The notes beneath the pieces were generated by a model. The model did not search any database. It saw only the letters and a program-made list of their open reading frames with translations, and was not told where the DNA came from. From the IMG/VR virus record IMGVR_UViG_3300045110_000357, positions 1 to 52,994 of that record: a stretch of DNA of 52,994 nucleotides; one strand, 5' to 3'. Every line of letters begins with the position of its first letter. The first letter of the stretch is position 1. Both the position numbers and the translations under genes were made by a program. Below, in pieces: positions 1-52,994 of this stretch. This stretch comes from a virus.

Positions 1-279
1 CTGGTCAACAAGGCGTTCTCGTGGTGGCCCGAGGCGTGGTCGATGCACCTCGAAGAGTGGGACCGCGGACGCTCGGCGATACGCACACTGGCACAGGGCG
101 ACGCCATCAGCCCCGAGCGCATGGCCTATGCGATCGCCTTCATACGTGACTGCATCGCCTTCTACGAGAACGAGCCGTGGGGAGGTGTCGAGCCGTACGA
201 GGGGCGCAATAAGCTCGCCGCCGATGACTTCCGCAACGTGCTTGACGAGATCGATGTGACGGTGACCAGTGACCAGTGA
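1..279 (+). CDS. Hypothetical protein, 5' end outside the window
   Basis: The frame is open from the first base to the stop at 277-279, and the residues before the first Met (at 43) have normal coding composition (LVNKAFSWWPEAWS), so the gene probably begins upstream of the window. The visible 92 residues are acidic and tryptophan-rich with no motif I recognise. The next gene starts inside it (GTG at 269), as expected in a tightly packed phage operon. Confidence 0.75.
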   Translation: MVNKAFSWWPEAWSMHLEEWDRGRSAIRTLAQGDAISPERMAYAIAFIRDCIAFYENEPWGGVEPYEGRNKLAADDFRNVLDEIDVTVTSDQ

Positions 280-499
280 GCACACGCCCACAGCCAACGC
301 CGCTGACACGTTCGGTGTGTGCATGTTCCGTTGGCATGCACCCCGCGTCGAGGATCTCGCCGATGGTGCTGTCACCGATCCCGAGATCATCACCACCGAC
401 GTCGAGCACGTGTGTGCGCGCCCGGCGTTGTTGCCGGCGCCAACCAATCACGAGGGTGGCCACATCTGCACGTGTGGCGCCGGCATGGAGTTGTCATGA
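269..499 (+). CDS. Small Cys/His-containing hypothetical protein
   Basis: A GTG start overlaps the end of the preceding gene by 11 nt and the stop overlaps the next ATG (ATGA), so it is locked into the same operon. The 76 residues contain a C-terminal HICTCGAGM segment with two close cysteines plus scattered Cys and His, which may bind a metal ion. No family is recognised. The choice of frame rests on the overlap pattern more than on homology. Confidence 0.55.
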   Translation: MTSEHTPTANAADTFGVCMFRWHAPRVEDLADGAVTDPEIITTDVEHVCARPALLPAPTNHEGGHICTCGAGMELS

Positions 500-663
500 T
501 CCCAGGCGTCGCCGCACTGATGCTCGCACGAGGCTGTCCCGAGGAGCGCCTCGACGAGTGCTTCCAGCTCATGGGAGAGTGGCCCACAGCCACCACGTGC
601 GGCCAGGCCGTGCGTGACGTCGACCTGGCCATCTCACTGCTGCCACCTGATGCCGGCGACTGA
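496..663 (+). CDS. Hypothetical 55-residue protein
   Basis: It starts at ATG 496, sharing ATGA with the stop of the previous gene, and ends 2 nt before the next start. The sequence (MIPGVAALMLARGCPEERL at the N-terminus) looks like a small helical acidic protein. No function can be assigned. Translational coupling on both sides is the main support. Confidence 0.55.
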   Translation: MIPGVAALMLARGCPEERLDECFQLMGEWPTATTCGQAVRDVDLAISLLPPDAGD

Positions 664-665
664 GC

Positions 666-938
666 ATGAGTGACTACGTCATCCCCGACCACTGCACGTT
701 CTGCGACGAGCCGCCGACGTGTGGGTTCAACGACATCGTGGTCTGCGACGACCACGTACAAGAGGGCATCGCCGAGGCAGTGAAGGTCATCACAACGGCA
801 CGTGACATCAGGGATCCGCAACGACAGGCGGCGATCAAGGACGCACTGACACACGTCTTCGAGGAGCACGCCGACGAGATGAACACGCCGGGTGACTCGA
901 TCGAGGTCAACACCGACTACGACCCGAGCGCTAACTGA
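666..938 (+). CDS. Small zinc-finger-like protein
   Basis: The 90-residue protein carries CTFCDEPPTC followed by VVCDDH within its first 30 residues, a spacing compatible with a treble-clef or ribbon zinc site. The remainder is a charged helix rich in Asp, Glu and Ala. Its stop (TGATG) overlaps the start of the next gene. Such proteins are common in phage early regions, where they may bind nucleic acid or host proteins. The precise role is unknown. Confidence 0.65.
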   Translation: MSDYVIPDHCTFCDEPPTCGFNDIVVCDDHVQEGIAEAVKVITTARDIRDPQRQAAIKDALTHVFEEHADEMNTPGDSIEVNTDYDPSAN

Positions 939-1198
939 TGGACTGCCCACTGTGCACCGAGCCGGTCGCCACTGATGACACGGTCACGCTGTACACCGAG
1001 GACGGCCCGCGCCAGGCGCATCGTGAGTGCATGCTGCGCGACGTGCTCGGGGGCATCGGCCACCTGATCGCTCACGAGTACTGGTGCACACAGCGTCACG
1101 ATCCTGACGCCGGCCTCACACGCAGACAGTCGTCACTGCTCGTGCACGCCTACACGCTGTTCGTCGGCATCGACCAAGCAGCGGCCATCCAACCATGA
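938..1198 (+). CDS. Small zinc-binding protein of an actinophage-type family
   Basis: The protein (86 residues) opens with CPLCTEPV and continues with AHRECMLRDVLGGIGHL, then HEYWC and a C-terminal helix with R-R-Q-S-S. The order C-x2-C, H-x2-C, GG-x2-H, C matches small zinc proteins I know from actinophages as unnamed families. It is coupled to its neighbours by 1-nt and 4-nt overlaps. A regulatory or nucleic-acid-binding role is an inference. Confidence 0.7.
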   Translation: MDCPLCTEPVATDDTVTLYTEDGPRQAHRECMLRDVLGGIGHLIAHEYWCTQRHDPDAGLTRRQSSLLVHAYTLFVGIDQAAAIQP

Positions 1199-1440
1199 CA
1201 CGTGACGAGCAGCTCACCTGGATGCTGTTCTTCGCACGACGTGGCTACGACGAGATCCGCACGTGCCAGCTCATGCGCCTACTCGAAGAGGAGTCACAGC
1301 TCGTGCACCCCGACTCGGTACTGCACGCCGGCCCACCACAAAGGAGCTACGCACCATGGAAGAGCACCGCAGCTTCGACTCAGCCGTCGAGCACTACGAG
1401 CGATGGAACAGCGGCCCGTACAGCCACGCCGAGCACGTAG
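1195..1440 (+). CDS. Hypothetical protein overlapping the next gene
   Basis: It begins at ATG 1195 (ATGA overlap with the previous stop). The first 55 residues look like a genuine small helical protein (EQLTWMLFFARRGYDEIR). The last 28 residues, encoded where the next gene has already begun at 1356, are low-complexity Ser/Thr/Ala and look like read-through of the other frame. The gene is probably real, but its functional part may be only the N-terminal two thirds. Confidence 0.5.
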   Translation: MTRDEQLTWMLFFARRGYDEIRTCQLMRLLEEESQLVHPDSVLHAGPPQRSYAPWKSTAASTQPSSTTSDGTAARTATPST

Positions 1441-1763
1441 CTCACGTACGTGACGTGTCACTGAAGGGACAGCGCCTACTGCATGCGCTCGGAGCGGAGC
1501 CTGCGCACTACAAGCTGCCGCCGCCAGCGGACAACGCCCAGCTCGACGCACTACGTGAGGCGTCACTGTGGGCACTGCAGTACTTCGCCCACTACGACGA
1601 GGCCAACGCCGCCATCCACTGTGCACCAGTGAGGTACTCACCGATCACGTTCCGCCTGGCGCGAGCACTCAACGAGGTGTGGCCCGAGGGCGAGGAGCCG
1701 ACGCCCAAGCTGTTCGACGTGCTCAACCACGACGGCGCCTACCCCGAAGACACTGGTCGGTGA
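1356..1763 (+). CDS. Hypothetical 135-residue protein
   Basis: I chose ATG 1356 because a strong ribosome site (aaaggag, about 10 nt upstream) precedes it and the longer upstream frame has junk composition. The protein is helical and acidic, with repeated aromatic and His residues (HYERWNSGPYSHAEHVAHV). No known domain is seen. It shares its stop with the following GTG start (GTGA). Confidence 0.65.
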   Translation: MEEHRSFDSAVEHYERWNSGPYSHAEHVAHVRDVSLKGQRLLHALGAEPAHYKLPPPADNAQLDALREASLWALQYFAHYDEANAAIHCAPVRYSPITFRLARALNEVWPEGEEPTPKLFDVLNHDGAYPEDTGR

Positions 1764-1864
1764 GCTGGCGTGCACTGCACCTCGTAGCTGCAGGCTTGCT
1801 ACTGCTCGTGCTCATCATCGTGGTGAGCATCCTCTACGACATCGTGCGTAGCTGGTTCGACTGA
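1760..1864 (+). CDS. Tiny single-pass membrane protein
   Basis: A 34-residue frame starts at GTG 1760, overlapping the previous stop. Residues 5-25 form one strongly hydrophobic helix (LHLVAAGLLLLVLIIVVSIL), followed by a short polar tail ending WFD. It is the last gene of the rightward left-end run. Small membrane proteins of this type can be superinfection or lysis modulators, but nothing in the sequence decides that. Confidence 0.55.
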   Translation: MSWRALHLVAAGLLLLVLIIVVSILYDIVRSWFD

Positions 1865-2065
1865 GCGCTCGACGTCGAACGTCACTACGCACGCACCCAG
1901 CCTCTGAGCTTCGGACAGCCGGCGCCCACTACCCAATGCGGTGGTCAGCCCGCGCCCACGTAACCAACGCACCATCACCGACCCCGCCTCCGATGCAGTG
2001 CAGTAGTCACCCAGCTCGTACTCGACGCCGCCAACGTGCACGCTGATGTAGTAACGCTCCTCCAT
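1799..2065 (-). CDS. Possible leftward hypothetical protein
   Basis: A leftward frame of 88 residues begins at ATG 2065 (MEERYYISVHVGGVEYEL) and has natural-looking composition for its first 65 residues. Upstream on the same strand there is a perfect TTGACA near 2145 with a loosely spaced TGTACT, but no ribosome site before the ATG. Its 3' end runs antisense over the tiny membrane-protein gene. It is the only credible gene in the first part of the gene-poor region and may be spurious. Confidence 0.35.
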   Translation of the reverse strand: MEERYYISVHVGGVEYELGDYCTASEAGSVMVRWLRGRGLTTALGSGRRLSEAQRLGACVVTFDVERSVEPATHDVVEDAHHDDEHEQ

Positions 2066-2460
2066 GTAGAGGAGGGTGATGGTGGTGGTAGGTAGTGCTC
2101 TCACACTCAGTACAAGGAACGCTGCGCACGTAAGTGTCAACGCAACACCGTGAACTGCGTGAACCCCGTGACGCCTAGGGCGCACAGGCGGCGCCCACTA
2201 ACAGCTCCACCGTCTACGTGTACCACCACCACGTGTGTGTGCCGTAGCTCGTGCACGTACTGCGTGCTCGCGTAGTTAGTAGCTCACGCATGCATGAGTA
2301 CAGCAGCACGTAGTAACTACGCGCAGCTCGACGCGGTAGCAAGCAGCTCACCAAGCTCCTTGCCGTGTACAGCAGCCGACCGGAGCGCTCCAACCGGCTC
2401 CGCCGCTTGGCCGCTCATACCGCCACACAGCTCCGCTTACGCTCGCTGCGAGTGCAACAG

Positions 2461-2495
2461 CTACTAACTGAGCGGCTGCGCCGCTGAGTTAGTAG
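2461..2495. repeat. Hairpin, 15 paired bases with one mismatch
   Basis: The arm ctactaact-g-agcggc pairs with gccgct-g-agttagtag around a tgc loop, with a single G:G mismatch. The outer 9 nt of this hairpin recur in the next hairpin in altered register (gttagtagc/gctactaac), so the two look related by duplication. Confidence 0.85.
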
Positions 2496-2506
2496 TAGCT
2501 CGGCGC

Positions 2507-2531
2507 TAGTTAGTAGCTCCGCTACTAACTA
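2507..2531. repeat. Hairpin, perfect 11-bp stem, 3-nt loop
   Basis: The arm tagttagtagc pairs perfectly with gctactaacta around tcc. It lies 11 nt after the preceding hairpin and shares its ctactaac word. Confidence 0.85.
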
Positions 2532-2552
2532 ACGACGTACAACGACGTTGAA

Positions 2553-2590
2553 CAATAGAGACTAACGAGCTGCGCTCGTTAGCTCTATTG
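2553..2590. repeat. Hairpin, 17-bp stem with one bulged A
   Basis: The arm caatagag(a)ctaacgagc pairs with gctcgttagctctattg around tgc, with only the A at 2561 bulged. This is the longest stem in the region. There is no run of T after it, so it is not a typical intrinsic terminator. Confidence 0.85.
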
Positions 2591-2596
2591 GAGTTA

Positions 2597-2612
2597 CTGC
2601 GGCTCGCCGCAG
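2597..2612. repeat. Short hairpin ctgcgg-ctcg-ccgcag
   Basis: A perfect 6-bp GC-rich stem with a 4-nt loop sits 6 nt after the preceding long hairpin. Confidence 0.65.
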
Positions 2613-2622
2613 CATAGGCTGT

Positions 2623-2647
2623 AGATGTGCAACGTCGTTGCACATCT
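2623..2647. repeat. Perfect 25-nt palindrome (12-bp arms)
   Basis: The arm agatgtgcaacg pairs with cgttgcacatct about a single central T. The half-site resembles words near phage promoters elsewhere (gttgcgcaac before the gene at 8831), so an operator is as plausible as an RNA hairpin. Confidence 0.8.
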
Positions 2648-2662
2648 GCTGGCGTGCACAGG

Positions 2663-2701
2663 CTCTGCAGAGGCTAGTACGCAGTACTAGGCTCCGCAGA
2701 G
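2663..2701. repeat. Hairpin, 18-position stem with two mismatches
   Basis: ctctgc..gag..ctagtac pairs with gtactag..ctc..gcagag around a gca loop. The word aggctccgcag in its right arm recurs at 2721-2731, and ggagcatagg occurs twice just downstream, so this part of the region also contains direct repeats. Confidence 0.8.
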
Positions 2702-2755
2702 GTAGGGGTGCGGGGAGCATAGGCTCCGCAGGAGCATAGGCCCCCCCACCCTTAA

Positions 2756-2782
2756 GCCGCCTGCGACGCAGGAGTCGGCGGC
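2756..2782. repeat. Nested GC-rich hairpin
   Basis: The outer stem gccgcc/ggcggc encloses an inner tgcgacgca hairpin. It follows a run of seven C (2741-2747) and may be part of the same structured transcript as the hairpins upstream. Confidence 0.6.
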
Positions 2783-2832
2783 TGCACCCATGCGCTTCTC
2801 ACAGCCACAACCCCATTACGCCATACCCCCAA

Positions 2833-2844
2833 GTACTGCAGTAC
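2833..2844. repeat. Perfect 12-bp palindrome gtactgcagtac
   Basis: A self-complementary 12-mer lies about 120 nt before the predicted promoter of the gene at 2968. It may be an operator. No second copy was found nearby. Confidence 0.5.
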
Positions 2845-2855
2845 CGTGCGTAGCG

Positions 2856-2918
2856 GCGACCCGGCCGCACCGAGGGTCAGATCTCATCCATCTAGTCCGG
2901 TAAGTCGAGCCGGGTCGC
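2856..2918. repeat. 10-bp inverted repeat around a 43-nt spacer
   Basis: gcgacccggc at 2856-2865 is the exact reverse complement of gccgggtcgc at 2909-2918. The repeat ends about 37 nt before the -10-like TACGTT of the next gene, so it could be a control site for that promoter. Confidence 0.6.
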
Positions 2919-2954
2919 TCACACAGAGTTGTGGAATCTCACATAGCTGTGTGG

Positions 2955-2960
2955 TACGTT
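2955..2960 (+). promoter_or_regulatory. -10-like box TACGTT, leaderless layout
   Basis: TACGTT ends 7 nt before ATG 2968 and there is no ribosome-binding purine run between them. The same TANNNT-plus-6/7-nt-plus-start layout recurs at many genes in this window. No clear -35 is visible. Confidence 0.5.
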
Positions 2961-2967
2961 GTTGAAC

Positions 2968-3270
2968 ATGTACACGAACCATGACACGCTCAACGTCCCC
3001 TGTCCGCAGTGCGAGGCCGAGGTCGGCAAGTGGTGCGTGCCGGCGCACAAGCGCTACAAGTACGACCCCCGTTACTACGTGCACGGCAAGCGCCAGGTGG
3101 CGTTCGAGATCTACCTGACGGGCGTCAAGCAGGGCGCCGACAAGGTGGTGCGGCTGACGTTCTCCGACCCGAGCTACGGGACCGATCCGACTCTTGTGAA
3201 GGACGTGCAGGCGGACATCAAGGCGGTGCTGCTCATCCTGCGCAAGTACGGGTCGGCGTCGGCGGCGTGA
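2968..3270 (+). CDS. Zinc-ribbon DNA-binding-like small protein
   Basis: The protein (100 residues from ATG 2968) has the N-terminal motif CPQCEAEVGKWC followed by basic residues and a His (HKRYKY, YYVHGKR). This is the C-P-x-C-x-A-x2-G-x2-C pattern of small actinophage zinc-binding proteins, seen again in the gene at 7076-7423. The C-terminal half is a charged helix. Two in-frame TTG codons lie at 2959 and 2962, but the promoter spacing favours ATG 2968. It stands alone between the repeat region and a convergent terminator. Confidence 0.75.
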   Translation: MYTNHDTLNVPCPQCEAEVGKWCVPAHKRYKYDPRYYVHGKRQVAFEIYLTGVKQGADKVVRLTFSDPSYGTDPTLVKDVQADIKAVLLILRKYGSASAA

Positions 3271-3371
3271 GAGCTACCGTGGGAGCGGAGCAGTTCCTTC
3301 GTCGGTCTGCTCCTGGGAGGGGATGGCTGGGCGCCCGGCCCCCCTCCCTCGAATCGATCCGGTAGCACTAT

Positions 3372-3390
3372 GGGATCATTCGATGATCCC
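3372..3390. terminator. Convergent terminator hairpin
   Basis: gggatcat and atgatccc form a perfect 8-bp stem with a tcg loop between the end of the rightward gene (3270) and the end of the leftward operon (3395). Two weaker GC-rich hairpins (around 3294-3326 and 3317-3351) precede it. It probably stops transcription from both sides, although no clear T tract follows. Confidence 0.65.
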
Positions 3391-3394
3391 CTAA

Positions 3395-3595
3395 CTACTC
3401 CTCCCACCACCTGACCATCCACTTGCCGCCGATCAGCTCGGGGAAGAAGGTACGTGAGTGGAAGGTGAGCTTGGCGCCGACCGGGAGCGGCCCGTAGCAG
3501 TCCTCGTCGAGGAAGTTCAGCTCGAAGGCTGCTTTGCCGGCGACCTCGAACTCCACCCCGTCGAGTGGGCCACCTAACCACGTAACGAGCAACAC
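3395..3595 (-). CDS. Hypothetical protein, last gene of the leftward operon
   Basis: The 66-residue protein from GTG 3595 (LLVTWLGGPLDGVEFEV) is beta-rich and tryptophan-rich, ending MVRWWEE. It resembles small phage proteins of the form W-x-G-G-P-x-D-G, which I know only as uncharacterised. It follows the next upstream gene after 9 nt. Confidence 0.65.
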   Translation of the reverse strand: MLLVTWLGGPLDGVEFEVAGKAAFELNFLDEDCYGPLPVGAKLTFHSRTFFPELIGGKWMVRWWEE

Positions 3596-3604
3596 AGCGC
3601 CAAC

Positions 3605-4063
3605 CTAATCGTCGTAGCCCATCAGCTCTCGGTAGTTGAAGTTCTTGCCGAGCGCTTGGTAGATGTGCCACAGGGGGCCGGTGAGGTAGTGGCACTCGCC
3701 GTTGTAGACCATTGCGTACTTGGGGATGAACAGGCGCCCGAGGACGAACAGCCGGCCTTCACGGGTGAGGCGCCACATGCCGGTGCGTGAGGAACCGTCG
3801 TCGCGCACACCGGGCTGCTTCTCGATCAGTCCCCACAGGTGGGGCTTGACGTTGTCGCCGCCGCCCCTCTGCTGCCCGACGATGCTGTTGTAGATCTTCG
3901 GGACGTCCATGTAACCGAAGGGATCCTTGCGGTACATCTGGATCAGCATGCGCGCTGGCACGTCGTAGATCGAGCGATCGTAGAGATGCACGAGCTGGTG
4001 GCAGCGTGGGCAGAACGTGTCCTGCGGTAGCTGGGTCGTGGGGACGATCCCGGTGAACTTCAC
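3605..4063 (-). CDS. Zinc-finger-containing hypothetical protein
   Basis: The 152-residue protein begins with a FCPRCHQLVHLYD segment near residue 18, a C-x2-C-x4-H arrangement suggesting a zinc site. The middle reads like a winged-helix domain (PHLWGLIEKQP, SSRTGMWRLTREGRLFVLG), so a small DNA-binding regulator is a reasonable guess. Its start overlaps the stop of the gene at 4060 by 4 nt. Confidence 0.7.
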   Translation of the reverse strand: MKFTGIVPTTQLPQDTFCPRCHQLVHLYDRSIYDVPARMLIQMYRKDPFGYMDVPKIYNSIVGQQRGGGDNVKPHLWGLIEKQPGVRDDGSSRTGMWRLTREGRLFVLGRLFIPKYAMVYNGECHYLTGPLWHIYQALGKNFNYRELMGYDD

Positions 4064-4458
4064 GTACTGAGCTGCGTTGGGTGCTTCGTCGCTACGTGGC
4101 GGGCGACATCGACGAAGGAACGGTGGCAGTGCTGACAGACACCTCGATCCGCACGCTTGCGTGCCTTCGTCAGTTGGCCCTTGGTGGCGATGTGCGATGC
4201 ACGCTCGGCGCGCACGTCCTCTTCTCGTGATGCGAGCTGGCGCGCCAGGCGCTCGGCGCGCTCACGCTCCTCGTCCAGCTTGCTCTTGCCGGTGTACTCC
4301 CAGGTGTGACCGAGCGGGCAGTACGTGTCGGTCTGGCGCTCGTTGTTGTCACGCTGGCGGAGCATGTGAGTGGCGATCTTCTCGGGGATGGCGTACGTCA
4401 TGCCACACCAGCAGGTGACCACGGTCAGCTTGGTGGTGATCGTCATCGTGTCGCTCAT
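4060..4458 (-). CDS. Two-zinc-finger coiled-coil protein
   Basis: I chose ATG 4458 because the ribosome site aaagga lies about 7 nt upstream on this strand and the frame before it has no coding character. The 132 residues hold an N-terminal TCWCGMTY...YCPLGHTW element, a central charged coiled coil (DEERERAERLARQLASREE) and a C-terminal classical C2H2 finger (CQHCHRSFVDVARHVATKH). This three-part layout occurs repeatedly in actinophages as an unnamed family. Nucleic-acid binding is likely. Confidence 0.8.
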   Translation of the reverse strand: MSDTMTITTKLTVVTCWCGMTYAIPEKIATHMLRQRDNNERQTDTYCPLGHTWEYTGKSKLDEERERAERLARQLASREEDVRAERASHIATKGQLTKARKRADRGVCQHCHRSFVDVARHVATKHPTQLST

Positions 4459-4811
4459 GAGGCGTCCTTTCGGATCGGTGTGACGTTGTCGTTGGCGTTG
4501 ATGAGCATGTCGGTGACGGTCTCCAAGTAGGCGGCGCGCCACCAGGCGCTGTTGTGCTTGCCGACGTCCTTGTAGCCGGGCGGCATGTCGTACTGCGGCG
4601 GGCCGAGGCGGTCGCCCGTTATACGAGACACCTTGTCGTAGCGGAGGCCACCGCAGAAGATGCAGCGGTACGTGATCAGGTCGCCGAAGAGCGGCTTACG
4701 TTGGCCTCCGCCGATCGGCTCCCAGGCATGACGAAGAGAACGGCAGCGTGCGTACGCCTCGCCGGCCTCGTTGCGCTGCTCTCGTGACAGGTTGGGGTGC
4801 TTGGGTGGCAT
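4455..4811 (-). CDS. Conserved-looking phage protein with a CxxC zinc motif
   Basis: The 118-residue protein carries an N-terminal helix with CRSLRHAWEPIG and a YRCIFCGGLRYDKV element near residue 50, followed by tyrosine/proline-rich sequence. The H-x-W ... C-x2-CG-x2-R layout is familiar from small actinophage proteins. A ribosome site (aaggaa) precedes ATG 4811. It overlaps the downstream gene by 4 nt. Confidence 0.75.
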   Translation of the reverse strand: MPPKHPNLSREQRNEAGEAYARCRSLRHAWEPIGGGQRKPLFGDLITYRCIFCGGLRYDKVSRITGDRLGPPQYDMPPGYKDVGKHNSAWWRAAYLETVTDMLINANDNVTPIRKDAS

Positions 4812-4819
4812 GGTGTTCC

Positions 4820-4906
4820 TTACTGGTAGTGGCCGGCGAGCAGAGTTACGTCGAAGATGATCGTGATCATGGCGAGCCAGAGCATCACGTGGTGCCTAGT
4901 CTCCAC
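4820..4906 (-). CDS. Tiny single-pass membrane protein
   Basis: A 28-residue frame from GTG 4906 (VETRHHVMLWLAMITIIFDV) is preceded at ideal distance by a strong ribosome site (ggaggag). Residues 8-24 form one hydrophobic helix. It overlaps the end of the upstream gene by 11 nt. The strong ribosome site is the main argument that it is translated. Confidence 0.6.
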   Translation of the reverse strand: METRHHVMLWLAMITIIFDVTLLAGHYQ

Positions 4907-5177
4907 GTTGGTTCTCCTCCGGCCAGCTCGGTGGTGGGTTCTCCACGAAGACCTTGCGGGCGAGATCCATGCGCTGCTGGGTCGCCAGCGGGAGGTTGTC
5001 GACGGCGTAGCCGTACATCTGGCGTAGTTGCTCGACCTTGCGGGCGGCGGCGCCGTGCCACTCGGTGTGCGTCTCCTGGTCGATCTCGGCAACCAACGCA
5101 GCGCACTCGCCGCAGCGGGTGAACAGCCACTTGACGCCGTTGTCGCCGGTCATCCGGTAAGCGTTGAAGTACCTCAC
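4896..5177 (-). CDS. Small protein with a CxxC/His metal motif
   Basis: GTG 5177 shares GTGA with the stop of the upstream gene. The longer frame before it is out of character. The 93 residues contain FTRCGECAALVAEIDQETH followed by WHG, giving C-x2-C and two His about 13-17 residues on, a likely zinc site. The C-terminal half is a helix ending in an acidic tail. The function is unknown. Confidence 0.7.
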   Translation of the reverse strand: MRYFNAYRMTGDNGVKWLFTRCGECAALVAEIDQETHTEWHGAAARKVEQLRQMYGYAVDNLPLATQQRMDLARKVFVENPPPSWPEENQRGD

Positions 5178-5395
5178 TGCGCCACGATGATCTTGGTGGG
5201 CGTCAGCAGCCCGTGCTGCGCCGCAATCTGGTCGACCTCGCCCAGGATGCTCGTGCGCTGTTCCTCGGGTAGCTCGTTGAGCCGGTCGAGCGCCCATTGG
5301 GGCACCACCAGCTCGGCCTGGCGAGGCGGCTGGTGCTTGTACAGCTCGATGTACTCAGACAGCACCTCGTTGTAGCGCATCGTCTCGTCGGTCAT
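5174..5395 (-). CDS. Hypothetical helical protein
   Basis: The 73-residue acidic helical protein (residues 1-50 rich in Glu, Leu, Gln) starts at ATG 5395 with a 4-nt overlap to the upstream stop. No motif is recognised. It is part of the coupled leftward operon. Confidence 0.65.
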   Translation of the reverse strand: MTDETMRYNEVLSEYIELYKHQPPRQAELVVPQWALDRLNELPEEQRTSILGEVDQIAAQHGLLTPTKIIVAQ

Positions 5396-5685
5396 GGAGC
5401 CTCCGCTCGTATCTCGTCACCCAGGTCGCAGAACAGCGAGTACTCGATGTAGTCGTCAGGGTCGTCCTCGTAGACACGGGCGATCACGCCGTCGTAGAAG
5501 TAGGAGAACAGGAACGTGCCCACCCGCCAGCGGCCAAGACGGCCGCTGCGGTCGTTGGCCTTGCGGAACCAGCAGCGGTCGTTGCGATCCAGCGTCGAGG
5601 CCACCCACTCGCCCTCGTTGCAGCGGTAGCCCTCACCGATGGGGCCGATGAAGTCGGGCGGGTAGGCGGTGAGACGGCCGCTCAC
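5392..5685 (-). CDS. Hypothetical aromatic-rich protein
   Basis: GTG 5685 overlaps the stop of the tiny zinc protein upstream. The 97 residues are rich in Trp, Phe and Tyr (GTFLFSYFYDGVIARVYEDD) and predict a small beta domain. No family is recognised. Confidence 0.65.
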   Translation of the reverse strand: MSGRLTAYPPDFIGPIGEGYRCNEGEWVASTLDRNDRCWFRKANDRSGRLGRWRVGTFLFSYFYDGVIARVYEDDPDDYIEYSLFCDLGDEIRAEAP

Positions 5686-5840
5686 TCGTACCTCCTCACA
5701 AGACGGATGGCCGCTGCGTACATAGCCTTCATGCTCAGGTCACCTCTCGCTTCCTCTTCGACCAACCGACACCACTCGCACAGGTAGATGCCGTCCCCGG
5801 GTGACGGAGTACCGCAGGAATCACACTCCCACTCGTTCAT
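5682..5840 (-). CDS. Small zinc-ribbon protein
   Basis: A 52-residue frame runs from ATG 5840 to the TGA at 5684-5682 and overlaps both neighbours by 4 nt. It contains CDSCG and, 12 residues on, CEWC, the two knuckles of a minimal zinc ribbon, followed by an acidic then basic helix. Coupling plus the four cysteines make it a confident gene despite its size. Confidence 0.75.
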   Translation of the reverse strand: MNEWECDSCGTPSPGDGIYLCEWCRLVEEEARGDLSMKAMYAAAIRLVRRYE

Positions 5841-6088
5841 GCCCTCGCCTTCCGGTAGCTGGTCAACGCCCCAAACAGGCCACCCATGGCCCGCCAGAAG
5901 TCATCGCTCAGGTCGTTGCGCTCCTGCACGTCCTCGGCGTCCCATGCAGCCGTCGCTGTGGCGATCTTGGTGGCCAGGTCGTCGGCCAGCGCCCTCCCGG
6001 CCTCTAGGGCGTCAGCGGCCTCATCGAGCAGGTCGCCGTCAGGCACCGCACGCCGCAGGCTTGCGATGATCTCATCAGTCGTCGTCAT
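5837..6088 (-). CDS. Hypothetical helical protein
   Basis: The frame from ATG 6088 gives 83 residues that look entirely alpha-helical and acidic (EIIASLRRAVPDGDLLDEAA). The start lies inside the end of the upstream membrane-protein gene, consistent with coupling. A longer version from 6175 would have a non-natural N-terminus and is rejected. Confidence 0.65.
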   Translation of the reverse strand: MTTTDEIIASLRRAVPDGDLLDEAADALEAGRALADDLATKIATATAAWDAEDVQERNDLSDDFWRAMGGLFGALTSYRKARA

Positions 6089-6188
6089 AGTCCTCGTCCT
6101 TGCTCTTGCCGCCCTGCTCCAACCACGCCCCGATCCCGAAGGCGGCGACGAGCAGAGCACCAACGATGAACACACCGATGCCGATCAC
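6075..6188 (-). CDS. Tiny membrane protein with acidic tail
   Basis: GTG 6188 overlaps the previous stop (GTGA) and gives 37 residues: a hydrophobic Gly/Val/Ala helix (GVFIVGALLVAAFGIGAW), then a polar tail ending EDYDDD. It predicts a single transmembrane span. The function is unknown. Confidence 0.6.
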   Translation of the reverse strand: MIGIGVFIVGALLVAAFGIGAWLEQGGKSKDEDYDDD

Positions 6189-6466
6189 GACACCCACTCC
6201 ACCACGCCCATCGACACCGCCAGGCGCAGCACGTAGCCGGCGTGGCGATCGTAGAAGCCTCTGCACACCGGCTCGACCGGCTCGCCTTGGTAGAGATGGT
6301 GGTGGCACACGATGCTGCCGGCCTCGTCGGCGGTGGCGCCGGCCACCATCTCGTCGCGGCGCTCGGCGCCGACCGGCGAGCGTGGCCCGAAGATGCACGT
6401 GTGGCACTGAGTGGCGCGGATGTGGACTCGTCCGTCCACGAAGACCTTGTGCCGGCGCCGGCTCAC
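6185..6466 (-). CDS. Cys/His-rich small protein
   Basis: The 93 residues contain CHTCIFGPRSP, then VCHHHLYQGEPVEPVCRGFYD, giving four cysteines and three consecutive His. Proteins with C-x2-C-[IF]-x, a later C-H-H and C-x-G-[FY] recur in Streptomyces-type phages and are thought to bind metal. GTG 6466 overlaps the upstream stop by 4 nt. Confidence 0.75.
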   Translation of the reverse strand: MSRRRHKVFVDGRVHIRATQCHTCIFGPRSPVGAERRDEMVAGATADEAGSIVCHHHLYQGEPVEPVCRGFYDRHAGYVLRLAVSMGVVEWVS

Positions 6467-6654
6467 TTCACGAGCTTCCGCAACGACTCGACCAGCCGCA
6501 TGCGCAGACCGATGATCTGCGTGTCGATCGCCTCGTACTGGCGCAGCAGCTCCCTGGTGACGCCGAGACGGTTCATCAACGTCATCAGGTCACGTCCCTC
6601 CCGTTCGAGGCGCGTCAGCTCGACACGCATGGAGGCCGAATCGAGCATCGTCAT
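6463..6654 (-). CDS. Short coiled-coil protein
   Basis: The 63 residues form an almost continuous heptad-like helix (VELTRLEREGRDLMTLMNRL, then ETELL-type repeats). It probably oligomerises. The start at ATG 6654 shares 4 nt with the stop of the upstream gene. Confidence 0.65.
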   Translation of the reverse strand: MTMLDSASMRVELTRLEREGRDLMTLMNRLGVTRELLRQYEAIDTQIIGLRMRLVESLRKLVK

Positions 6655-7079
6655 AGCGGTCGCACCTTTCCGATGTGGGTCCAGAACGTCTTGCCGGAGT
6701 GCCGGCGCAGCTCGATGTAGGCGGTGTGGCGCTGTGTCGGGCTGCCGGGGTCGTCATGCAGCTCACCGTCGACCACGAAGTAGGTGGTGTTCTTGGTGCC
6801 GGTCCACCGCACCTCCTGATTCGGCTGCAGGTTCTCCCAAAACGGCCAGTACGGCGACCGCGCCAGCGCTGCGCGCACCTCGATCGACGGATCGGGGGTC
6901 GGCTCGGGCGGGTGGAGGCGCTTGTACTCGGCGTTGCACCACCAACGCAGGCGGTGAACGGTCTCGGGGTGGACGATCTCGCACGTCTCGGCGGCGCCGA
7001 GGGCGAATCGGAACACGGCGATGACCTCGTCGACCTCGTTGTCGGTGCCATCGAGCGTCCACAGGTCGATTCCGGTCAT
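6651..7079 (-). CDS. Hypothetical protein
   Basis: ATG 7079 overlaps the upstream stop (ATGA). The in-frame extension upstream has Arg-rich composition typical of an out-of-frame read. The 142 residues have an acidic N-terminal half and a beta-rich C-terminus (NTTYFVVDGELHD, TAYIELRRHSGKTFW). No family is recognised. Confidence 0.7.
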   Translation of the reverse strand: MTGIDLWTLDGTDNEVDEVIAVFRFALGAAETCEIVHPETVHRLRWWCNAEYKRLHPPEPTPDPSIEVRAALARSPYWPFWENLQPNQEVRWTGTKNTTYFVVDGELHDDPGSPTQRHTAYIELRRHSGKTFWTHIGKVRPL

Positions 7080-7423
7080 GTCCGCACCGGCTTGAAGCGG
7101 ATGAACGACGTACCGTTGACGCAGAGCCAGATTCGGCCGTCCTGGGACACCTGAACGCCGACCTCGCACGACTGTTGATCCATCGCGGCGACGATCGCGG
7201 CGTTCTCGATCGACAGATGGCCGTGTTGGTACACCGGGCCGTAGCCGGCGAGCGCCTTGGCGAGCTGTTCGACGTCCTGCGCCTCCCGAGTGGCCCTCGC
7301 CGCCTTCTTGCGACGTGCGACGTGGGTGAAACCGACCGACTTGCCGCCCTTCGAGCGGCACTGGTCGCCGCGGCGCGCCATGCAGTAGGGGCACGACACG
7401 CCGGCAGGCCCGATGAGGATCAT
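7076..7423 (-). CDS. Zinc-ribbon protein related to the 2968 gene product
   Basis: ATG 7423 overlaps the upstream stop by 4 nt. Residues 11-22 read CPYCMARRGDQC and are followed by a basic stretch with His (GFTHVARRKKAARA), the C-P-x-C-x-A-x2-G-x2-C pattern also found at 2968-3270. The pattern matches the DNA-binding phage zinc-finger type found in many actinophages. The C-terminal 60 residues resemble a small beta domain (GVQVSQDGRIWLCVNG). Confidence 0.75.
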   Translation of the reverse strand: MILIGPAGVSCPYCMARRGDQCRSKGGKSVGFTHVARRKKAARATREAQDVEQLAKALAGYGPVYQHGHLSIENAAIVAAMDQQSCEVGVQVSQDGRIWLCVNGTSFIRFKPVRT

Positions 7424-7707
7424 TTCGGCGCCAACTTCCGGGCTGCGGCCTTCTTCACTGCCACTCGGGGCAGGGTCGGCTCGGGCAGGTTGGCCACGCC
7501 AACGATGATGATGCCGTAGTTGTGGTCTTTCGGCGCCGATTTCAGGTCGTTGGCCACCAGGAGCACCGCCGTGCGCAACCACGAGTCGTCCTGTACCCCG
7601 CGGACGTCCATCGTGCTCCCGTCGGAGAGCAGGAAGCGGTAGGTCGTCCAGTGGTAGTCGACCTCGTAGCCCGTGGTGGTCGCCACGAGTCGAAGGATGT
7701 TGGTCAC
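7420..7707 (-). CDS. First gene of the leftward operon, hypothetical
   Basis: The 95-residue protein starts at GTG 7707 and ends in a basic Ala/Lys tail (VAVKKAAARKLAPK), which suggests contact with nucleic acid. On this strand TAGCCT lies 9 nt before the start, the same hexamer as before the terminase gene, with no ribosome site between. It heads a chain of sixteen coupled genes running to 3395. Confidence 0.65.
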   Translation of the reverse strand: MTNILRLVATTTGYEVDYHWTTYRFLLSDGSTMDVRGVQDDSWLRTAVLLVANDLKSAPKDHNYGIIIVGVANLPEPTLPRVAVKKAAARKLAPK

Positions 7708-7750
7708 AGTGCTGGGAGGCTACCAAACTTTCAACGATGTGTCCCACACG

Positions 7751-7779
7751 TTGACTCGTCACACTTTTGGTGGTTGAAT
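7751..7779 (+). promoter_or_regulatory. Rightward promoter TTGACT-17-TTGAAT
   Basis: In the 105-nt divergent gap between the leftward operon and the gene at 7813, TTGACT (7751-7756) and TTGAAT (7774-7779) are 17 nt apart. Transcription would begin about 25 nt before ATG 7813, leaving room for the ribosome site. Early divergent control from this gap is likely. Confidence 0.55.
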
Positions 7780-7812
7780 GACGCTCCACAACTCACCCAA
7801 GGAGTGTTCCAC

Positions 7813-8664
7813 ATGCCATCACGTCAGTGGTCACTGATCGTGAGCGAGGCGGCGGTCATCGCCGACTCGTACACGACGCCAGTGACCCTCCGTCAGCTCC
7901 ACTACCGGCTCGTCGCAGCCGGCACGGGGGGCTACGTCAACACGACGGCGTGCTACAAGCGCCTGTCGTCGTTGACGGCCGAGGCGCGCCGCGACGGCAC
8001 GTTCCCGGCGCTGTCCGACCGTACCCGTGGTGTCCATCAGACGACGTCGTTCGCCGATCCGTCCGATGCGATCGAGTGGGTGATCGACCGCTACTGGCGC
8101 AACCGCACCGAGGATCAGGACTACCAGATTTGGGTGCTGTACGAGAAGGCCACCCTCGGCGCTCAGATCGAGGATTGGGTTCGTCCGTACGGCCTGCCTT
8201 CCGCCGCCCTGCGCGGCTACAGCTCGGAGTCGTTGGAGCGCGAGGTGTTCGAGCAGATGGAGAACGAGCAGGAGGGCGAGCCGCGCCCGATCGTCGTGTT
8301 CTACCTCGGCGACCTCGACCCCGAGGGCGAGGACATCGAGCGCAACTTCGTCGCTCAGGCCGACCGCTGGGGGATCTCGTTCAAGCATTGGGAGCGCCTG
8401 ACGGTGTTGCCGGCGCAGATCACCCCGCTCGGACTCGTCCCCAATCCGGGCAAGGCGACATCCAGCCGCGCCGCCGGCTTCGTGCGCAAGTACGGCGCCC
8501 TGTTCCAGATCGAGACCGAGGCCGTCGACCCCGCCACCCTGCGGACGCTGGTGATCAACGCCATCACCAGCAAGGCGTGGTTCAACAAGGCGCTGTGGAC
8601 GGCGTCCAAGGATCAGGAGAAGACCGACACCGAGGCTCTCCGCCAGATCGCCAGCACGATCTGA
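7813..8664 (+). CDS. Topo VI-A/Spo11-like protein (Mini-A type)
   Basis: The 283-residue protein starts at ATG 7813, with aaggag 9 nt upstream. The N-terminal winged-helix-like part has TLRQLHYRLVA (R27-x3-Y31), the layout of the catalytic tyrosine motif of type IIB topoisomerase A subunits and Spo11. A TOPRIM-like part follows: Glu111 in VLYEKATLG, and Asp167/Asp169 in YLGDLDPEGEDI, the DxD-P-x-G signature. It is shorter than Topo VI-A (about 360 residues) and no B subunit is seen. Stand-alone A-like proteins called Mini-A are known from mobile elements. Strand cleavage or nicking in replication or recombination is the expected role, not demonstrated. Confidence 0.8.
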   Translation: MPSRQWSLIVSEAAVIADSYTTPVTLRQLHYRLVAAGTGGYVNTTACYKRLSSLTAEARRDGTFPALSDRTRGVHQTTSFADPSDAIEWVIDRYWRNRTEDQDYQIWVLYEKATLGAQIEDWVRPYGLPSAALRGYSSESLEREVFEQMENEQEGEPRPIVVFYLGDLDPEGEDIERNFVAQADRWGISFKHWERLTVLPAQITPLGLVPNPGKATSSRAAGFVRKYGALFQIETEAVDPATLRTLVINAITSKAWFNKALWTASKDQEKTDTEALRQIASTI

Positions 8665-8795
8665 TGGATCTCGACGAGCTGGCGGAGTGGTTGGAGCGCC
8701 ACCCGGAGATCGCCTCGATCACGATCACCGAGATCGTCGAGACGACCACTCCGCCGGCCGGTTCTCCACCCGAGTGGGGAACCGACGAGTCGTGA
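8664..8795 (+). CDS. Small acidic protein coupled to the Mini-A gene
   Basis: ATG 8664 overlaps the previous stop (TGATG). The 43 residues begin with an acidic helix (MDLDELAEWLERHPEIASIT) and end in a Pro/Thr/Glu tail. A fixed stoichiometry with the upstream topoisomerase-like protein is possible, but no function can be assigned. Confidence 0.6.
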   Translation: MDLDELAEWLERHPEIASITITEIVETTTPPAGSPPEWGTDES

Positions 8796-8796
8796 T

Positions 8797-8824
8797 TTGA
8801 CGTTGCGCAACATCGCTGTATTGT
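8797..8824 (+). promoter_or_regulatory. Promoter TTGACG-16-TATTGT, leaderless
   Basis: TTGACG (8797-8802) and TATTGT (8819-8824) are spaced by 16 nt, and ATG 8831 follows 6 nt after the -10 box with no ribosome site. The spacer contains the palindrome gttgcgcaac, a possible operator. This is the best canonical promoter in the window. Confidence 0.7.
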
Positions 8825-8830
8825 GGTGCG

Positions 8831-8968
8831 ATGTTGTCGCAGGCGTCAGCCGACTCGAACACCATCGGGATGCTCGTGGTCGCCATTCTCGTGCTCGCCG
8901 GTCTGCTCATCGCAGACGTGGTCGCTGAGATCGTGCACATGCGTGAGCGACCCAAAGATCGCCACTGA
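8831..8968 (+). CDS. Small single-pass membrane protein
   Basis: The 45-residue protein (MLSQASADSNTIGMLVVAIL at the start) has one transmembrane helix at residues 13-34 and a basic C-terminal tail (HMRERPKDRH). It is transcribed from its own strong promoter and is followed at once by a terminator, so it forms a single-gene unit. That layout fits a membrane-acting early or immunity-type protein, but this is inference. Confidence 0.7.
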   Translation: MLSQASADSNTIGMLVVAILVLAGLLIADVVAEIVHMRERPKDRH

Positions 8969-8989
8969 TCGGCGGACAGTGGCCACCGG

Positions 8990-9028
8990 GAAGCCCCGTT
9001 CCTTCCAGGGGGGTAGGGACGGGGCTTC
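8990..9028. terminator. Convergent terminator hairpin
   Basis: gaagccccgt (8990-8999) pairs perfectly with acggggcttc (9019-9028). It lies between a rightward gene ending at 8968 and a leftward gene ending at 9035, the expected place for a shared terminator. Confidence 0.75.
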
Positions 9029-9034
9029 TCCGCG

Positions 9035-9208
9035 TCACTCGTCGGGTTCGTCGGTCTCCTCGACCTCGAAGTACTCGGCCAGCTCAGCGTTGGCGGTCTC
9101 GACCGCTTCGGCGAGCGTTCCGATGATCACGAACGCACCCGAGGGGATCGCCCCCGAGTGCACGATGTGGCAATCGATGTGGGACTGGCTGAGATCGAGT
9201 CGGCTCAT
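9035..9208 (-). CDS. Hypothetical 57-residue protein
   Basis: The frame from ATG 9208 (MSRLDLSQSHIDCHIVHSGA) to the stop at 9037-9035 has natural composition and an acidic C-terminus (EVEETDEPDE). It lies just downstream of the secreted-protein gene on the same strand. TACTGA ends 6 nt before its ATG. The function is unknown. Confidence 0.6.
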   Translation of the reverse strand: MSRLDLSQSHIDCHIVHSGAIPSGAFVIIGTLAEAVETANAELAEYFEVEETDEPDE

Positions 9209-9224
9209 GGTCGTTCAGTATTGC

Positions 9225-10937
9225 CTACACCGTCGGCGGCAGGAACGGCGGCAGGGTGATGGTCGTCGTCGGCCCTGGCGGGAACGGGCCGTTCGGGTTG
9301 GCGCAGGCGCTGCTCTCGGGCGGGTACGTCACTAGCACTGGCCCGGCCGTTGGGTTGACGGTGTACGTCAGGAAGATCCCCTGCCTCAGGAAGGCGTCGC
9401 TGGGATCCTGCACCCAAAAGCCGTCGCTGTTCAGGTTCCACCCCGGCACGTCAGCGATGGACCCGTCGGAGTTCACCACCGTGCCGGGGTAGAGGATGTC
9501 CACCGTAGCCCCAGGCTCGTAGACGAGCGACTGCACCGACACGACTTCGCCGGTCGCGGCGGCGGTCATGGTGAGGGTTCCCGTGCGCCCAGCGAGCGAC
9601 GGGAACTGGTTCTGGAACTCGATGCGGATCGTAGGCACCTCGCGCACGCACACGGTGCCGGCGGCGCCGAACGTGAACGTGTCAGGGAGGGTTGTCGAGC
9701 TTGTAGTCGTCGAACCCGATGGGGAGGTCGTTGAGGTCGAGGACGGGCTGGTCGGCCCACTTGTCGTCGTCGTAGAACCGGGGATCGTCGTCGAAGACGT
9801 AGTCGTCGGGGTCGTAGTGGGCGTGCTCGTCGATGTCGTCGTCTCCTCTGGCGGGCAGTTCTCGGGCAGCGTCACGACGGCCGTGGCCGTCTCGCCCGAG
9901 TTGGCGTAGGTCAGGGTGAGCGGGGTCGTGAGGCTCGCAGGGTAGGGGAAGGTGACCGTCTGGCCCGACTGGAAGACCAGCGGGTTGTTGGAATAGTCGG
10001 TGCCGTCCGAGAAGGTCAGCAGGCCGGGGACGCCGTTGAGGTCGGGCCGGTTGCCGAAGGTGATCGAGATCTCGGGGAGGTTGTCGTCGCCGCAGAAGGC
10101 GAAGTCGTCAATACCCAGGAGACTCGGTCGAGGAATGGTCGTTGTAGTGGTCGACGGCGCGGTCGATGAGGTGGTCGAACTTGTCGTCGTAGATCCCGGG
10201 ACGGTCGAGCTTGTCGTGGTCGTCTGCTGGGGCTGGGTAGTGGTCGTCGAGGTGCTCGTCGTCGTTGAGGAGGTCGTGGAGGTCGATGTCGTAGATGTGG
10301 ACGTAGGCGGCACGGTGGAGGTGGTCGTGCTTGGCGCGGTGGTCGAACTGGTCGTGGTGCTTGACGATGTCGTGGTTGTACCACCATCAGGGAGGCACTC
10401 AGACACGTCCGGTTCGGGCTGGCCGACGTCGAAGGCGATCACCTTGGAGCGGCCCTGAGCGTCGGCGAAGAACGAGCCGATCACGCCGTCCCAATCGGGG
10501 ATCGCATTGACGCTGACCGAGATCGGGTTCTGACCCGTCTGCAGCCGCTCGTCAACTCCCGGCGTCCCCACGAACTTGCAGACGAAGACCTTCTTGCTCG
10601 GCTCCGTCGTAGTTGTCGAGGTCGAAGAGGTCGTACTCGTGGATGACGTCGTTGTGGATGTCGAGGTAGAAGTCGGAGTAGAGGACGTAGTGGTAGGTGC
10701 GACCGTCGTAGTGGTGCTCGTGGTGGGCACCGTCTGCGGGTTCGTCGTCACGATCGTCGTCGTGGTAGCGCCGGCCGTCGTCGTGGTGTACGACGGGTGT
10801 GTCGTCGAGGTGGCCTGATGGGTCGTGGTCGTGTACCCGTACCCCGTCGGGATCGCCCCGCTCCCCCACCCGGCAACCACCGGGGTGCCCACCAGGACAC
10901 CGCCCACTATCAGGAGCGCCGCAACCCTTGACTTCAT
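9225..10937 (-). CDS. Secreted Thr/Ser-rich multidomain protein
   Basis: ATG 10937 is preferred over GTG 10949 because ggaggg lies just upstream of it. The 570 residues start with a signal peptide (MKSRVAALLIVGGVLVGTPV) and then alternate three small Cys-containing beta domains (about residues 115-190, 265-360 and 430-560) with Thr/Ser-rich linkers of 30-70 residues. The first domain contains CKFVGTPGVDERLQTGQNP, which I associate with actinobacterial secreted proteins. The linkers are probably O-glycosylated or stalk-like. A surface decoration or host-envelope protein is more likely than an enzyme. It may have come from the host. Confidence 0.75.
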   Translation of the reverse strand: MKSRVAALLIVGGVLVGTPVVAGWGSGAIPTGYGYTTTTHQATSTTHPSYTTTTAGATTTTIVTTNPQTVPTTSTTTTVAPTTTSSTPTSTSTSTTTSSTSTTSSTSTTTTEPSKKVFVCKFVGTPGVDERLQTGQNPISVSVNAIPDWDGVIGSFFADAQGRSKVIAFDVGQPEPDVSECLPDGGTTTTSSSTTTSSTTAPSTTTSTVPPTSTSTTSTSTTSSTTTSTSTTTTQPQQTTTTSSTVPGSTTTSSTTSSTAPSTTTTTIPRPSLLGIDDFAFCGDDNLPEISITFGNRPDLNGVPGLLTFSDGTDYSNNPLVFQSGQTVTFPYPASLTTPLTLTYANSGETATAVVTLPENCPPEETTTSTSTPTTTPTTTSSTTIPGSTTTTSGPTSPSSTSTTSPSGSTTTSSTTLPDTFTFGAAGTVCVREVPTIRIEFQNQFPSLAGRTGTLTMTAAATGEVVSVQSLVYEPGATVDILYPGTVVNSDGSIADVPGWNLNSDGFWVQDPSDAFLRQGIFLTYTVNPTAGPVLVTYPPESSACANPNGPFPPGPTTTITLPPFLPPTV

Positions 10938-11036
10938 CCCGCCCTCCACATCTCAGTTGGTCGGCCCACCCTAGTTCCGAGCCGGCGTTGAGTGGAGTTG
11001 TGCAACGGGGTTGAATATCTCCTAGACTAGCTAGTC
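10938..11036. promoter_or_regulatory. Divergent promoter gap with leaderless rightward box TAGACT
   Basis: Rightward, TAGACT (11023-11028) ends 8 nt before ATG 11037, again with no ribosome site. Leftward, TAGGGT (10973-10968) lies 30 nt before the secreted-protein start and precedes its ribosome site. A gtgcaac word (11000-11006) resembles the half-site of the palindrome at 2623-2647. Confidence 0.45.
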
Positions 11037-11351
11037 ATGCAGGACGTGAACGCCCCGATCGACATCTTCCACCGGATCTCCCTGACCCTGATCGCCGACA
11101 TCCGCAAGAAGCTGATCGAGCTGCACGACCCCGAGTGGGAGCCGGCGCCGATGGACCCCGAATGGGAACCGTCCCATCGTGACTGTTTGCACCCCCGTCC
11201 GTACAGCGGCGGCTACCGTTCGCTGCTGGGGGAGCCGGCCCCACCCCTTCACCATGGTGACGAGGTGTTCTTCTACGATTACGCCCTCGGCCGGGGAAGA
11301 CACCCTTGTATCCTTGAACGTACCGATCGCACAGGAGTTATACGACGATGA
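11037..11351 (+). CDS. Hypothetical protein
   Basis: The 104-residue protein has an amphipathic N-terminal helix (DIFHRISLTLIADIRKKLIE) and a tandem DPEWEPxP repeat at residues 31-45. Its stop overlaps the next ATG. No family is recognised. Confidence 0.65.
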   Translation: MQDVNAPIDIFHRISLTLIADIRKKLIELHDPEWEPAPMDPEWEPSHRDCLHPRPYSGGYRSLLGEPAPPLHHGDEVFFYDYALGRGRHPCILERTDRTGVIRR

Positions 11352-11806
11352 CCGAGCCGAACAAGACCGCCCCCGACGCGCAGCCGCTCGTCGGTGCAAG
11401 CGAGGCTGCCGAGATGATGGGCGTCGAGCTGTCGACGTTCTCGCACCTTCGTCGCCGGGAGGCGGCGACCGAGAACTCGAAGTTCCCACTGCCGATCGCC
11501 ATCCTCCGCTGTGGCCCGATCTGGAAGACGTCGGAGATCAAGCGGTTCTCCAACAAGTACGTGAAGCCCCGCCCCGGCCCGAAGCCGGTCGGCGAGCAGG
11601 TCAAGCCGAAGCGGGCCGTCAAGCAGACGCTGACCAAGTCGCCGGAGGACGCTGCGGTGGCCGGCAACGGCCACGCCAAGAAGGCTCCGGCGAAGAAGGC
11701 ACCCGCCGCCAAGGTCGTCGCCAAGAAGGCGCCGGCCAAGGCTGTCGCTGTGCCGGCCAAGCCGTTGAAGCGTGCGCCGCGGAAGGCCGTACCCGCAGCG
11801 GTCTAA
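11348..11806 (+). CDS. DNA-binding protein with histone-H1-like tail
   Basis: The 152 residues split into an N-terminal part (about 15-75) resembling a small winged-helix/AlpA-like module (VGASEAAEMMGVELSTFSHL, then GPIWKTSEIKRFSN) and a C-terminal Ala/Lys/Pro-rich tail (about 100-150, AKKAPAKKAPAAK) like histone H1 or bacterial H1-like nucleoid proteins. aggag lies upstream of the ATG and the start overlaps the previous gene. A sequence-specific or nucleoid-compacting role is plausible. The fusion is unusual for a phage. Confidence 0.75.
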   Translation: MTEPNKTAPDAQPLVGASEAAEMMGVELSTFSHLRRREAATENSKFPLPIAILRCGPIWKTSEIKRFSNKYVKPRPGPKPVGEQVKPKRAVKQTLTKSPEDAAVAGNGHAKKAPAKKAPAAKVVAKKAPAKAVAVPAKPLKRAPRKAVPAAV

Positions 11807-11826
11807 CCTCTCGGTAGGAGGCAGCC

Positions 11827-12189
11827 ATGGCGTCGAACAGTGACCGCAGGCACCTGACAACGCCGGGTGATGGGTCACGTCCCGGCGTCTGGCTGCCAAT
11901 GGCCGGCCAGCGTGTCAGCGTGGCCCGCTACGACTCCGGCCTCAACCAGATCCACGTCATCTTCCAACGTGACGGCACGCCGTGGGTGTACGACCAAGTG
12001 CCCCGCAACATCTGGCGGAACTTCCGGCGCGCCCAATCGCCTGGCAAGTACATCAACCGTGTGCTCAACGACTACCCGTACTTCGAGGGGTCGTTCAGCT
12101 ACGCCGGCCACCGCGACACCAACGACGCCGAGGAAGTGGATACCGGCCAGAACGAGCCGCCCGTCAACCGCTCTCAGATGAACTGGTGA
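11827..12189 (+). CDS. KTSC-domain protein
   Basis: Strong ribosome site aggagg precedes ATG 11827. Residues 30-85 follow the KTSC pattern: VARYDSGLNQIHVIFQRDGT, WVYDQVPRNIW, then FRRAQSPGKYINRVLNDYPY. KTSC domains are small beta-alpha folds, sometimes fused to lysyl-tRNA synthetase-like or phage proteins, and have no firmly known function. The C-terminal 30 residues are polar. It is coupled to the next gene. Confidence 0.75.
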   Translation: MASNSDRRHLTTPGDGSRPGVWLPMAGQRVSVARYDSGLNQIHVIFQRDGTPWVYDQVPRNIWRNFRRAQSPGKYINRVLNDYPYFEGSFSYAGHRDTNDAEEVDTGQNEPPVNRSQMNW

Positions 12190-12488
12190 AGGTCTGGCTG
12201 CACACCTACTGGGCGGGTTGGGGTCCGGTGGTCCCGTCGTCACAGTCGGTCACGACGAAGCAGCCGCGCCTGCAGCGGTCATGGATGCGCTCGGTCAACC
12301 CGCCCTACTACAACGGCGTCGGCCTGGCGATCCGCTGTGGGCGTAACACGCTCATGTTCGGGGTCTGCTATCCGATAGGACGGTTGACTCGTCCCGACAC
12401 CGACGCCGAGATCTTCGAGGCGTTGTTCAGTCGTCCTGTCGACAAGGAGCACGAAGGGCTATGGGGTTCCGAAGAGAGAAGCGCCTGA
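12186..12488 (+). CDS. Hypothetical protein
   Basis: GTG 12186 overlaps the stop of the KTSC gene. The 100 residues contain paired Trp and a CGRNTLMFGVCYPIG hydrophobic element. No domain is recognised. The last 28 nt are shared with the next gene. Confidence 0.55.
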   Translation: MKVWLHTYWAGWGPVVPSSQSVTTKQPRLQRSWMRSVNPPYYNGVGLAIRCGRNTLMFGVCYPIGRLTRPDTDAEIFEALFSRPVDKEHEGLWGSEERSA

Positions 12489-12724
12489 CCGACCTTCCTC
12501 TCCCCGAGGCGTTGGAGATGTCGTTCGAGCGCTCGAAGGCGATGTCCAGCACCGAGCTGGGCATCTGGATCGAGTCGACGGCGATGAACGTCGATCGGCT
12601 GCTCTCGGCGTACCGCCACGGCCCCACGATCAACATCGCCTGGGACATGCACCACCACGCCCTGCAGCTCGTCGGGATGACCCGTGCCCTCACCGAGAGC
12701 ACCCAGCTACCTGCGGAGTTGTGA
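12461..12724 (+). CDS. Hypothetical helical protein
   Basis: The 87-residue all-helical protein starts at ATG 12461 after a gaaggg purine run inside the previous gene. Features include LPEALEMSFERSKAM and DMHHHALQLVGM. The function is unknown. Confidence 0.65.
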   Translation: MGFRREKRLTDLPLPEALEMSFERSKAMSSTELGIWIESTAMNVDRLLSAYRHGPTINIAWDMHHHALQLVGMTRALTESTQLPAEL

Positions 12725-12747
12725 GTTATTCAACGAAGGCGTACGAT
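12719..12747 (+). promoter_or_regulatory. Promoter TTGTGA-17-TACGAT, leaderless
   Basis: TTGTGA (12719-12724, overlapping the stop of the previous gene) and TACGAT (12742-12747) have ideal 17-nt spacing. ATG 12755 follows after 7 nt without a ribosome site. Confidence 0.65.
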
Positions 12748-12754
12748 CTCCATC

Positions 12755-12979
12755 ATGAACGCACCGTTGATCGCCACCCAGCTCGTCGAAGCACTCGGCA
12801 AGGTCTCCCCCGGCCTGCGCGCCACGTCGAGCGCCTCGTCCGTCCACAAGGGCCAGATCGTCGTGTTGATCGACGCCGACGACGCACTGCGGGTGATCGA
12901 CTTCATCAACGACAACACGCAGACAGTGACGACGGTTGACCCTCGCCAGGGTCAGCTCTTCGACCCCGCCGGCTACTGA
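12755..12979 (+). CDS. Hypothetical 74-residue protein
   Basis: The protein (MNAPLIATQLVEALGKVSPG) contains a VVLIDADDALRVIDFIND segment that looks like a small alpha/beta unit. It sits directly before the terminase gene and might be a small terminase-associated protein, but it has no small-terminase features and no function is claimed. Confidence 0.6.
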   Translation: MNAPLIATQLVEALGKVSPGLRATSSASSVHKGQIVVLIDADDALRVIDFINDNTQTVTTVDPRQGQLFDPAGY

Positions 12980-12981
12980 CG

Positions 12982-12987
12982 TAGCCT
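12982..12987 (+). promoter_or_regulatory. -10-like box TAGCCT before terminase
   Basis: TAGCCT ends 6 nt before GTG 12994, the same spacing as the other leaderless starts, and overlaps the end of the upstream gene region. No -35 is evident. Confidence 0.5.
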
Positions 12988-12993
12988 GGCCGT

Positions 12994-14580
12994 GTGACGG
13001 CCACTGTTCGCGAGATCGCCGAGGAACCGTATGAGGAGATCTACGACGATCCCGACGACGGCGAGGAGTTCATCGAGGTAGATCCCGAGAGCGCCGAGTT
13101 CATCCATGAGCTGACCATGCGTTGCATGGTCTTCATGGAGGCGTTGTCCGAGATCGAGATGTACCCGTACCAGAAGGATCTCGCCTACCGCACGATCCAG
13201 TCGGTACTGCTCAACGACGGCGCCGAGATCACCGCCCTGTGGGCGCGCCAGTCGGGCAAGTCGACGGCGCTCGCCGCCATCATCGCCACGCTGATGGTGC
13301 TGCTGCCCAAGCTGGCCGCTGCCTACCCCGATCAGTTCGGTCAGTTCAAGCGTGGCTTTTGGGTCGGCGTGTTCGCCCCCACCGAGGAACAGGCGTACAC
13401 GATCTGGTCGAAGATCTACGACATCCTGTCGTGCAAGCACGGCCGCGAGATCCTCTCCGACGAGGACATCGAGGACGTGCCGCAGAAGGAAGGCTCGAAG
13501 GTCAAGGTCGTCAAGCTCGTCAACAGCCAGTCGATCTGCCGCATGCAGACGGCCAACCCGAAGGCGCAGATCGAGTCGAAGACGTACCACTTCGTACTCC
13601 TCGACGAGAGCCAGGACTGCGACTCGGAGAAGGCCAAGAAGTCGATCTTCCCGATGCTCGCCTCGACCAACGGCACCAAGGTGTTCACCGGCACCTGTTC
13701 AAGGAAGCGCAACTTCTTCTACGACGCCATCCAGGCCAACAAGCGTCGCGCCACCCGGCGCGGTGGCCGGCAGGATCACTTCCAGTACGACTGGAAGGTC
13801 GTCGTCAAGTTCAACAACTTCTACAAGAAGTACATCGCTGGTGAGAAGGAGCGCATCGGCGAGGACTCCGACGAGTTCCGCCTGAGCTACGCCTGCCAGT
13901 GGCTGCTCGAACAAGGAATGTTCGTGACCGAGGAGAGCTTCGACTTCCTCGGCGATCCCAACATGGACATCATCCCGTGGTTCGTGATCGACAAGTGCGT
14001 CGCCGGCATCGACCCGGCGCGCACGAAGGACTCGACCGTGGTGACGGTGATGTGGGTCGACTGGAACAACCCCGACCCGTACGGGTACTGCCAGCACCGC
14101 ATCCTCAACTGGTTGGAGATCCAGAACAAGCCGTGGGAAGAGCAGTACGCCCGCATCATCGACTTCCTCTCTCACTACAACGTGGCGATCATCGGCGTGG
14201 ACGGTCAGGGTCTCGGTGGGCCGATCGCCGAGCGCCTCGCCCACGAGATGCCGTGGGTCGATGTGCGCTCGCTCGGGTCCAACCCGGCCGACCAGGAGAA
14301 GCGGTGGAAGCGGTTGAAGGCGCTGATCGAGCGCCGGATGTTCATCTACCCGGCCAGCCGGCAGTGCAAGAAGCGCCGCTCCTACAAGCGCTTCCGTCTG
14401 CAGTTCGAGGAGTTGGAGACGATCTACAGCGGCAAGTTCATGCTCGCTGCGGCGCCCGAGGTCGTGAACAGCTACGACGACTACTGCGACTCGTCCGCAT
14501 TAGCGGTGGCGGTCACCGAGGATGAGGACTTCGGCGTGATCGCTCAGATCGACTCGCCGTTCCATGGTCGACGTCGGTAA
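12994..14580 (+). CDS. terL: Terminase large subunit
   Basis: The 528-residue motor protein packages DNA through the portal and cuts the concatemer. Motifs are clear: Walker A WARQSGKST (K89), Walker B FVLLDESQD (D204, E205), and the RNase-H-like nuclease acids D340 in GIDPARTKDS, D403 in GVDGQG and the Asp cluster in SYDDYCDS near residue 497. The length is normal. No small terminase was recognised beside it. GTG 12994 is favoured over GTG 12992 by frame and by the promoter spacing. Confidence 0.95.
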   Translation: MTATVREIAEEPYEEIYDDPDDGEEFIEVDPESAEFIHELTMRCMVFMEALSEIEMYPYQKDLAYRTIQSVLLNDGAEITALWARQSGKSTALAAIIATLMVLLPKLAAAYPDQFGQFKRGFWVGVFAPTEEQAYTIWSKIYDILSCKHGREILSDEDIEDVPQKEGSKVKVVKLVNSQSICRMQTANPKAQIESKTYHFVLLDESQDCDSEKAKKSIFPMLASTNGTKVFTGTCSRKRNFFYDAIQANKRRATRRGGRQDHFQYDWKVVVKFNNFYKKYIAGEKERIGEDSDEFRLSYACQWLLEQGMFVTEESFDFLGDPNMDIIPWFVIDKCVAGIDPARTKDSTVVTVMWVDWNNPDPYGYCQHRILNWLEIQNKPWEEQYARIIDFLSHYNVAIIGVDGQGLGGPIAERLAHEMPWVDVRSLGSNPADQEKRWKRLKALIERRMFIYPASRQCKKRRSYKRFRLQFEELETIYSGKFMLAAAPEVVNSYDDYCDSSALAVAVTEDEDFGVIAQIDSPFHGRRR

Positions 14581-14592
14581 CGGGCAGCGAAC

Positions 14593-14598
14593 TACGCT
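14593..14598 (+). promoter_or_regulatory. Leaderless -10-like box aacTACGCT
   Basis: TACGCT ends exactly 6 nt before ATG 14605. The upstream context gcgaac is shared with the boxes at 22586 and, in part, 23010, 33581 and 52577. Confidence 0.6.
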
Positions 14599-14604
14599 GA
14601 GACC

Positions 14605-15006
14605 ATGACGATTGCACCCAATCCGTTGTACCCCGAGCGGGCCAACCAGGCGTTCGAGCTGGCCTTCGCCGCCAACCCTGCGGGCAACCGTGGGGACATG
14701 CGGTTCGAGGAGGGCATCGGCACCGACACTGACGTTCCCAACGACTTCGTTCGTGGGGCGTTCGTCGACCCGACCGCCGCTCCGGGGCGCATCAACCACA
14801 ACAACCCCGAGATGGTCTACAAGCACGCCGACGAGACGATGCAGGAGCGCGCCCACGTCGGCAGCGCATCGTGGATCGAGGCGCCGGCCATGCTCTCCGA
14901 CTTCGTGGCAGGAGCCAGCGCCGGCCAGACGCCGCCGCAGTTCGAGATGATCGTGGTGCCTGGCGGCTACATGTACCGGCGAGCGCCAACGGTCATCGAC
15001 GACTGA
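14605..15006 (+). CDS. Hypothetical protein, first of the terminase-portal insert
   Basis: The 133-residue protein has no ribosome site but a leaderless box. It contains acidic segments and NNPEMVYKHADETMQERAHV. It may be a minor virion protein, given its position, but no family is recognised. Confidence 0.65.
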   Translation: MTIAPNPLYPERANQAFELAFAANPAGNRGDMRFEEGIGTDTDVPNDFVRGAFVDPTAAPGRINHNNPEMVYKHADETMQERAHVGSASWIEAPAMLSDFVAGASAGQTPPQFEMIVVPGGYMYRRAPTVIDD

Positions 15007-15012
15007 GCTGTC

Positions 15013-15186
15013 ATGCTCAACCCCACCCAGTTCGGTCAGTACGGCCTGAGCCAGTACATCGAGGCGCACGAGTCGGGTGGCACCGACACCGTGTACTTGA
15101 AGGGTGAGTCGACCCCCCGCCGAGTGTGGAAGGGACACCCGACCGAGCGGCCTGAGGGCTGGGTCCAAGCAGAGCTACCGAGGTAA
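15013..15186 (+). CDS. Hypothetical 57-residue protein
   Basis: The ATG 15013 frame (MLNPTQFGQYGLSQYIEAHE) ends in TAA at 15184-15186, three bases before the next start. It has balanced, soluble composition with a basic centre (STPRRVWKGHP). The function is unknown. Confidence 0.6.
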   Translation: MLNPTQFGQYGLSQYIEAHESGGTDTVYLKGESTPRRVWKGHPTERPEGWVQAELPR

Positions 15187-15189
15187 CAC

Positions 15190-15774
15190 GTGGCCCGTTC
15201 ATACAAGTCAGCACTGCCGACATGGTCGACGTACACGCCTCACGTTGCTCCGATCGGCGGCATCCAGCCGGCGATGAACCAAGAGGTGCTGTGGCGTAAC
15301 CGTGCTCGGCAGTGGACGCCGCCGTCGACCGCCGGCCAGTACCAGCGGTTCGCTGCCGAGGCTGCCAGCATGGTTCGAGGGACCGGGTCGGCCGGTGCTG
15401 TCGCCGGGTTCCTGACTCACCGGCCGCTCTTCAACGCTGCGCTCGGAGCGATTCAACAGCGCGGCGCCAACAGGCGGCAGTTGGCGCAGCAGACGCAGCA
15501 GGCGATCAACCAACAGCAGGTGGTTCAGCAAGCGACCGGTCAGCCGCAGCAGCCGCAGCAGCCGGCCGGCGCGCAAGCTCCCCGCTCTGCTCCCCCGACG
15601 GTCAGCCCGACTGCGGTAGCAACTCGACAGGCGGCGCAGAGCAAGATCAGCATCCTCGCCGGCCAGGCTGTTGCATCGCCCAAGGCTGGACAGTCGACCG
15701 GACCAGCGAGCCTGATCACCGATGAGTGGCGCGATCGGTTGAACCAGAGCTTCACTCCCATCACCAACCCGTAA
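15190..15774 (+). CDS. Gln-rich hypothetical protein
   Basis: The 194 residues start at GTG 15190. Residues 85-125 are strongly Gln-rich (QQTQQAINQQQVVQQATGQP), followed by an Ala/Pro/Ser region and a charged C-terminus. Gln-rich flexible proteins can be internal or decoration virion components. No homologous domain is seen. Confidence 0.65.
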   Translation: MARSYKSALPTWSTYTPHVAPIGGIQPAMNQEVLWRNRARQWTPPSTAGQYQRFAAEAASMVRGTGSAGAVAGFLTHRPLFNAALGAIQQRGANRRQLAQQTQQAINQQQVVQQATGQPQQPQQPAGAQAPRSAPPTVSPTAVATRQAAQSKISILAGQAVASPKAGQSTGPASLITDEWRDRLNQSFTPITNP

Positions 15775-15784
15775 GGAAGAGACC

Positions 15785-15943
15785 ATGGCAGAGCAGCAGG
15801 ATTACACCGGGCAGTTGGCTCCTGGGCCGGAGGCAGCGGGCGCTCCCATCGATGAGCCGTACCAGGGCTTCGCGCCCTTCATGCACGTCGGCTACTCGAT
15901 GAACGCAGCGTTCGCCGAGGGCGTGCAGGCCGGCCGCTACTGA
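15785..15943 (+). CDS. Hypothetical 52-residue protein
   Basis: ATG 15785 is preceded by aaggaagag and the stop is at 15941-15943, two bases before the next gene. The sequence (MAEQQDYTGQLAPGPEAAGA) is acidic and disordered at first, with an aromatic centre (PYQGFAPFMHVGYSM). The function is unknown. Confidence 0.65.
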   Translation: MAEQQDYTGQLAPGPEAAGAPIDEPYQGFAPFMHVGYSMNAAFAEGVQAGRY

Positions 15944-15945
15944 CC

Positions 15946-16326
15946 ATGCCTGAGCCGGTCCCACCCGGCCACATGCGGATGAAGCGCGGCGACATACGCA
16001 AGGTCGCCAACTCACCGCACTGGGATCGCAAGGCCCAGGAAGGCAAAGAGGTGATGGACCCGGGCTTCCCGGCCCAGCACACATGGTCGACAGCGAGAGA
16101 CCTGATCCAAGGGGACGGCTTCTTTCACCAGGGGCAGTCCTGGGTGGTCAAGGATCTTCGTGATCACAACCTCGGACGCACTGTCGTGGTCGAGCCGCGC
16201 AAGGGGATGGTCGGGCGCACAGTGATGAGCCAGATGCAGTTCGGGACGCCGGGGATCACGATGGAGGACACCGACGAGCGCGCCTTCACGTTCCATCCCG
16301 ACGAGATGATCGCCCGCCGCGGATAG
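15946..16326 (+). CDS. Hypothetical protein
   Basis: The 126 residues include PHWDRKAQEGKEVMDPGF and FFHQGQSWVVKDLRDHN, suggesting a small beta-barrel-like domain. No family is recognised. It closes the first block of the insert, before a new leaderless promoter. Confidence 0.65.
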   Translation: MPEPVPPGHMRMKRGDIRKVANSPHWDRKAQEGKEVMDPGFPAQHTWSTARDLIQGDGFFHQGQSWVVKDLRDHNLGRTVVVEPRKGMVGRTVMSQMQFGTPGITMEDTDERAFTFHPDEMIARRG

Positions 16327-16350
16327 CCCCGGCCCTTCCAGGCCGTCGCT

Positions 16351-16356
16351 TACGCT
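16351..16356 (+). promoter_or_regulatory. Leaderless -10-like box TACGCT
   Basis: TACGCT is followed by GTG at +3 (16360) and GTG at +6 (16363). The uniform 6-nt spacing at other genes argues for 16363 as the start. A small ggcc/ggcc hairpin lies just upstream. Confidence 0.5.
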
Positions 16357-16362
16357 GGGGTG

Positions 16363-16842
16363 GTGGACACCAACTGGCGAATCAGCGTCGTCCGTAGCGT
16401 TGTTGCTCCGCTCATCATCGGGGTGGGCGTGTTGATGTTGATTCGTCTCGGTGGCGGCTCTCCCTTGTCCTCCATTGCGGGAGTCGCCACCATCTTCGCG
16501 ATCGCCGTGGCGTGGTACATCGGCGCCCGTCTGGCCCAGCGCTCTCATCCGCAGCTCGGCTTCCTCCTCGGGGTATCGGTTCGACCTCGGTATGGAGAGG
16601 ACGGTGAGAGCGAGCTAGCGCCGTCCCTGCGACGCACGCTCGTGCCGCTCGCCGTCGCCACGGCGGTCGGTTGCTTGGTTGGGGCGTTCATCGGGGGCGT
16701 CACGCCTGCACTGACCGTCGTGGCGACGGCACTTGCCTACTACGGGATCCTTCGCGCCGTCGAGGAACGTTCGGCGCCCGACTCGACAGCTCGCAATGTC
16801 ACCGGGCTGCTGCTCGGTGGGCGCGCCGTTCTGTACTACTGA
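16363..16842 (+). CDS. Multi-pass membrane protein
   Basis: About 159 residues with four predicted membrane helices (roughly residues 8-29, 35-55, 93-112 and 114-133) and a polar loop (RPRYGEDGESELAPSLRRTL). It has no enzyme motif. Possible roles include membrane remodelling or superinfection exclusion. The start at GTG 16363 was chosen by promoter spacing. Confidence 0.65.
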   Translation: MDTNWRISVVRSVVAPLIIGVGVLMLIRLGGGSPLSSIAGVATIFAIAVAWYIGARLAQRSHPQLGFLLGVSVRPRYGEDGESELAPSLRRTLVPLAVATAVGCLVGAFIGGVTPALTVVATALAYYGILRAVEERSAPDSTARNVTGLLLGGRAVLYY

Positions 16843-16852
16843 GGAGCGTGGG

Positions 16853-18226
16853 GTGCCCAAGGAAGTCCGCCAGTACGGCAAGAAGGCACTGACGAAGCAG
16901 GCCGGCACGGGGTTGGAGGGGACCGCCACCAACTACACGCCCGAGCACATGGAGTCTCCCGATGTGCAGCGGACGATGGGCGAGATGCACGCTCGCCGGC
17001 TGTCGTTCGAGAACTCCCCCGGCAGTACTCGAATGCACTCACCGCTGCGCGGTGTCGGTGATCTCGACGTTGCGTACGAGAGCCGTGGCTGGCACGACAT
17101 CGAGCGTCAGCACGGCGCCGCCGGCCCCTCGATGGGTGATTACAAGGAGCTGGCCGAGTCAGGCCACAACCCGTTCCCACAGCCGACCCGCTTCGAGGAT
17201 CTGCCCGATGAAGAGCAGGCCCGCGCCCACGCTGGCTTGAAGGCGCACGGCACGTCGTACCGGCGCCTCGTCAACGACCTCGGGCGGGGACTAGACCGCG
17301 CCTACTCACGATCCAGTGAGATGGGCGGGATCCCGGTTGCCTCGAACTTCTACGAGCCGGAGGGTTTCCCTCGCCTGGTGATCGCCCATCACATGCCCGA
17401 GGCGCCGGCCGAGCATGCTGCTGCGGCGATCGCCATGACGTCACCGAAGAACAAGTTCCTCCACGTGACGAACAAGGGTGCCGTGAACATGCCCAACATC
17501 AACTCCGCTGTGGCAGCGGGGTCGATCGCAACCAGTGGGCGCTACACGACGTCGGACCAGTTCAAGAAGATCCCCGGGCCGGAACTCAACAAGATCGGGC
17601 GCACGGTCAGTGGTGGTGGTGTCGGTCTCCACGGCAACGTGCGCAAGGCCGGCTACGCACTGCACCAGGGAGCCGAGGGCGGCGACATCTCCGAGTGGCG
17701 TGGCTTCCCGACGAAGGCCGCTCCGGCGGGCAGTAAGAAGGGTGGCGAACTCGGCGGCAGCCTCATCTTCGGAGGGTCGCCGAAGGCATCACCGTTTGCT
17801 TCATCGTTCATCGACGAGGCAGCGCCGTTCCATGTCACCGACGTGCACATGGCGTCGTTGGCGTTCCCGCACCTCTCGTCGATCAAGGGTTCGGGCAAGA
17901 ACATCAACCCGAGCGGCGCCAGTACCGGCACCAAGACCGAGCGCGAGCTGGCCGTCGAGCGTGTCCCCCACGCCCACGCCATCATCGACCACGCCATGCG
18001 TACCGCCATGGGTGAGCGTGGCTTGAACAAGATCCGCTTCCAGCAGGGCGCCGCCTGGGGCGAGGAGCAGATCCACCGCACGATCATGCCCGAGCCTGGT
18101 GGTCGGCGACTCGGGTTCCGTCCCGACACCGTCTACCAGTGGCAGGCAGCGACCATGCCGCACACGAACCTGAACTTCCGGGCACGTACCAAGGCGGGTG
18201 TTGGCACCCTCCACTTGCCAGACTAG
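16853..18226 (+). CDS. Large protein with a DUF7178/HhH-like pattern
   Basis: GTG 16853 follows gaggag. 457 residues. In the middle, SNFYEPEGFPRLVIAHHM, AAAAIAMTSPKNKF and, further on, GGSPKASPFASSF plus FHVTDVHMASLAF follow the order FY, A-x-[AS]-x-S-P, G-P-K, and D-V-H/W found in the phage DUF7178 family, which resembles helix-hairpin-helix DNA glycosylases. The assignment is from memory of the pattern, not from a search. The protein is longer than that domain, with extra N- and C-terminal regions. A DNA-modifying role is inference. Confidence 0.6.
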   Translation: MPKEVRQYGKKALTKQAGTGLEGTATNYTPEHMESPDVQRTMGEMHARRLSFENSPGSTRMHSPLRGVGDLDVAYESRGWHDIERQHGAAGPSMGDYKELAESGHNPFPQPTRFEDLPDEEQARAHAGLKAHGTSYRRLVNDLGRGLDRAYSRSSEMGGIPVASNFYEPEGFPRLVIAHHMPEAPAEHAAAAIAMTSPKNKFLHVTNKGAVNMPNINSAVAAGSIATSGRYTTSDQFKKIPGPELNKIGRTVSGGGVGLHGNVRKAGYALHQGAEGGDISEWRGFPTKAAPAGSKKGGELGGSLIFGGSPKASPFASSFIDEAAPFHVTDVHMASLAFPHLSSIKGSGKNINPSGASTGTKTERELAVERVPHAHAIIDHAMRTAMGERGLNKIRFQQGAAWGEEQIHRTIMPEPGGRRLGFRPDTVYQWQAATMPHTNLNFRARTKAGVGTLHLPD

Positions 18227-18229
18227 AGT
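18224..18229 (+). promoter_or_regulatory. Leaderless -10-like box TAGAGT
   Basis: TAGAGT, beginning at the stop codon of the preceding gene, ends 6 nt before ATG 18236. No ribosome site is present. Confidence 0.5.
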
Positions 18230-18235
18230 TATGAC

Positions 18236-18553
18236 ATGACATTGAATGACTCTGATCAGCCCCAGGACGACGTGTACTGGAAGCTCTCGTACAACATCAA
18301 CCTGCCGCGCCCCAAGGTCAAGGTGCACCGGGTGGAGTGGGACGAGACGCAGGGCGTGCTGTTCGTCTACGTCTCGACGAGCAAGAACAAGCACCCCCGC
18401 GACGAGTACATCGACGGGATCCCGTTGTACGCCCCCGACGAGGACGGTGTCGACGTGCTCGTGGGCATGAACCCGGTGGCGCTCGGCGACCCGCCGCAGA
18501 CGTTGGTCAAGGGGTGGCACCTCGACATGACTGAACGACTACTCGGGAGCTAG
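18236..18553 (+). CDS. Hypothetical protein
   Basis: The 105 residues (DDVYWKLSYNINLPRPKVKV) predict a small beta-sheet domain with acidic loops. No family is recognised. An ATG at 18231 is out of frame and is not used. Confidence 0.65.
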   Translation: MTLNDSDQPQDDVYWKLSYNINLPRPKVKVHRVEWDETQGVLFVYVSTSKNKHPRDEYIDGIPLYAPDEDGVDVLVGMNPVALGDPPQTLVKGWHLDMTERLLGS

Positions 18554-18556
18554 CTG

Positions 18557-19117
18557 ATGACCACTCAGGATTCGTTGAGCCGGGAGCAGATGGGGCACCT
18601 GTTGGCCAACAAGCCTGAGGGGTTCAGCGTTCGTGCCTTTGCCCCCGATGTAGGCGAGAACGCCCATCACGGCTACATGGTCGCCATCGAGGGCCACGGT
18701 CAGGACTACCACCCTTCGGCTTCGGTGGACGAGGGGATGGACTTCGTTGCCAGGCGAGAAGAGGCGTTGCGCAAGCCCGAGCACTACTTCGGTGGGTATC
18801 AGGGGTCCGACCCCGAGCGGACGGCTCTCGATGTCGCTCGCAAGCACCCCGACACGTTCTCTGGTCACGTTGCCGCCGGCACTCAGGCGATGAGACTCAA
18901 CCAGGAGGCGTACGGGCTACTTGGCGAACCAGACGACTACACCGACATGCCCAACCCCTACTACGAGTCAGGGGCTGGGCATCATGCGCGGACGGTGAAC
19001 ATGGAGCAGATGGGGACGGCGATCCATCTCGCCGGCAAGCATCACCCCGGTGGGGGGATCGACTCGCCGGTTCCGTCTCGATCAGCAGAGCTAGATCCGC
19101 CATCGAGGTTGCGGTGA
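18557..19117 (+). CDS. Hypothetical protein of phage polyprotein type
   Basis: The 186 residues include GFSVRAFAPDVGENAHHGYM and VAIEGHGQDYHPSASVDEGM, a layout I have seen in multidomain proteins of actinophage head regions but cannot name. The last 76 nt overlap a leftward gene, and the final residues (SRSAELDPPSRLR) look like read-through, so the true protein may have been shorter before that gene arrived. Confidence 0.6.
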   Translation: MTTQDSLSREQMGHLLANKPEGFSVRAFAPDVGENAHHGYMVAIEGHGQDYHPSASVDEGMDFVARREEALRKPEHYFGGYQGSDPERTALDVARKHPDTFSGHVAAGTQAMRLNQEAYGLLGEPDDYTDMPNPYYESGAGHHARTVNMEQMGTAIHLAGKHHPGGGIDSPVPSRSAELDPPSRLR

Positions 19118-19416
19118 TCAGCGCAGACCCAGCCCTCATCCTCCACGGCGACCGACGTCTTGCCACAGACGTGGCAGGGGTGGTTGGTCGTGAACTGCTT
19201 CGACCAGTCAGACAGCCCGCGTTCGTTGCGGACGCCCATGGCGGTGGAGAGCACCTTGCCGGCCGACCAGCGGCCGAAGTCAGTCGACTGGGTGAGCATC
19301 ACCTGCTGGTAGTAGGCGATCTGCTCGATCAGCTCGTGGTCGGTGAGCGCCCGCAGCATCTCGGGGAGCGAGCCGGAACCACTGAGGTGGTCTGTGGGCG
19401 TGATCGTCTTGTTCAT
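19042..19416 (-). CDS. Solitary leftward zinc-site protein
   Basis: The only leftward gene recognised between 11 kb and the end. From ATG 19416 it encodes 124 residues with helices (LPEMLRALTDHELIEQIAYY) and a C-terminal zinc site CHVCGKTSV...WVCADH. An upstream in-frame ATG at 19434 lies inside an inverted repeat. It is antisense-overlapped by the end of the gene at 18557-19117. The layout suggests a small regulator inserted in the block, possibly self-controlled by that inverted repeat. Confidence 0.7.
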   Translation of the reverse strand: MNKTITPTDHLSGSGSLPEMLRALTDHELIEQIAYYQQVMLTQSTDFGRWSAGKVLSTAMGVRNERGLSDWSKQFTTNHPCHVCGKTSVAVEDEGWVCADHRNLDGGSSSADRDGTGESIPPPG

Positions 19417-19419
19417 GAC

Positions 19420-19448
19420 GTAGTCACGATACATCGTGTCGTGACTAC
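19420..19448. promoter_or_regulatory. Operator-like inverted repeat
   Basis: gtagtcacga (19420-19429) and tcgtgactac (19439-19448) are perfect 10-bp inverted repeats around 9 nt. The repeat lies between the leftward gene (start 19416 or 19434) and the rightward gene at 19470, and covers the region where the leftward promoter should be. It could bind a dimeric repressor. This is the most operator-like site in the late region. Confidence 0.6.
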
Positions 19449-19469
19449 CAGCAACCGGAGGGGCCAGCG

Positions 19470-19724
19470 ATGATCAGCGGTCAGAACATCCGTCACGTCG
19501 GACCTCATCCCGAGCTGGCCTACATCGCCGAGGACACAGCGATGACCCCGGGGCAGCATGCCCTCGCCCAGGCGGCTCGGGGCCGGCCGCTTACCAGTGA
19601 CGCGATCGGGGAAACAACAGGTTCCGACTACAGCGCTTCCGTAGCTCGTGCTCGGGCCAACGTTGTCTTCGAGGGACAGGAACGTCGAGAGGGCGCCAGT
19701 CGTGCTCACGACAAACGCTCGTAA
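19470..19724 (+). CDS. Hypothetical protein
   Basis: The 84-residue polar protein starts at ATG 19470 after ggaggggcc. The sequence (HVGPHPELAYIAEDTAMTPG) includes a mixed Arg/Ala helix at the end. Its 5' region abuts the operator-like repeat. The function is unknown. Confidence 0.6.
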   Translation: MISGQNIRHVGPHPELAYIAEDTAMTPGQHALAQAARGRPLTSDAIGETTGSDYSASVARARANVVFEGQERREGASRAHDKRS

Positions 19725-19738
19725 CAGAGGAGAACAAC

Positions 19739-19939
19739 ATGCACAGCCTGATGCTCGCCGTCGATGACGGCCTCATCTCCGGCAACGCCAACTTCGCAGA
19801 CATCTGCTTCATCATCGCCATCGTGGCGGCGGTGCTGTCGGCGGTCGGCCAGTTCGGCGCCAACCAACTCACCAAGCACGCCGGCTGGCTTCTCGCCACC
19901 GCCGTCGCCTTCGTCGCTCTCGGGTGGTTGGTGCTTTGA
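19739..19939 (+). CDS. Small two-helix membrane protein
   Basis: Ribosome site gaggag precedes ATG 19739. 66 residues: a short polar N-terminus, a hydrophobic helix at 19-38 (ADICFIIAIVAAVLSAVGQF), a short loop with Lys/His and a second helix at 48-66. The topology is holin-like, but it lies far from the endolysin gene. A virion or host-membrane role is equally possible. Confidence 0.65.
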   Translation: MHSLMLAVDDGLISGNANFADICFIIAIVAAVLSAVGQFGANQLTKHAGWLLATAVAFVALGWLVL

Positions 19940-19976
19940 CGTACCGTTGAGGCGAACACTCACAAGGAGAACTGCC

Positions 19977-20123
19977 ATGACCGAACCCACTCCCGAAACG
20001 ACCGAGGACGCCAGCCGCCGCGAGCAGGCCAAGGCCCAACTCGGCGAGGCCGTCGAAGGCTTGAAGGCCGAGCTGGCCACCCGGCTCGACCAGTTCCTCG
20101 ACGAGGTCGGCGCTCTCATCTGA
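19977..20123 (+). CDS. Small acidic coiled-coil protein
   Basis: The 48 residues are one charged helix (GEAVEGLKAELATRLDQFLD). Ribosome site aaggag lies 7 nt upstream. The 13-mer cgtaccgttgagg just before it recurs exactly at 28338-28350, where it forms the box of another gene, so a promoter here is likely. Confidence 0.6.
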   Translation: MTEPTPETTEDASRREQAKAQLGEAVEGLKAELATRLDQFLDEVGALI

Positions 20124-20124
20124 C

Positions 20125-20904
20125 GTGGCCGCACGACAGCAACGTCTCCCGGGGGTCGACTGGCACGAGGGTGACCTTCGACGAGAGGAGTCCCTGGCTC
20201 AGGGCGCCAAGGCGTACGCCCGCGGCCAAGGACTCCCCTACCGCCCCGGGAACATTGCTGCCGTGCGCGCTGACCCCAGCGTCATGCACGCTGTCGGTGG
20301 GATCGTGCAATCCCAGCAGGGCGCCCCTCCGCACATGTCCGAGCAGTTGGCCGGCTCGTATGCCGCACTGCACGAGGGGATCAACCGTCAGTACGCACAC
20401 CTCACCTCGCCGGTCGAGGAAGGTGGCCTCGGCATCACCCACGAGGTCTCTGCCGAAGACCCGTATGCCAACATCGGAGAGGCGATGGCCGACGTGCGAC
20501 AGAATCGCCGTCTGCGCACGTTGGCCACCGCCGTAACGCAGTCAGGTGAGGGGCGCGAGGGATCTCCCGCCTACGCCAACCCGATGATGCCGCCCGAGAT
20601 GAACGACAAGTTCCGGGCCGTGCACGACGCCTTCGGCCACCTGGCCACCGGGCGCAGCTTCGATCGTCACGGTGAGGCGGCGTCGTTCCAACACCACGCA
20701 GCGATGTTCCCGCCCGAAGCTCACGCCGCTATGGCCTCCGAGCTGCGAGCGCAGAACTCGGCGTTGATCCGCATGGGCAACTTCCCCGAGAACAAGCCCT
20801 ACGACCTGCCGGCGTGGGCGTCACAGGTCAAGGCCACGCTGCCCGGCGTCAAGCGCGTCAGGATGTCGCCGGCACCGACGCTGTTCGACCAGGAGGACGC
20901 ATGA
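20125..20904 (+). CDS. Putative enzyme with HD-x3-GH motif
   Basis: The 259-residue protein starts at GTG 20125, one base after the previous stop. Residues 160-215 read FRAVHDAFGHLATG (H167, D168, H172), then HGEAAS (E184), QHH (H190, H191) and ELRAQNSAL. This conserved-looking HD..GH..GE..H..E-x-R-x-QNS pattern occurs in large phage polyproteins. The clustered His/Asp/Glu suggest a metal-dependent hydrolase. The N-terminal 150 residues are unassigned. The biochemical activity is unknown. Confidence 0.6.
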   Translation: MAARQQRLPGVDWHEGDLRREESLAQGAKAYARGQGLPYRPGNIAAVRADPSVMHAVGGIVQSQQGAPPHMSEQLAGSYAALHEGINRQYAHLTSPVEEGGLGITHEVSAEDPYANIGEAMADVRQNRRLRTLATAVTQSGEGREGSPAYANPMMPPEMNDKFRAVHDAFGHLATGRSFDRHGEAASFQHHAAMFPPEAHAAMASELRAQNSALIRMGNFPENKPYDLPAWASQVKATLPGVKRVRMSPAPTLFDQEDA

Positions 20905-21080
20905 CCATCCGTGGCCGACACCCGATGCACGCCAACGATCCACCGAAGCAGCCGAGCAAAGAGGTCGAGTTGTACACCGACCCGTACACGTGGAGTGAGG
21001 AACGGCTCGATGAGTGGGCGGCAAGCGAGCCGGTGACCAAGGCTGCTGCATGGTTGCGAGACCACAACGGCCCGTTCTAG
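20901..21080 (+). CDS. Small protein with MTIRG N-terminus
   Basis: ATG 20901 overlaps the previous stop and follows aggagg. The 59 residues start MTIRGRHPMH and end in an acidic/Trp-rich helix (EERLDEWAASEPVTKAAAWL). It is the first of three consecutive genes whose products begin M-[AT]-I-R-G-[RK]. The function is unknown. Confidence 0.65.
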   Translation: MTIRGRHPMHANDPPKQPSKEVELYTDPYTWSEERLDEWAASEPVTKAAAWLRDHNGPF

Positions 21081-21089
21081 GGAGAGACC

Positions 21090-21263
21090 ATGGCGATCAG
21101 AGGTAAGAGCAACAAGAGGACGCCGCAGATCGGCGAGGAGTGGAACGACCCTCGTGTCGACGAGTACGGCGACCCCGGTGACGAAGGGTTCGAGAAGCAG
21201 CTCTGGCGGGCCACCGCCAAGCCGCCACCCGGCCCCGTCAACCCCGTCAAGGATTGGGACTAG
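21090..21263 (+). CDS. Small protein with MAIRG N-terminus
   Basis: The 57-residue frame (MAIRGKSNKRTPQIGEEWND) follows ggagagacc and ends in TAG at 21261-21263. After the shared N-terminal pentapeptide the sequence is unrelated to its neighbours: acidic, then Pro-rich (AKPPPGPVNPVKDWD). Confidence 0.65.
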   Translation: MAIRGKSNKRTPQIGEEWNDPRVDEYGDPGDEGFEKQLWRATAKPPPGPVNPVKDWD

Positions 21264-21265
21264 CA

Positions 21266-21481
21266 ATGGCCATCAGAGGACGAGTCCCACGCTTCGGTGT
21301 CGGTGACACCGTGCACGTGCCGAGTGTCGGCCCGGTCACCGTCAACAAGATGGGCAAGCGCTACTTCTCGGGCACGAACCGAGACACGGGCGACGCTGTC
21401 GGCGACACCGGCATCGAGTTGGCCGCTGGCCAGACGATGAAGGGCACCAATCCGTGGAAGGTCGAGAAGGGAGCTGAGTGA
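21266..21481 (+). CDS. Small beta-barrel-like protein with MAIRG N-terminus
   Basis: Starting at ATG 21266, the 71 residues read MAIRGRVPRFGVGDTVHVPS and continue like a KOW/SH3-type small barrel (VGPVTVNKMGKRYFSGTNRD). Translation begins 2 nt after the previous stop. A GTG/ATG upstream in frame is possible but would break the shared N-terminus. Confidence 0.65.
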   Translation: MAIRGRVPRFGVGDTVHVPSVGPVTVNKMGKRYFSGTNRDTGDAVGDTGIELAAGQTMKGTNPWKVEKGAE

Positions 21482-21615
21482 TGCCAGGAGGCAAGGATCC
21501 CGGTCCTTCGATCAAGAAGCCCGCTGAGTACGAGGCGTTGAAGAAGAAGGGGATGTCGAAGTCGAAGGCGGCTGCCATCTCCAACGCCGACGCCAAGAAG
21601 GAGAAGAAGAAGTAG
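21481..21615 (+). CDS. Small basic protein, DUF7218-like
   Basis: The 44 residues carry KDPGPSIKKPAEYEALKKKG and then MSKSKAAAISNADAKKEKKK. The P-x2-YE-x-L-x3-GMSK-x-KAA-x-I-[SA]-NA pattern matches the short DUF7218 family, widespread in bacteria and phages and of unknown function. ATG 21481 overlaps the end of the preceding gene by one base. Confidence 0.75.
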   Translation: MPGGKDPGPSIKKPAEYEALKKKGMSKSKAAAISNADAKKEKKK

Positions 21616-21755
21616 TGGCCACGCTCCTGTGGATCTTGGCGGTGCTGTGCATCGTCTTCGGTGTGGTGCGCCTCATCCAGGGAGCGATCCTGTGGGGTCT
21701 CGTGCTGATCGTCGTCGGACTGATCCTCGGCGGCGGAGGCATCGGAGTCCACTAA
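21615..21755 (+). CDS. Small two-helix membrane protein
   Basis: The 46-residue frame from GTG 21615 consists of two hydrophobic helices (ATLLWILAVLCIVFGVVRLI and LWGLVLIVVGLILGGGG) joined by a tight turn. It shares one base with each neighbour's stop or start. The size and hairpin topology fit a small membrane-active protein. Confidence 0.65.
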   Translation: MATLLWILAVLCIVFGVVRLIQGAILWGLVLIVVGLILGGGGIGVH

Positions 21756-22555
21756 TGGTTGCTCTCCACCAGCGCATCTACCGGGGCGAGATCCGTGGGG
21801 CGTTCCCGACGTACGAGCACCCGGACCCGGCGGCACACGCCGCCGAGGATCCCGAGGGCTTCCTGCACAAGTGGATGCAGCCGCACTACCCGTTCCCCAA
21901 GGGTTGGACCGGCGACGCCCCCACCGTCGGTCAACACTGGACGCGCTCGCCGCAGGCCATCCCCGAGCGGTTCGTGGAGCCGATGCTCCACCAGGCGCAG
22001 CCGGGCGTGCCGATGGGCAAGCGCGAGCAGACCGCCGTGATGCGCCGGGAGGCGACCGAGCAGGACACAGGTGGCCCGGGCTACGGCATGCCCGGCCACG
22101 AAGAGCACCGGGCGATGATGGACAAGTTCCACTCGTACGCCGAGCGCGCCGAGCGCGAGGGCATCAACACGTACCACGATCTCTCCGGCGGTGACCCCGA
22201 TCGCCCGGGCAAGGCGCGCAAGTACAACATGGCCGTGGTGTGGGAGGGCCAGCAGCACGAGCGTGGCGAGACCGGCACCAACTACGAGGACGAGACGAAC
22301 ATCCCCTTCGGCGAGCACGTCACCGTTACCGGGGCGCGTCTCTACGTACCGAAGTCAGGTTCGGTGCACGACTTCGGCCAACGGCACCCGTCGCCGTTCA
22401 CGTCCGAGGAGCGTGCGTTCGCCCATCACGAGACGATGAACCGCTCGGGCTACAGCGCCATCAACCCGTCGTCGTCCGTCCCGTGGAGCCGCATACAGTT
22501 CGCCAACGCCGTGGAGTTGAAGGTCGGCCGTAACCCTGGTCAGTGGAGTCGGTGA
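21755..22555 (+). CDS. Putative ADP-ribosyltransferase (R-S-E type)
   Basis: The 266 residues start at ATG 21755. Near the N-terminus RIYRGE (R7, R10) resembles the first-strand Arg motif, HWTRS (S65) the STS-like strand, and YEDETNIPFGEHVTV (E178-x-E180) the ExE turn with the following [IL]-x-P-x-G-x3-V strand of arginine-type ADP-ribosyltransferases such as T4 Alt/ModA or VIP2. Order and rough spacing fit. Activity is inferred. It belongs to the accessory block between terminase and portal. Confidence 0.55.
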   Translation: MVALHQRIYRGEIRGAFPTYEHPDPAAHAAEDPEGFLHKWMQPHYPFPKGWTGDAPTVGQHWTRSPQAIPERFVEPMLHQAQPGVPMGKREQTAVMRREATEQDTGGPGYGMPGHEEHRAMMDKFHSYAERAEREGINTYHDLSGGDPDRPGKARKYNMAVVWEGQQHERGETGTNYEDETNIPFGEHVTVTGARLYVPKSGSVHDFGQRHPSPFTSEERAFAHHETMNRSGYSAINPSSSVPWSRIQFANAVELKVGRNPGQWSR

Positions 22556-22585
22556 CTTCTAACCCGGCCGGCGACCCCTGCGAAC

Positions 22586-22591
22586 TACGGT
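22586..22591 (+). promoter_or_regulatory. Leaderless -10-like box gcgaacTACGGT
   Basis: TACGGT ends 6 nt before ATG 22598, with the gcgaac context identical to that at 14593. Confidence 0.6.
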
Positions 22592-22597
22592 TGGTTC

Positions 22598-22996
22598 ATG
22601 GCTAAGCACGAGCACATGTCGGCTGCATCAGCGCTGACCCATGCGGCGCTGATCGGTCACGTCATTCGAGGCACGGTGTTGGAGGGCAAGTCGTTCGGCG
22701 ACGCCCACGCTGATGCGCGCAGCGCTGTTGGGGATGCTTCTGACGCCTTCCAGCGTCAGCCCTACCAAGACCCGTCCTCACAGGCCACCGGGCCGATGAT
22801 CGATGAAGCGGTCTACCCAGTCCCCGCAGGGAGCCTCGACATCAACTCGGGGGATCTCTTCGACACCAGCGGCAAGCCGCTGGTCGGCCCAGCCGCCAAC
22901 CGGGTGAACCAGGAAGCAAGGCTCGCCGAACAGGATCGATCGTGGAGAGCGTTCCATTCCGTCCACTCCCCAGGAGCGCGCATAGCTCCACCGTGA
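22598..22996 (+). CDS. Hypothetical protein
   Basis: The 132 residues begin with a His/Ala-rich helix (HMSAASALTHAALIGHVIRG) followed by polar, partly disordered sequence. No family is recognised. It forms a single-gene unit between two leaderless boxes. Confidence 0.6.
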   Translation: MAKHEHMSAASALTHAALIGHVIRGTVLEGKSFGDAHADARSAVGDASDAFQRQPYQDPSSQATGPMIDEAVYPVPAGSLDINSGDLFDTSGKPLVGPAANRVNQEARLAEQDRSWRAFHSVHSPGARIAPP

Positions 22997-23009
22997 TCAG
23001 GGGCGTAAC

Positions 23010-23015
23010 TACGCT
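23010..23015 (+). promoter_or_regulatory. Leaderless -10-like box gcgtaacTACGCT
   Basis: TACGCT ends 6 nt before ATG 23022. Its context gtaac is shared with the box at 52577. Confidence 0.6.
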
Positions 23016-23021
23016 GGGTCC

Positions 23022-23483
23022 ATGGCAGCCCCCGCACCCGTACTCACGATCACGCCTGGCACGGCGACGCTGACGATGGCGAACCTCGCCCCGACTGTGC
23101 AGCTCGCCGACACCGGCACCCACTCCCCCGTCGCTGACAGCCGCGCCTTCAAGATGGACGGCGCCACGGTGAAGTCGACGGTGGGGCCATCGGGCGCCGG
23201 CATCAGCACCGCCGTGCCGTACCCAGTCGCCCTCACAGGAGGAACGCATCAGGGCACGGTGACCACCGTCAGTGCCGGCGGCTCGACCACGAGCGCCAAC
23301 GTGCCGATCGTTGTCACTGACTCGGTCGCCGCCGCCAACACGCTGTACACCGACAGCAATGGCAACGCCGTGCGCATGCACCCCAGCCTGCTTTCCAACG
23401 AGTACCGCGACCCGACGATGTGCACGCCGGGACCGCAGACGGCGTCGGGGATCTACAACGCACGTACCCGCGGCTCGATCTAG
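23022..23483 (+). CDS. Beta-rich, possible decoration or Ig-like protein
   Basis: The 153 residues alternate Thr/Val/Ala strands (TITPGTATLTMANLAPTVQL, VALTGGTHQGTVTTVSAGGS) typical of Ig-like or capsid-decoration folds. It lacks a signal peptide. A surface role on the head is a reasonable guess from composition and position. Confidence 0.6.
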   Translation: MAAPAPVLTITPGTATLTMANLAPTVQLADTGTHSPVADSRAFKMDGATVKSTVGPSGAGISTAVPYPVALTGGTHQGTVTTVSAGGSTTSANVPIVVTDSVAAANTLYTDSNGNAVRMHPSLLSNEYRDPTMCTPGPQTASGIYNARTRGSI

Positions 23484-23680
23484 TGCCGAGGGTGGCGGAC
23501 CCACCCGGGCCTGGTGAGCGTGAGACATCGGCCCGGCTCCGCTTCGACGAGCGGCGCGCCCTGATCGAGGCTGCCGGCGATCCGCACAAGGGTGTCGATG
23601 TGATCACGCCACGCATGGAGCGCATCCGAACCGAGCTGTCGCACCTCTTCAAGAAGGCGGCGACCGATGCCAGCCGATGA
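23483..23680 (+). CDS. Hypothetical basic helical protein
   Basis: GTG 23483 overlaps the preceding TAG by one base. The 65 residues are Arg/Glu-rich and helical (ETSARLRFDERRALIEAAGD). Its end overlaps the next gene by 14 nt. Confidence 0.6.
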   Translation: MPRVADPPGPGERETSARLRFDERRALIEAAGDPHKGVDVITPRMERIRTELSHLFKKAATDASR

Positions 23681-24128
23681 GCATCTCGGCAAGCAGTTCA
23701 AGGTGTACCACGGCACGCAGTATCCATGGGAGGGACCGCCGAGCGCATCGCCCGAGCACCCGCTCCACGTCGCCAGCAACACCGACCTCCCCGGCGACTA
23801 CGCCTTCCCCGTCGGGGGTTACGACCCCGCCGAAGACTACGAGTCGATGACTCGTGGTCGCATCAGGGAGTACGCCGTCGACCCCGCCGCCAAGATCCAT
23901 CACACCGAGGAAGGTCACTTCGACGGCATCCTCTCGCCAGAGGGGCAGGAGCAAGCCAAGGGCCACGACATGACGATGTTCAAGGAAGGTCTCGGCATCG
24001 TCTACAACCCGGCCGTGCTCCATCACGTTCGCGACATTGGCTACAAGGAGCACATGCACTCCGATCCAGAGGACGAGATGGAGTACATGCACGGCGAGGA
24101 CTGGCGCCACCACCTGCGCAGGCGATGA
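23667..24128 (+). CDS. Possible HGT-type ADP-ribosyltransferase-fold protein
   Basis: The 153-residue protein begins MPADEHLGKQFKVYHGTQYP. The VYHGT strand (H15) is the first motif of the H-Y-[E/D] class of ADP-ribosyltransferase-like folds. Later motifs are less clear (HVASNTDLPGDYAF for the second strand, IREYAVDP for the fifth). The N-terminal ADEHLGxQF segment is shared with the gene at 28352. It overlaps the next, better ADP-ribosyltransferase candidate by 4 nt. The enzyme assignment is tentative. Confidence 0.45.
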   Translation: MPADEHLGKQFKVYHGTQYPWEGPPSASPEHPLHVASNTDLPGDYAFPVGGYDPAEDYESMTRGRIREYAVDPAAKIHHTEEGHFDGILSPEGQEQAKGHDMTMFKEGLGIVYNPAVLHHVRDIGYKEHMHSDPEDEMEYMHGEDWRHHLRRR

Positions 24129-24439
24129 CTGCCACCGACCACCTCAACCGTGAGCTGTTCCACGCCACGACGCACCCGTTTCAAATCGGCGACGTGGTCA
24201 ACCCCACCGACACCGAGCACAGCGAGACACCGATGGCGTTTGCCACGCCCGACTTGGGCCTCGCCAACTCGATCGCCCGTGGCAAGGCCCGCTGGCACAA
24301 CAAGCGCAACCCTGATGACCAGAGGACCGGACACGTCTTCGCTGTCGAGCACATGAGTGAGCCGGCCGATCTGTGGATGCCGAGCAGGTACGTCGCAGAC
24401 CCCGCTGGGTTCCGAGTCGTACGTAAGGTTGAGCAGTGA
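24125..24439 (+). CDS. Arr-like ADP-ribosyltransferase candidate
   Basis: The 104 residues follow the rifampin ADP-ribosyltransferase (Arr) layout: LFHATTHPFQIGDVV (H13), MAFATPDLGLANSIARGKA (the second strand, Phe39 where Arr has Tyr), GHVFAVEHMSEPAD and C-terminal RYVADPAGFRVV, like the R-S-Y-R...LRVV end of Arr. The length is slightly below Arr (about 140). The Tyr-to-Phe change may alter or abolish activity. It lies directly before the portal gene, overlapping it by 4 nt. Confidence 0.6.
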   Translation: MTATDHLNRELFHATTHPFQIGDVVNPTDTEHSETPMAFATPDLGLANSIARGKARWHNKRNPDDQRTGHVFAVEHMSEPADLWMPSRYVADPAGFRVVRKVEQ

Positions 24440-26136
24440 GCGTTGCCTTCTGGCCCCCGAGCTACCGCGCCGGTACCTCCGACCTCTCGATCCAGATCTC
24501 CCCTCTCGGGCTGGTCGACCTCTCCAACGAGGAGATGGACGTCCACGGGATCCGGCTGTCTCGGTACTCGCTGTATTGGGCGCACTACCTCGGCCACCAC
24601 TGGGCGTACCGACGAGAGATCGGCGAGCCGCAGTTCACGTTCAACTACGTGCGCGCTCTGTCGGACTACCTCACCAACTTCACCTTCGGCCGCGGCGTGA
24701 CCTTCCAGTCGCCGCCGGCTACCTCGGCCATCATCCCGGCGATCTTGAAGCGGGTGTGGGAGCAGGACAACCGCAAGGCATCGATCCTGTGGGAGATGGG
24801 CCAGATCGCCTCGGTGACCGGTGACCTCTTCGTCAAGGTGGCGTACGAAGATCCCTTCGTCGACTCGGCGGGCCGGCTACATCCTGGCCGTGTCCGCATC
24901 CTCCCTCTGAACCCGGCCAACTGCTTCCCACAGTGGCACGAGCACGACCGACAGCGGATGCTCTCGTTCAAGTTGAAGTACCGGTTCTTCTCGACCGACC
25001 AGACCGGCACCCGCATCGTCAACACGTACATCGAGCGGATCACCGACACGGGCATCGAGGAGTACGTCAACGACGAGCTGATCTCGGCGCGGCCGAACCC
25101 GCTCGGCGTGATCCCGATCGTCTACGTCCCCAACATCCTGATCTCAGGATCGCCGTGGGGGATGAGCGACATCGCCGAGATCATCCCGCTCAATCGCGAG
25201 TACAACGAGAAGGCCGTCGAGATCTCCGACATCGTCAACTACCACTCCGCTCCCGTCACGGTGATCACCGGGGCCAAGGTGCCGCAGTTGGAGAAGGGTG
25301 CGCGCAAGACGTGGTTCCTGCCCAAGGACGCCAAGGTCGAGACCCTGCAGTCCACGTGGCAGCTAGAGCACATGCTCGGCTACATGGACGTCGTCAAACG
25401 AGGGATGCACGAGATGACCGGCGTGCCCGAGCAGGCGCTCGGTCAGGTGCAGCCGATCAGCAACACGAGCGGCGTGGCGCTGGCGATCCAGTACGCCCCG
25501 ACGATGCAGCGCTTCCGCATGAAGAAGAACAACTTCGAGTCGGGCTTCCAGCAGATCAACGAGCTGGTGATCCTCACGCTGTTCCAGAAGGAACCGCAGT
25601 CGATGATGTTCAACCCCATGGAGGACACGGCGCCCAAGCCGGGCCAGCTCACACAGCTCGACCCCGCTGACCCCAACAGCTACGAGACGTCGACCTACTG
25701 GCCCGAGCCGTTGCCGGTCGATATCCTCGTCAAGCTCAACGAGATCACGCAGAAGATGCAGCTCGGGTTGGAGTCCAAGCGCGGTGCGCTCGCCGACCTT
25801 GGTGAGGAGTTCCCCGACGACAAGCTCGCCGAGATCTTCGCCGAGATCCTCGAAGACGCCAAGGATCAGGGTGCGTTGCAGTTGCAGACCTCGGCGATCC
25901 AGGCGGCGATCGTCGCCCTCACCGGAATGGTCCCGGCTACTGGCGAGCCGGCCGACCCCGGTGGGGGCGGTGGCGATGGCCAGGGCGTCAACAAGCCCGA
26001 TGCTGGTGGTACCGGCACAATGCCCGGTCTCGTGCTCGACCAGAACACGATGAACCTGATGAATGAGCTGACCACTCGTGCCTACATGCCGCGCATGGGA
26101 CAGTTCCGTAACCCGGCCAACACCAGTAACGAGTAG
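24436..26136 (+). CDS. Portal protein, SPP1 gp6-like
   Basis: The 566-residue protein forms the dodecameric DNA-entry ring of the head. The N-terminal half (LSRYSLYWAHYLGHHW, FNYVRALSDYLTNFTFGRGV) and the central SILWEMGQIASVTGDLFVKV / VIPIVYVPN / GMSDIAEIIPLNREYNEK segments are typical of the gp6 portal family, and TGVPEQALGQVQPISNTSGV is the characteristic G-[VL]-P-x2-L-G turn. It starts at GTG 24436. It lies 9.8 kb from terminase, unusually far. Confidence 0.9.
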   Translation: MSVAFWPPSYRAGTSDLSIQISPLGLVDLSNEEMDVHGIRLSRYSLYWAHYLGHHWAYRREIGEPQFTFNYVRALSDYLTNFTFGRGVTFQSPPATSAIIPAILKRVWEQDNRKASILWEMGQIASVTGDLFVKVAYEDPFVDSAGRLHPGRVRILPLNPANCFPQWHEHDRQRMLSFKLKYRFFSTDQTGTRIVNTYIERITDTGIEEYVNDELISARPNPLGVIPIVYVPNILISGSPWGMSDIAEIIPLNREYNEKAVEISDIVNYHSAPVTVITGAKVPQLEKGARKTWFLPKDAKVETLQSTWQLEHMLGYMDVVKRGMHEMTGVPEQALGQVQPISNTSGVALAIQYAPTMQRFRMKKNNFESGFQQINELVILTLFQKEPQSMMFNPMEDTAPKPGQLTQLDPADPNSYETSTYWPEPLPVDILVKLNEITQKMQLGLESKRGALADLGEEFPDDKLAEIFAEILEDAKDQGALQLQTSAIQAAIVALTGMVPATGEPADPGGGGGDGQGVNKPDAGGTGTMPGLVLDQNTMNLMNELTTRAYMPRMGQFRNPANTSNE

Positions 26137-26203
26137 GTTCGACCTCTTCACGCTGCGTAGATAACCTCTACGGCACAACGTCGCACCACTGCGGAGGCAT
26201 TCA

Positions 26204-27076
26204 ATGACGGACAGCATCACGGTTACACCCGACCCCGCCGACAACAACGGTCAGATCGCCTTCAACACCTCGTCGTCGACCTCCACCTTCGATCCCAACC
26301 TCGGCAACACCGGTACCGGGTTCCTCGTCGGCACGCAGCCGGCGCCGGCAACGCAGCGCACCACTGCTCCGCAGGGCCACACGCTCACTCCCGAAGAGAT
26401 CGCAGCGCTCGGTGCGCAAGGAGTTGCTCCGCAACTGCAGCAGATCACCAGTTCACAGCAGACGATGGAGCAGCGCATGGCGGCGATGCAGGCCGAGATC
26501 GATCTGGCCAAGTCCGAGCGCGAGGCCGCACAGACCGCCGCTGCCGATGCCGAGGCCGCTCGTCTCGCTGCCGAGACCGCCGCTGCCGAACAGGAGATGT
26601 CGGCGACCGAGTTGGTCGGCAAGGTCCGCGAGGAGATGCAGCAGCAGTTCGAGCAGCTTCGTGCTGCCGCTGATGCGAGCAACGCCATCCTCGAACAGGA
26701 GCGCCACTTCCAGGCGCTGCAGGAGTACAAGAACAACCGGCTCGCCGAGCCGGAGATCGCCGCCGCCGTGATGCCGCACCTCCACCAGTACATCGTCGGC
26801 AACACCGAGCAGGAGATCGAGGAGGCCATCGCCCGGGCCGCTGCCACATCCAGCAACATCCTTGGCGAGTTCCAGTCGTACCAGCAGTCGTATCGCCAGC
26901 AAGCTCCTGGCGTCTCCACCGCCGTACCGACCGCCGGCCCGATGGAAGCTCAGGCATCGCAGCAGACGATGTCGGCCCAGCAGATCGCCGCACTGCCGCC
27001 GGCCGAGTACGCACGTCTGCGCCCGCAGTTGCTGCGTGCCGCTGGTGACGCCTACCGCGCCCAGCAGGGTCGATAG
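26204..27076 (+). CDS. Capsid scaffolding protein
   Basis: The 290-residue protein lies between portal and major capsid, after ribosome site ggagg. Residues 75-165 are a long Glu/Ala/Gln coiled coil (MEQRMAAMQAEIDLAKSERE), the hallmark of scaffolds, and the C-terminus is Gln/Ala-rich (AQQIAALPPAEYARLRPQ). The scaffold guides capsid assembly and is removed before packaging. No protease domain is evident. Confidence 0.85.
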   Translation: MTDSITVTPDPADNNGQIAFNTSSSTSTFDPNLGNTGTGFLVGTQPAPATQRTTAPQGHTLTPEEIAALGAQGVAPQLQQITSSQQTMEQRMAAMQAEIDLAKSEREAAQTAAADAEAARLAAETAAAEQEMSATELVGKVREEMQQQFEQLRAAADASNAILEQERHFQALQEYKNNRLAEPEIAAAVMPHLHQYIVGNTEQEIEEAIARAAATSSNILGEFQSYQQSYRQQAPGVSTAVPTAGPMEAQASQQTMSAQQIAALPPAEYARLRPQLLRAAGDAYRAQQGR

Positions 27077-27094
27077 CTCCCGTCGCTCGGAAGG

Positions 27095-27122
27095 GCTGAC
27101 CTACTATCTGTTGTAGGTCAGC
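27095..27122. terminator. Hairpin between scaffold and capsid genes
   Basis: gctgacctac (27095-27104) pairs perfectly with gtaggtcagc (27113-27122) around an 8-nt loop, 35 nt before the capsid ATG. No T tract follows, so it may protect or boost the capsid message rather than terminate. Partial termination or an RNA-processing site is possible. Confidence 0.55.
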
Positions 27123-27157
27123 ACTGGCCTGATCTTCCGACCTTCAAGGAGTAACAC

Positions 27158-28285
27158 ATGCCCGATATCTCAGGTGGCATCTCGGGTACTGGCAACCTGT
27201 ACTCGGGCGTGTCCGGTGGTTCCAACCCGGCTGCCGTGCCGGTTGGTGGTGCCTTCCTCGGTGTGCAAGCGCCGCCAGCGCCGTCTGGCCTCGTCACTCA
27301 GGGCTACCCGCAGGGCACTGCGATCACCGGCTCGACCTCGCTCACCCCGGCGATCCAGACGGTGTGGAGCCGGGAGATCCTCTTCCAGGCGATGCCCATT
27401 CTGCGCTTCGAGCAGTTCGCCGTGAAGAAGACCGAGCTGGGAGTCACTCCCGGTTTGACCATCAACTTCATGAAGTACAACAACCTCGACGTGGACTCCG
27501 TCAACGGCGCAGCCCTCACCGAAGGTGTGCGCATGAGCACTCGGGCGCTGTCGGCGTTCCAGTACCGCATCCTCGTCGGCGAGCAGGGAACGGCCGTCGC
27601 CGTCTCCGAGCTGCTCCTCCACGCTTCGTTCGATGACGTGATGGCTTCGGCCTCGCGTCTGCTCGGGCGCCACATGGCGCAGAGCATGGACTACCAGGCC
27701 CGCAACACGCTGATGCTGGCGCCCGGGTCCGAGGTCTACGGGTACGACAAGGCGGCTCCCTACCAGGGCAGCTCGACCAACATCTATGACCCCGGTACCA
27801 AGGCAGCCAGCGCTGCCGGCGTGACCGGCGCCGTCGCCGCCACCAACCGCTACCTGCTCACTCCTCATACCGTGAAGGACGCTGTGCAGGCGCTCGCCTC
27901 GCTCAACATCCCCCGGCTCGGCGAGACGTACGTGCAGTTCGTGCACCCGGCCCAGGCCCGTCGTCTTCGTGACACGCCCGAGTGGATCGAGGTGACCAAG
28001 TACGCCGCTCCCGGGAACTTCATGCTTGGCGAGATCGGCCGCATCAACGACGTCGTGTTCATCGAGACCACGCAGGTCAACTTCGCTGCGGCCGGCGCCG
28101 GCAACAACTACTACGACGGCCTGATGATCGGCGACAACGCCTTCGGGCACGCCGTGTCGCTCCCTGTCGAGCTGCGTGACGGCGGAGTCCTCGACTTCGG
28201 CCGGGAGCACGCCCTCGCCTGGTACGCCATTTGGGGTTGGGGTTCGATCACGCCGCAGGCCGTGGTCCGCACGCTCACCAACTGA
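27158..28285 (+). CDS. Major capsid protein (HK97-fold, N4 gp56-like)
   Basis: The 375 residues follow aaggag. Segments such as TPAIQTVWSREILFQAMPIL, ASAFQYRIL..., VQFVHPAQARRLRDTPEWIE and LGEIGRINDVVFIET match the order of the N4 gp56/P22-coat-like major capsid family (W-x-R-E-x-L, F-[IV]-H-P-x-Q-x-x-x-L-R, G-x-[IL]-G-x-x-x-x-V-V). It is expressed from a strong ribosome site and followed by a terminator, as expected for the most abundant virion protein. Confidence 0.9.
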   Translation: MPDISGGISGTGNLYSGVSGGSNPAAVPVGGAFLGVQAPPAPSGLVTQGYPQGTAITGSTSLTPAIQTVWSREILFQAMPILRFEQFAVKKTELGVTPGLTINFMKYNNLDVDSVNGAALTEGVRMSTRALSAFQYRILVGEQGTAVAVSELLLHASFDDVMASASRLLGRHMAQSMDYQARNTLMLAPGSEVYGYDKAAPYQGSSTNIYDPGTKAASAAGVTGAVAATNRYLLTPHTVKDAVQALASLNIPRLGETYVQFVHPAQARRLRDTPEWIEVTKYAAPGNFMLGEIGRINDVVFIETTQVNFAAAGAGNNYYDGLMIGDNAFGHAVSLPVELRDGGVLDFGREHALAWYAIWGWGSITPQAVVRTLTN

Positions 28286-28309
28286 TCCCCCTCCCTCGTG
28301 GGAGCGATG

Positions 28310-28333
28310 GAAGCGCCCCGGCGGGGGCGCTTC
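28310..28333 (+). terminator. Intrinsic terminator after the capsid gene
   Basis: gaagcgcccc pairs with ggggcgcttc around ggcg, 25 nt after the capsid stop, followed by ttcg. The stem is stable and GC-rich, the T tract short. It separates capsid expression from the accessory genes downstream, which have their own box 7 nt later. Confidence 0.75.
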
Positions 28334-28339
28334 TTCGCG

Positions 28340-28345
28340 TACCGT
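28340..28345 (+). promoter_or_regulatory. Leaderless -10-like box TACCGT
   Basis: TACCGT ends 6 nt before GTG 28352. The surrounding cgtaccgttgagg is an exact copy of 19940-19952. Confidence 0.6.
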
Positions 28346-28351
28346 TGAGGT

Positions 28352-28687
28352 GTGGCTGCAGACGAGCACCTCGGGCTGCAGTTCGAGTACGAGCACTTCC
28401 CGCCGTCCGAGAGTGGTGTCTCGTTCGATCAGCACCGGATCTACGCCAACGTCGGTGACACCGAGGTCGGCCACATGTCGTGGAGCCAGAAGGGCATCCA
28501 CTACATCGAAGCGCGCCGACCTCGACAGGGCATCGCTACAGCGTTGTGGAACGAAGGCCATCGACTGGCTGCGGAGAACCCGAGCATCGTCAAGCCGGCG
28601 CACACTGCCGACCGCACCGACTCCGGTGACGCCTGGGCGCGAGCGGTCGGTGGGCGCCTTCCCCGGCGCAAGAGGGACGAAGGTTAG
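28352..28687 (+). CDS. GNAT-like acetyltransferase domain protein
   Basis: The 111 residues begin MAADEHLGLQFEYEHF, sharing ADEHLGxQF with the gene at 23667. The body fits a small GNAT: IYANVGDTEVGHMSW (beta 2-3), HYIEARRPRQGIATALWNEG (strand 4 and the acetyl-CoA loop R-Q-G-I-A-T-A-L) and a C-terminal TADRTDSGDAWARAVGG. It is shorter than usual GNATs (about 150). The substrate is unknown. Confidence 0.6.
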   Translation: MAADEHLGLQFEYEHFPPSESGVSFDQHRIYANVGDTEVGHMSWSQKGIHYIEARRPRQGIATALWNEGHRLAAENPSIVKPAHTADRTDSGDAWARAVGGRLPRRKRDEG

Positions 28688-28690
28688 AGT
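28685..28690 (+). promoter_or_regulatory. Leaderless -10-like box TAGAGT
   Basis: TAGAGT, overlapping the stop of the previous gene, ends 7 nt before ATG 28698. Confidence 0.45.
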
Positions 28691-28697
28691 TGGCCTG

Positions 28698-29090
28698 ATG
28701 GCAACACGCAGAACCGCAACAACCGAAGTCGTCGAGGAACCAGTGGGGGATCTCGGTCCATCGGGTGTGCGCAGCTTGGAACCAGAGCCTGACCCCGGCC
28801 CCGACTTCCAAGGTGTCGACGAGGTCGAGATGCCCGACCCTCGTGACGACATGACCACGACGCAGAACTTCTACACCACGCCTGGCGTCGTCACCGAGGT
28901 GATCGAGTTCGAGCCGGAGATCGTCGAGGGTGACGAGCCGACGTATCGCGTTCGCCTGACTGCGGATCTCGAACCGATCTACATCGGTATCGACTTCCCG
29001 ATCCCGGCGATGCGCAAGGACGTCCTCTACGAGGTCAACCAGCGTGTGTACGACTACCTCTTGCCGAAGGGCTTGATCCAAGGGAAGTGA
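28698..29090 (+). CDS. Hypothetical structural-region protein
   Basis: ATG 28698 gives 130 residues: an acidic disordered N-terminus (EPEPDPGPDFQGVDEVEMPD) and a beta-rich C-terminal half (EPIYIGIDFPIPAMRKDVLY). It may be a head-completion or decoration protein. No family is recognised. Confidence 0.65.
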   Translation: MATRRTATTEVVEEPVGDLGPSGVRSLEPEPDPGPDFQGVDEVEMPDPRDDMTTTQNFYTTPGVVTEVIEFEPEIVEGDEPTYRVRLTADLEPIYIGIDFPIPAMRKDVLYEVNQRVYDYLLPKGLIQGK

Positions 29091-29093
29091 ACC

Positions 29094-29411
29094 ATGGCCA
29101 CCAGTAAGTCATCCTCGACGGCAGAGACGCCGGAGCAAGTCACCACTGACGTTCCGCCAGACGAGAACGCTCCGGCCGAACCGGAGCAGGTGGAGACCAC
29201 GCCGGAGGAGAACGTTCCCGTCCTCCCGCCGACGTTGGCGGAGGCCGGCCTCGTCGGTGTCGTCGGCGTCACCGCCGGCCAGTACTCGACCCCGAGCGGA
29301 TCGTTCTACGCCGTCTCGCCGGGGCAGTCGTATGTCGTGTCGAGTGACGACGCCGACTCTCTCGTCGAGCAGGGCGCAGCGGTCAAGATCGACAACGCCT
29401 CCGCTGGCTGA
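29094..29411 (+). CDS. Hypothetical acidic protein
   Basis: The 105 residues consist of an acidic Glu/Pro/Thr N-terminal half and a compact C-terminal part (YSTPSGSFYAVSPGQSYVVS, DADSLVEQGAAVKI). The C-terminal part resembles small head-completion domains of the form [FY]-x-V-x-x-[ED]-x2-x-L...G-x-A. The start of the fibre gene overlaps its stop by one base. Confidence 0.6.
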   Translation: MATSKSSSTAETPEQVTTDVPPDENAPAEPEQVETTPEENVPVLPPTLAEAGLVGVVGVTAGQYSTPSGSFYAVSPGQSYVVSSDDADSLVEQGAAVKIDNASAG

Positions 29412-30859
29412 TGCCGTACAACGTCCCCAATTCGGCGGACGTTCCCGCCATCGACCTTGCCGAACCGGACAACGCTGACTTCCTAGCTCTCGGGTTCCAA
29501 CGGACAGGAGTCGTCTCCGGCGGGGCTGTCACGCAGTCGGGCACGCCGGCCATGTCGGTGCTGGTCGCCGCCGCCGAGATCATCATCGACGGAGCGCCCT
29601 ACACCAAGTCCTCGGCCACGGTCGTGCTCGACCCGGCGACGTCCTCGCCGCGCTTCGACATCATCGGGTGGAACCTCTCCGGCAACCCGGTGGCGATCAA
29701 GGGGACACCGAGCGGCACCAACGCAGTGGTGCCGGCGTTCGACCCGACGATCTTCTGCATGACAGCGATCGTCTACATCGGCGCCAGCGCCGTCTCGATC
29801 ACCAACGCCTACATCGTCCAGAAGCAGGTCTCCCCGAGGATCAGCCTGAGGCACAACTACGTCGCCGACACCGACGTGGTGCTCGACTGGTCGACGCCGA
29901 CGAAGGCGAGTGGGTTGAGGGCGTTCGCCAACGGAACCCTGCAATGGGTCTCGTCCACTCTCTCCCGTACCACCGACACGGCAATGGAGTGGGCGACGTC
30001 GTTGCTCATCCGGCAGAACGCCTCGGGCACGCCGAGCTTGATCTTGAAGTCGGCGACGCCGAGCGGGTTGAAGGGCGACTACATCCTGCAGGTGCAGCCG
30101 CAGACGACGACGAACACGATCGCCGGCATCGACACCACCGGGCGCCTCTCCGGCCTGAACATGCGAGCCGGCGCCGGCTCCCCCGAGGGAGCGGTCACCG
30201 CCGACCGCGGCACGCTCTACCTCAACGAGACAGCCACAGGCGGCAACGACGCTCTGTACGTGAAGACGACCGACAGTGTTCCCACCGGGTGGGTGGCGCT
30301 CGGTGCCTACGTCTCTTCGGCGCAAGCGATCCCGGTCGGTGGTGTGGTGGCGTGGCCGGGCATCATCGGCGCCGACACCGTCCCGTCGGGCTACCTGTGG
30401 TGCGACGGCAGCGAGCAGTCGCAGGCGACCTACCCGGCGCTGTCAGGATTCTGCGGGACGAAGTTCGGCACGGCCGCTGTCGGCAACTTCAAGCTGCCCG
30501 ACTACCGCGGGCGCACGCTGTTCGGTGTCGACGGCACGCTCGCCACGACGCCCGGTGTCAACATCGGCGCCGACTCGTTGACGCTGTCGATCGACCAGAT
30601 GCCGGTGCACTCTCACGTTGTCCAAGACCCACAGCACGAGCACCCACAGCCGGGCTACTACCCATACGTCGTAGCGCAGGCGTACCTGCCGCGCTTCGCC
30701 ATGTTGAAGAACACCGGCTCCGGTATCGGCATCGACACCGTGGATGGCACTACCTCGCACCTGGCTTCCACCGGGGTCACGGTGGCGCCGGCTGGCAACT
30801 CGCAGCCCTTCTCGACCTACCAGCCGTCGCAGTCGACCAACTTCATCATCAAGACGTGA
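29411..30859 (+). CDS. Collar-domain fibre protein
   Basis: The 482-residue protein has a beta-rich shaft and, from about residue 305, a Phage_Collar domain: IPVGGVVAWPGIIG, PSGYLWCDGSEQSQATYPAL, FKLPDYRGRTLFGVDG, and HSHVVQ/HEHP histidines before the C-terminus. Such domains form the receptor-binding tip of short tail fibres. It is encoded beside the capsid gene rather than with the other fibres, so it may be a head-neck fibre. Confidence 0.8.
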   Translation: MPYNVPNSADVPAIDLAEPDNADFLALGFQRTGVVSGGAVTQSGTPAMSVLVAAAEIIIDGAPYTKSSATVVLDPATSSPRFDIIGWNLSGNPVAIKGTPSGTNAVVPAFDPTIFCMTAIVYIGASAVSITNAYIVQKQVSPRISLRHNYVADTDVVLDWSTPTKASGLRAFANGTLQWVSSTLSRTTDTAMEWATSLLIRQNASGTPSLILKSATPSGLKGDYILQVQPQTTTNTIAGIDTTGRLSGLNMRAGAGSPEGAVTADRGTLYLNETATGGNDALYVKTTDSVPTGWVALGAYVSSAQAIPVGGVVAWPGIIGADTVPSGYLWCDGSEQSQATYPALSGFCGTKFGTAAVGNFKLPDYRGRTLFGVDGTLATTPGVNIGADSLTLSIDQMPVHSHVVQDPQHEHPQPGYYPYVVAQAYLPRFAMLKNTGSGIGIDTVDGTTSHLASTGVTVAPAGNSQPFSTYQPSQSTNFIIKT

Positions 30860-30860
30860 G

Positions 30861-31304
30861 ATGGCTGCTCGGCAGAAGATCTCCGTCGACCAGTTCGGAG
30901 ACCTCTTCCACGGCACCTCTTCGGCGGCTGACGCCACTGACGAGTTGGCCCAGCACGTTGGTGGTCATCGCTACAGCGCCATGCAGAAGTCCTTCGGCTG
31001 GAACTACGCCACCACCAGCAAGCACGAGGCGTGGCAGTACGCCGACGACGCAGCACAGAGCGACACCCGGCGCACTGGCGTCCAGCACCATCCACGGGTG
31101 TTCCAGGTGCAGCCGAAGCGGCGCAGCGAGACGTGGGGACCGGATCCCGACAGCGGCCCCAACGGCTTCAATGACGGTCCTGCCAACAAGCGTGATGCGC
31201 TCGACTACGCCGAGAACGGCAGCCCTGTGTCCCTGAGGTTCAGGTCACCACTGAGGGTGGTCGGTGGACTGGTTCGTAACCCGGAAGGAGACTTCGACTC
31301 ATGA
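30861..31304 (+). CDS. Arr/HGT-type ADP-ribosyltransferase candidate
   Basis: The 147 residues show the H-Y-E layout: DLFHGTSSAADA (H17), GWNYATTSKHEAWQYADDAA (Y49 or Y60 with the A-T-[TS]-x4-A-x2-Y-A helix), RVFQVQPKRRSE (E90) and LRVVGGLVRN at the end. All elements come in the order expected of Arr-like enzymes. Upstream reads in this frame are junk. ATG 30861 follows the previous stop by one base. Substrate unknown. Confidence 0.65.
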   Translation: MAARQKISVDQFGDLFHGTSSAADATDELAQHVGGHRYSAMQKSFGWNYATTSKHEAWQYADDAAQSDTRRTGVQHHPRVFQVQPKRRSETWGPDPDSGPNGFNDGPANKRDALDYAENGSPVSLRFRSPLRVVGGLVRNPEGDFDS

Positions 31305-31462
31305 GCCTCGAACGCTTCTACGGCAGTCGCGACGCGAAGGACGGTGTGATCTTCACCGGCCGCAGCGACGACCCGATCGACACCGCCGTCGACAACTACG
31401 AGCCGGGCATGTACGAGTTCATCGAGGTCGCTCAGACGGACGACCTGTTCGACCGCGACTGA
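31301..31462 (+). CDS. Small acidic protein after the ADP-ribosyltransferase candidate
   Basis: The 53-residue frame (MSLERFYGSRDAKDGVIFTG) has aaggag upstream, overlaps the previous stop (ATGA) and ends with TGA at 31460-31462. It is strongly acidic at the C-terminus (TDDLFDRD). Because it is translationally coupled to a possible toxin-type enzyme, an inhibitor or chaperone role is conceivable but unproven. Confidence 0.6.
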   Translation: MSLERFYGSRDAKDGVIFTGRSDDPIDTAVDNYEPGMYEFIEVAQTDDLFDRD

Positions 31463-31464
31463 TC

Positions 31465-31470
31465 TACGCT
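31465..31470 (+). promoter_or_regulatory. Leaderless -10-like box TACGCT
   Basis: TACGCT ends exactly 6 nt before ATG 31477 and begins 3 nt after the stop of the preceding gene. Confidence 0.55.
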
Positions 31471-31476
31471 GGCATC

Positions 31477-32337
31477 ATGGGTCGCAGCGTCGAGTCCCTG
31501 ATGTACGACGCCCGCACGTGGCTGCGTGACTTCCCGACCTTCTTCACTGCCAGCTCTCCTGCGGTCTCGATCGCCAACCGCACGATCAACCTGCCGCACA
31601 TGAACATCGCCGTCGGTGGTCTCGTCGCATGGGCCACCGACGGCACCAACACGTGGAACGGGGTGCTCGACGACCACGAGACGGTGGTGGCCGGCGCTCA
31701 GTTCGGCTACCTGCTCGATCAACGCAATGGCCTGATGCAGGTCGGCACCGTACCGACGACGCCGGCCTTCACCAGCGGCGCCCACATCAACGTCGAGGGC
31801 TTCTACACCGACTGGGTGGCCGACCAGGACTTGAAGTTCCACACCACCAACGTCATCGCCGAGTACAGCTACGGCCAGCCGACGTGGACACTCGACACGA
31901 TCGGCGATGTCGAGGCCGACCTCGTCTCACTGCGCACTGCGTGTGACGTGCTCTTCGCTCTGCTCGTGCAGTACTCCCGTGACATCGACGTGTCGACGCC
32001 ACAGGCGATGAGCATCCCGGCGACACAGCGTTTCCATCAGGTGAACACGTTGTTGTTCGGGCCGGGTGGCCTCATGGACAAGTTGAAGACCAAGGAGGAC
32101 ATGCTCGGTGTGGGCCTCGGGCGCGCCGAGATCGGCACGTTGCGCCGGGTGAGCAAGACGACCAACCGGCTCGTACCGGTGTACGTGGTGCGTGAGTACG
32201 ACGACATCTCCAAGCCACGCCGGCTGTTCACCGAGCCAGACACCATGGGCCAGTTCTCGCCGCCGACCGGCTTCACTCCTGGCCGCGAGCTGATCGAGGC
32301 GCAGGGCGGCACCATCCCGACGGAACCGAACCCGTGA
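31477..32337 (+). CDS. Structural protein of the neck region, unassigned
   Basis: The 286 residues (SLMYDARTWLRDFPTFFTAS) contain beta-rich sequence and a helical centre (VEADLVSLRTACDVLFALLV). It lies among head-tail connector candidates and is probably a virion protein. No family is recognised. ATG 31477 is supported by the promoter spacing, as longer in-frame starts are Arg-rich junk. Confidence 0.65.
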   Translation: MGRSVESLMYDARTWLRDFPTFFTASSPAVSIANRTINLPHMNIAVGGLVAWATDGTNTWNGVLDDHETVVAGAQFGYLLDQRNGLMQVGTVPTTPAFTSGAHINVEGFYTDWVADQDLKFHTTNVIAEYSYGQPTWTLDTIGDVEADLVSLRTACDVLFALLVQYSRDIDVSTPQAMSIPATQRFHQVNTLLFGPGGLMDKLKTKEDMLGVGLGRAEIGTLRRVSKTTNRLVPVYVVREYDDISKPRRLFTEPDTMGQFSPPTGFTPGRELIEAQGGTIPTEPNP

Positions 32338-32338
32338 G

Positions 32339-33001
32339 ATGGCTGACCCCCGTGTCGAGCTAGCCGCAGTCAACCGCCACCTCGGCTGGTGGCAGCACAC
32401 CCACGGCGAGGTCGTGCTGTGGTACGAGCTGGACGGCAAGGCGTCGGTGTACAACCCCGTCTTCAACGTGCGCAACAAGGTGTACCGCGAGCCGATCGCC
32501 GTACCGGTGCTGTGGGTGATCTCGACCGAGGACACGCAGGAGAACACGCCCGAGGGCAGCAGGATGGTCACCACCCTGCAGCTCGCCATCACCATGAACC
32601 AGTTCCGCCGGCTCGGGATCTCGGACCCCTACGACTACGAGCGCCATCTGCTCGACCTCATCGTCTACTCCGGCGAGTACTACTCCGTCGGCGAGTACAG
32701 CTTGCTCGGGCGGCTGTGGCGTGACGACGTGATCATCGCCATCAACGCCATCCACGTCTTCCCCGAGGAGGAGCTGGTCGGCTCCGAGGTGCCCGACGCT
32801 GCGTTCGTCGCCGAGTCGGTACGGCCGTCGCTCGGTGTCAACGACTCGGAGCCACAGACGTGGCTCCACTACCCGCCGCCGGCACTGCAGGCGGTCGCCA
32901 CCGGCACCATCTCCGGTGGCTACTCGTGGTCGATGGCTGGTGCGCCGGCCGGCTACGGCGTCGGTCTCTACGGCGCCGGCCCATACGGAGGTACACCATG
33001 A
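32339..33001 (+). CDS. Probable head-tail connector or neck protein
   Basis: The 220 residues contain WWQHTHGEVVLWYELDG, VYNPVFNVRNKVYREPIAVP and LVWVISTEDTQE-like strands, and a Gly/Tyr-rich tail (GAPAGYGVGLYGAGPYGG). Position between capsid and sheath suggests a head-completion or neck role. No specific homology is claimed. Confidence 0.6.
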   Translation: MADPRVELAAVNRHLGWWQHTHGEVVLWYELDGKASVYNPVFNVRNKVYREPIAVPVLWVISTEDTQENTPEGSRMVTTLQLAITMNQFRRLGISDPYDYERHLLDLIVYSGEYYSVGEYSLLGRLWRDDVIIAINAIHVFPEEELVGSEVPDAAFVAESVRPSLGVNDSEPQTWLHYPPPALQAVATGTISGGYSWSMAGAPAGYGVGLYGAGPYGGTP

Positions 33002-33564
33002 CCGACACACCCACTCCTCCCGATCCGGGGCAGCCGCTGTGGGGTGACGACCTCAACAACTACCTGCTCTCGTTGGAGGCGCGCATCGCCGCCAACGAGG
33101 CGTTGTTCGCCACTGAGGGCGGGCGTATCTCTGCCGTCGAGACGACGGTCGCCGAGCAGGGAGAGTGGATTGCCTCCATCGATGGACGGGTGGCAGCGGT
33201 CGAGTCCAAGCCCGAGTACGTCTACAACAGCTACGCCTGGATGTACTCCAACCAAGCGCCGCCGCCCTCTGGCAACCAAGTGCGCTTCGACAACACCGAC
33301 CTCTCCCTCGCTACCGTCGCGGTCTTCCGGTTGCTCGACAGCGATAGCGCTGACCGCACGCCCGTGTTCCAGAAGCTGGCTGACGGATCGCAGATCCGCA
33401 TCAGCGATTGGGATGACGCCACCGTCCTCCACCTCTACCGCGTCACGGGGCCGGCCACCATCGGCCCATCCGACGTCACCGTACCGATCGAGTGGATCTC
33501 CGGCAGCGGCACGATCCCCAACGCCAAGGCCAACGTCGGCTTCCTCGTTGCGATCTCCCCGTAG
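32998..33564 (+). CDS. Small fibre-like or collar protein
   Basis: The 188 residues begin with Pro/Asp sequence, then a trimer-type coiled coil (LLSLEARIAANEALF, ISAVETTVAEQGEWIASIDG), then a beta-rich C-terminal domain (residues 85-188) ending VGFLVAISP. This shape fits a short fibre, whisker or neck appendage. It overlaps the preceding gene by 4 nt. Confidence 0.6.
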   Translation: MTDTPTPPDPGQPLWGDDLNNYLLSLEARIAANEALFATEGGRISAVETTVAEQGEWIASIDGRVAAVESKPEYVYNSYAWMYSNQAPPPSGNQVRFDNTDLSLATVAVFRLLDSDSADRTPVFQKLADGSQIRISDWDDATVLHLYRVTGPATIGPSDVTVPIEWISGSGTIPNAKANVGFLVAISP

Positions 33565-33581
33565 CTCGGAGGCCCGCAACT

Positions 33582-33624
33582 ACTGTTGGGCATGAGACCG
33601 GATTGCGCCCGGCTCCCCAACAGT
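33582..33624 (+). promoter_or_regulatory. Leader hairpin with an 11-codon reading frame
   Basis: TACTGT (33581-33586, with caac upstream) is another leaderless-type box, followed 5 nt later by ATG 33592, which opens only MRPDCARLPNS before a stop at 33625-33627. The same stretch folds into a two-part hairpin: actgttggg pairs with cccaacagt, and inside it gag(a)ccgg pairs with ccggctc. The real gene starts at GTG 33642. A leader peptide, attenuator or terminator are possible. Confidence 0.5.
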
Positions 33625-33641
33625 TAGTAGGTGCGTCAGCA

Positions 33642-33947
33642 GTGACAAGGCCACTGTTCGAGTTCAACACGTCCGTCGTCGAGGCGTTCAGTGGTGACCT
33701 CATGCTGCAGCACCTCACTCAGGCCCAGGACGCCGTCGAGCACGAGATCCGCGAGTCGCTACGCAAGCAGGCGCCGGATGAGGAGTTCGACATCTACTGG
33801 GAGGACGACCAGATCGTTGTCGGTCTGACGGCGGAGCAAGCACAGCGTGAGTTCGGCGAACCCGGTACTCCGCTGACCGCTACGGTACGCACCGCTCTGG
33901 CCGGCGCTGCCGAGCGCCTTCGCCCCAAGTTGGCCATCCGTGAGTGA
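33642..33947 (+). CDS. Probable small connector/neck protein
   Basis: GTG 33642 gives 101 residues with a central helix (LMLQHLTQAQDAVEHEIRES) and acidic strands (EEFDIYWEDDQIVVGLT). The C-terminus is basic. The position before the tail sheath suggests a tail-completion or minor neck protein. No family is recognised. Confidence 0.6.
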   Translation: MTRPLFEFNTSVVEAFSGDLMLQHLTQAQDAVEHEIRESLRKQAPDEEFDIYWEDDQIVVGLTAEQAQREFGEPGTPLTATVRTALAGAAERLRPKLAIRE

Positions 33948-34674
33948 CACCGCCACCCGTGTCGACCAGCTCAACCGTGGTCTGATCCTCGCCGAGTCGG
34001 CGGCGTTGAAGGCCAAGCTCTCGGGGATCTCAGTACCACGACCCGGCGCCGAGGCCCGCCGGGTGCGCACGTACTTCCGATACCCCGACGAGCAGACCGA
34101 GCGGATCTACCCGTTCATCACCATCGAGTTCATGACGATGCAGTTCGCCCGCGACCGGGCGCACTCGGTGCACATGATCCCGATCAACTACTGGCCGAGC
34201 GAGTACCCGACGTTTCAGGAGTACGCCGATGCGCACAACCTGACGCAGTGGACCGGCCGGGTCGGCAGCGCCGAGGTTCTCTACTGGCACCCGTACAACA
34301 TGCTGTTTCAGATCTCGGTCCACAGCCGAGACCCTCTCGACGCTTTGTACATCGAGGGCGTGCTGATCGGCACGCACTACATCCCCGACCGCTGGGGCTA
34401 CCTGACGATCCCCGAGGACGGCTCGATCCGTTGGCTCGATCGCATGGAGCAGCGCACCGCCAACTACCTCGAAGGCAACCCGCAGGGGATGAACCAGACC
34501 GTGTTCCGCACGATCTACACCGTCTCGGTCAACGCCTACGTACCGCCGGATGATCCCGCCATCTACCTCCAAGCGCTGCAGATCATGGGCGTCATCATCA
34601 GGATCTCGCAGACCCCGGGCGCCGAACCCGAAGTCATCTCGTCTTGGATCAACGAAGCCCCGACCACGCCTTAA
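33940..34674 (+). CDS. Probable tail-completion (terminator) protein
   Basis: The 244 residues sit directly before the tail sheath, where contractile phages usually encode the tail terminator. It starts at GTG 33940 (overlap 8 nt). Segments such as RVRTYFRYPDEQTERIYPFI, EVLYWHPYNMLFQISVHSRD and TVFRTIYTVSVNAYV resemble the alpha/beta plan of tail terminators (input, [FY]-x-I-[TS]-V-x3-[DS]). The role is inferred from order and shape. Confidence 0.6.
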   Translation: MSDTATRVDQLNRGLILAESAALKAKLSGISVPRPGAEARRVRTYFRYPDEQTERIYPFITIEFMTMQFARDRAHSVHMIPINYWPSEYPTFQEYADAHNLTQWTGRVGSAEVLYWHPYNMLFQISVHSRDPLDALYIEGVLIGTHYIPDRWGYLTIPEDGSIRWLDRMEQRTANYLEGNPQGMNQTVFRTIYTVSVNAYVPPDDPAIYLQALQIMGVIIRISQTPGAEPEVISSWINEAPTTP

Positions 34675-34689
34675 CAAAGGACCACGTCT

Positions 34690-36306
34690 ATGCCCGCTGC
34701 AACAACCATCACCGACACCTACTTCCCCGGCGTCCACGTGGTCGAGCGCCCGTTCCAGCCGGGCATCGCCAGTACCGCTGACGTCACTGCCTTCGGGGCG
34801 TTCATCGGCCAGTCGGCTCAGGGGCCGGGTGTGCCCACCGAGGTGCGCTCGTGGCCCGAGTTCACCCAGCAGTTCGGGACCATCTACACCGACCTGCACA
34901 ACGCTGTCTACGACTTCTTCACCAACGGTGGCCGGCGCGCCTTCGTGACGCGTCTCGCTGCGACCGGTGGGGCGCCGGCCTCACTGGTCGTCTACGACTC
35001 GTTGGTCACCACGCCGCCCGGTCCTCCGGGGGCGCTGTTGTTCACGGTGACGGCGACCAACAACGGCACGTGGGGGAACAACCTCAACGTCGTCTGCTAC
35101 ACCCGCGACGCCGTCAACTACCGCTTCGACGTGGCGGTGTACAGCGTGCCCACCGGGACGACGTTCGACGCCACCAAGCGCAACAGTGAGTACCTCGTCG
35201 CTCAGTGGAACGACGTCTCGCTGTTCCCCAACGACGACCGCTACCTCTACACGGTGACCAACCCGCCGTCCTCGACGAGCACGCCGCTGGTCACCTTCAT
35301 CCCCGGCGTGACGTACAACCCGAACCTGCCGAACACCGCAGCCAACCGGCCGATGCCCGGCACGGCCGGTGGCACGGCGCTGACCGGTGGGTCCGACGGC
35401 ACGTACACGCTCCCGCTCGACACGCAGTACGCCAACGCCGTTGCGGGCATGGCTGCCATCCCCGGGCCGTACGTGCTCAACCTGTGCAACCAGACGAAGA
35501 AGGAGATCATCACGGCGGCGATCAACGACGCCTCGGCCCGTGGTGATGTCTTCGTCGTCTGCGATCCGCCGCTCGGCAAGACCGTGGCCGAGATCGTGCA
35601 GTACGCACAGAGCGATCTCGGGCTGAACGTGTACAACAACAAGGCCGGCAGCTTCGCTGCGCTCTACTACCCGGCGGTGTGGATGCCAGCGATCGGTTCG
35701 GCCGTGCCGGGGCGCACCGTGTTGCGCCCCGGTGGTGGTGCGATCGTCGGCCAGTACATGGCGACCGACGACTCGCAGGGTCCATGGCGTGCGCCGGCCG
35801 GGCGCAACTACTTGGTCGGCGGTGCGCTGCAGGTCGAGCGCTCACTGACCGAGGCCGAGCTGACGACGCTCAACAACTCCAACGTCAACGCTCTGCGTGT
35901 GGTCACCGGGGCGGGTGTGTCGATCATGGGCGCCCGTACCTTGAAGAAGACCGGCGCCGACATGTACATCAACGTGCGGCGCACGATCATGGAGGTCACC
36001 CGCAGCCTGACATTGGCCACCGAGGTGTCGCTGTTCGACAACAACGACGAGCGGTTGTGGGAGCGCCTCGAAGGCACCTGCGAGGACTACCTCGGCAACA
36101 TCTACGCACAGGGCGGGTTGAAGGGTGGCTCCCCCACCGATGCGTTCTACGTCCGCTGCGACGGCACCAACAACACCCCGAACACCATCGCTCAGGGCGT
36201 GGTCAACATCGAGGTCGGCATCGCTCTGCTCACCCCGGCCGAGTTCATCATCATCACCATCGGACAGTTCGAGAGCGGCACGGTCGCCACGGCTGTGAAC
36301 ATCTGA
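34690..36306 (+). CDS. Contractile tail sheath protein
   Basis: The 538-residue protein polymerises around the tube and contracts to drive it into the host. Diagnostic features are TYFPGVHVVERPFQPGIAST and AFGAFIGQSAQGPGVPTEVR at the N-terminus, FFTNGGRRAFVTRL, and C-terminal YINVRRTIMEVTRSLTLATE, DNNDERLWERLEGTCEDYLG, and AFYVRCDGTNN. It has the normal length and is preceded by aaagga. This gene alone establishes a myovirus-type particle. Confidence 0.95.
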   Translation: MPAATTITDTYFPGVHVVERPFQPGIASTADVTAFGAFIGQSAQGPGVPTEVRSWPEFTQQFGTIYTDLHNAVYDFFTNGGRRAFVTRLAATGGAPASLVVYDSLVTTPPGPPGALLFTVTATNNGTWGNNLNVVCYTRDAVNYRFDVAVYSVPTGTTFDATKRNSEYLVAQWNDVSLFPNDDRYLYTVTNPPSSTSTPLVTFIPGVTYNPNLPNTAANRPMPGTAGGTALTGGSDGTYTLPLDTQYANAVAGMAAIPGPYVLNLCNQTKKEIITAAINDASARGDVFVVCDPPLGKTVAEIVQYAQSDLGLNVYNNKAGSFAALYYPAVWMPAIGSAVPGRTVLRPGGGAIVGQYMATDDSQGPWRAPAGRNYLVGGALQVERSLTEAELTTLNNSNVNALRVVTGAGVSIMGARTLKKTGADMYINVRRTIMEVTRSLTLATEVSLFDNNDERLWERLEGTCEDYLGNIYAQGGLKGGSPTDAFYVRCDGTNNTPNTIAQGVVNIEVGIALLTPAEFIIITIGQFESGTVATAVNI

Positions 36307-36316
36307 GGAGACAACC

Positions 36317-36937
36317 ATGGCAGCTCTTACGTTCCCCATCAACGCTGTGCCGGCGGATCGAGATCCGCTGCGCAACTTCGTCTTCCGCGTCAGCTTCCTC
36401 GGTCAGGCGCTCATCGCCCGGTCGTTCGCCGACATGGGGTTCATCTCCGTCTCCGGCCAGGGGATCCAGACCGAGATGATCCCCTACCGCGAGGGCGGCG
36501 ACAACACGATCACCCGCAAGATGCCAGGGCAGTCCGACGTCGGGCCGCTGCAACTCATCCGCGGCGTGTTCATCAACACCAACAACTCACCGCAGTACGA
36601 CTGGGTCCGTCGTGTCTTCTCGGTGCAGTGGGGCAAGGGCTTCACCGGATGGAGCAGCAACTTCCGCTGCGACATGATCGTGCGGGTGATCAAGCACCCG
36701 GTGACGAGTTGGCAGACGGGCCAGCAGGGCGACCCTCGTGGCAACCTGTCGGCCGGCATGATGACCCGCTACTACAACTGCTGGCCGGGGGCAATCCAGT
36801 GGAACGACCTCAACGCCGGGGACAACTCGGTGATGGTCGAGACGATGACGGTGCATCATGAGGGGTTCCAGGTCTACTACGGCTCCAACGCCACCGGGAC
36901 CGGCGTCACTGCCGACCGGCCGGAGTTCGCCGGCTAG
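36317..36937 (+). CDS. Tail tube protein
   Basis: The 206 residues follow the sheath gene by 10 nt with gaggag upstream. The sequence contains FVFRVSFLGQALIARSFADM, GFISVSGQGIQTEMIPYREG, NTITRKMPGQSDVGPLQLIR, GVF, the typical V-S-G...E-x2-x-Y-R-E-G-x-[ND]-N...K-x-P-G...L-x-R-G-V pattern of T4 gp19-like tubes. It forms the inner tube hexamers. Confidence 0.92.
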   Translation: MAALTFPINAVPADRDPLRNFVFRVSFLGQALIARSFADMGFISVSGQGIQTEMIPYREGGDNTITRKMPGQSDVGPLQLIRGVFINTNNSPQYDWVRRVFSVQWGKGFTGWSSNFRCDMIVRVIKHPVTSWQTGQQGDPRGNLSAGMMTRYYNCWPGAIQWNDLNAGDNSVMVETMTVHHEGFQVYYGSNATGTGVTADRPEFAG

Positions 36938-36963
36938 ACCGAAGACCCCAAGGAGGACACCGC

Positions 36964-37923
36964 ATGACGAGTGAGCAGACCGATCTCGAAGAGCTATCAC
37001 CAGACGACTTCGATCCCGACAAGATCAACCCCGACGGGGAGATCTTCGACATGTCGCAGTGGTCGACCGAGCCACCCGGCACCCAGCCCGAGCAGGAGAT
37101 GCACCCCGGCGCCCTGACGCCGGATCACGTCAACGACTCTCTGGCGAGGATGCTCGAAGACACTCGCCCCGATGTGCCGCTGATCGCCGACCCGCCGGCC
37201 GGGACGGTGGAGCTGCTGTGGGGGATCGAGCGCGACGGCCACCGATACAAGACGGCGATCGTGCGAGAGCTGAACGGTGGCGACGAGGAAGCTCTGGCGC
37301 GGCTGCCAGCGGGCAACGTCAACTACAACGTCATGGTGGTCGACCTCCACCTGCGCTGTGGCGTCGTGCAGATCGGTGGGATCGACATCGCCAAGGACCG
37401 CAACGCCCTCGGTGAGTTGCTGATCTTCGATCGGGACATCCTGTTCAAGGAGATCCTGCTGACGACCTACGGCAAGCAGCGGACGTACCGCGACGTGCTG
37501 TGCCCCACGTGTGGCTTCGCCGTCGACCTGTACGTCGATGTCGAGGCGCTGGTCGAGATCCGTGACAATCGTGAGTTCAGCAGTGACCGCTTCGTCGCCG
37601 AGTTGCGCGACGGCAGGCAGGTGCTGATGCGCTACGTCAGCGGCAACGATCAGCTCGGGGTGTTCCAGTCCACGACCAGGCCGCTGACCACAGCGGAAGC
37701 GAACAGCGCCTTCCTCGCCTCGTGCGTCGAGAAGGTCGACGGCAAGGCCGTTGCCAACCCGCAGGAGTGGTCACGGGAGCTGGGTGCTGCCGACAGAGCG
37801 ACGATCGTGGAAGCTCTGCTCGCCATCCCCTCCATCGGATTCAAGGAGGTTGAAGTGCCCTGTGAGAAGTGTGGAGAGAGGCTCCCCACGAAGATCACTT
37901 GGGCCGATCTTCTACCGAGTTAA
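36964..37923 (+). CDS. Tail assembly chaperone / T4 gp26-like baseplate protein
   Basis: The 319 residues (ATG 36964, aaggagg) have an acidic N-terminus, then GIERDGHRYKTAIVRELNGG, DEEALAR, FDRDILFKEILLTTYGKQRT and VLCPTCGFAVDLYVD, the R-x-[LM]-x-G-x-D-E...D-R-x2-L...Y-G...C-P-x-C-G pattern of T4 gp26-like chaperone/baseplate proteins, and end with CEKCGERLPTKITWADLLPS, a second zinc pair. It lies just before the tape measure, as chaperones do. Its end overlaps a second frame, probably read by frameshifting. Confidence 0.8.
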   Translation: MTSEQTDLEELSPDDFDPDKINPDGEIFDMSQWSTEPPGTQPEQEMHPGALTPDHVNDSLARMLEDTRPDVPLIADPPAGTVELLWGIERDGHRYKTAIVRELNGGDEEALARLPAGNVNYNVMVVDLHLRCGVVQIGGIDIAKDRNALGELLIFDRDILFKEILLTTYGKQRTYRDVLCPTCGFAVDLYVDVEALVEIRDNREFSSDRFVAELRDGRQVLMRYVSGNDQLGVFQSTTRPLTTAEANSAFLASCVEKVDGKAVANPQEWSRELGAADRATIVEALLAIPSIGFKEVEVPCEKCGERLPTKITWADLLPS

Positions 37924-38095
37924 CTACCAGGCCGTCTACGCCCACTACACCCGGCTGGTCGAGACGTTCGGCTGGAACCCGACGATCTGCAAGGCGTTGA
38001 CGATTCGTGAGCGGAATTACTGGATCGAGTACATGGACTACAAGTCACGCATGGACCGCTATCGCAAGATGATGATCCCGATCAAGGCGTCGTAG
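37901..38095 (+). CDS. Frameshift extension of the tail chaperone
   Basis: A 64-codon segment in the +1 frame encodes VNYQAVYAHYTRLVETFGWN then ICKALTIRERNYWIEYMDYK, which resembles the small GW...LT..E..W proteins following chaperones in contractile systems. No ATG, GTG or TTG in this frame lies near its start, and the frame upstream is junk. It is probably made by +1 (or -2) frameshifting in the overlap 37901-37923, for example at GAT CTT CTA or CTA CCG AGT, yielding a fusion with the 319-residue protein. Confidence 0.65.
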   Translation, partial: GPIFYRVNYQAVYAHYTRLVETFGWNPTICKALTIRERNYWIEYMDYKSRMDRYRKMMIPIKAS

Positions 38096-38096
38096 G

Positions 38097-41000
38097 ATGC
38101 CGCCGCCCAACGAGCCGGCGGTCGGCCTGGGGGCGGCGTCGGGTACATCGAGCCGTTCGGGGAGAGGTCCATCGACCACCTCGCCCACGCCGACGACCAC
38201 GCTCTCCGCCAAGCTGAGCTGGGACGGCTTGAAGGGGATGGCGTCCTCGTGGAAGGAGGTCGCCACCGCCACCAGGGAGGTGCTCGCCAACCTCGGCGGG
38301 ATCATCTCGTTGGCGCGTACCGGCGGCTCGGTACTCAACAACCTCGGCAAGACCGGTACCGGTATCGGTGGCAGCACCGGCAGCACGCAGACCAGCAACC
38401 ACTGGCTCAACAACGTGCCGTCGGTGGCGGCGCGTCAGTCGAACGGCCCCGTCAACGGTGGTCTCCGTCCGGTCTCCGGGCCGGGCGGCAGCATGACGCC
38501 GTTCGTGAACAACGTGAACCGTGGGCCGGGTGCCACCGGCCCAGCAGCGGCACCATCTGCTGCCGCTCAGACAACGACAGCGGCGCCCACCGTCTCGTCT
38601 CTCGGCACTCCCTCGGCTCGTACTGCTGCGGCTGCTGTTGCCAACGCTGTCGGTGGCGGCGGCGGCGGTACGACAGGGACGGGAACGCCTGCGCCTTCCG
38701 GCGGTACCTCGATGCCGTGGATGAGCCGGCTCAACGTTGGGCTGAACATGGCGATGGTGGCGACTGCCGGCGTCGCCAACATGGCTTCCGATCGCCTCCA
38801 CCGCAACATCGTCGAGAGCATCCCGCTCTCGGCGCAGGCGACGTTCGCTGCCTCGATGTACGGGGGCAACCCCAACCAGATCGAGATGGATCGCTTCCGC
38901 ATGCTCGGTCAGTTCGCCGGGTCACGACAGGACGTTGCACAGACTGCAGCGCTGTCGTTCCGCATGGGTCAGACGCCGACCCAGGCAGCGCAGTACATGC
39001 AGGGTCTCGGCACAGCCACCCAGGCGTTCGGTGGTACGGCCACGACCACGCAGCTCGCTCAGGCCAATGCAGGGTTCCTCGATCCGATGGTGCTGCGCCG
39101 GCAGCGGTCGATGGGGATCCAGTACGCCCGTGTCGGCGGGCAGGTGCGCCAGCCATTCGACGTCGCCAAGGACTACATCCGCAACTACGAGCAGCGGTTC
39201 AACGGCGGGCGCAAGCTCAACCAGTTCGACTTCATCAACCTCGGCACGCCTGGCTCCGGCATCCGCATCCGCTTCCAGCAGTTGTACATGCTCGACGACG
39301 AGACGATCGACACCTGGATCGTCACCGCCGGTCTGCAGCAGGCGCAAGCCGGCGGGAACATCGACTACAACTCGTCGGCGGCGCTGTCGGCTGCCGGGCT
39401 GAACAAGAACCAGCTCGGCCTGCAGGCACTGAGCACGCAGACGGCTGGCTCCCGGCGCGAGGCGAGCTTCGCCCAGCAGAACCAGACGGGCGAGGTCAGC
39501 AACCTCCGCACCGAGGAGTCGATCCAGAACGCACTGGCCGGCGTCGAGGATGCCGCCAGTGGTCTGACCAACACGTTCGCCTCGCTCGAACGAGTGGTCA
39601 AGACGCTCACCGCCGGCCTCGGTCTCCTCGGCGGAGTGGGTCTCGCCCGCAGCATGTTGGGTGGTGGTGGTGGTGGCGGTGGCGGTGGCGGTCTGCTCGG
39701 TGGTCTGCTCCGCGGCGGCGGTTCTGCGGCCGAAGGTGAGGTGTCAGCCGGTGCCGGCGGGTTGAGTGCCGGCGGATCGTTCGCGCTGGGCACCATCGGA
39801 GCAGTAGGCGTAGGCATGGGCATCCAGCAGGCTGTCAACGCCAAGGATTGGGGTGACATCTTCCAGAGCACCGCCATGACCACGGCCGGCGGTGCTGCGC
39901 TCGGCGGGGCGGTTGGTGGCCCCCCCGGTGCGGTGATCGGTGCCGCTGGTGGGTTGGCGGTCGGTGTGGCTGCCAACATTTGGGGCCACTTCGTCGGCAG
40001 CGATGGGTTCACCGAGGAGGAGCAACGGGCAACGCAGGGCGCTCAGATCCAGGCCGCTGACATGTCCGACAAGCAGATCATCAACGCCTACCGGCACTGG
40101 TACATGACCGAAGGCCCGGGACATGGGATGAAGAAGAATCCTGACGGGACGTACCAGTCAGGTACCGGGTTGGCGCGTCCACAGGAACCGAGGCTCACCG
40201 ACTTCAACTCTCTTCGTGTCGACCCGTACAAGTACCCGGTGATCTCCGGGTACATCGACATGTACCAGCGGCGCCGAGCGCAGTTGATTGTCGCCTGGAT
40301 GGACGCCGCAAAGTCCCGCAACCCCGAGACCTTCAACAAGGCTGCCGAGTTCGGTGGAATGCAGGATGAGTTCACCGGGACGGCTCACTGGCTCGGCGAG
40401 TGGCAGGACGTCCGCGAGAAGTTCAACACGTTCGCTACGACCGGCGGCATGATCGACGACGACGACTTCCACGATGCCGGCGACAGGCTCATCTCTGTCA
40501 CGAAGGCCGTGCGCGCCCCGACGTACTACAAGAGGTATGAGGGCGGGGCGGATGAGCGTGCGATCTACGACGAGTTCTTCCCCGGACTCACGAACCCGAT
40601 GCAGATCAAGCCCGACTACAGCGAGGCCGCTACAGCGGTAGCCAACCTGTACTCGACGCCGCTCAACGGACAGACCGGCGATCCCACCGATCCGGCCGCT
40701 ACCGCCACCTCCACCGACACCAGTGGGCAGTACGCCTTCGTCAACCGGATGCCGATGGCCCCGGAACCGCACGATGCTTCGTGGAACGGGATGCACCCGA
40801 TCATGAAGAAGCGGATCCTGGCGATGATCGCAGGGTCCAAGGGCAAGGTGCACTGGGAGGCCGGCGGCGGTACCCGTTCGACCGAGCAGCAGCGGGCGAT
40901 GTTCCTCGACCGCTATCGGCCCGGCCCCGGGCGCGGCGAGGTCACCTGGAACGGGCAGAAGTGGCACCACGTCAGTGGTGCTGCTGCCGCTCCGCCAGGT

Positions 41001-42185
41001 CGCTCGATGCACGAGATCGGTCTCGCCGCCGACATGGGTGGCGACATGGGCTGGATCGTGGCGCACTCCAAGGCGTACGGCCTGCGGAGCTTCTTCGACG
41101 TCAACGACGAGCCGTGGCACGTGCAGCCGGCCGAGCTGCCCGGTAGCCGCTCTGCGTACGAGAAGCAAGGGCTGGACAAGGTGTGGGGCACGTCGGCGGC
41201 GTCCAATGGCGCTGCTACCGACACCACCGCGACCGCTGGTGACAGTGGTAGTGGCGGCGGCGGTGGTGGAGGCGGCGGCGGCGCCAGCATCTCCTCTGGC
41301 CTCGGTGGTAGCAGTGCAGGTCTCCTCAGTCAGGGCACGTCGAGCCTGGCGACGTTGCAGGGCGGCGCCGGCTTCATGGGCGGCGGTGGTGGCGGTGGTG
41401 GCGACACCAGCACGGTGACCGACGCAGCAGCGCCCGACACGACGAGCACGTACACGGGCGGCAAGATGACCGGCGACGATGTCGCCAAGATGGCCTACGA
41501 GGTCGGCTTCCGCGGCCAGGGTCTGATCAACGTCATCGGCATCACCAACCGTGAGTCGGATTGGGATCCGTCGGCGCACAACACCAACCGCGGTACCGGC
41601 GACAACAGCTACGGCCTGGGCCAGATCAACATGCTCGGCAGCCTCGGCCCCGAGCGCGCCCGCCTGTTCGGGATCACCAACTACGACGACCTGCTCAACC
41701 CGAAGACGAACCTGATGGCCATGTACAAGCTGTCGGGCAACGGCCAGAACTTCGGTCCATGGCTCTCGTACCGCCCCGGCCTCGAACTGAGCCAGAAGCG
41801 CATCCAGATCGCCACCGAGATCGTCAAGCGACTGCACCTCGGTGATGCAGCGTTCGATCATGGTGATGACGGTCGGCGGGGCAGCGTCCTGTCTGCTCGC
41901 GAGGAGAGCGAGGCGCGCCGTATCATCGCCAGCGCTCACCTCGGCGATCCGATCTCAGAGTCGGGGATGGGAGCCAGCTCGTTCGGCGGGGCCGCTCTCC
42001 CGCCCGGCAGAACCGTCGGGGGCTTCTCTCGTTCGATGAGGAGTGCGGTCGGCGGCGGTGTCACCGTCAACGTCACGATCCAGTCGCAAGGCAACTACGC
42101 CTACGACGCACAACGATTGGCCAAGGCGGTGCGCCCGGCGATCGAGGCCGAGTACGCCGAGGTCACAGCGAAGAGGAGCACGTAA
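38097..42185 (+). CDS. Tape measure protein with two peptidoglycan hydrolase domains
   Basis: The 1362-residue protein sets tail length and is ejected during infection. The N-terminal 600 residues are Gly/Ala/Ser-rich with several hydrophobic segments (LLGGVGLARSML, TTAGGAALGGAVGGPPGAVI). Residues about 885-1025 form an M15/VanY-type zinc peptidase: GGGTRSTEQQ (R927), SMHEIGLAADM (H972, D979), EPWHVQP (H1008). Residues about 1135-1240 form a lytic transglycosylase-like domain: NRESDWDP (catalytic Glu1153), SYGLGQIN. Both probably thin the cell wall at the entry site. Confidence 0.9.
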   Translation: MPPPNEPAVGLGAASGTSSRSGRGPSTTSPTPTTTLSAKLSWDGLKGMASSWKEVATATREVLANLGGIISLARTGGSVLNNLGKTGTGIGGSTGSTQTSNHWLNNVPSVAARQSNGPVNGGLRPVSGPGGSMTPFVNNVNRGPGATGPAAAPSAAAQTTTAAPTVSSLGTPSARTAAAAVANAVGGGGGGTTGTGTPAPSGGTSMPWMSRLNVGLNMAMVATAGVANMASDRLHRNIVESIPLSAQATFAASMYGGNPNQIEMDRFRMLGQFAGSRQDVAQTAALSFRMGQTPTQAAQYMQGLGTATQAFGGTATTTQLAQANAGFLDPMVLRRQRSMGIQYARVGGQVRQPFDVAKDYIRNYEQRFNGGRKLNQFDFINLGTPGSGIRIRFQQLYMLDDETIDTWIVTAGLQQAQAGGNIDYNSSAALSAAGLNKNQLGLQALSTQTAGSRREASFAQQNQTGEVSNLRTEESIQNALAGVEDAASGLTNTFASLERVVKTLTAGLGLLGGVGLARSMLGGGGGGGGGGGLLGGLLRGGGSAAEGEVSAGAGGLSAGGSFALGTIGAVGVGMGIQQAVNAKDWGDIFQSTAMTTAGGAALGGAVGGPPGAVIGAAGGLAVGVAANIWGHFVGSDGFTEEEQRATQGAQIQAADMSDKQIINAYRHWYMTEGPGHGMKKNPDGTYQSGTGLARPQEPRLTDFNSLRVDPYKYPVISGYIDMYQRRRAQLIVAWMDAAKSRNPETFNKAAEFGGMQDEFTGTAHWLGEWQDVREKFNTFATTGGMIDDDDFHDAGDRLISVTKAVRAPTYYKRYEGGADERAIYDEFFPGLTNPMQIKPDYSEAATAVANLYSTPLNGQTGDPTDPAATATSTDTSGQYAFVNRMPMAPEPHDASWNGMHPIMKKRILAMIAGSKGKVHWEAGGGTRSTEQQRAMFLDRYRPGPGRGEVTWNGQKWHHVSGAAAAPPGRSMHEIGLAADMGGDMGWIVAHSKAYGLRSFFDVNDEPWHVQPAELPGSRSAYEKQGLDKVWGTSAASNGAATDTTATAGDSGSGGGGGGGGGGASISSGLGGSSAGLLSQGTSSLATLQGGAGFMGGGGGGGGDTSTVTDAAAPDTTSTYTGGKMTGDDVAKMAYEVGFRGQGLINVIGITNRESDWDPSAHNTNRGTGDNSYGLGQINMLGSLGPERARLFGITNYDDLLNPKTNLMAMYKLSGNGQNFGPWLSYRPGLELSQKRIQIATEIVKRLHLGDAAFDHGDDGRRGSVLSAREESEARRIIASAHLGDPISESGMGASSFGGAALPPGRTVGGFSRSMRSAVGGGVTVNVTIQSQGNYAYDAQRLAKAVRPAIEAEYAEVTAKRST

Positions 42186-43357
42186 TGGGGACGACAGGTA
42201 CCGCCGGAGCAGCTCAGCCGTCACAGTTGCCGGTTGGCAGCACCGCCATCAACACCACGTACAGCATCAACAACGACTACCTCTACCCCCGCTACGTAGC
42301 TCCTCCGATGCTGGACGGGCTGTTCCAGAACAGTACGTGGTGGACGAGGCTGTGGGGGACCGGTCTGGTCCGCGGCTGGATCTACCCGTGCGACATCGAC
42401 CCCGAGCTGATCACGGCAGCAGCAGCAACCGACCCATCCACTGCGGCCTCCACCGTGGTGTCGGCGCGGATGGCGTTGGAGCAAGGCACCACGACCACGA
42501 CGACCACCGACGCCAACCCTCAGGGCCACTTTGCTGTTGGTCCTGGCGCAACGTTGCAGACCGGTGAGAAGAAGACGAAGCCGAAGCGGATTCGCTTCTC
42601 GCAGGGCAAGCAGTTCCAGTTCAATCCTTTCTCGGCCAGCCTGACGATCGACTTCCAGCACGCCTCGGCGCCGGCCGAGACGTTGCAGACGAATGGCACA
42701 GCTTCGGAGTCACAGGTCGGCACGGCGACGACCGGCATCGAGATGTTCTTCGATCGCTCGATGGAGGTGGCTGCGGCCACCGCCGGGGTCAAGAAGGTAG
42801 ACGGTCACACCATCGATCCGATCTTCGCCGACGTCGGCGTGCAGAAGGATCTGTGGGACGTCTACCGGGTCATCCTCGGCGGCGACCAGGACTACTTCGC
42901 CAAGATCGGATCCACCCTCGTCAACATCGACACCGTCTACGGGATGAAGGTCCAGCCCGGCAGCATCACCGACATGACGGGCCGGCTGTTCGACCTCGGG
43001 GCGCAGGGCATCTCGGCGTGGGGCCGTGGCGTGGCCGTCTACTACAACCCGAACATGGTGTTCATTGGCTGGGTCAGCTCGATGGCGTTCACCTACGCCG
43101 AGTTCAACGCCAACTACATCCCGACGAAAGCGAAGATGGACATGGGACTGCAAGTGCTCTACTCGACCTCGGAGTCGGGCGGCGATGCGTTCGTCAATTC
43201 GACCGACACCACCACCGACCCCACTGTCGTCGCCACCACCGTCCAGAACCCCGACGGGACCACCACCCACACGCAGACCAACCCGGCCACGTACACCGCC
43301 TCCGACTACAACCCGCCGACACAGACCACCTCCGCCGGCACCCACTACACGGTCTAG
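42185..43357 (+). CDS. Tube-initiator/baseplate protein (CIS tube-like)
   Basis: The 390-residue protein follows the tape measure with one shared base. FQFNPFSASLTIDFQ near residue 140 is the F-x-[FY]-N-P-x-x-[FL] element of contractile injection system tube-type proteins (Afp7/gp53-gp54 neighbourhood), and GWVSSMAFTYAEFNANYIPT near residue 300 is the matching C-terminal strand. Its position before the LysM gene is that expected for a tube initiator. The last 50 residues are Thr-rich. Confidence 0.75.
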   Translation: MGTTGTAGAAQPSQLPVGSTAINTTYSINNDYLYPRYVAPPMLDGLFQNSTWWTRLWGTGLVRGWIYPCDIDPELITAAAATDPSTAASTVVSARMALEQGTTTTTTTDANPQGHFAVGPGATLQTGEKKTKPKRIRFSQGKQFQFNPFSASLTIDFQHASAPAETLQTNGTASESQVGTATTGIEMFFDRSMEVAAATAGVKKVDGHTIDPIFADVGVQKDLWDVYRVILGGDQDYFAKIGSTLVNIDTVYGMKVQPGSITDMTGRLFDLGAQGISAWGRGVAVYYNPNMVFIGWVSSMAFTYAEFNANYIPTKAKMDMGLQVLYSTSESGGDAFVNSTDTTTDPTVVATTVQNPDGTTTHTQTNPATYTASDYNPPTQTTSAGTHYTV

Positions 43358-43360
43358 GGT
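43355..43360 (+). promoter_or_regulatory. Leaderless -10-like box TAGGGT
   Basis: TAGGGT overlaps the stop of the preceding gene and ends 6 nt before GTG 43367. No ribosome site lies between. Confidence 0.5.
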
Positions 43361-43366
43361 CGAATC

Positions 43367-43630
43367 GTGGACCGCTACGTCAACCAGAAGACGGTGAGCA
43401 TGCCGCACAGCAACGGCACGCAGGTCACCGTGGTACTGCGCCGGCCGATCTTCCCGTCGCGGCAGAAGTTCATGACGTACACCGCCACTGCTGCTGATGC
43501 GATGTGGACGTTGGCCGATCGGTTCTACAAGAACACCTTCGACTGGTGGACGATCGCCGACATGAACCCACACGTCGAGTGCCCCGATGATCTCCACTAC
43601 GGGACGCAGTTGCTGCTTCCGGTGACGTGA
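43367..43630 (+). CDS. LysM-domain baseplate protein
   Basis: The 87 residues contain a LysM-like fold: YTATAADAMWTLADRFYKNT, FDWWTIADMNPHVECPDDLH and YGTQLLLPV. In contractile tails a LysM protein links the tube initiator to the hub (gpX/gp53 role), binding the spike complex or peptidoglycan. It starts at GTG 43367 and precedes the hub gene by one base. Confidence 0.85.
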   Translation: MDRYVNQKTVSMPHSNGTQVTVVLRRPIFPSRQKFMTYTATAADAMWTLADRFYKNTFDWWTIADMNPHVECPDDLHYGTQLLLPVT

Positions 43631-43631
43631 C

Positions 43632-44657
43632 ATGGCGGACGTCTTCGTTGTCGACAAGTACGCGCTCGACGTCCCCAACTACACCATCGAGGAACGCTGT
43701 GGGCAGCACGACCTGCTGACGGTGACCGGGGCGGGGGCGGCGGGCCTCTACAACTACGCCGGCAAGCCGGCGAGCTTGTCGATCGACAGCGGGTCCAACT
43801 CTCGGGTCATCGTCGGGTACCTGGATACCGCAGTGACGACCACCGGGCAGAAGGACCAGTCGGTCGTCACGGCGTTCATGCTCGGGGCGTCGAGCGCCCT
43901 GCGCTCGGGCAGCGAGCGCAAGTGGAAGGACAAGCGCCCCTTCGAGATCGCCTCCGACGTCGTGCGTCCCTACGGGTTCTGCTTGGAGATGGACACCTAC
44001 AAGTTCTCCATCCCGTTGTTCGTGCAGTCGGCTGAGAGCGACTGGCAGCTCCTCAACCGTCTGGCCGACGAGATCGGGATGCAGCTCATCGGCACCAACA
44101 CCGTGATCCGCATGATCGACCCGATCATGGAGATCCGTCGGCGCAAGCTGCGCCCGCTGTTCACTCTCGACGTCACCAAGCTCATCAGCTACAGCAGCGC
44201 CCACAACTCCATCCCGCTCGGCTTCGAGGCGCGGGTGTTCTCCGGCATCGACAAGTTCGGGCAGACGTTCAGGGTCGTCGCCAACGAGGGAGCATCGATC
44301 ACACTGCCGGCGGCAGAGACCGTGTCCTCGTTGGAGGAGGCGCTGCTCGCCAAGGAGCGCATCGAGCGGCGCCGTCACCGGATGCGTCGAGCGCAATGCG
44401 TGTTGAAGTTCAACCCCATCCTGCGCTCCGGTACGACGATCGCACTGACCAACGGCACCGAGACCAACGTGTGGTTCATCACCGAGTCCCAGCACATGAT
44501 GGCCGCTCGTGGTGACTCGAAGACGATGCTGAGCCTGTACCGCGACGAGGATGACCAGAAGGCTGTCATCGATGCCTGGCGCCAGTCGATGTGGCCGCGG
44601 CCGGTCAAGTCACAGGACCATTGGGTCGGTACCGAGCGGTGGGAGCGCGAGCTGTGA
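43632..44657 (+). CDS. Baseplate hub protein (gpD/gp27-like)
   Basis: The 341-residue protein matches the hub family in order: an N-terminal beta domain, GKPASLSIDSGSNSRVIVGY, RPFEIASDVVRPYGF, FVQSAESDWQLLNRLADEIG and a C-terminal IALTNGTETNVWFITESQH. The S-x-W-x-L-[LA]-x2-L-A-x3-G segment is typical of gpD/VgrG-type hub domains. It links the tube to the spike and overlaps the next gene. Confidence 0.85.
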   Translation: MADVFVVDKYALDVPNYTIEERCGQHDLLTVTGAGAAGLYNYAGKPASLSIDSGSNSRVIVGYLDTAVTTTGQKDQSVVTAFMLGASSALRSGSERKWKDKRPFEIASDVVRPYGFCLEMDTYKFSIPLFVQSAESDWQLLNRLADEIGMQLIGTNTVIRMIDPIMEIRRRKLRPLFTLDVTKLISYSSAHNSIPLGFEARVFSGIDKFGQTFRVVANEGASITLPAAETVSSLEEALLAKERIERRRHRMRRAQCVLKFNPILRSGTTIALTNGTETNVWFITESQHMMAARGDSKTMLSLYRDEDDQKAVIDAWRQSMWPRPVKSQDHWVGTERWEREL

Positions 44658-47600
44658 GCGGCGAGCTGTCGGTCTACGAGGCGTTCGTACGTAGCTTCGA
44701 CACGGCGACGAAGATCGCCACCGTCGTCATGCCCGGGCCGTACGGGATGGAGCCGATCGAGGCGGCGCCGTTCACCCGCAACGGTGCTCCGCTGACGAGC
44801 CTCGACACCCTCACGTCCGGTGACCGAGTTGTTGTGGTGATGCACAACAACAACGTGCCCGAGTGGGTCTCGACGTACACCGACTGGCCGGCGACAGCTA
44901 ACGCTCTCTACGTCAACACCACCGGGGACACGATGACCGGGGCGTTGACGCTGTCTGGTCCGCCGTCGAGTGCACTGCACGCAGCGACCAAGGCGTACGT
45001 CGATGGCTCGGTGTTCGTGCCCGACGTGTACCAGGCGACGAGCCAGGCGCAGATGCTGGCGCTGCCGGCGACCAAGGGCGACTACTGCATCCGCAACGAC
45101 GTCGCCAAGACGTTCATCCTGCAGGCTGCTCCGCCGACCGTGCTGGCCAACTGGATCGAGCTGGCCACACCTGACGCTTCGGCCGCTGCTGCGGCCGCAG
45201 TGGCGGCGCACGTGGCGCTCGCCGACCCGCACACGCAGTACCTCACCAAGACGTTGGCAGCCTCGACCTACACCACGGTCACCACGTACAACGCCCACGT
45301 CGCAGCGGCCGATCCCCACCCCGGCTACACCACGCCCACCGAGGTGACGGCACAGATCGCCACCGACATCGCCACCCACGTGGCAGCCGGCGACCCGCAC
45401 CCTGTGTACACGACCGGCACCGAGCTGACAGCGGCGTTCACCGCCCACACCAGCCAGGCCGACCCGCACCCGGTGTACGCCACCGATGGGGACTTGTCGC
45501 TGCACGTCTCTGCTGCCGACGCCCACCCGCAGTACCTCTCCGAGTCGGAGATGGATGCGGCGATCCTCGCCCACGTGCAGGCGCCCGACCCGCACCCGAC
45601 CTACATGACGCAGACGGAGTCGGACCTCCTCTACCGCAACGCCAGCTACCTCAACACCGGCACGCTGAACAACGCCCTGCTGGCCAACCCGATCACCTCG
45701 AACACCACCGGCACCGCTGCAGCGTGGACGACGGCGCGCACGTTCACGCTCGCCGGCAACGTCACCGGTAGCGCCTCGGTCAAGGGCGACGCCAACGTCT
45801 CGCTGACGGCGACGGTCGTCAACGACAGCCACACCCACAACACGCAGTATTACGACAAGGCGACAAGCGACGCCCGCTACGTCGATGTCACGGGCGACGT
45901 GATCACCTCGGGCCTGCTTTCGTTCGGCTCGCGGCTCGGTCAGCACCTCGGTCTCAACTCGACGACGTTCGGCATCGGTGCGCAGACCAACAACACCTAC
46001 TTCCGTACCGCCAGCGGCTTCCGCTTCTACCTCGGTGGTGTGCATTCCGACACCGCTGGTGCGCCAGGGGCCGGCGGCATCGAGCTGCTCAACATCACCA
46101 CCAGCTCGGTGCAGTTCAAGGCGCGCAACCTCGCCACCGAGATGTACGTGCAGGCACGTGGGATGAACCTCGTCGCCAACGGCTCGGGCCTGACCGGCGA
46201 CAACACCAACTTCTCGACCTTCAACTACAACAGCGTCGAGAGCTTTGCCGGTGGTGGCAGCTTCACCTACAACGGCCCCGACGCCAACCGCGAGATCGAC
46301 GAGTTCATCCCCGTCGATCCGAGCCGGCGCTACAAGTACTCGTACGCCATCAAGCTCCTGTCGTTCAGCCAGGCCGGCGAGACACCGAACCACTACGGCC
46401 TCGTCGACAGCTACGACACCGACGGCCTGTCGATCCAGTCGTACCACGTGATGAAGCTGCCCGGCTCGGCGCTGACCACGCTGGCCGTCGCCCTCGCTCC
46501 CGGCGCCACCACGATCACGCTGACGTCGGCTGTTGGCTGGCACAACGGCGCCTCGACGGCGAGCAAGTACATCGCCTTCTACCCGTACACCAACGCTCAG
46601 GGATACACGTATCCCTTCTACACGTACACCCGCAACGTCACTGCTGCGGACATGTGGGCGAGCGGTGCGATCTCGGGCAACGTCATCACACTGCGCACCC
46701 CGTGGGCCGGCTCCTCGTACGCCATCGGCACCCCGGTGGCCAACGCCATCGCTGGTGGCACCTACGACTACATCGCCGGCTCGAACGTGGCGACGCCGAC
46801 AGTGTGGACGGTCTTCTCGGGATCGATCGGCAAGCTCGACAGCGAGACCTTCACCGATCCCTCGATCACTCCCGTGCCGGCGAGCACTGGTGCGTACCAG
46901 TCGCCGAGCGGCTTCCGTTGGGGCACCGCCTTCGTCAAGGTCGGCTGGCTGCTGAGCTACAACACGCCGGTCGGCACAGCCAACACTGCTGTCGACGCTG
47001 TCACGTTCGAGACGATCTCCACCGGCAGCGACAGCATGACGTTCACCGGCTCGCCGCCGTTCGCTGTCACCTCGACGACGCTGGTGCCCAACCTCAACGC
47101 CGACATGGTCGACGGGCTGCACGCCGCCGCCTTCCTGCAGCTGACACCTGGCGGCACCGTGGTCGGCAACCTCGTCGTCAACCCGGGCACGCTCAGCTTC
47201 GGCAGCAACCTCGGCCAGCGGCTCAACCTCTACGGCACGACGTTCGGAATCGGCGCACAGACCAACGCCGAGTACTTCCGTACTCCCTCCGACTTCTACT
47301 GGTACTCGGGCGGTGTCCACTCCGACACTCAGGGTGCAGCCGGTGCCGGCGGCACGTCGTTGATGTCGCTGTCGTCGTCGGTGTTCAAGTACAAGACGTA
47401 CGACGTCTGGCACAAGGGCAACATGGGCAGCGGCTCGACACTCGACGCCGACCTGCTCGACAACCACGACTCGATCTACTTCGCCAACCGCACCGAGATG
47501 GAGGCGCTGCTCGGCGACCTGATGTTCGTCGGCGTGTATGACGCCGCCAAGTACGTCGAGTCCAACCTCGCCACTTGGCCGCAACCGATCTGGACCGGGG

Positions 47601-50512
47601 GCACCTCGACGTATCGCCACGGGATGTATTGGGTCGCCGGCTCGTCCAAGGAACTCAACTTCATCGACGCCGACTACTCCGGCCGCTACGACGCCGCTCA
47701 GACCTACACCGTCAGCAACAGGGCGCTGACGTCCAACGTGGCCACGCTGACCACGTCAGCACCGCACGCCATCGTCGTCGGCAAGGAAGTGCTCGTCGAG
47801 GGCGTCGACCCGTTGTTCGACGGCAAGTTCATCGCCAAGGCGCCGCTCACCTCGACGACGTTCAGCTACGACAAGACCAACGCCAACGTATCGTCGACCG
47901 CCACCACCGCCGGTACGGCGACCCTCACCTTCGACGCAGCCGTCCCGGTGAACAGTGGTGACTGGATCATCGCCCTCGACCCCAACCGCTCGGCCAACGT
48001 CGCCGCCGGCAACTACCAGACCAACCTCACGCTGAGCCAGGTCGTCTTCCAGTACATCCCCTTCTCGACCGAGACGTACGTCAAGTCGGTGATGGAGCTG
48101 CACACCGACCCGCTGCGCTCGCCCGACCCGCACAGCCAGTACCTGCTGCCGGCCGAGGCCGACATCACCTACGCACAGATCATCCACACCCACGAGTTCG
48201 ACATCAACCAGTCGTTGATCAAGCACATGGGCTTCGACCCGTGGGCGGTGACGGGGTACTCGTGGGCGAACGGCGTCGTCACGCTGACGGTGAACCCCGA
48301 CCACAACCTGCTGGCCGGCGCTCACTTCGATCTCGTCGGTGTCCACGTCGAACTGAACGGCAATCAGCTCGTGCAGGAAGTCGACGCCCTCACACGGGTC
48401 GTGCGCTTCGAGCACGCCATGCCGACCGGGTACACCGTCCCGGTCACGCTCGCCTTCGCTGGCTCGGTCACCAACGATCCCCACGCTCAGTACCTCGTCG
48501 AGAACGAGGGCAACGCTCTCTACGCCTTCAAGACGCACCCGCACAACTACGAGGTGGCCGGTGCGGTGGCCTTCCACGAAGGCAAGCCCGACCCCCACCC
48601 GCAGTACCTGACCGACGCCGATGCGCTCGTGCAGTACGCCAAGATCGATCACCTCCACGACGACCGGTACTCGCTACTCACCCACGTCCACCCGATCGTC
48701 AACGAGATCCACTCCACCGACGGCGCCAACTCGGCGGACATCTACATCGGTGCCAACCAGCCGGCGGCGCCGAGGATCGGCGACCTCTGGATCGACACGG
48801 TCACCATCGCTCTACAGAAGCCGAGCGCCATCGTGAACTTCACTGCGGCACAGGCAACGACACCGCCACAGATGAAGCTCACGTGGACAGCCTCGCCGGC
48901 AACCGAGGCCGTCACGAGCATCACGGTGTCGCGCTCGACTGCACAGGCTGGTCCGTGGACGAGCGTCTACACGGGCGTCCCCGTCACCACCGTGACTGAC
49001 AACAGTGGGCTGCTCGTGGAGAACACCAACTACTACTACCGCATCTACGCCACCAACCTGCCGGGAGACGGAGCGCAGACGGTGATCGGCCCGGTGCTCT
49101 CGGGCAACATCATCCCCACCTTGCCGACTGGTGTGGCTGCATCGGTGCAGGGACCAGGCGCCGTCCGCCTGACATGGACACCTGTCGCCGGCCTCTCCTA
49201 CGAGGTGTTCCTCAACGGTGTTTCACAAGGGATCAAGACGACGCCCTTCGACGCCACGTTGCTACCGGAGAACACCGACTACGTGATCGGTGTGCGGGCG
49301 ATCGATGCACCGCCGGTACCGAACCAGCCGGGCTACTCGGTGGTCGCCTATGCCACCAAGGTGACAACGCCGAATGTTGCCCCACCCGTGATCACAGGAC
49401 TGGTCGCCAGCAACACCAACTACCAAGGGTTCGACCTCACCTGGAACTACCCAACGATCAACGACCTTCAAGACTTCCACGTCTCCACCGTTCCGGTGGT
49501 GGCGTACTTCACGCCGCTGGATGTGGGAGGCAACGGCTGCCAGGTCAATGGTCTCGATGCGCTGACCAACTACACGGTCAGCGTTGCTGCTCGTGACACA
49601 GCAGGTGTGCTCGGGCCGGCACAGAGCATCATCGTGGCGACGATCGCCGCCGACGGTACGACGTTGCCGCCGAACGTGGCGCTCACTGGTGGCACGACAC
49701 AGACCAACGGCTTCAAGCCCGAGGGCGTCTACGGCAAGATGTGGGCGCGGTTCACCGTGCCGAGCGGCGTCACCGCATGGCGCCTCGACCGCTCGACCAA
49801 CGGCGTCAACTGGACGCTCGACACGAACTGGGCGAACACCGGGACGCCAGGCGATCGCAGCGTGATCCTCAACGCCGGCACCGCCTATGCCTCGGGCACG
49901 ACGGTGTACTGCCGGGTGTACACGAGGAACGCCGCCAACCACGTCAACTACACCGACTTCCCTCCGTACACGTTGATCGCTACGCCCACCCTCATCTCTG
50001 CTGACGGCACCAACCACTGGCGCAACATCAACGGCGGGCAGTGGAACGGCTCGGGCAACCTGCGCCCGTTCCAGGGCTACTACGACGCCAGCTACCCGAA
50101 CGCCAAGGGGTGCTGGTTCTACGGTACGCAGATCAACACGAAGCTCTACTACAGCGGCCGGCGCACCGTCACCTCGTGCAAGATGTGGTTCAGGCGTGAA
50201 GCGTGCGGCCTCGCTACCGGCGCCGTGCCGATCATCCAGATGCACAACATCGCCACCAACCCGGGGACGGTCACGGGTGGCTACGGCGATCCCGCACTGA
50301 CCGGCACGTCGACACCTATGGGCATAGCTGTCACGCCCGGCGGCGCCGCACTGCAGGGCACGATCCCGGCAGCGTTCATCACCGATCTTCTCATCGGCAC
50401 CGCCGCCAAGGGGATCGCCGTCTACGACTCCGACGGTGATCCGTACATGTGCTTCTCCACCATCTCCGAGTTCCCGACCTCGGGACAGCTCTCGTTCGAT
50501 CACCTGGGGTAG
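44654..50512 (+). CDS. Giant baseplate spike/fibre protein
   Basis: GTG 44654 gives 1952 residues. The first 75 residues (FVRSFDTATKIATVVMPGPY, SGDRVVVVMHNNNVPEWV) look like an OB-fold spike domain. TGDTMTGALTLSGPPSSALH follows, a fibre repeat. Residues about 185-318 hold six H-x4-DPH-x2-Y repeats, with more near 1160 and 1275-1350. A roughly 70-residue unit (LSFGS-x-LGQ ... GGVHSD) occurs twice. Three fibronectin type III domains span about 1390-1668, then a globular C-terminal domain. It probably carries spike and receptor-binding functions. Confidence 0.8.
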   Translation: MSGELSVYEAFVRSFDTATKIATVVMPGPYGMEPIEAAPFTRNGAPLTSLDTLTSGDRVVVVMHNNNVPEWVSTYTDWPATANALYVNTTGDTMTGALTLSGPPSSALHAATKAYVDGSVFVPDVYQATSQAQMLALPATKGDYCIRNDVAKTFILQAAPPTVLANWIELATPDASAAAAAAVAAHVALADPHTQYLTKTLAASTYTTVTTYNAHVAAADPHPGYTTPTEVTAQIATDIATHVAAGDPHPVYTTGTELTAAFTAHTSQADPHPVYATDGDLSLHVSAADAHPQYLSESEMDAAILAHVQAPDPHPTYMTQTESDLLYRNASYLNTGTLNNALLANPITSNTTGTAAAWTTARTFTLAGNVTGSASVKGDANVSLTATVVNDSHTHNTQYYDKATSDARYVDVTGDVITSGLLSFGSRLGQHLGLNSTTFGIGAQTNNTYFRTASGFRFYLGGVHSDTAGAPGAGGIELLNITTSSVQFKARNLATEMYVQARGMNLVANGSGLTGDNTNFSTFNYNSVESFAGGGSFTYNGPDANREIDEFIPVDPSRRYKYSYAIKLLSFSQAGETPNHYGLVDSYDTDGLSIQSYHVMKLPGSALTTLAVALAPGATTITLTSAVGWHNGASTASKYIAFYPYTNAQGYTYPFYTYTRNVTAADMWASGAISGNVITLRTPWAGSSYAIGTPVANAIAGGTYDYIAGSNVATPTVWTVFSGSIGKLDSETFTDPSITPVPASTGAYQSPSGFRWGTAFVKVGWLLSYNTPVGTANTAVDAVTFETISTGSDSMTFTGSPPFAVTSTTLVPNLNADMVDGLHAAAFLQLTPGGTVVGNLVVNPGTLSFGSNLGQRLNLYGTTFGIGAQTNAEYFRTPSDFYWYSGGVHSDTQGAAGAGGTSLMSLSSSVFKYKTYDVWHKGNMGSGSTLDADLLDNHDSIYFANRTEMEALLGDLMFVGVYDAAKYVESNLATWPQPIWTGGTSTYRHGMYWVAGSSKELNFIDADYSGRYDAAQTYTVSNRALTSNVATLTTSAPHAIVVGKEVLVEGVDPLFDGKFIAKAPLTSTTFSYDKTNANVSSTATTAGTATLTFDAAVPVNSGDWIIALDPNRSANVAAGNYQTNLTLSQVVFQYIPFSTETYVKSVMELHTDPLRSPDPHSQYLLPAEADITYAQIIHTHEFDINQSLIKHMGFDPWAVTGYSWANGVVTLTVNPDHNLLAGAHFDLVGVHVELNGNQLVQEVDALTRVVRFEHAMPTGYTVPVTLAFAGSVTNDPHAQYLVENEGNALYAFKTHPHNYEVAGAVAFHEGKPDPHPQYLTDADALVQYAKIDHLHDDRYSLLTHVHPIVNEIHSTDGANSADIYIGANQPAAPRIGDLWIDTVTIALQKPSAIVNFTAAQATTPPQMKLTWTASPATEAVTSITVSRSTAQAGPWTSVYTGVPVTTVTDNSGLLVENTNYYYRIYATNLPGDGAQTVIGPVLSGNIIPTLPTGVAASVQGPGAVRLTWTPVAGLSYEVFLNGVSQGIKTTPFDATLLPENTDYVIGVRAIDAPPVPNQPGYSVVAYATKVTTPNVAPPVITGLVASNTNYQGFDLTWNYPTINDLQDFHVSTVPVVAYFTPLDVGGNGCQVNGLDALTNYTVSVAARDTAGVLGPAQSIIVATIAADGTTLPPNVALTGGTTQTNGFKPEGVYGKMWARFTVPSGVTAWRLDRSTNGVNWTLDTNWANTGTPGDRSVILNAGTAYASGTTVYCRVYTRNAANHVNYTDFPPYTLIATPTLISADGTNHWRNINGGQWNGSGNLRPFQGYYDASYPNAKGCWFYGTQINTKLYYSGRRTVTSCKMWFRREACGLATGAVPIIQMHNIATNPGTVTGGYGDPALTGTSTPMGIAVTPGGAALQGTIPAAFITDLLIGTAAKGIAVYDSDGDPYMCFSTISEFPTSGQLSFDHLG

Positions 50513-50515
50513 CTG

Positions 50516-52312
50516 ATGGTCAACACGATCAAGAGATGGAACGGCACGACGTGGGATGTCGTCTACGACAAGAGCGTCTTCCTGCCGCTCGATGGAACGC
50601 TGCCGATGAGTGGCGATCTGACGTTGTTCCGCGATCCGACGGTCGCCATGCACGCCACCACCAAGCAGTACGTCGATGCGCTCGCTCAGGGGATCGCTTG
50701 GAAGGACGCTGTCGTCCTGGCAACGACAGCCAACATCACGCTCTCCGGTAATCAGTCGGTCGACGGCTTCACGACGCCGCCTGGTAACCGCATCCTCGTC
50801 AAGAACCAGACGACCGCCTCGCAGAACGGCATCTACGTCGCCGCGACCGGCGCCTGGACACGAGCTACCGACGCTGATTCTCAGGCCGATCTCGCTAACG
50901 CCGCAGTCTTCATCTCCTTGGGCAACGTCAACGCTGACACAGCGTGGGTCTGCACCACCGACTACCCGACCATCGACACCACCGCACTGACGTGGGTGCA
51001 GTTCGGTGGCAGCAACTTCACGCAGGGGATGGCCGACGCCCTCTACCTCCGCCGTACCAGCGACACTCTGACCGGGCAGCTAACGATCGACTACCTCGCC
51101 GCACCGGGTGGTGATCCCACGCCGCTGCAGTTGATCGGCAAGAACCAAGCGGTCGTCCTGTTCAGCACCGACCGCGCCAGCAACAACATCGTGACGCAGC
51201 GTGGGCAGATCGGCATCGATGCCTACGAGAACATCGACATCCAGTCGTACACCAACACGGGTGGCACCGGATGGATCACGCTCACCCCACGAGGTGCAAC
51301 GACATTCCTCGCCACCTCGGGCTACTGCGTCGGCATGGCTCAGTTCCGCGCCGTATCGACCAACTCGCAGGCGATGATCGTCTCGGCACGAACTGTTGCC
51401 GACGTCGCTGGTGGCTACATCGGGTACTACGGCAGCAGCGATGGTTACAGCAGCAGCCTCGGCACCCGCCAGGGGTACATCGGCTATCCCTCCTCGTCCA
51501 CCATGTACATGCGCAACGAGGACGTTGGCAGCATCAACATCACCGCCCTCAACGGATCGGTCACGATCCTCGGCAACTCGGGCAACGCCCTGCTGCAGTC
51601 GGCGACGAGCACAGCCATCGTCGATGGCGGCGGTGGCGCCAGCATCAACGTCAACGCCGGCATCTCGATCATCACCGCCACCTCGCAGCCCGTCACGTGG
51701 CTCCAAGGGTCGGTCGAGCGCATGCGCATGGATTCTGGTGGGAACTTCATGCTCAACCAGTCGGACGTCAATAACTACGACACCGACCAGGGGTTCCAGA
51801 TCCGCCAGGACGGGCGGTTCATCAACACACAGACGACCAACAGCGCCTACAACTGGATGCTCCACCTAGGCACTGGTACCGGTGGTGGCAGCACAGCCGG
51901 CGCCATCTTCTGCACCTTCCGAGCCATCACCGTCACCAGCCCGATCACGATCGGTCAGGTCGGAACGATCACCCAGGTCGGCAACCCGGCGACCGGCGTG
52001 CTCTACAACCAGACGTCGGACAAGCGGTTGAAGACGTTCATCCGTGACTACGACGACGACTGGATCATGGGCAGGATCCGAGCCGGCCGGCCGATGCACT
52101 TCTTCTGGAACGCCGTTCCCAACGAGGAGAAGTTCAGCTTCTTCGCTCAGGATCTCTTCGAGGTCGTACCCGAGGCCGTCGCCATCGGGGAAGGTGAGCC
52201 GGGCGAGAAGGACTTCGAGCCGTGGGGGAACGACCTCGGCGCTCTGACGCCTACTCTGTGGGCGGCGGTGCAGATCCTTGAACGACGATTGACAGCATTG
52301 GAGAACAGATGA
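50516..52312 (+). CDS. Tail fibre with S74 intramolecular chaperone
   Basis: The 598 residues share a fibre repeat with the previous protein (MSGDLTLFRDPTVAMHATTK, then QYVD). A beta-structured shaft follows, and the last ~100 residues are a Peptidase_S74 chaperone: QTSDKRLKTFIRDYDDD (catalytic Ser501 and Lys506), GRPMHFFWN, FSFFAQDLFEVVPEAV. This domain trimerises the fibre then cuts itself off before Ser501. It starts at ATG 50516, 3 nt after the previous stop. Confidence 0.88.
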   Translation: MVNTIKRWNGTTWDVVYDKSVFLPLDGTLPMSGDLTLFRDPTVAMHATTKQYVDALAQGIAWKDAVVLATTANITLSGNQSVDGFTTPPGNRILVKNQTTASQNGIYVAATGAWTRATDADSQADLANAAVFISLGNVNADTAWVCTTDYPTIDTTALTWVQFGGSNFTQGMADALYLRRTSDTLTGQLTIDYLAAPGGDPTPLQLIGKNQAVVLFSTDRASNNIVTQRGQIGIDAYENIDIQSYTNTGGTGWITLTPRGATTFLATSGYCVGMAQFRAVSTNSQAMIVSARTVADVAGGYIGYYGSSDGYSSSLGTRQGYIGYPSSSTMYMRNEDVGSINITALNGSVTILGNSGNALLQSATSTAIVDGGGGASINVNAGISIITATSQPVTWLQGSVERMRMDSGGNFMLNQSDVNNYDTDQGFQIRQDGRFINTQTTNSAYNWMLHLGTGTGGGSTAGAIFCTFRAITVTSPITIGQVGTITQVGNPATGVLYNQTSDKRLKTFIRDYDDDWIMGRIRAGRPMHFFWNAVPNEEKFSFFAQDLFEVVPEAVAIGEGEPGEKDFEPWGNDLGALTPTLWAAVQILERRLTALENR

Positions 52313-52575
52313 GCAACACCAACATCGATGATCTCACCCGTGAGGATCTCCTGACGATGTTCCGCCGCGAGCGGTTCGTGCGTGGTCAGATGGAGCAGCG
52401 GGTCGGGAGCCTGATCGCCGAGAACATCGAGATGGTTGGGATCATCCAAGACATGCAGAACGATCTGACGTTGGCTCGTCAGCAGGTGCTCGCCCACGGT
52501 CACGATCACTCTCACGAGGCCAATGGCGAGGTAACGACGCCGGCCGAGGTCGCCCCCTCGCAGAGCAGCTCGTAA
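52309..52575 (+). CDS. Coiled-coil protein after the fibre
   Basis: The 88 residues are helical (DDLTREDLLTMFRRERFVRG, NIEMVGIIQDMQNDLTLARQ), with a His-rich stretch (HGHDHSH) and a polar tail. ATG 52309 overlaps the previous stop. A fibre chaperone or lysis-cassette protein is possible. No family is recognised. Confidence 0.65.
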   Translation: MSNTNIDDLTREDLLTMFRRERFVRGQMEQRVGSLIAENIEMVGIIQDMQNDLTLARQQVLAHGHDHSHEANGEVTTPAEVAPSQSSS

Positions 52576-52576
52576 C

Positions 52577-52582
52577 TAAGCT
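52577..52582 (+). promoter_or_regulatory. Leaderless -10-like box gtaacTAAGCT
   Basis: TAAGCT overlaps the stop of the preceding gene and ends 7 nt before ATG 52590. The gtaac context matches the box at 23010. Confidence 0.5.
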
Positions 52583-52589
52583 CGGCTCC

Positions 52590-52673
52590 ATGAGCGATGC
52601 ACCAGACGACGACGACACCATCCCCGAGAACCCCGAGCAGGAATCGGACGAAGCGGACGCTGACGACGAGTGA
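52590..52673 (+). CDS. Very acidic 27-residue protein
   Basis: The 28-codon frame from ATG 52590 encodes 27 residues of which more than half are Asp or Glu (MSDAPDDDDTIPENPEQESD). It overlaps the endolysin start by 4 nt. A DNA-mimic or translational-coupling role is conceivable. It could also be a minimal leader reading frame. Confidence 0.5.
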   Translation: MSDAPDDDDTIPENPEQESDEADADDE

Positions 52674-52994
52674 CCCTCTTCGGACCCGATGTCTCGCAGT
52701 ACCAGCAGGGGCTTGTCCCTCCTGATCCTCACGGCATCGGGTTCGGCATCTGTCGCGCCTCCATCGGTCAGATGGTCGACACGACGGCTGTCGGCCCCAT
52801 CAACTGGTGTCGCACACACAACGTCCCGGTAGCGGCGTACCACTTCGTCTACCCGACGAAGACGCACCCGGCCTCGACTCAGGCCGAGGCGTTCCATCGC
52901 GCCGTCGGTGGCGACAGTCGGATCAACGCCATGATCGATTGGGAGTCGGACACCAACGACAACTGCCACCCCGATGGCGGGCCGCAGAAGCCAG
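52670..52994 (+). CDS. Endolysin, GH25 lysozyme type, 3' end outside the window
   Basis: GTG 52670 opens 108 visible residues: FGPDVSQYQQG (D7, the N-terminal DxS-x-[YW]-Q motif), GFGICRASIGQMVDTTAVGP, VPVAAYHFVYP with QAEAF, and AMIDWES (D90, E92), the order of GH25 muramidases. It hydrolyses the glycan strands of peptidoglycan for host lysis. The frame continues past the window. No holin was identified next to it within the window. Confidence 0.85.
   Translation, partial: MTLFGPDVSQYQQGLVPPDPHGIGFGICRASIGQMVDTTAVGPINWCRTHNVPVAAYHFVYPTKTHPASTQAEAFHRAVGGDSRINAMIDWESDTNDNCHPDGGPQKP

Follow-up and report, generated by a model that had tools for sequence, protein, structure and literature searches.

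A Mini-A gene in the window

The open reading frame (ORF) at positions 7813 to 8664 of the window, by which we mean the whole 52,994-nucleotide stretch of viral DNA that was analyzed, encodes Mini-A, a stand-alone homolog of the topoisomerase VI A subunit (Topo VI-A) and of Spo11. The protein is laid out as an N-terminal helical part (winged helix/5Y-CAP) carrying R27 and Y31, a TOPRIM domain carrying E111, D167, and D169, and a C-terminal part carrying E234 (Table 1). A preliminary description of this 283-residue frame had named the first five of these residues, and we find them at the positions it gave. A leftward ORF (positions 7420 to 7707) diverges from the Mini-A gene. Takahashi et al. 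reportedly gave the original description of Mini-A in 2020, as proteins of mobile elements that resemble the type IIB topoisomerase A subunit and stand alone. Mini-A is thus a named family in mobile elements, and PMC8185306 and PMC11302465 give no characterization of it.

TABLE 1 Features of the Mini-A locus, in window coordinates
Feature	Position	Strand	Basis or remark
Leader motif TTCAACGATGTGTC, 14 bases	7730..7743	+	Common to sister phages, ahead of the slot
Shine-Dalgarno sequence AAGGAG of the Mini-A gene	7799..7804	+	Sequence
Mini-A gene	7813..8664	+	283 aa; ATG 7813-7815, stop TGA 8662-8664
Codons R27-Y31 (RQLHY), from the arginine at -4 to the predicted catalytic tyrosine	7891..7905	+	Conservation; hhalign
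Codon E111, predicted first TOPRIM metal ligand	8143..8145	+	Conservation; hhalign with the EK motif of archaeal Top6A
Codons D167-L168-D169, TOPRIM DxD	8311..8319	+	Conservation; hhalign with the Top6A DxD
Codon E234, ExxA motif, proposed equivalent of Top6A E342	8512..8514	+	Invariance and motif
43-aa acidic ORF	8664..8795	+	Start overlaps the Mini-A stop by one base; 11 D/E, 1 K/R
45-aa ORF with hydrophobic stretch, next in the conserved rightward block	8831..8968	+	L276 homolog; DNA alignment with L275 and L276

The window protein belongs to a deep and distinct clade of the Mini-A family

The PHROG family phrog_6247, annotated "DNA topoisomerase," matches residues 24 to 280 of the window protein with an E value of 3.2e-34, and a six-frame search of the window recovers the same family at 1.4e-36. 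Relatives were found with tblastn in 66 of 50,697 deposited phage records, at about 27 to 32% identity among the matches listed, and 65 of the 66 span at least 80% of the Mini-A length. The phages concerned infect hosts that include Pseudomonas, Salmonella, Flavobacterium, Brevundimonas, and Microbacterium; their Mini-A relatives are annotated as DNA topoisomerase in several phages and as DNA topoisomerase VI in one. Queries derived from alignments retrieved 564 and 207 relatives from IMG/VR, where a single-sequence scan returned zero because its patterns were too specific. Neither Pfam nor NCBIfam assigned a family to the window protein, and phmmer and hmmsearch comparisons of Mini-A with PDB sequences gave no meaningful match, the family being remote by sequence; an archaeal Mini-A, L124, does match the Pfam family TOP6A-Spo11_Toprim (E value of 5e-4). 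The phrog_6247 E value, the 66 phage records, and the residue invariance in 242 relatives described below place the similarity far beyond chance.

In a phylogenetic tree, the window protein and L209 (64% identity) fall inside a fully supported clade of 22 sequences, whose members, where identified, derive from viral contigs and from genomes of actinobacteria or Chloroflexota. Unlike the window protein, the sampled phage members all lie outside this clade (0 of 18 inside), and the form GDLDPEG, in place of the GDHDPSG found elsewhere, is confined to the window protein and L209 among the 242 relatives. The window protein is a new addition, from a deep and distinct clade, to an already named family, with which it shares the occurrence of a lone A subunit in phages, the same catalytic motifs, the lack of a B subunit, and membership in PHROG 6247.

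Catalytic residues are invariant and correspond to those of archaeal Top6A

Conservation was assessed on alignments made in three rounds, with 19, 96, and finally 242 relatives. In the last of these, R27 and Y31 are identical in 240 of 240 sequences covering those columns, E111 and K112 in 241 of 241 covering sequences, and D167, D169, G172, R219, and E234 in all 242; the shortfalls from 242 at R27, Y31, and E111 are gaps only. Profile alignment equates R27, Y31, E111, D167, and D169 with Top6A R102, Y106, E202, D254, and D256, and these Top6A equivalents are invariant in 27 archaeal sequences. The hhalign comparison of Mini-A with the 27 archaeal Top6A proteins (P of 6e-4 to 8e-4) runs from E111 to about residue 217 with E111, D167, and D169 in register, and a second hhalign alignment sets TLRQLHY of Mini-A opposite TLRDVYY of archaeal Top6A. 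The winged-helix Arg-x3-Tyr and TOPRIM Glu/DxD motifs recognized in the preliminary description are therefore upheld both by invariance in relatives and by alignment with Top6A.

The active site of Methanosarcina mazei Top6A comprises Y106, R102, and the TOPRIM acids E202, D254, and D256, and a clasp between E342 and R102 restrains the tyrosine (PMC13040014). The E342Q chain of PDB entry 9o0g shows that E342 lies in the sequence KAE(Q)QAF. The corresponding stretch of Mini-A, which hhalign leaves unaligned with Top6A, carries the invariant glutamate as E-L-D-A-L in the family and as E-T-E-A-V in the window protein. On the strength of motif and invariance, Glu234 is probably the counterpart of Top6A E342, that is, a fourth acid and the partner of the arginine in an Arg-Glu clasp. 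Archaeal Top6A (PDB 2q2e, 9o8p, and 9o0g) and Mini-A would then have in common, in the same order, the Arg-x3-Tyr, the Glu, the DxD, and the probable ExxA glutamate, whereas the window protein is some 80 to 90 residues shorter, has no Top6B partner, and is matched by profile only at the P values given above. As a separate observation, the TOPRIM match is split by about 1.3 to 1.5 kb in two archaeal Topo VI-A genes (G018:C22:115832-117709 and G038:C46:3212-5218); these are single open frames of 835 and 891 aa and probably contain inteins.

Predicted structure

The AlphaFold2 model of the window protein, made from 96 sequences, has a mean pLDDT of 94.9. Its helical N-terminal part, with Y31, precedes a TOPRIM domain in the order strand 105-110, helix 113-126, strand 130-132, helix 139-151, strand 160-165, helix 170-185, and strand 190-197. 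The model thus has the TOPRIM fold anticipated in the preliminary description. Top6A itself was absent from the best 50 PDB matches that it found with Foldseek, an outcome near to the one that the preliminary description named as refuting, and was retrieved by a relative. Against BFVD, the window model found no Mini-A or Topo VI-A, and the matches were weak only, several of them to TOPRIM proteins. The relative in question, L124 (30% identity to the window protein; model pLDDT of 95.1), had as its sole PDB matches with E values of <0.001 Top6A (9o8p, 9o0g, and 9o7o) and MksG (8b7f), with E values of 1.5e-4 to 5e-4, a probability of 1.00, and about 285 columns, Top6A ranking first and MksG second. 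The match to Top6A is full length; the root mean square deviations between L124 and its matches are large (16 to 17 Å), which would be compatible with the two domains being set at another angle to each other. From these Foldseek matches and the Pfam TOP6A-Spo11_Toprim match of L124, we conclude that the predicted Mini-A fold is the Top6A fold, of which the window protein appears as a divergent case.

The rank of MksG among the four best matches of L124 also suggests another function, namely that Mini-A is a tyrosine-independent TOPRIM nuclease like JetD/MksG of the Wadjet/MksBEFG systems, destroying competing plasmids, phages, or host DNA. Mini-A shares the TOPRIM fold and metal site with these proteins, PADLOC JetD3 matches the window protein at an E value of 0.022 and L124 at 4e-4, DUF2399 matches 6 of 19 Mini-A members (best E value, 1.6e-4), and a competition gene would suit the accessory slot described below. 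JetD/MksG proteins, however, are distinguished by the lack of a 5Y-CAP tyrosine and by an operon shared with SMC-type subunits, and the window gene has neither trait. The 5Y-CAP-like domain of MksG is without the tyrosine (PMC10123090), whereas Tyr31 is invariant in Mini-A together with Arg27; no SMC-type gene was seen next to Mini-A in the window, and such partners do not recur in the annotated Mini-A neighborhoods. We consider a nuclease of this kind rather unlikely.

Mini-A relatives lack a B subunit and a recurrent partner

Profile searches detected neither a GHKL ATPase (HATPase_c, PF02518) nor a Topo-VIb transducer (PF09239) in the window, which is partial, or in 18 records of phages with Mini-A, all of them deposited as complete genomes; the control search found the transducer in four archaea. 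The Top6B subunit that a holoenzyme would have for ATP-dependent strand passage is thus missing from the window and from 18 relatives. The preliminary description had noted no B subunit nearby, and its reading of the protein as a stand-alone A subunit of the Topo VI-A/Spo11 type agrees with this result as well as with the PHROG 6247 match and the invariant tyrosine and metal residues. No DNA polymerase A is encoded in the window, while the sister phage G057 (111 kb) has one; the window is therefore probably about half of a genome of about 110 kb, and the absence of a B subunit is a property of the Mini-A relatives rather than one demonstrated for the whole window genome.

This partial coverage would leave room for Mini-A to work as a topoisomerase with an ATPase partner supplied by the host or the phage. 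Among 17 further records (16 with a Mini-A of the 22-member clade, plus G057), a GHKL protein was present in one, G047, at positions 1001 to 1312 of its record, and G047 is the phage with the closest Mini-A (64% identity). As a candidate B subunit, this protein was rejected: it has no Topo VI-B match, carries an HExxH motif at its readable end, and is not recurrent in the clade. The lack of HATPase_c in the 18 phage records and in 12 further clade records, many of which are fragments, together with the absence of any recurrent neighbor, makes a hidden B subunit improbable. This GHKL gene (L285, 2-1363, minus strand) lies at the start of the G047 record, is cut off by the end of the sequence there, and has a MoxR-like AAA gene beside it.

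Among 148 neighbors of 67 viral Mini-A loci, no family occurred more than twice, which argues against a dedicated partner or a recombination partner tied to Mini-A, and no recombinase adjoining Mini-A was identified in the window. In named phages, the neighbors of Mini-A relatives are often recombination, repair, or nucleotide genes, as with Sak4 and a ligase in PaMx25, NinB and a Holliday junction resolvase in BKO1-3, and a Cas4 exonuclease in Fizzles. Replication genes are found as well: a DNA polymerase adjoins Mini-A in RDJL Phi 2, PolA lies about 3.4 kb from Mini-A in G047, and in a Pseudonocardiaceae genome (L101, 5001-8116) the Mini-A stop overlaps the start of a 765-aa AAA_25-domain gene, a putative replicative helicase.

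Mini-A is cargo of an exchangeable slot

The terminase of the window is 84 to 87% identical to those of L273 to L276 and 44 to 45% identical to those of Streptomyces phages of 112 to 116 kb. The leader motif occurs exactly once in the window, exactly in L276 (4541-4554), and with one mismatch in L275 (4082-4095). It precedes a rightward unit in each of these three related phages, whose downstream genes differ, and is possibly a promoter or operator. DNA similarity with L275 and L276 begins with the first base of the 43-aa ORF, at about position 8663, and runs to or past the terminase. Between the motif and that ORF, the window has Mini-A, L276 has other small ORFs, and L275, from a 111-kb sister, has a probable SAM methyltransferase (4165-4872; Pfam E value of 0.006, below cutoff). 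Since the motif and the downstream block are shared and the genes between them differ, Mini-A is an exchangeable cassette, and here it is accessory cargo of the slot. It was not found in the sisters G057, G058, and G059 or in the Streptomyces phages BRock and LuckySocke, and it is common to different phages that share little else.

Sister phages without Mini-A retain the 43-aa ORF and everything downstream, and we accordingly rejected this ORF as a dedicated Mini-A partner. Of the "coupled acidic 43-residue partner" in the preliminary description, the acidic ORF and its one-base overlap with the Mini-A stop stand, and the partnership does not. Two other genes of this region are also conserved in sister phages: one at 9225-10949 on the minus strand, conserved in L275 and L276, encodes a 574-aa secreted-looking protein with long Thr/Ser-rich repeats, and one at 11827-12189, upstream of the terminase, encodes a KTSC-domain protein (Pfam E value of 7e-10).

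Presence or absence at a single slot that has the shared leader motif on one side and the shared block on the other, and occurrence in phages otherwise sharing little are also what a homing-like selfish gene might show, one that cuts phages lacking Mini-A so that repair copies the gene in. In other phages, however, the slot is filled by other genes and there is no empty site, and the shared stretch on the left is very short. Enzymes of the Topo VI-A/Spo11 group, moreover, have little sequence specificity, and Mini-A recurs across many Pseudomonas and Salmonella phages. We regard homing as very improbable.

The slot also bears on the proposal, made in the preliminary description, of a role in replication initiation, in which Mini-A would nick an origin to prime DNA synthesis. 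The replication genes near Mini-A in RDJL Phi 2, L101, and G047 would be in keeping with such a role. Exchangeability among sister phages argues against an essential replication initiator, in that G057, G058, BRock, and LuckySocke do without Mini-A and about 42 kb separate the G057 polymerase from the slot. In addition, rolling-circle initiators differ from Spo11/Topo VI-A enzymes, whose chemistry leaves a blocked 5' end and severs both strands. In light of these points, we have set the replication-initiation role aside as unlikely.

Proposed mechanism and significance

In the reading that we favor, with a probability of roughly 0.6, Mini-A is a DNA-cleaving subunit of the Topo VI-A/Spo11 type that lacks an ATPase B subunit and is predicted to act as an ATP-independent dimer, making 5'-tyrosyl double-strand breaks that feed recombination. 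Active sites of this type are formed jointly by two subunits, and strand passage requires the B subunit. Two Mini-A copies would pair on duplex DNA, and Tyr31 of each would attack one strand with help from the Mg/Mn site (E111/D167/D169) of its counterpart, leaving a double-strand break whose 5' ends carry attached Mini-A. A salt bridge between the conserved Arg27 and Glu234 may restrain the tyrosine until DNA is properly bound, like R102-E342 of Top6A. The breaks would most likely serve phage recombination, through the repair of breaks and through exchange with host DNA or with phages infecting the same cell, and not the relaxation of supercoils.

Mouse SPO11 needs no partner to cut DNA: it acts as a dimer, uses the equivalent residues, and remains attached to the 5' ends (PMC11922746). 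Because the same residues are invariant in Mini-A, an ATP-independent, dimeric, tyrosine-linked break is the simplest reading. The preliminary emphasis on nicking gives way to double-strand cleavage, since SPO11 and Topo VI, the best-studied homologs, act as dimers that sever both strands (PMC11922746, PMC13040014). The recombination role we infer from the neighbors in other phages and by analogy with Spo11, the meiotic double-strand-break enzyme, with which Mini-A would share its predicted chemistry but from which it is very remote in sequence, acting in phage rather than in meiosis. A function in competition with other DNA, or a topological one with a hidden partner, is less probable. More tentatively, and with considerable doubt, Mini-A might be a self-sufficient, ATP-independent prokaryotic counterpart of Spo11 whose programmed breaks drive recombination, which is held in check by a Top6A-like Arg-Glu clasp and which moves between phages as a cassette.

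What these data add to the known picture of Mini-A is a probably conserved Arg-Glu clasp and the exchange of the gene as a cassette. Mini-A is a very small Spo11 relative that is common in phages, and its six invariant residues lead to the prediction that Y31, E111, D167, and D169 serve cleavage and that R27-E234 acts as a brake. If Mini-A cuts DNA alone, it would provide a simple model of how Topo VI-A came to make breaks, and it might be one origin of the mosaicism of phages. The slot being exchangeable among sister phages, knockout or allele-swap genetics is conceivable.
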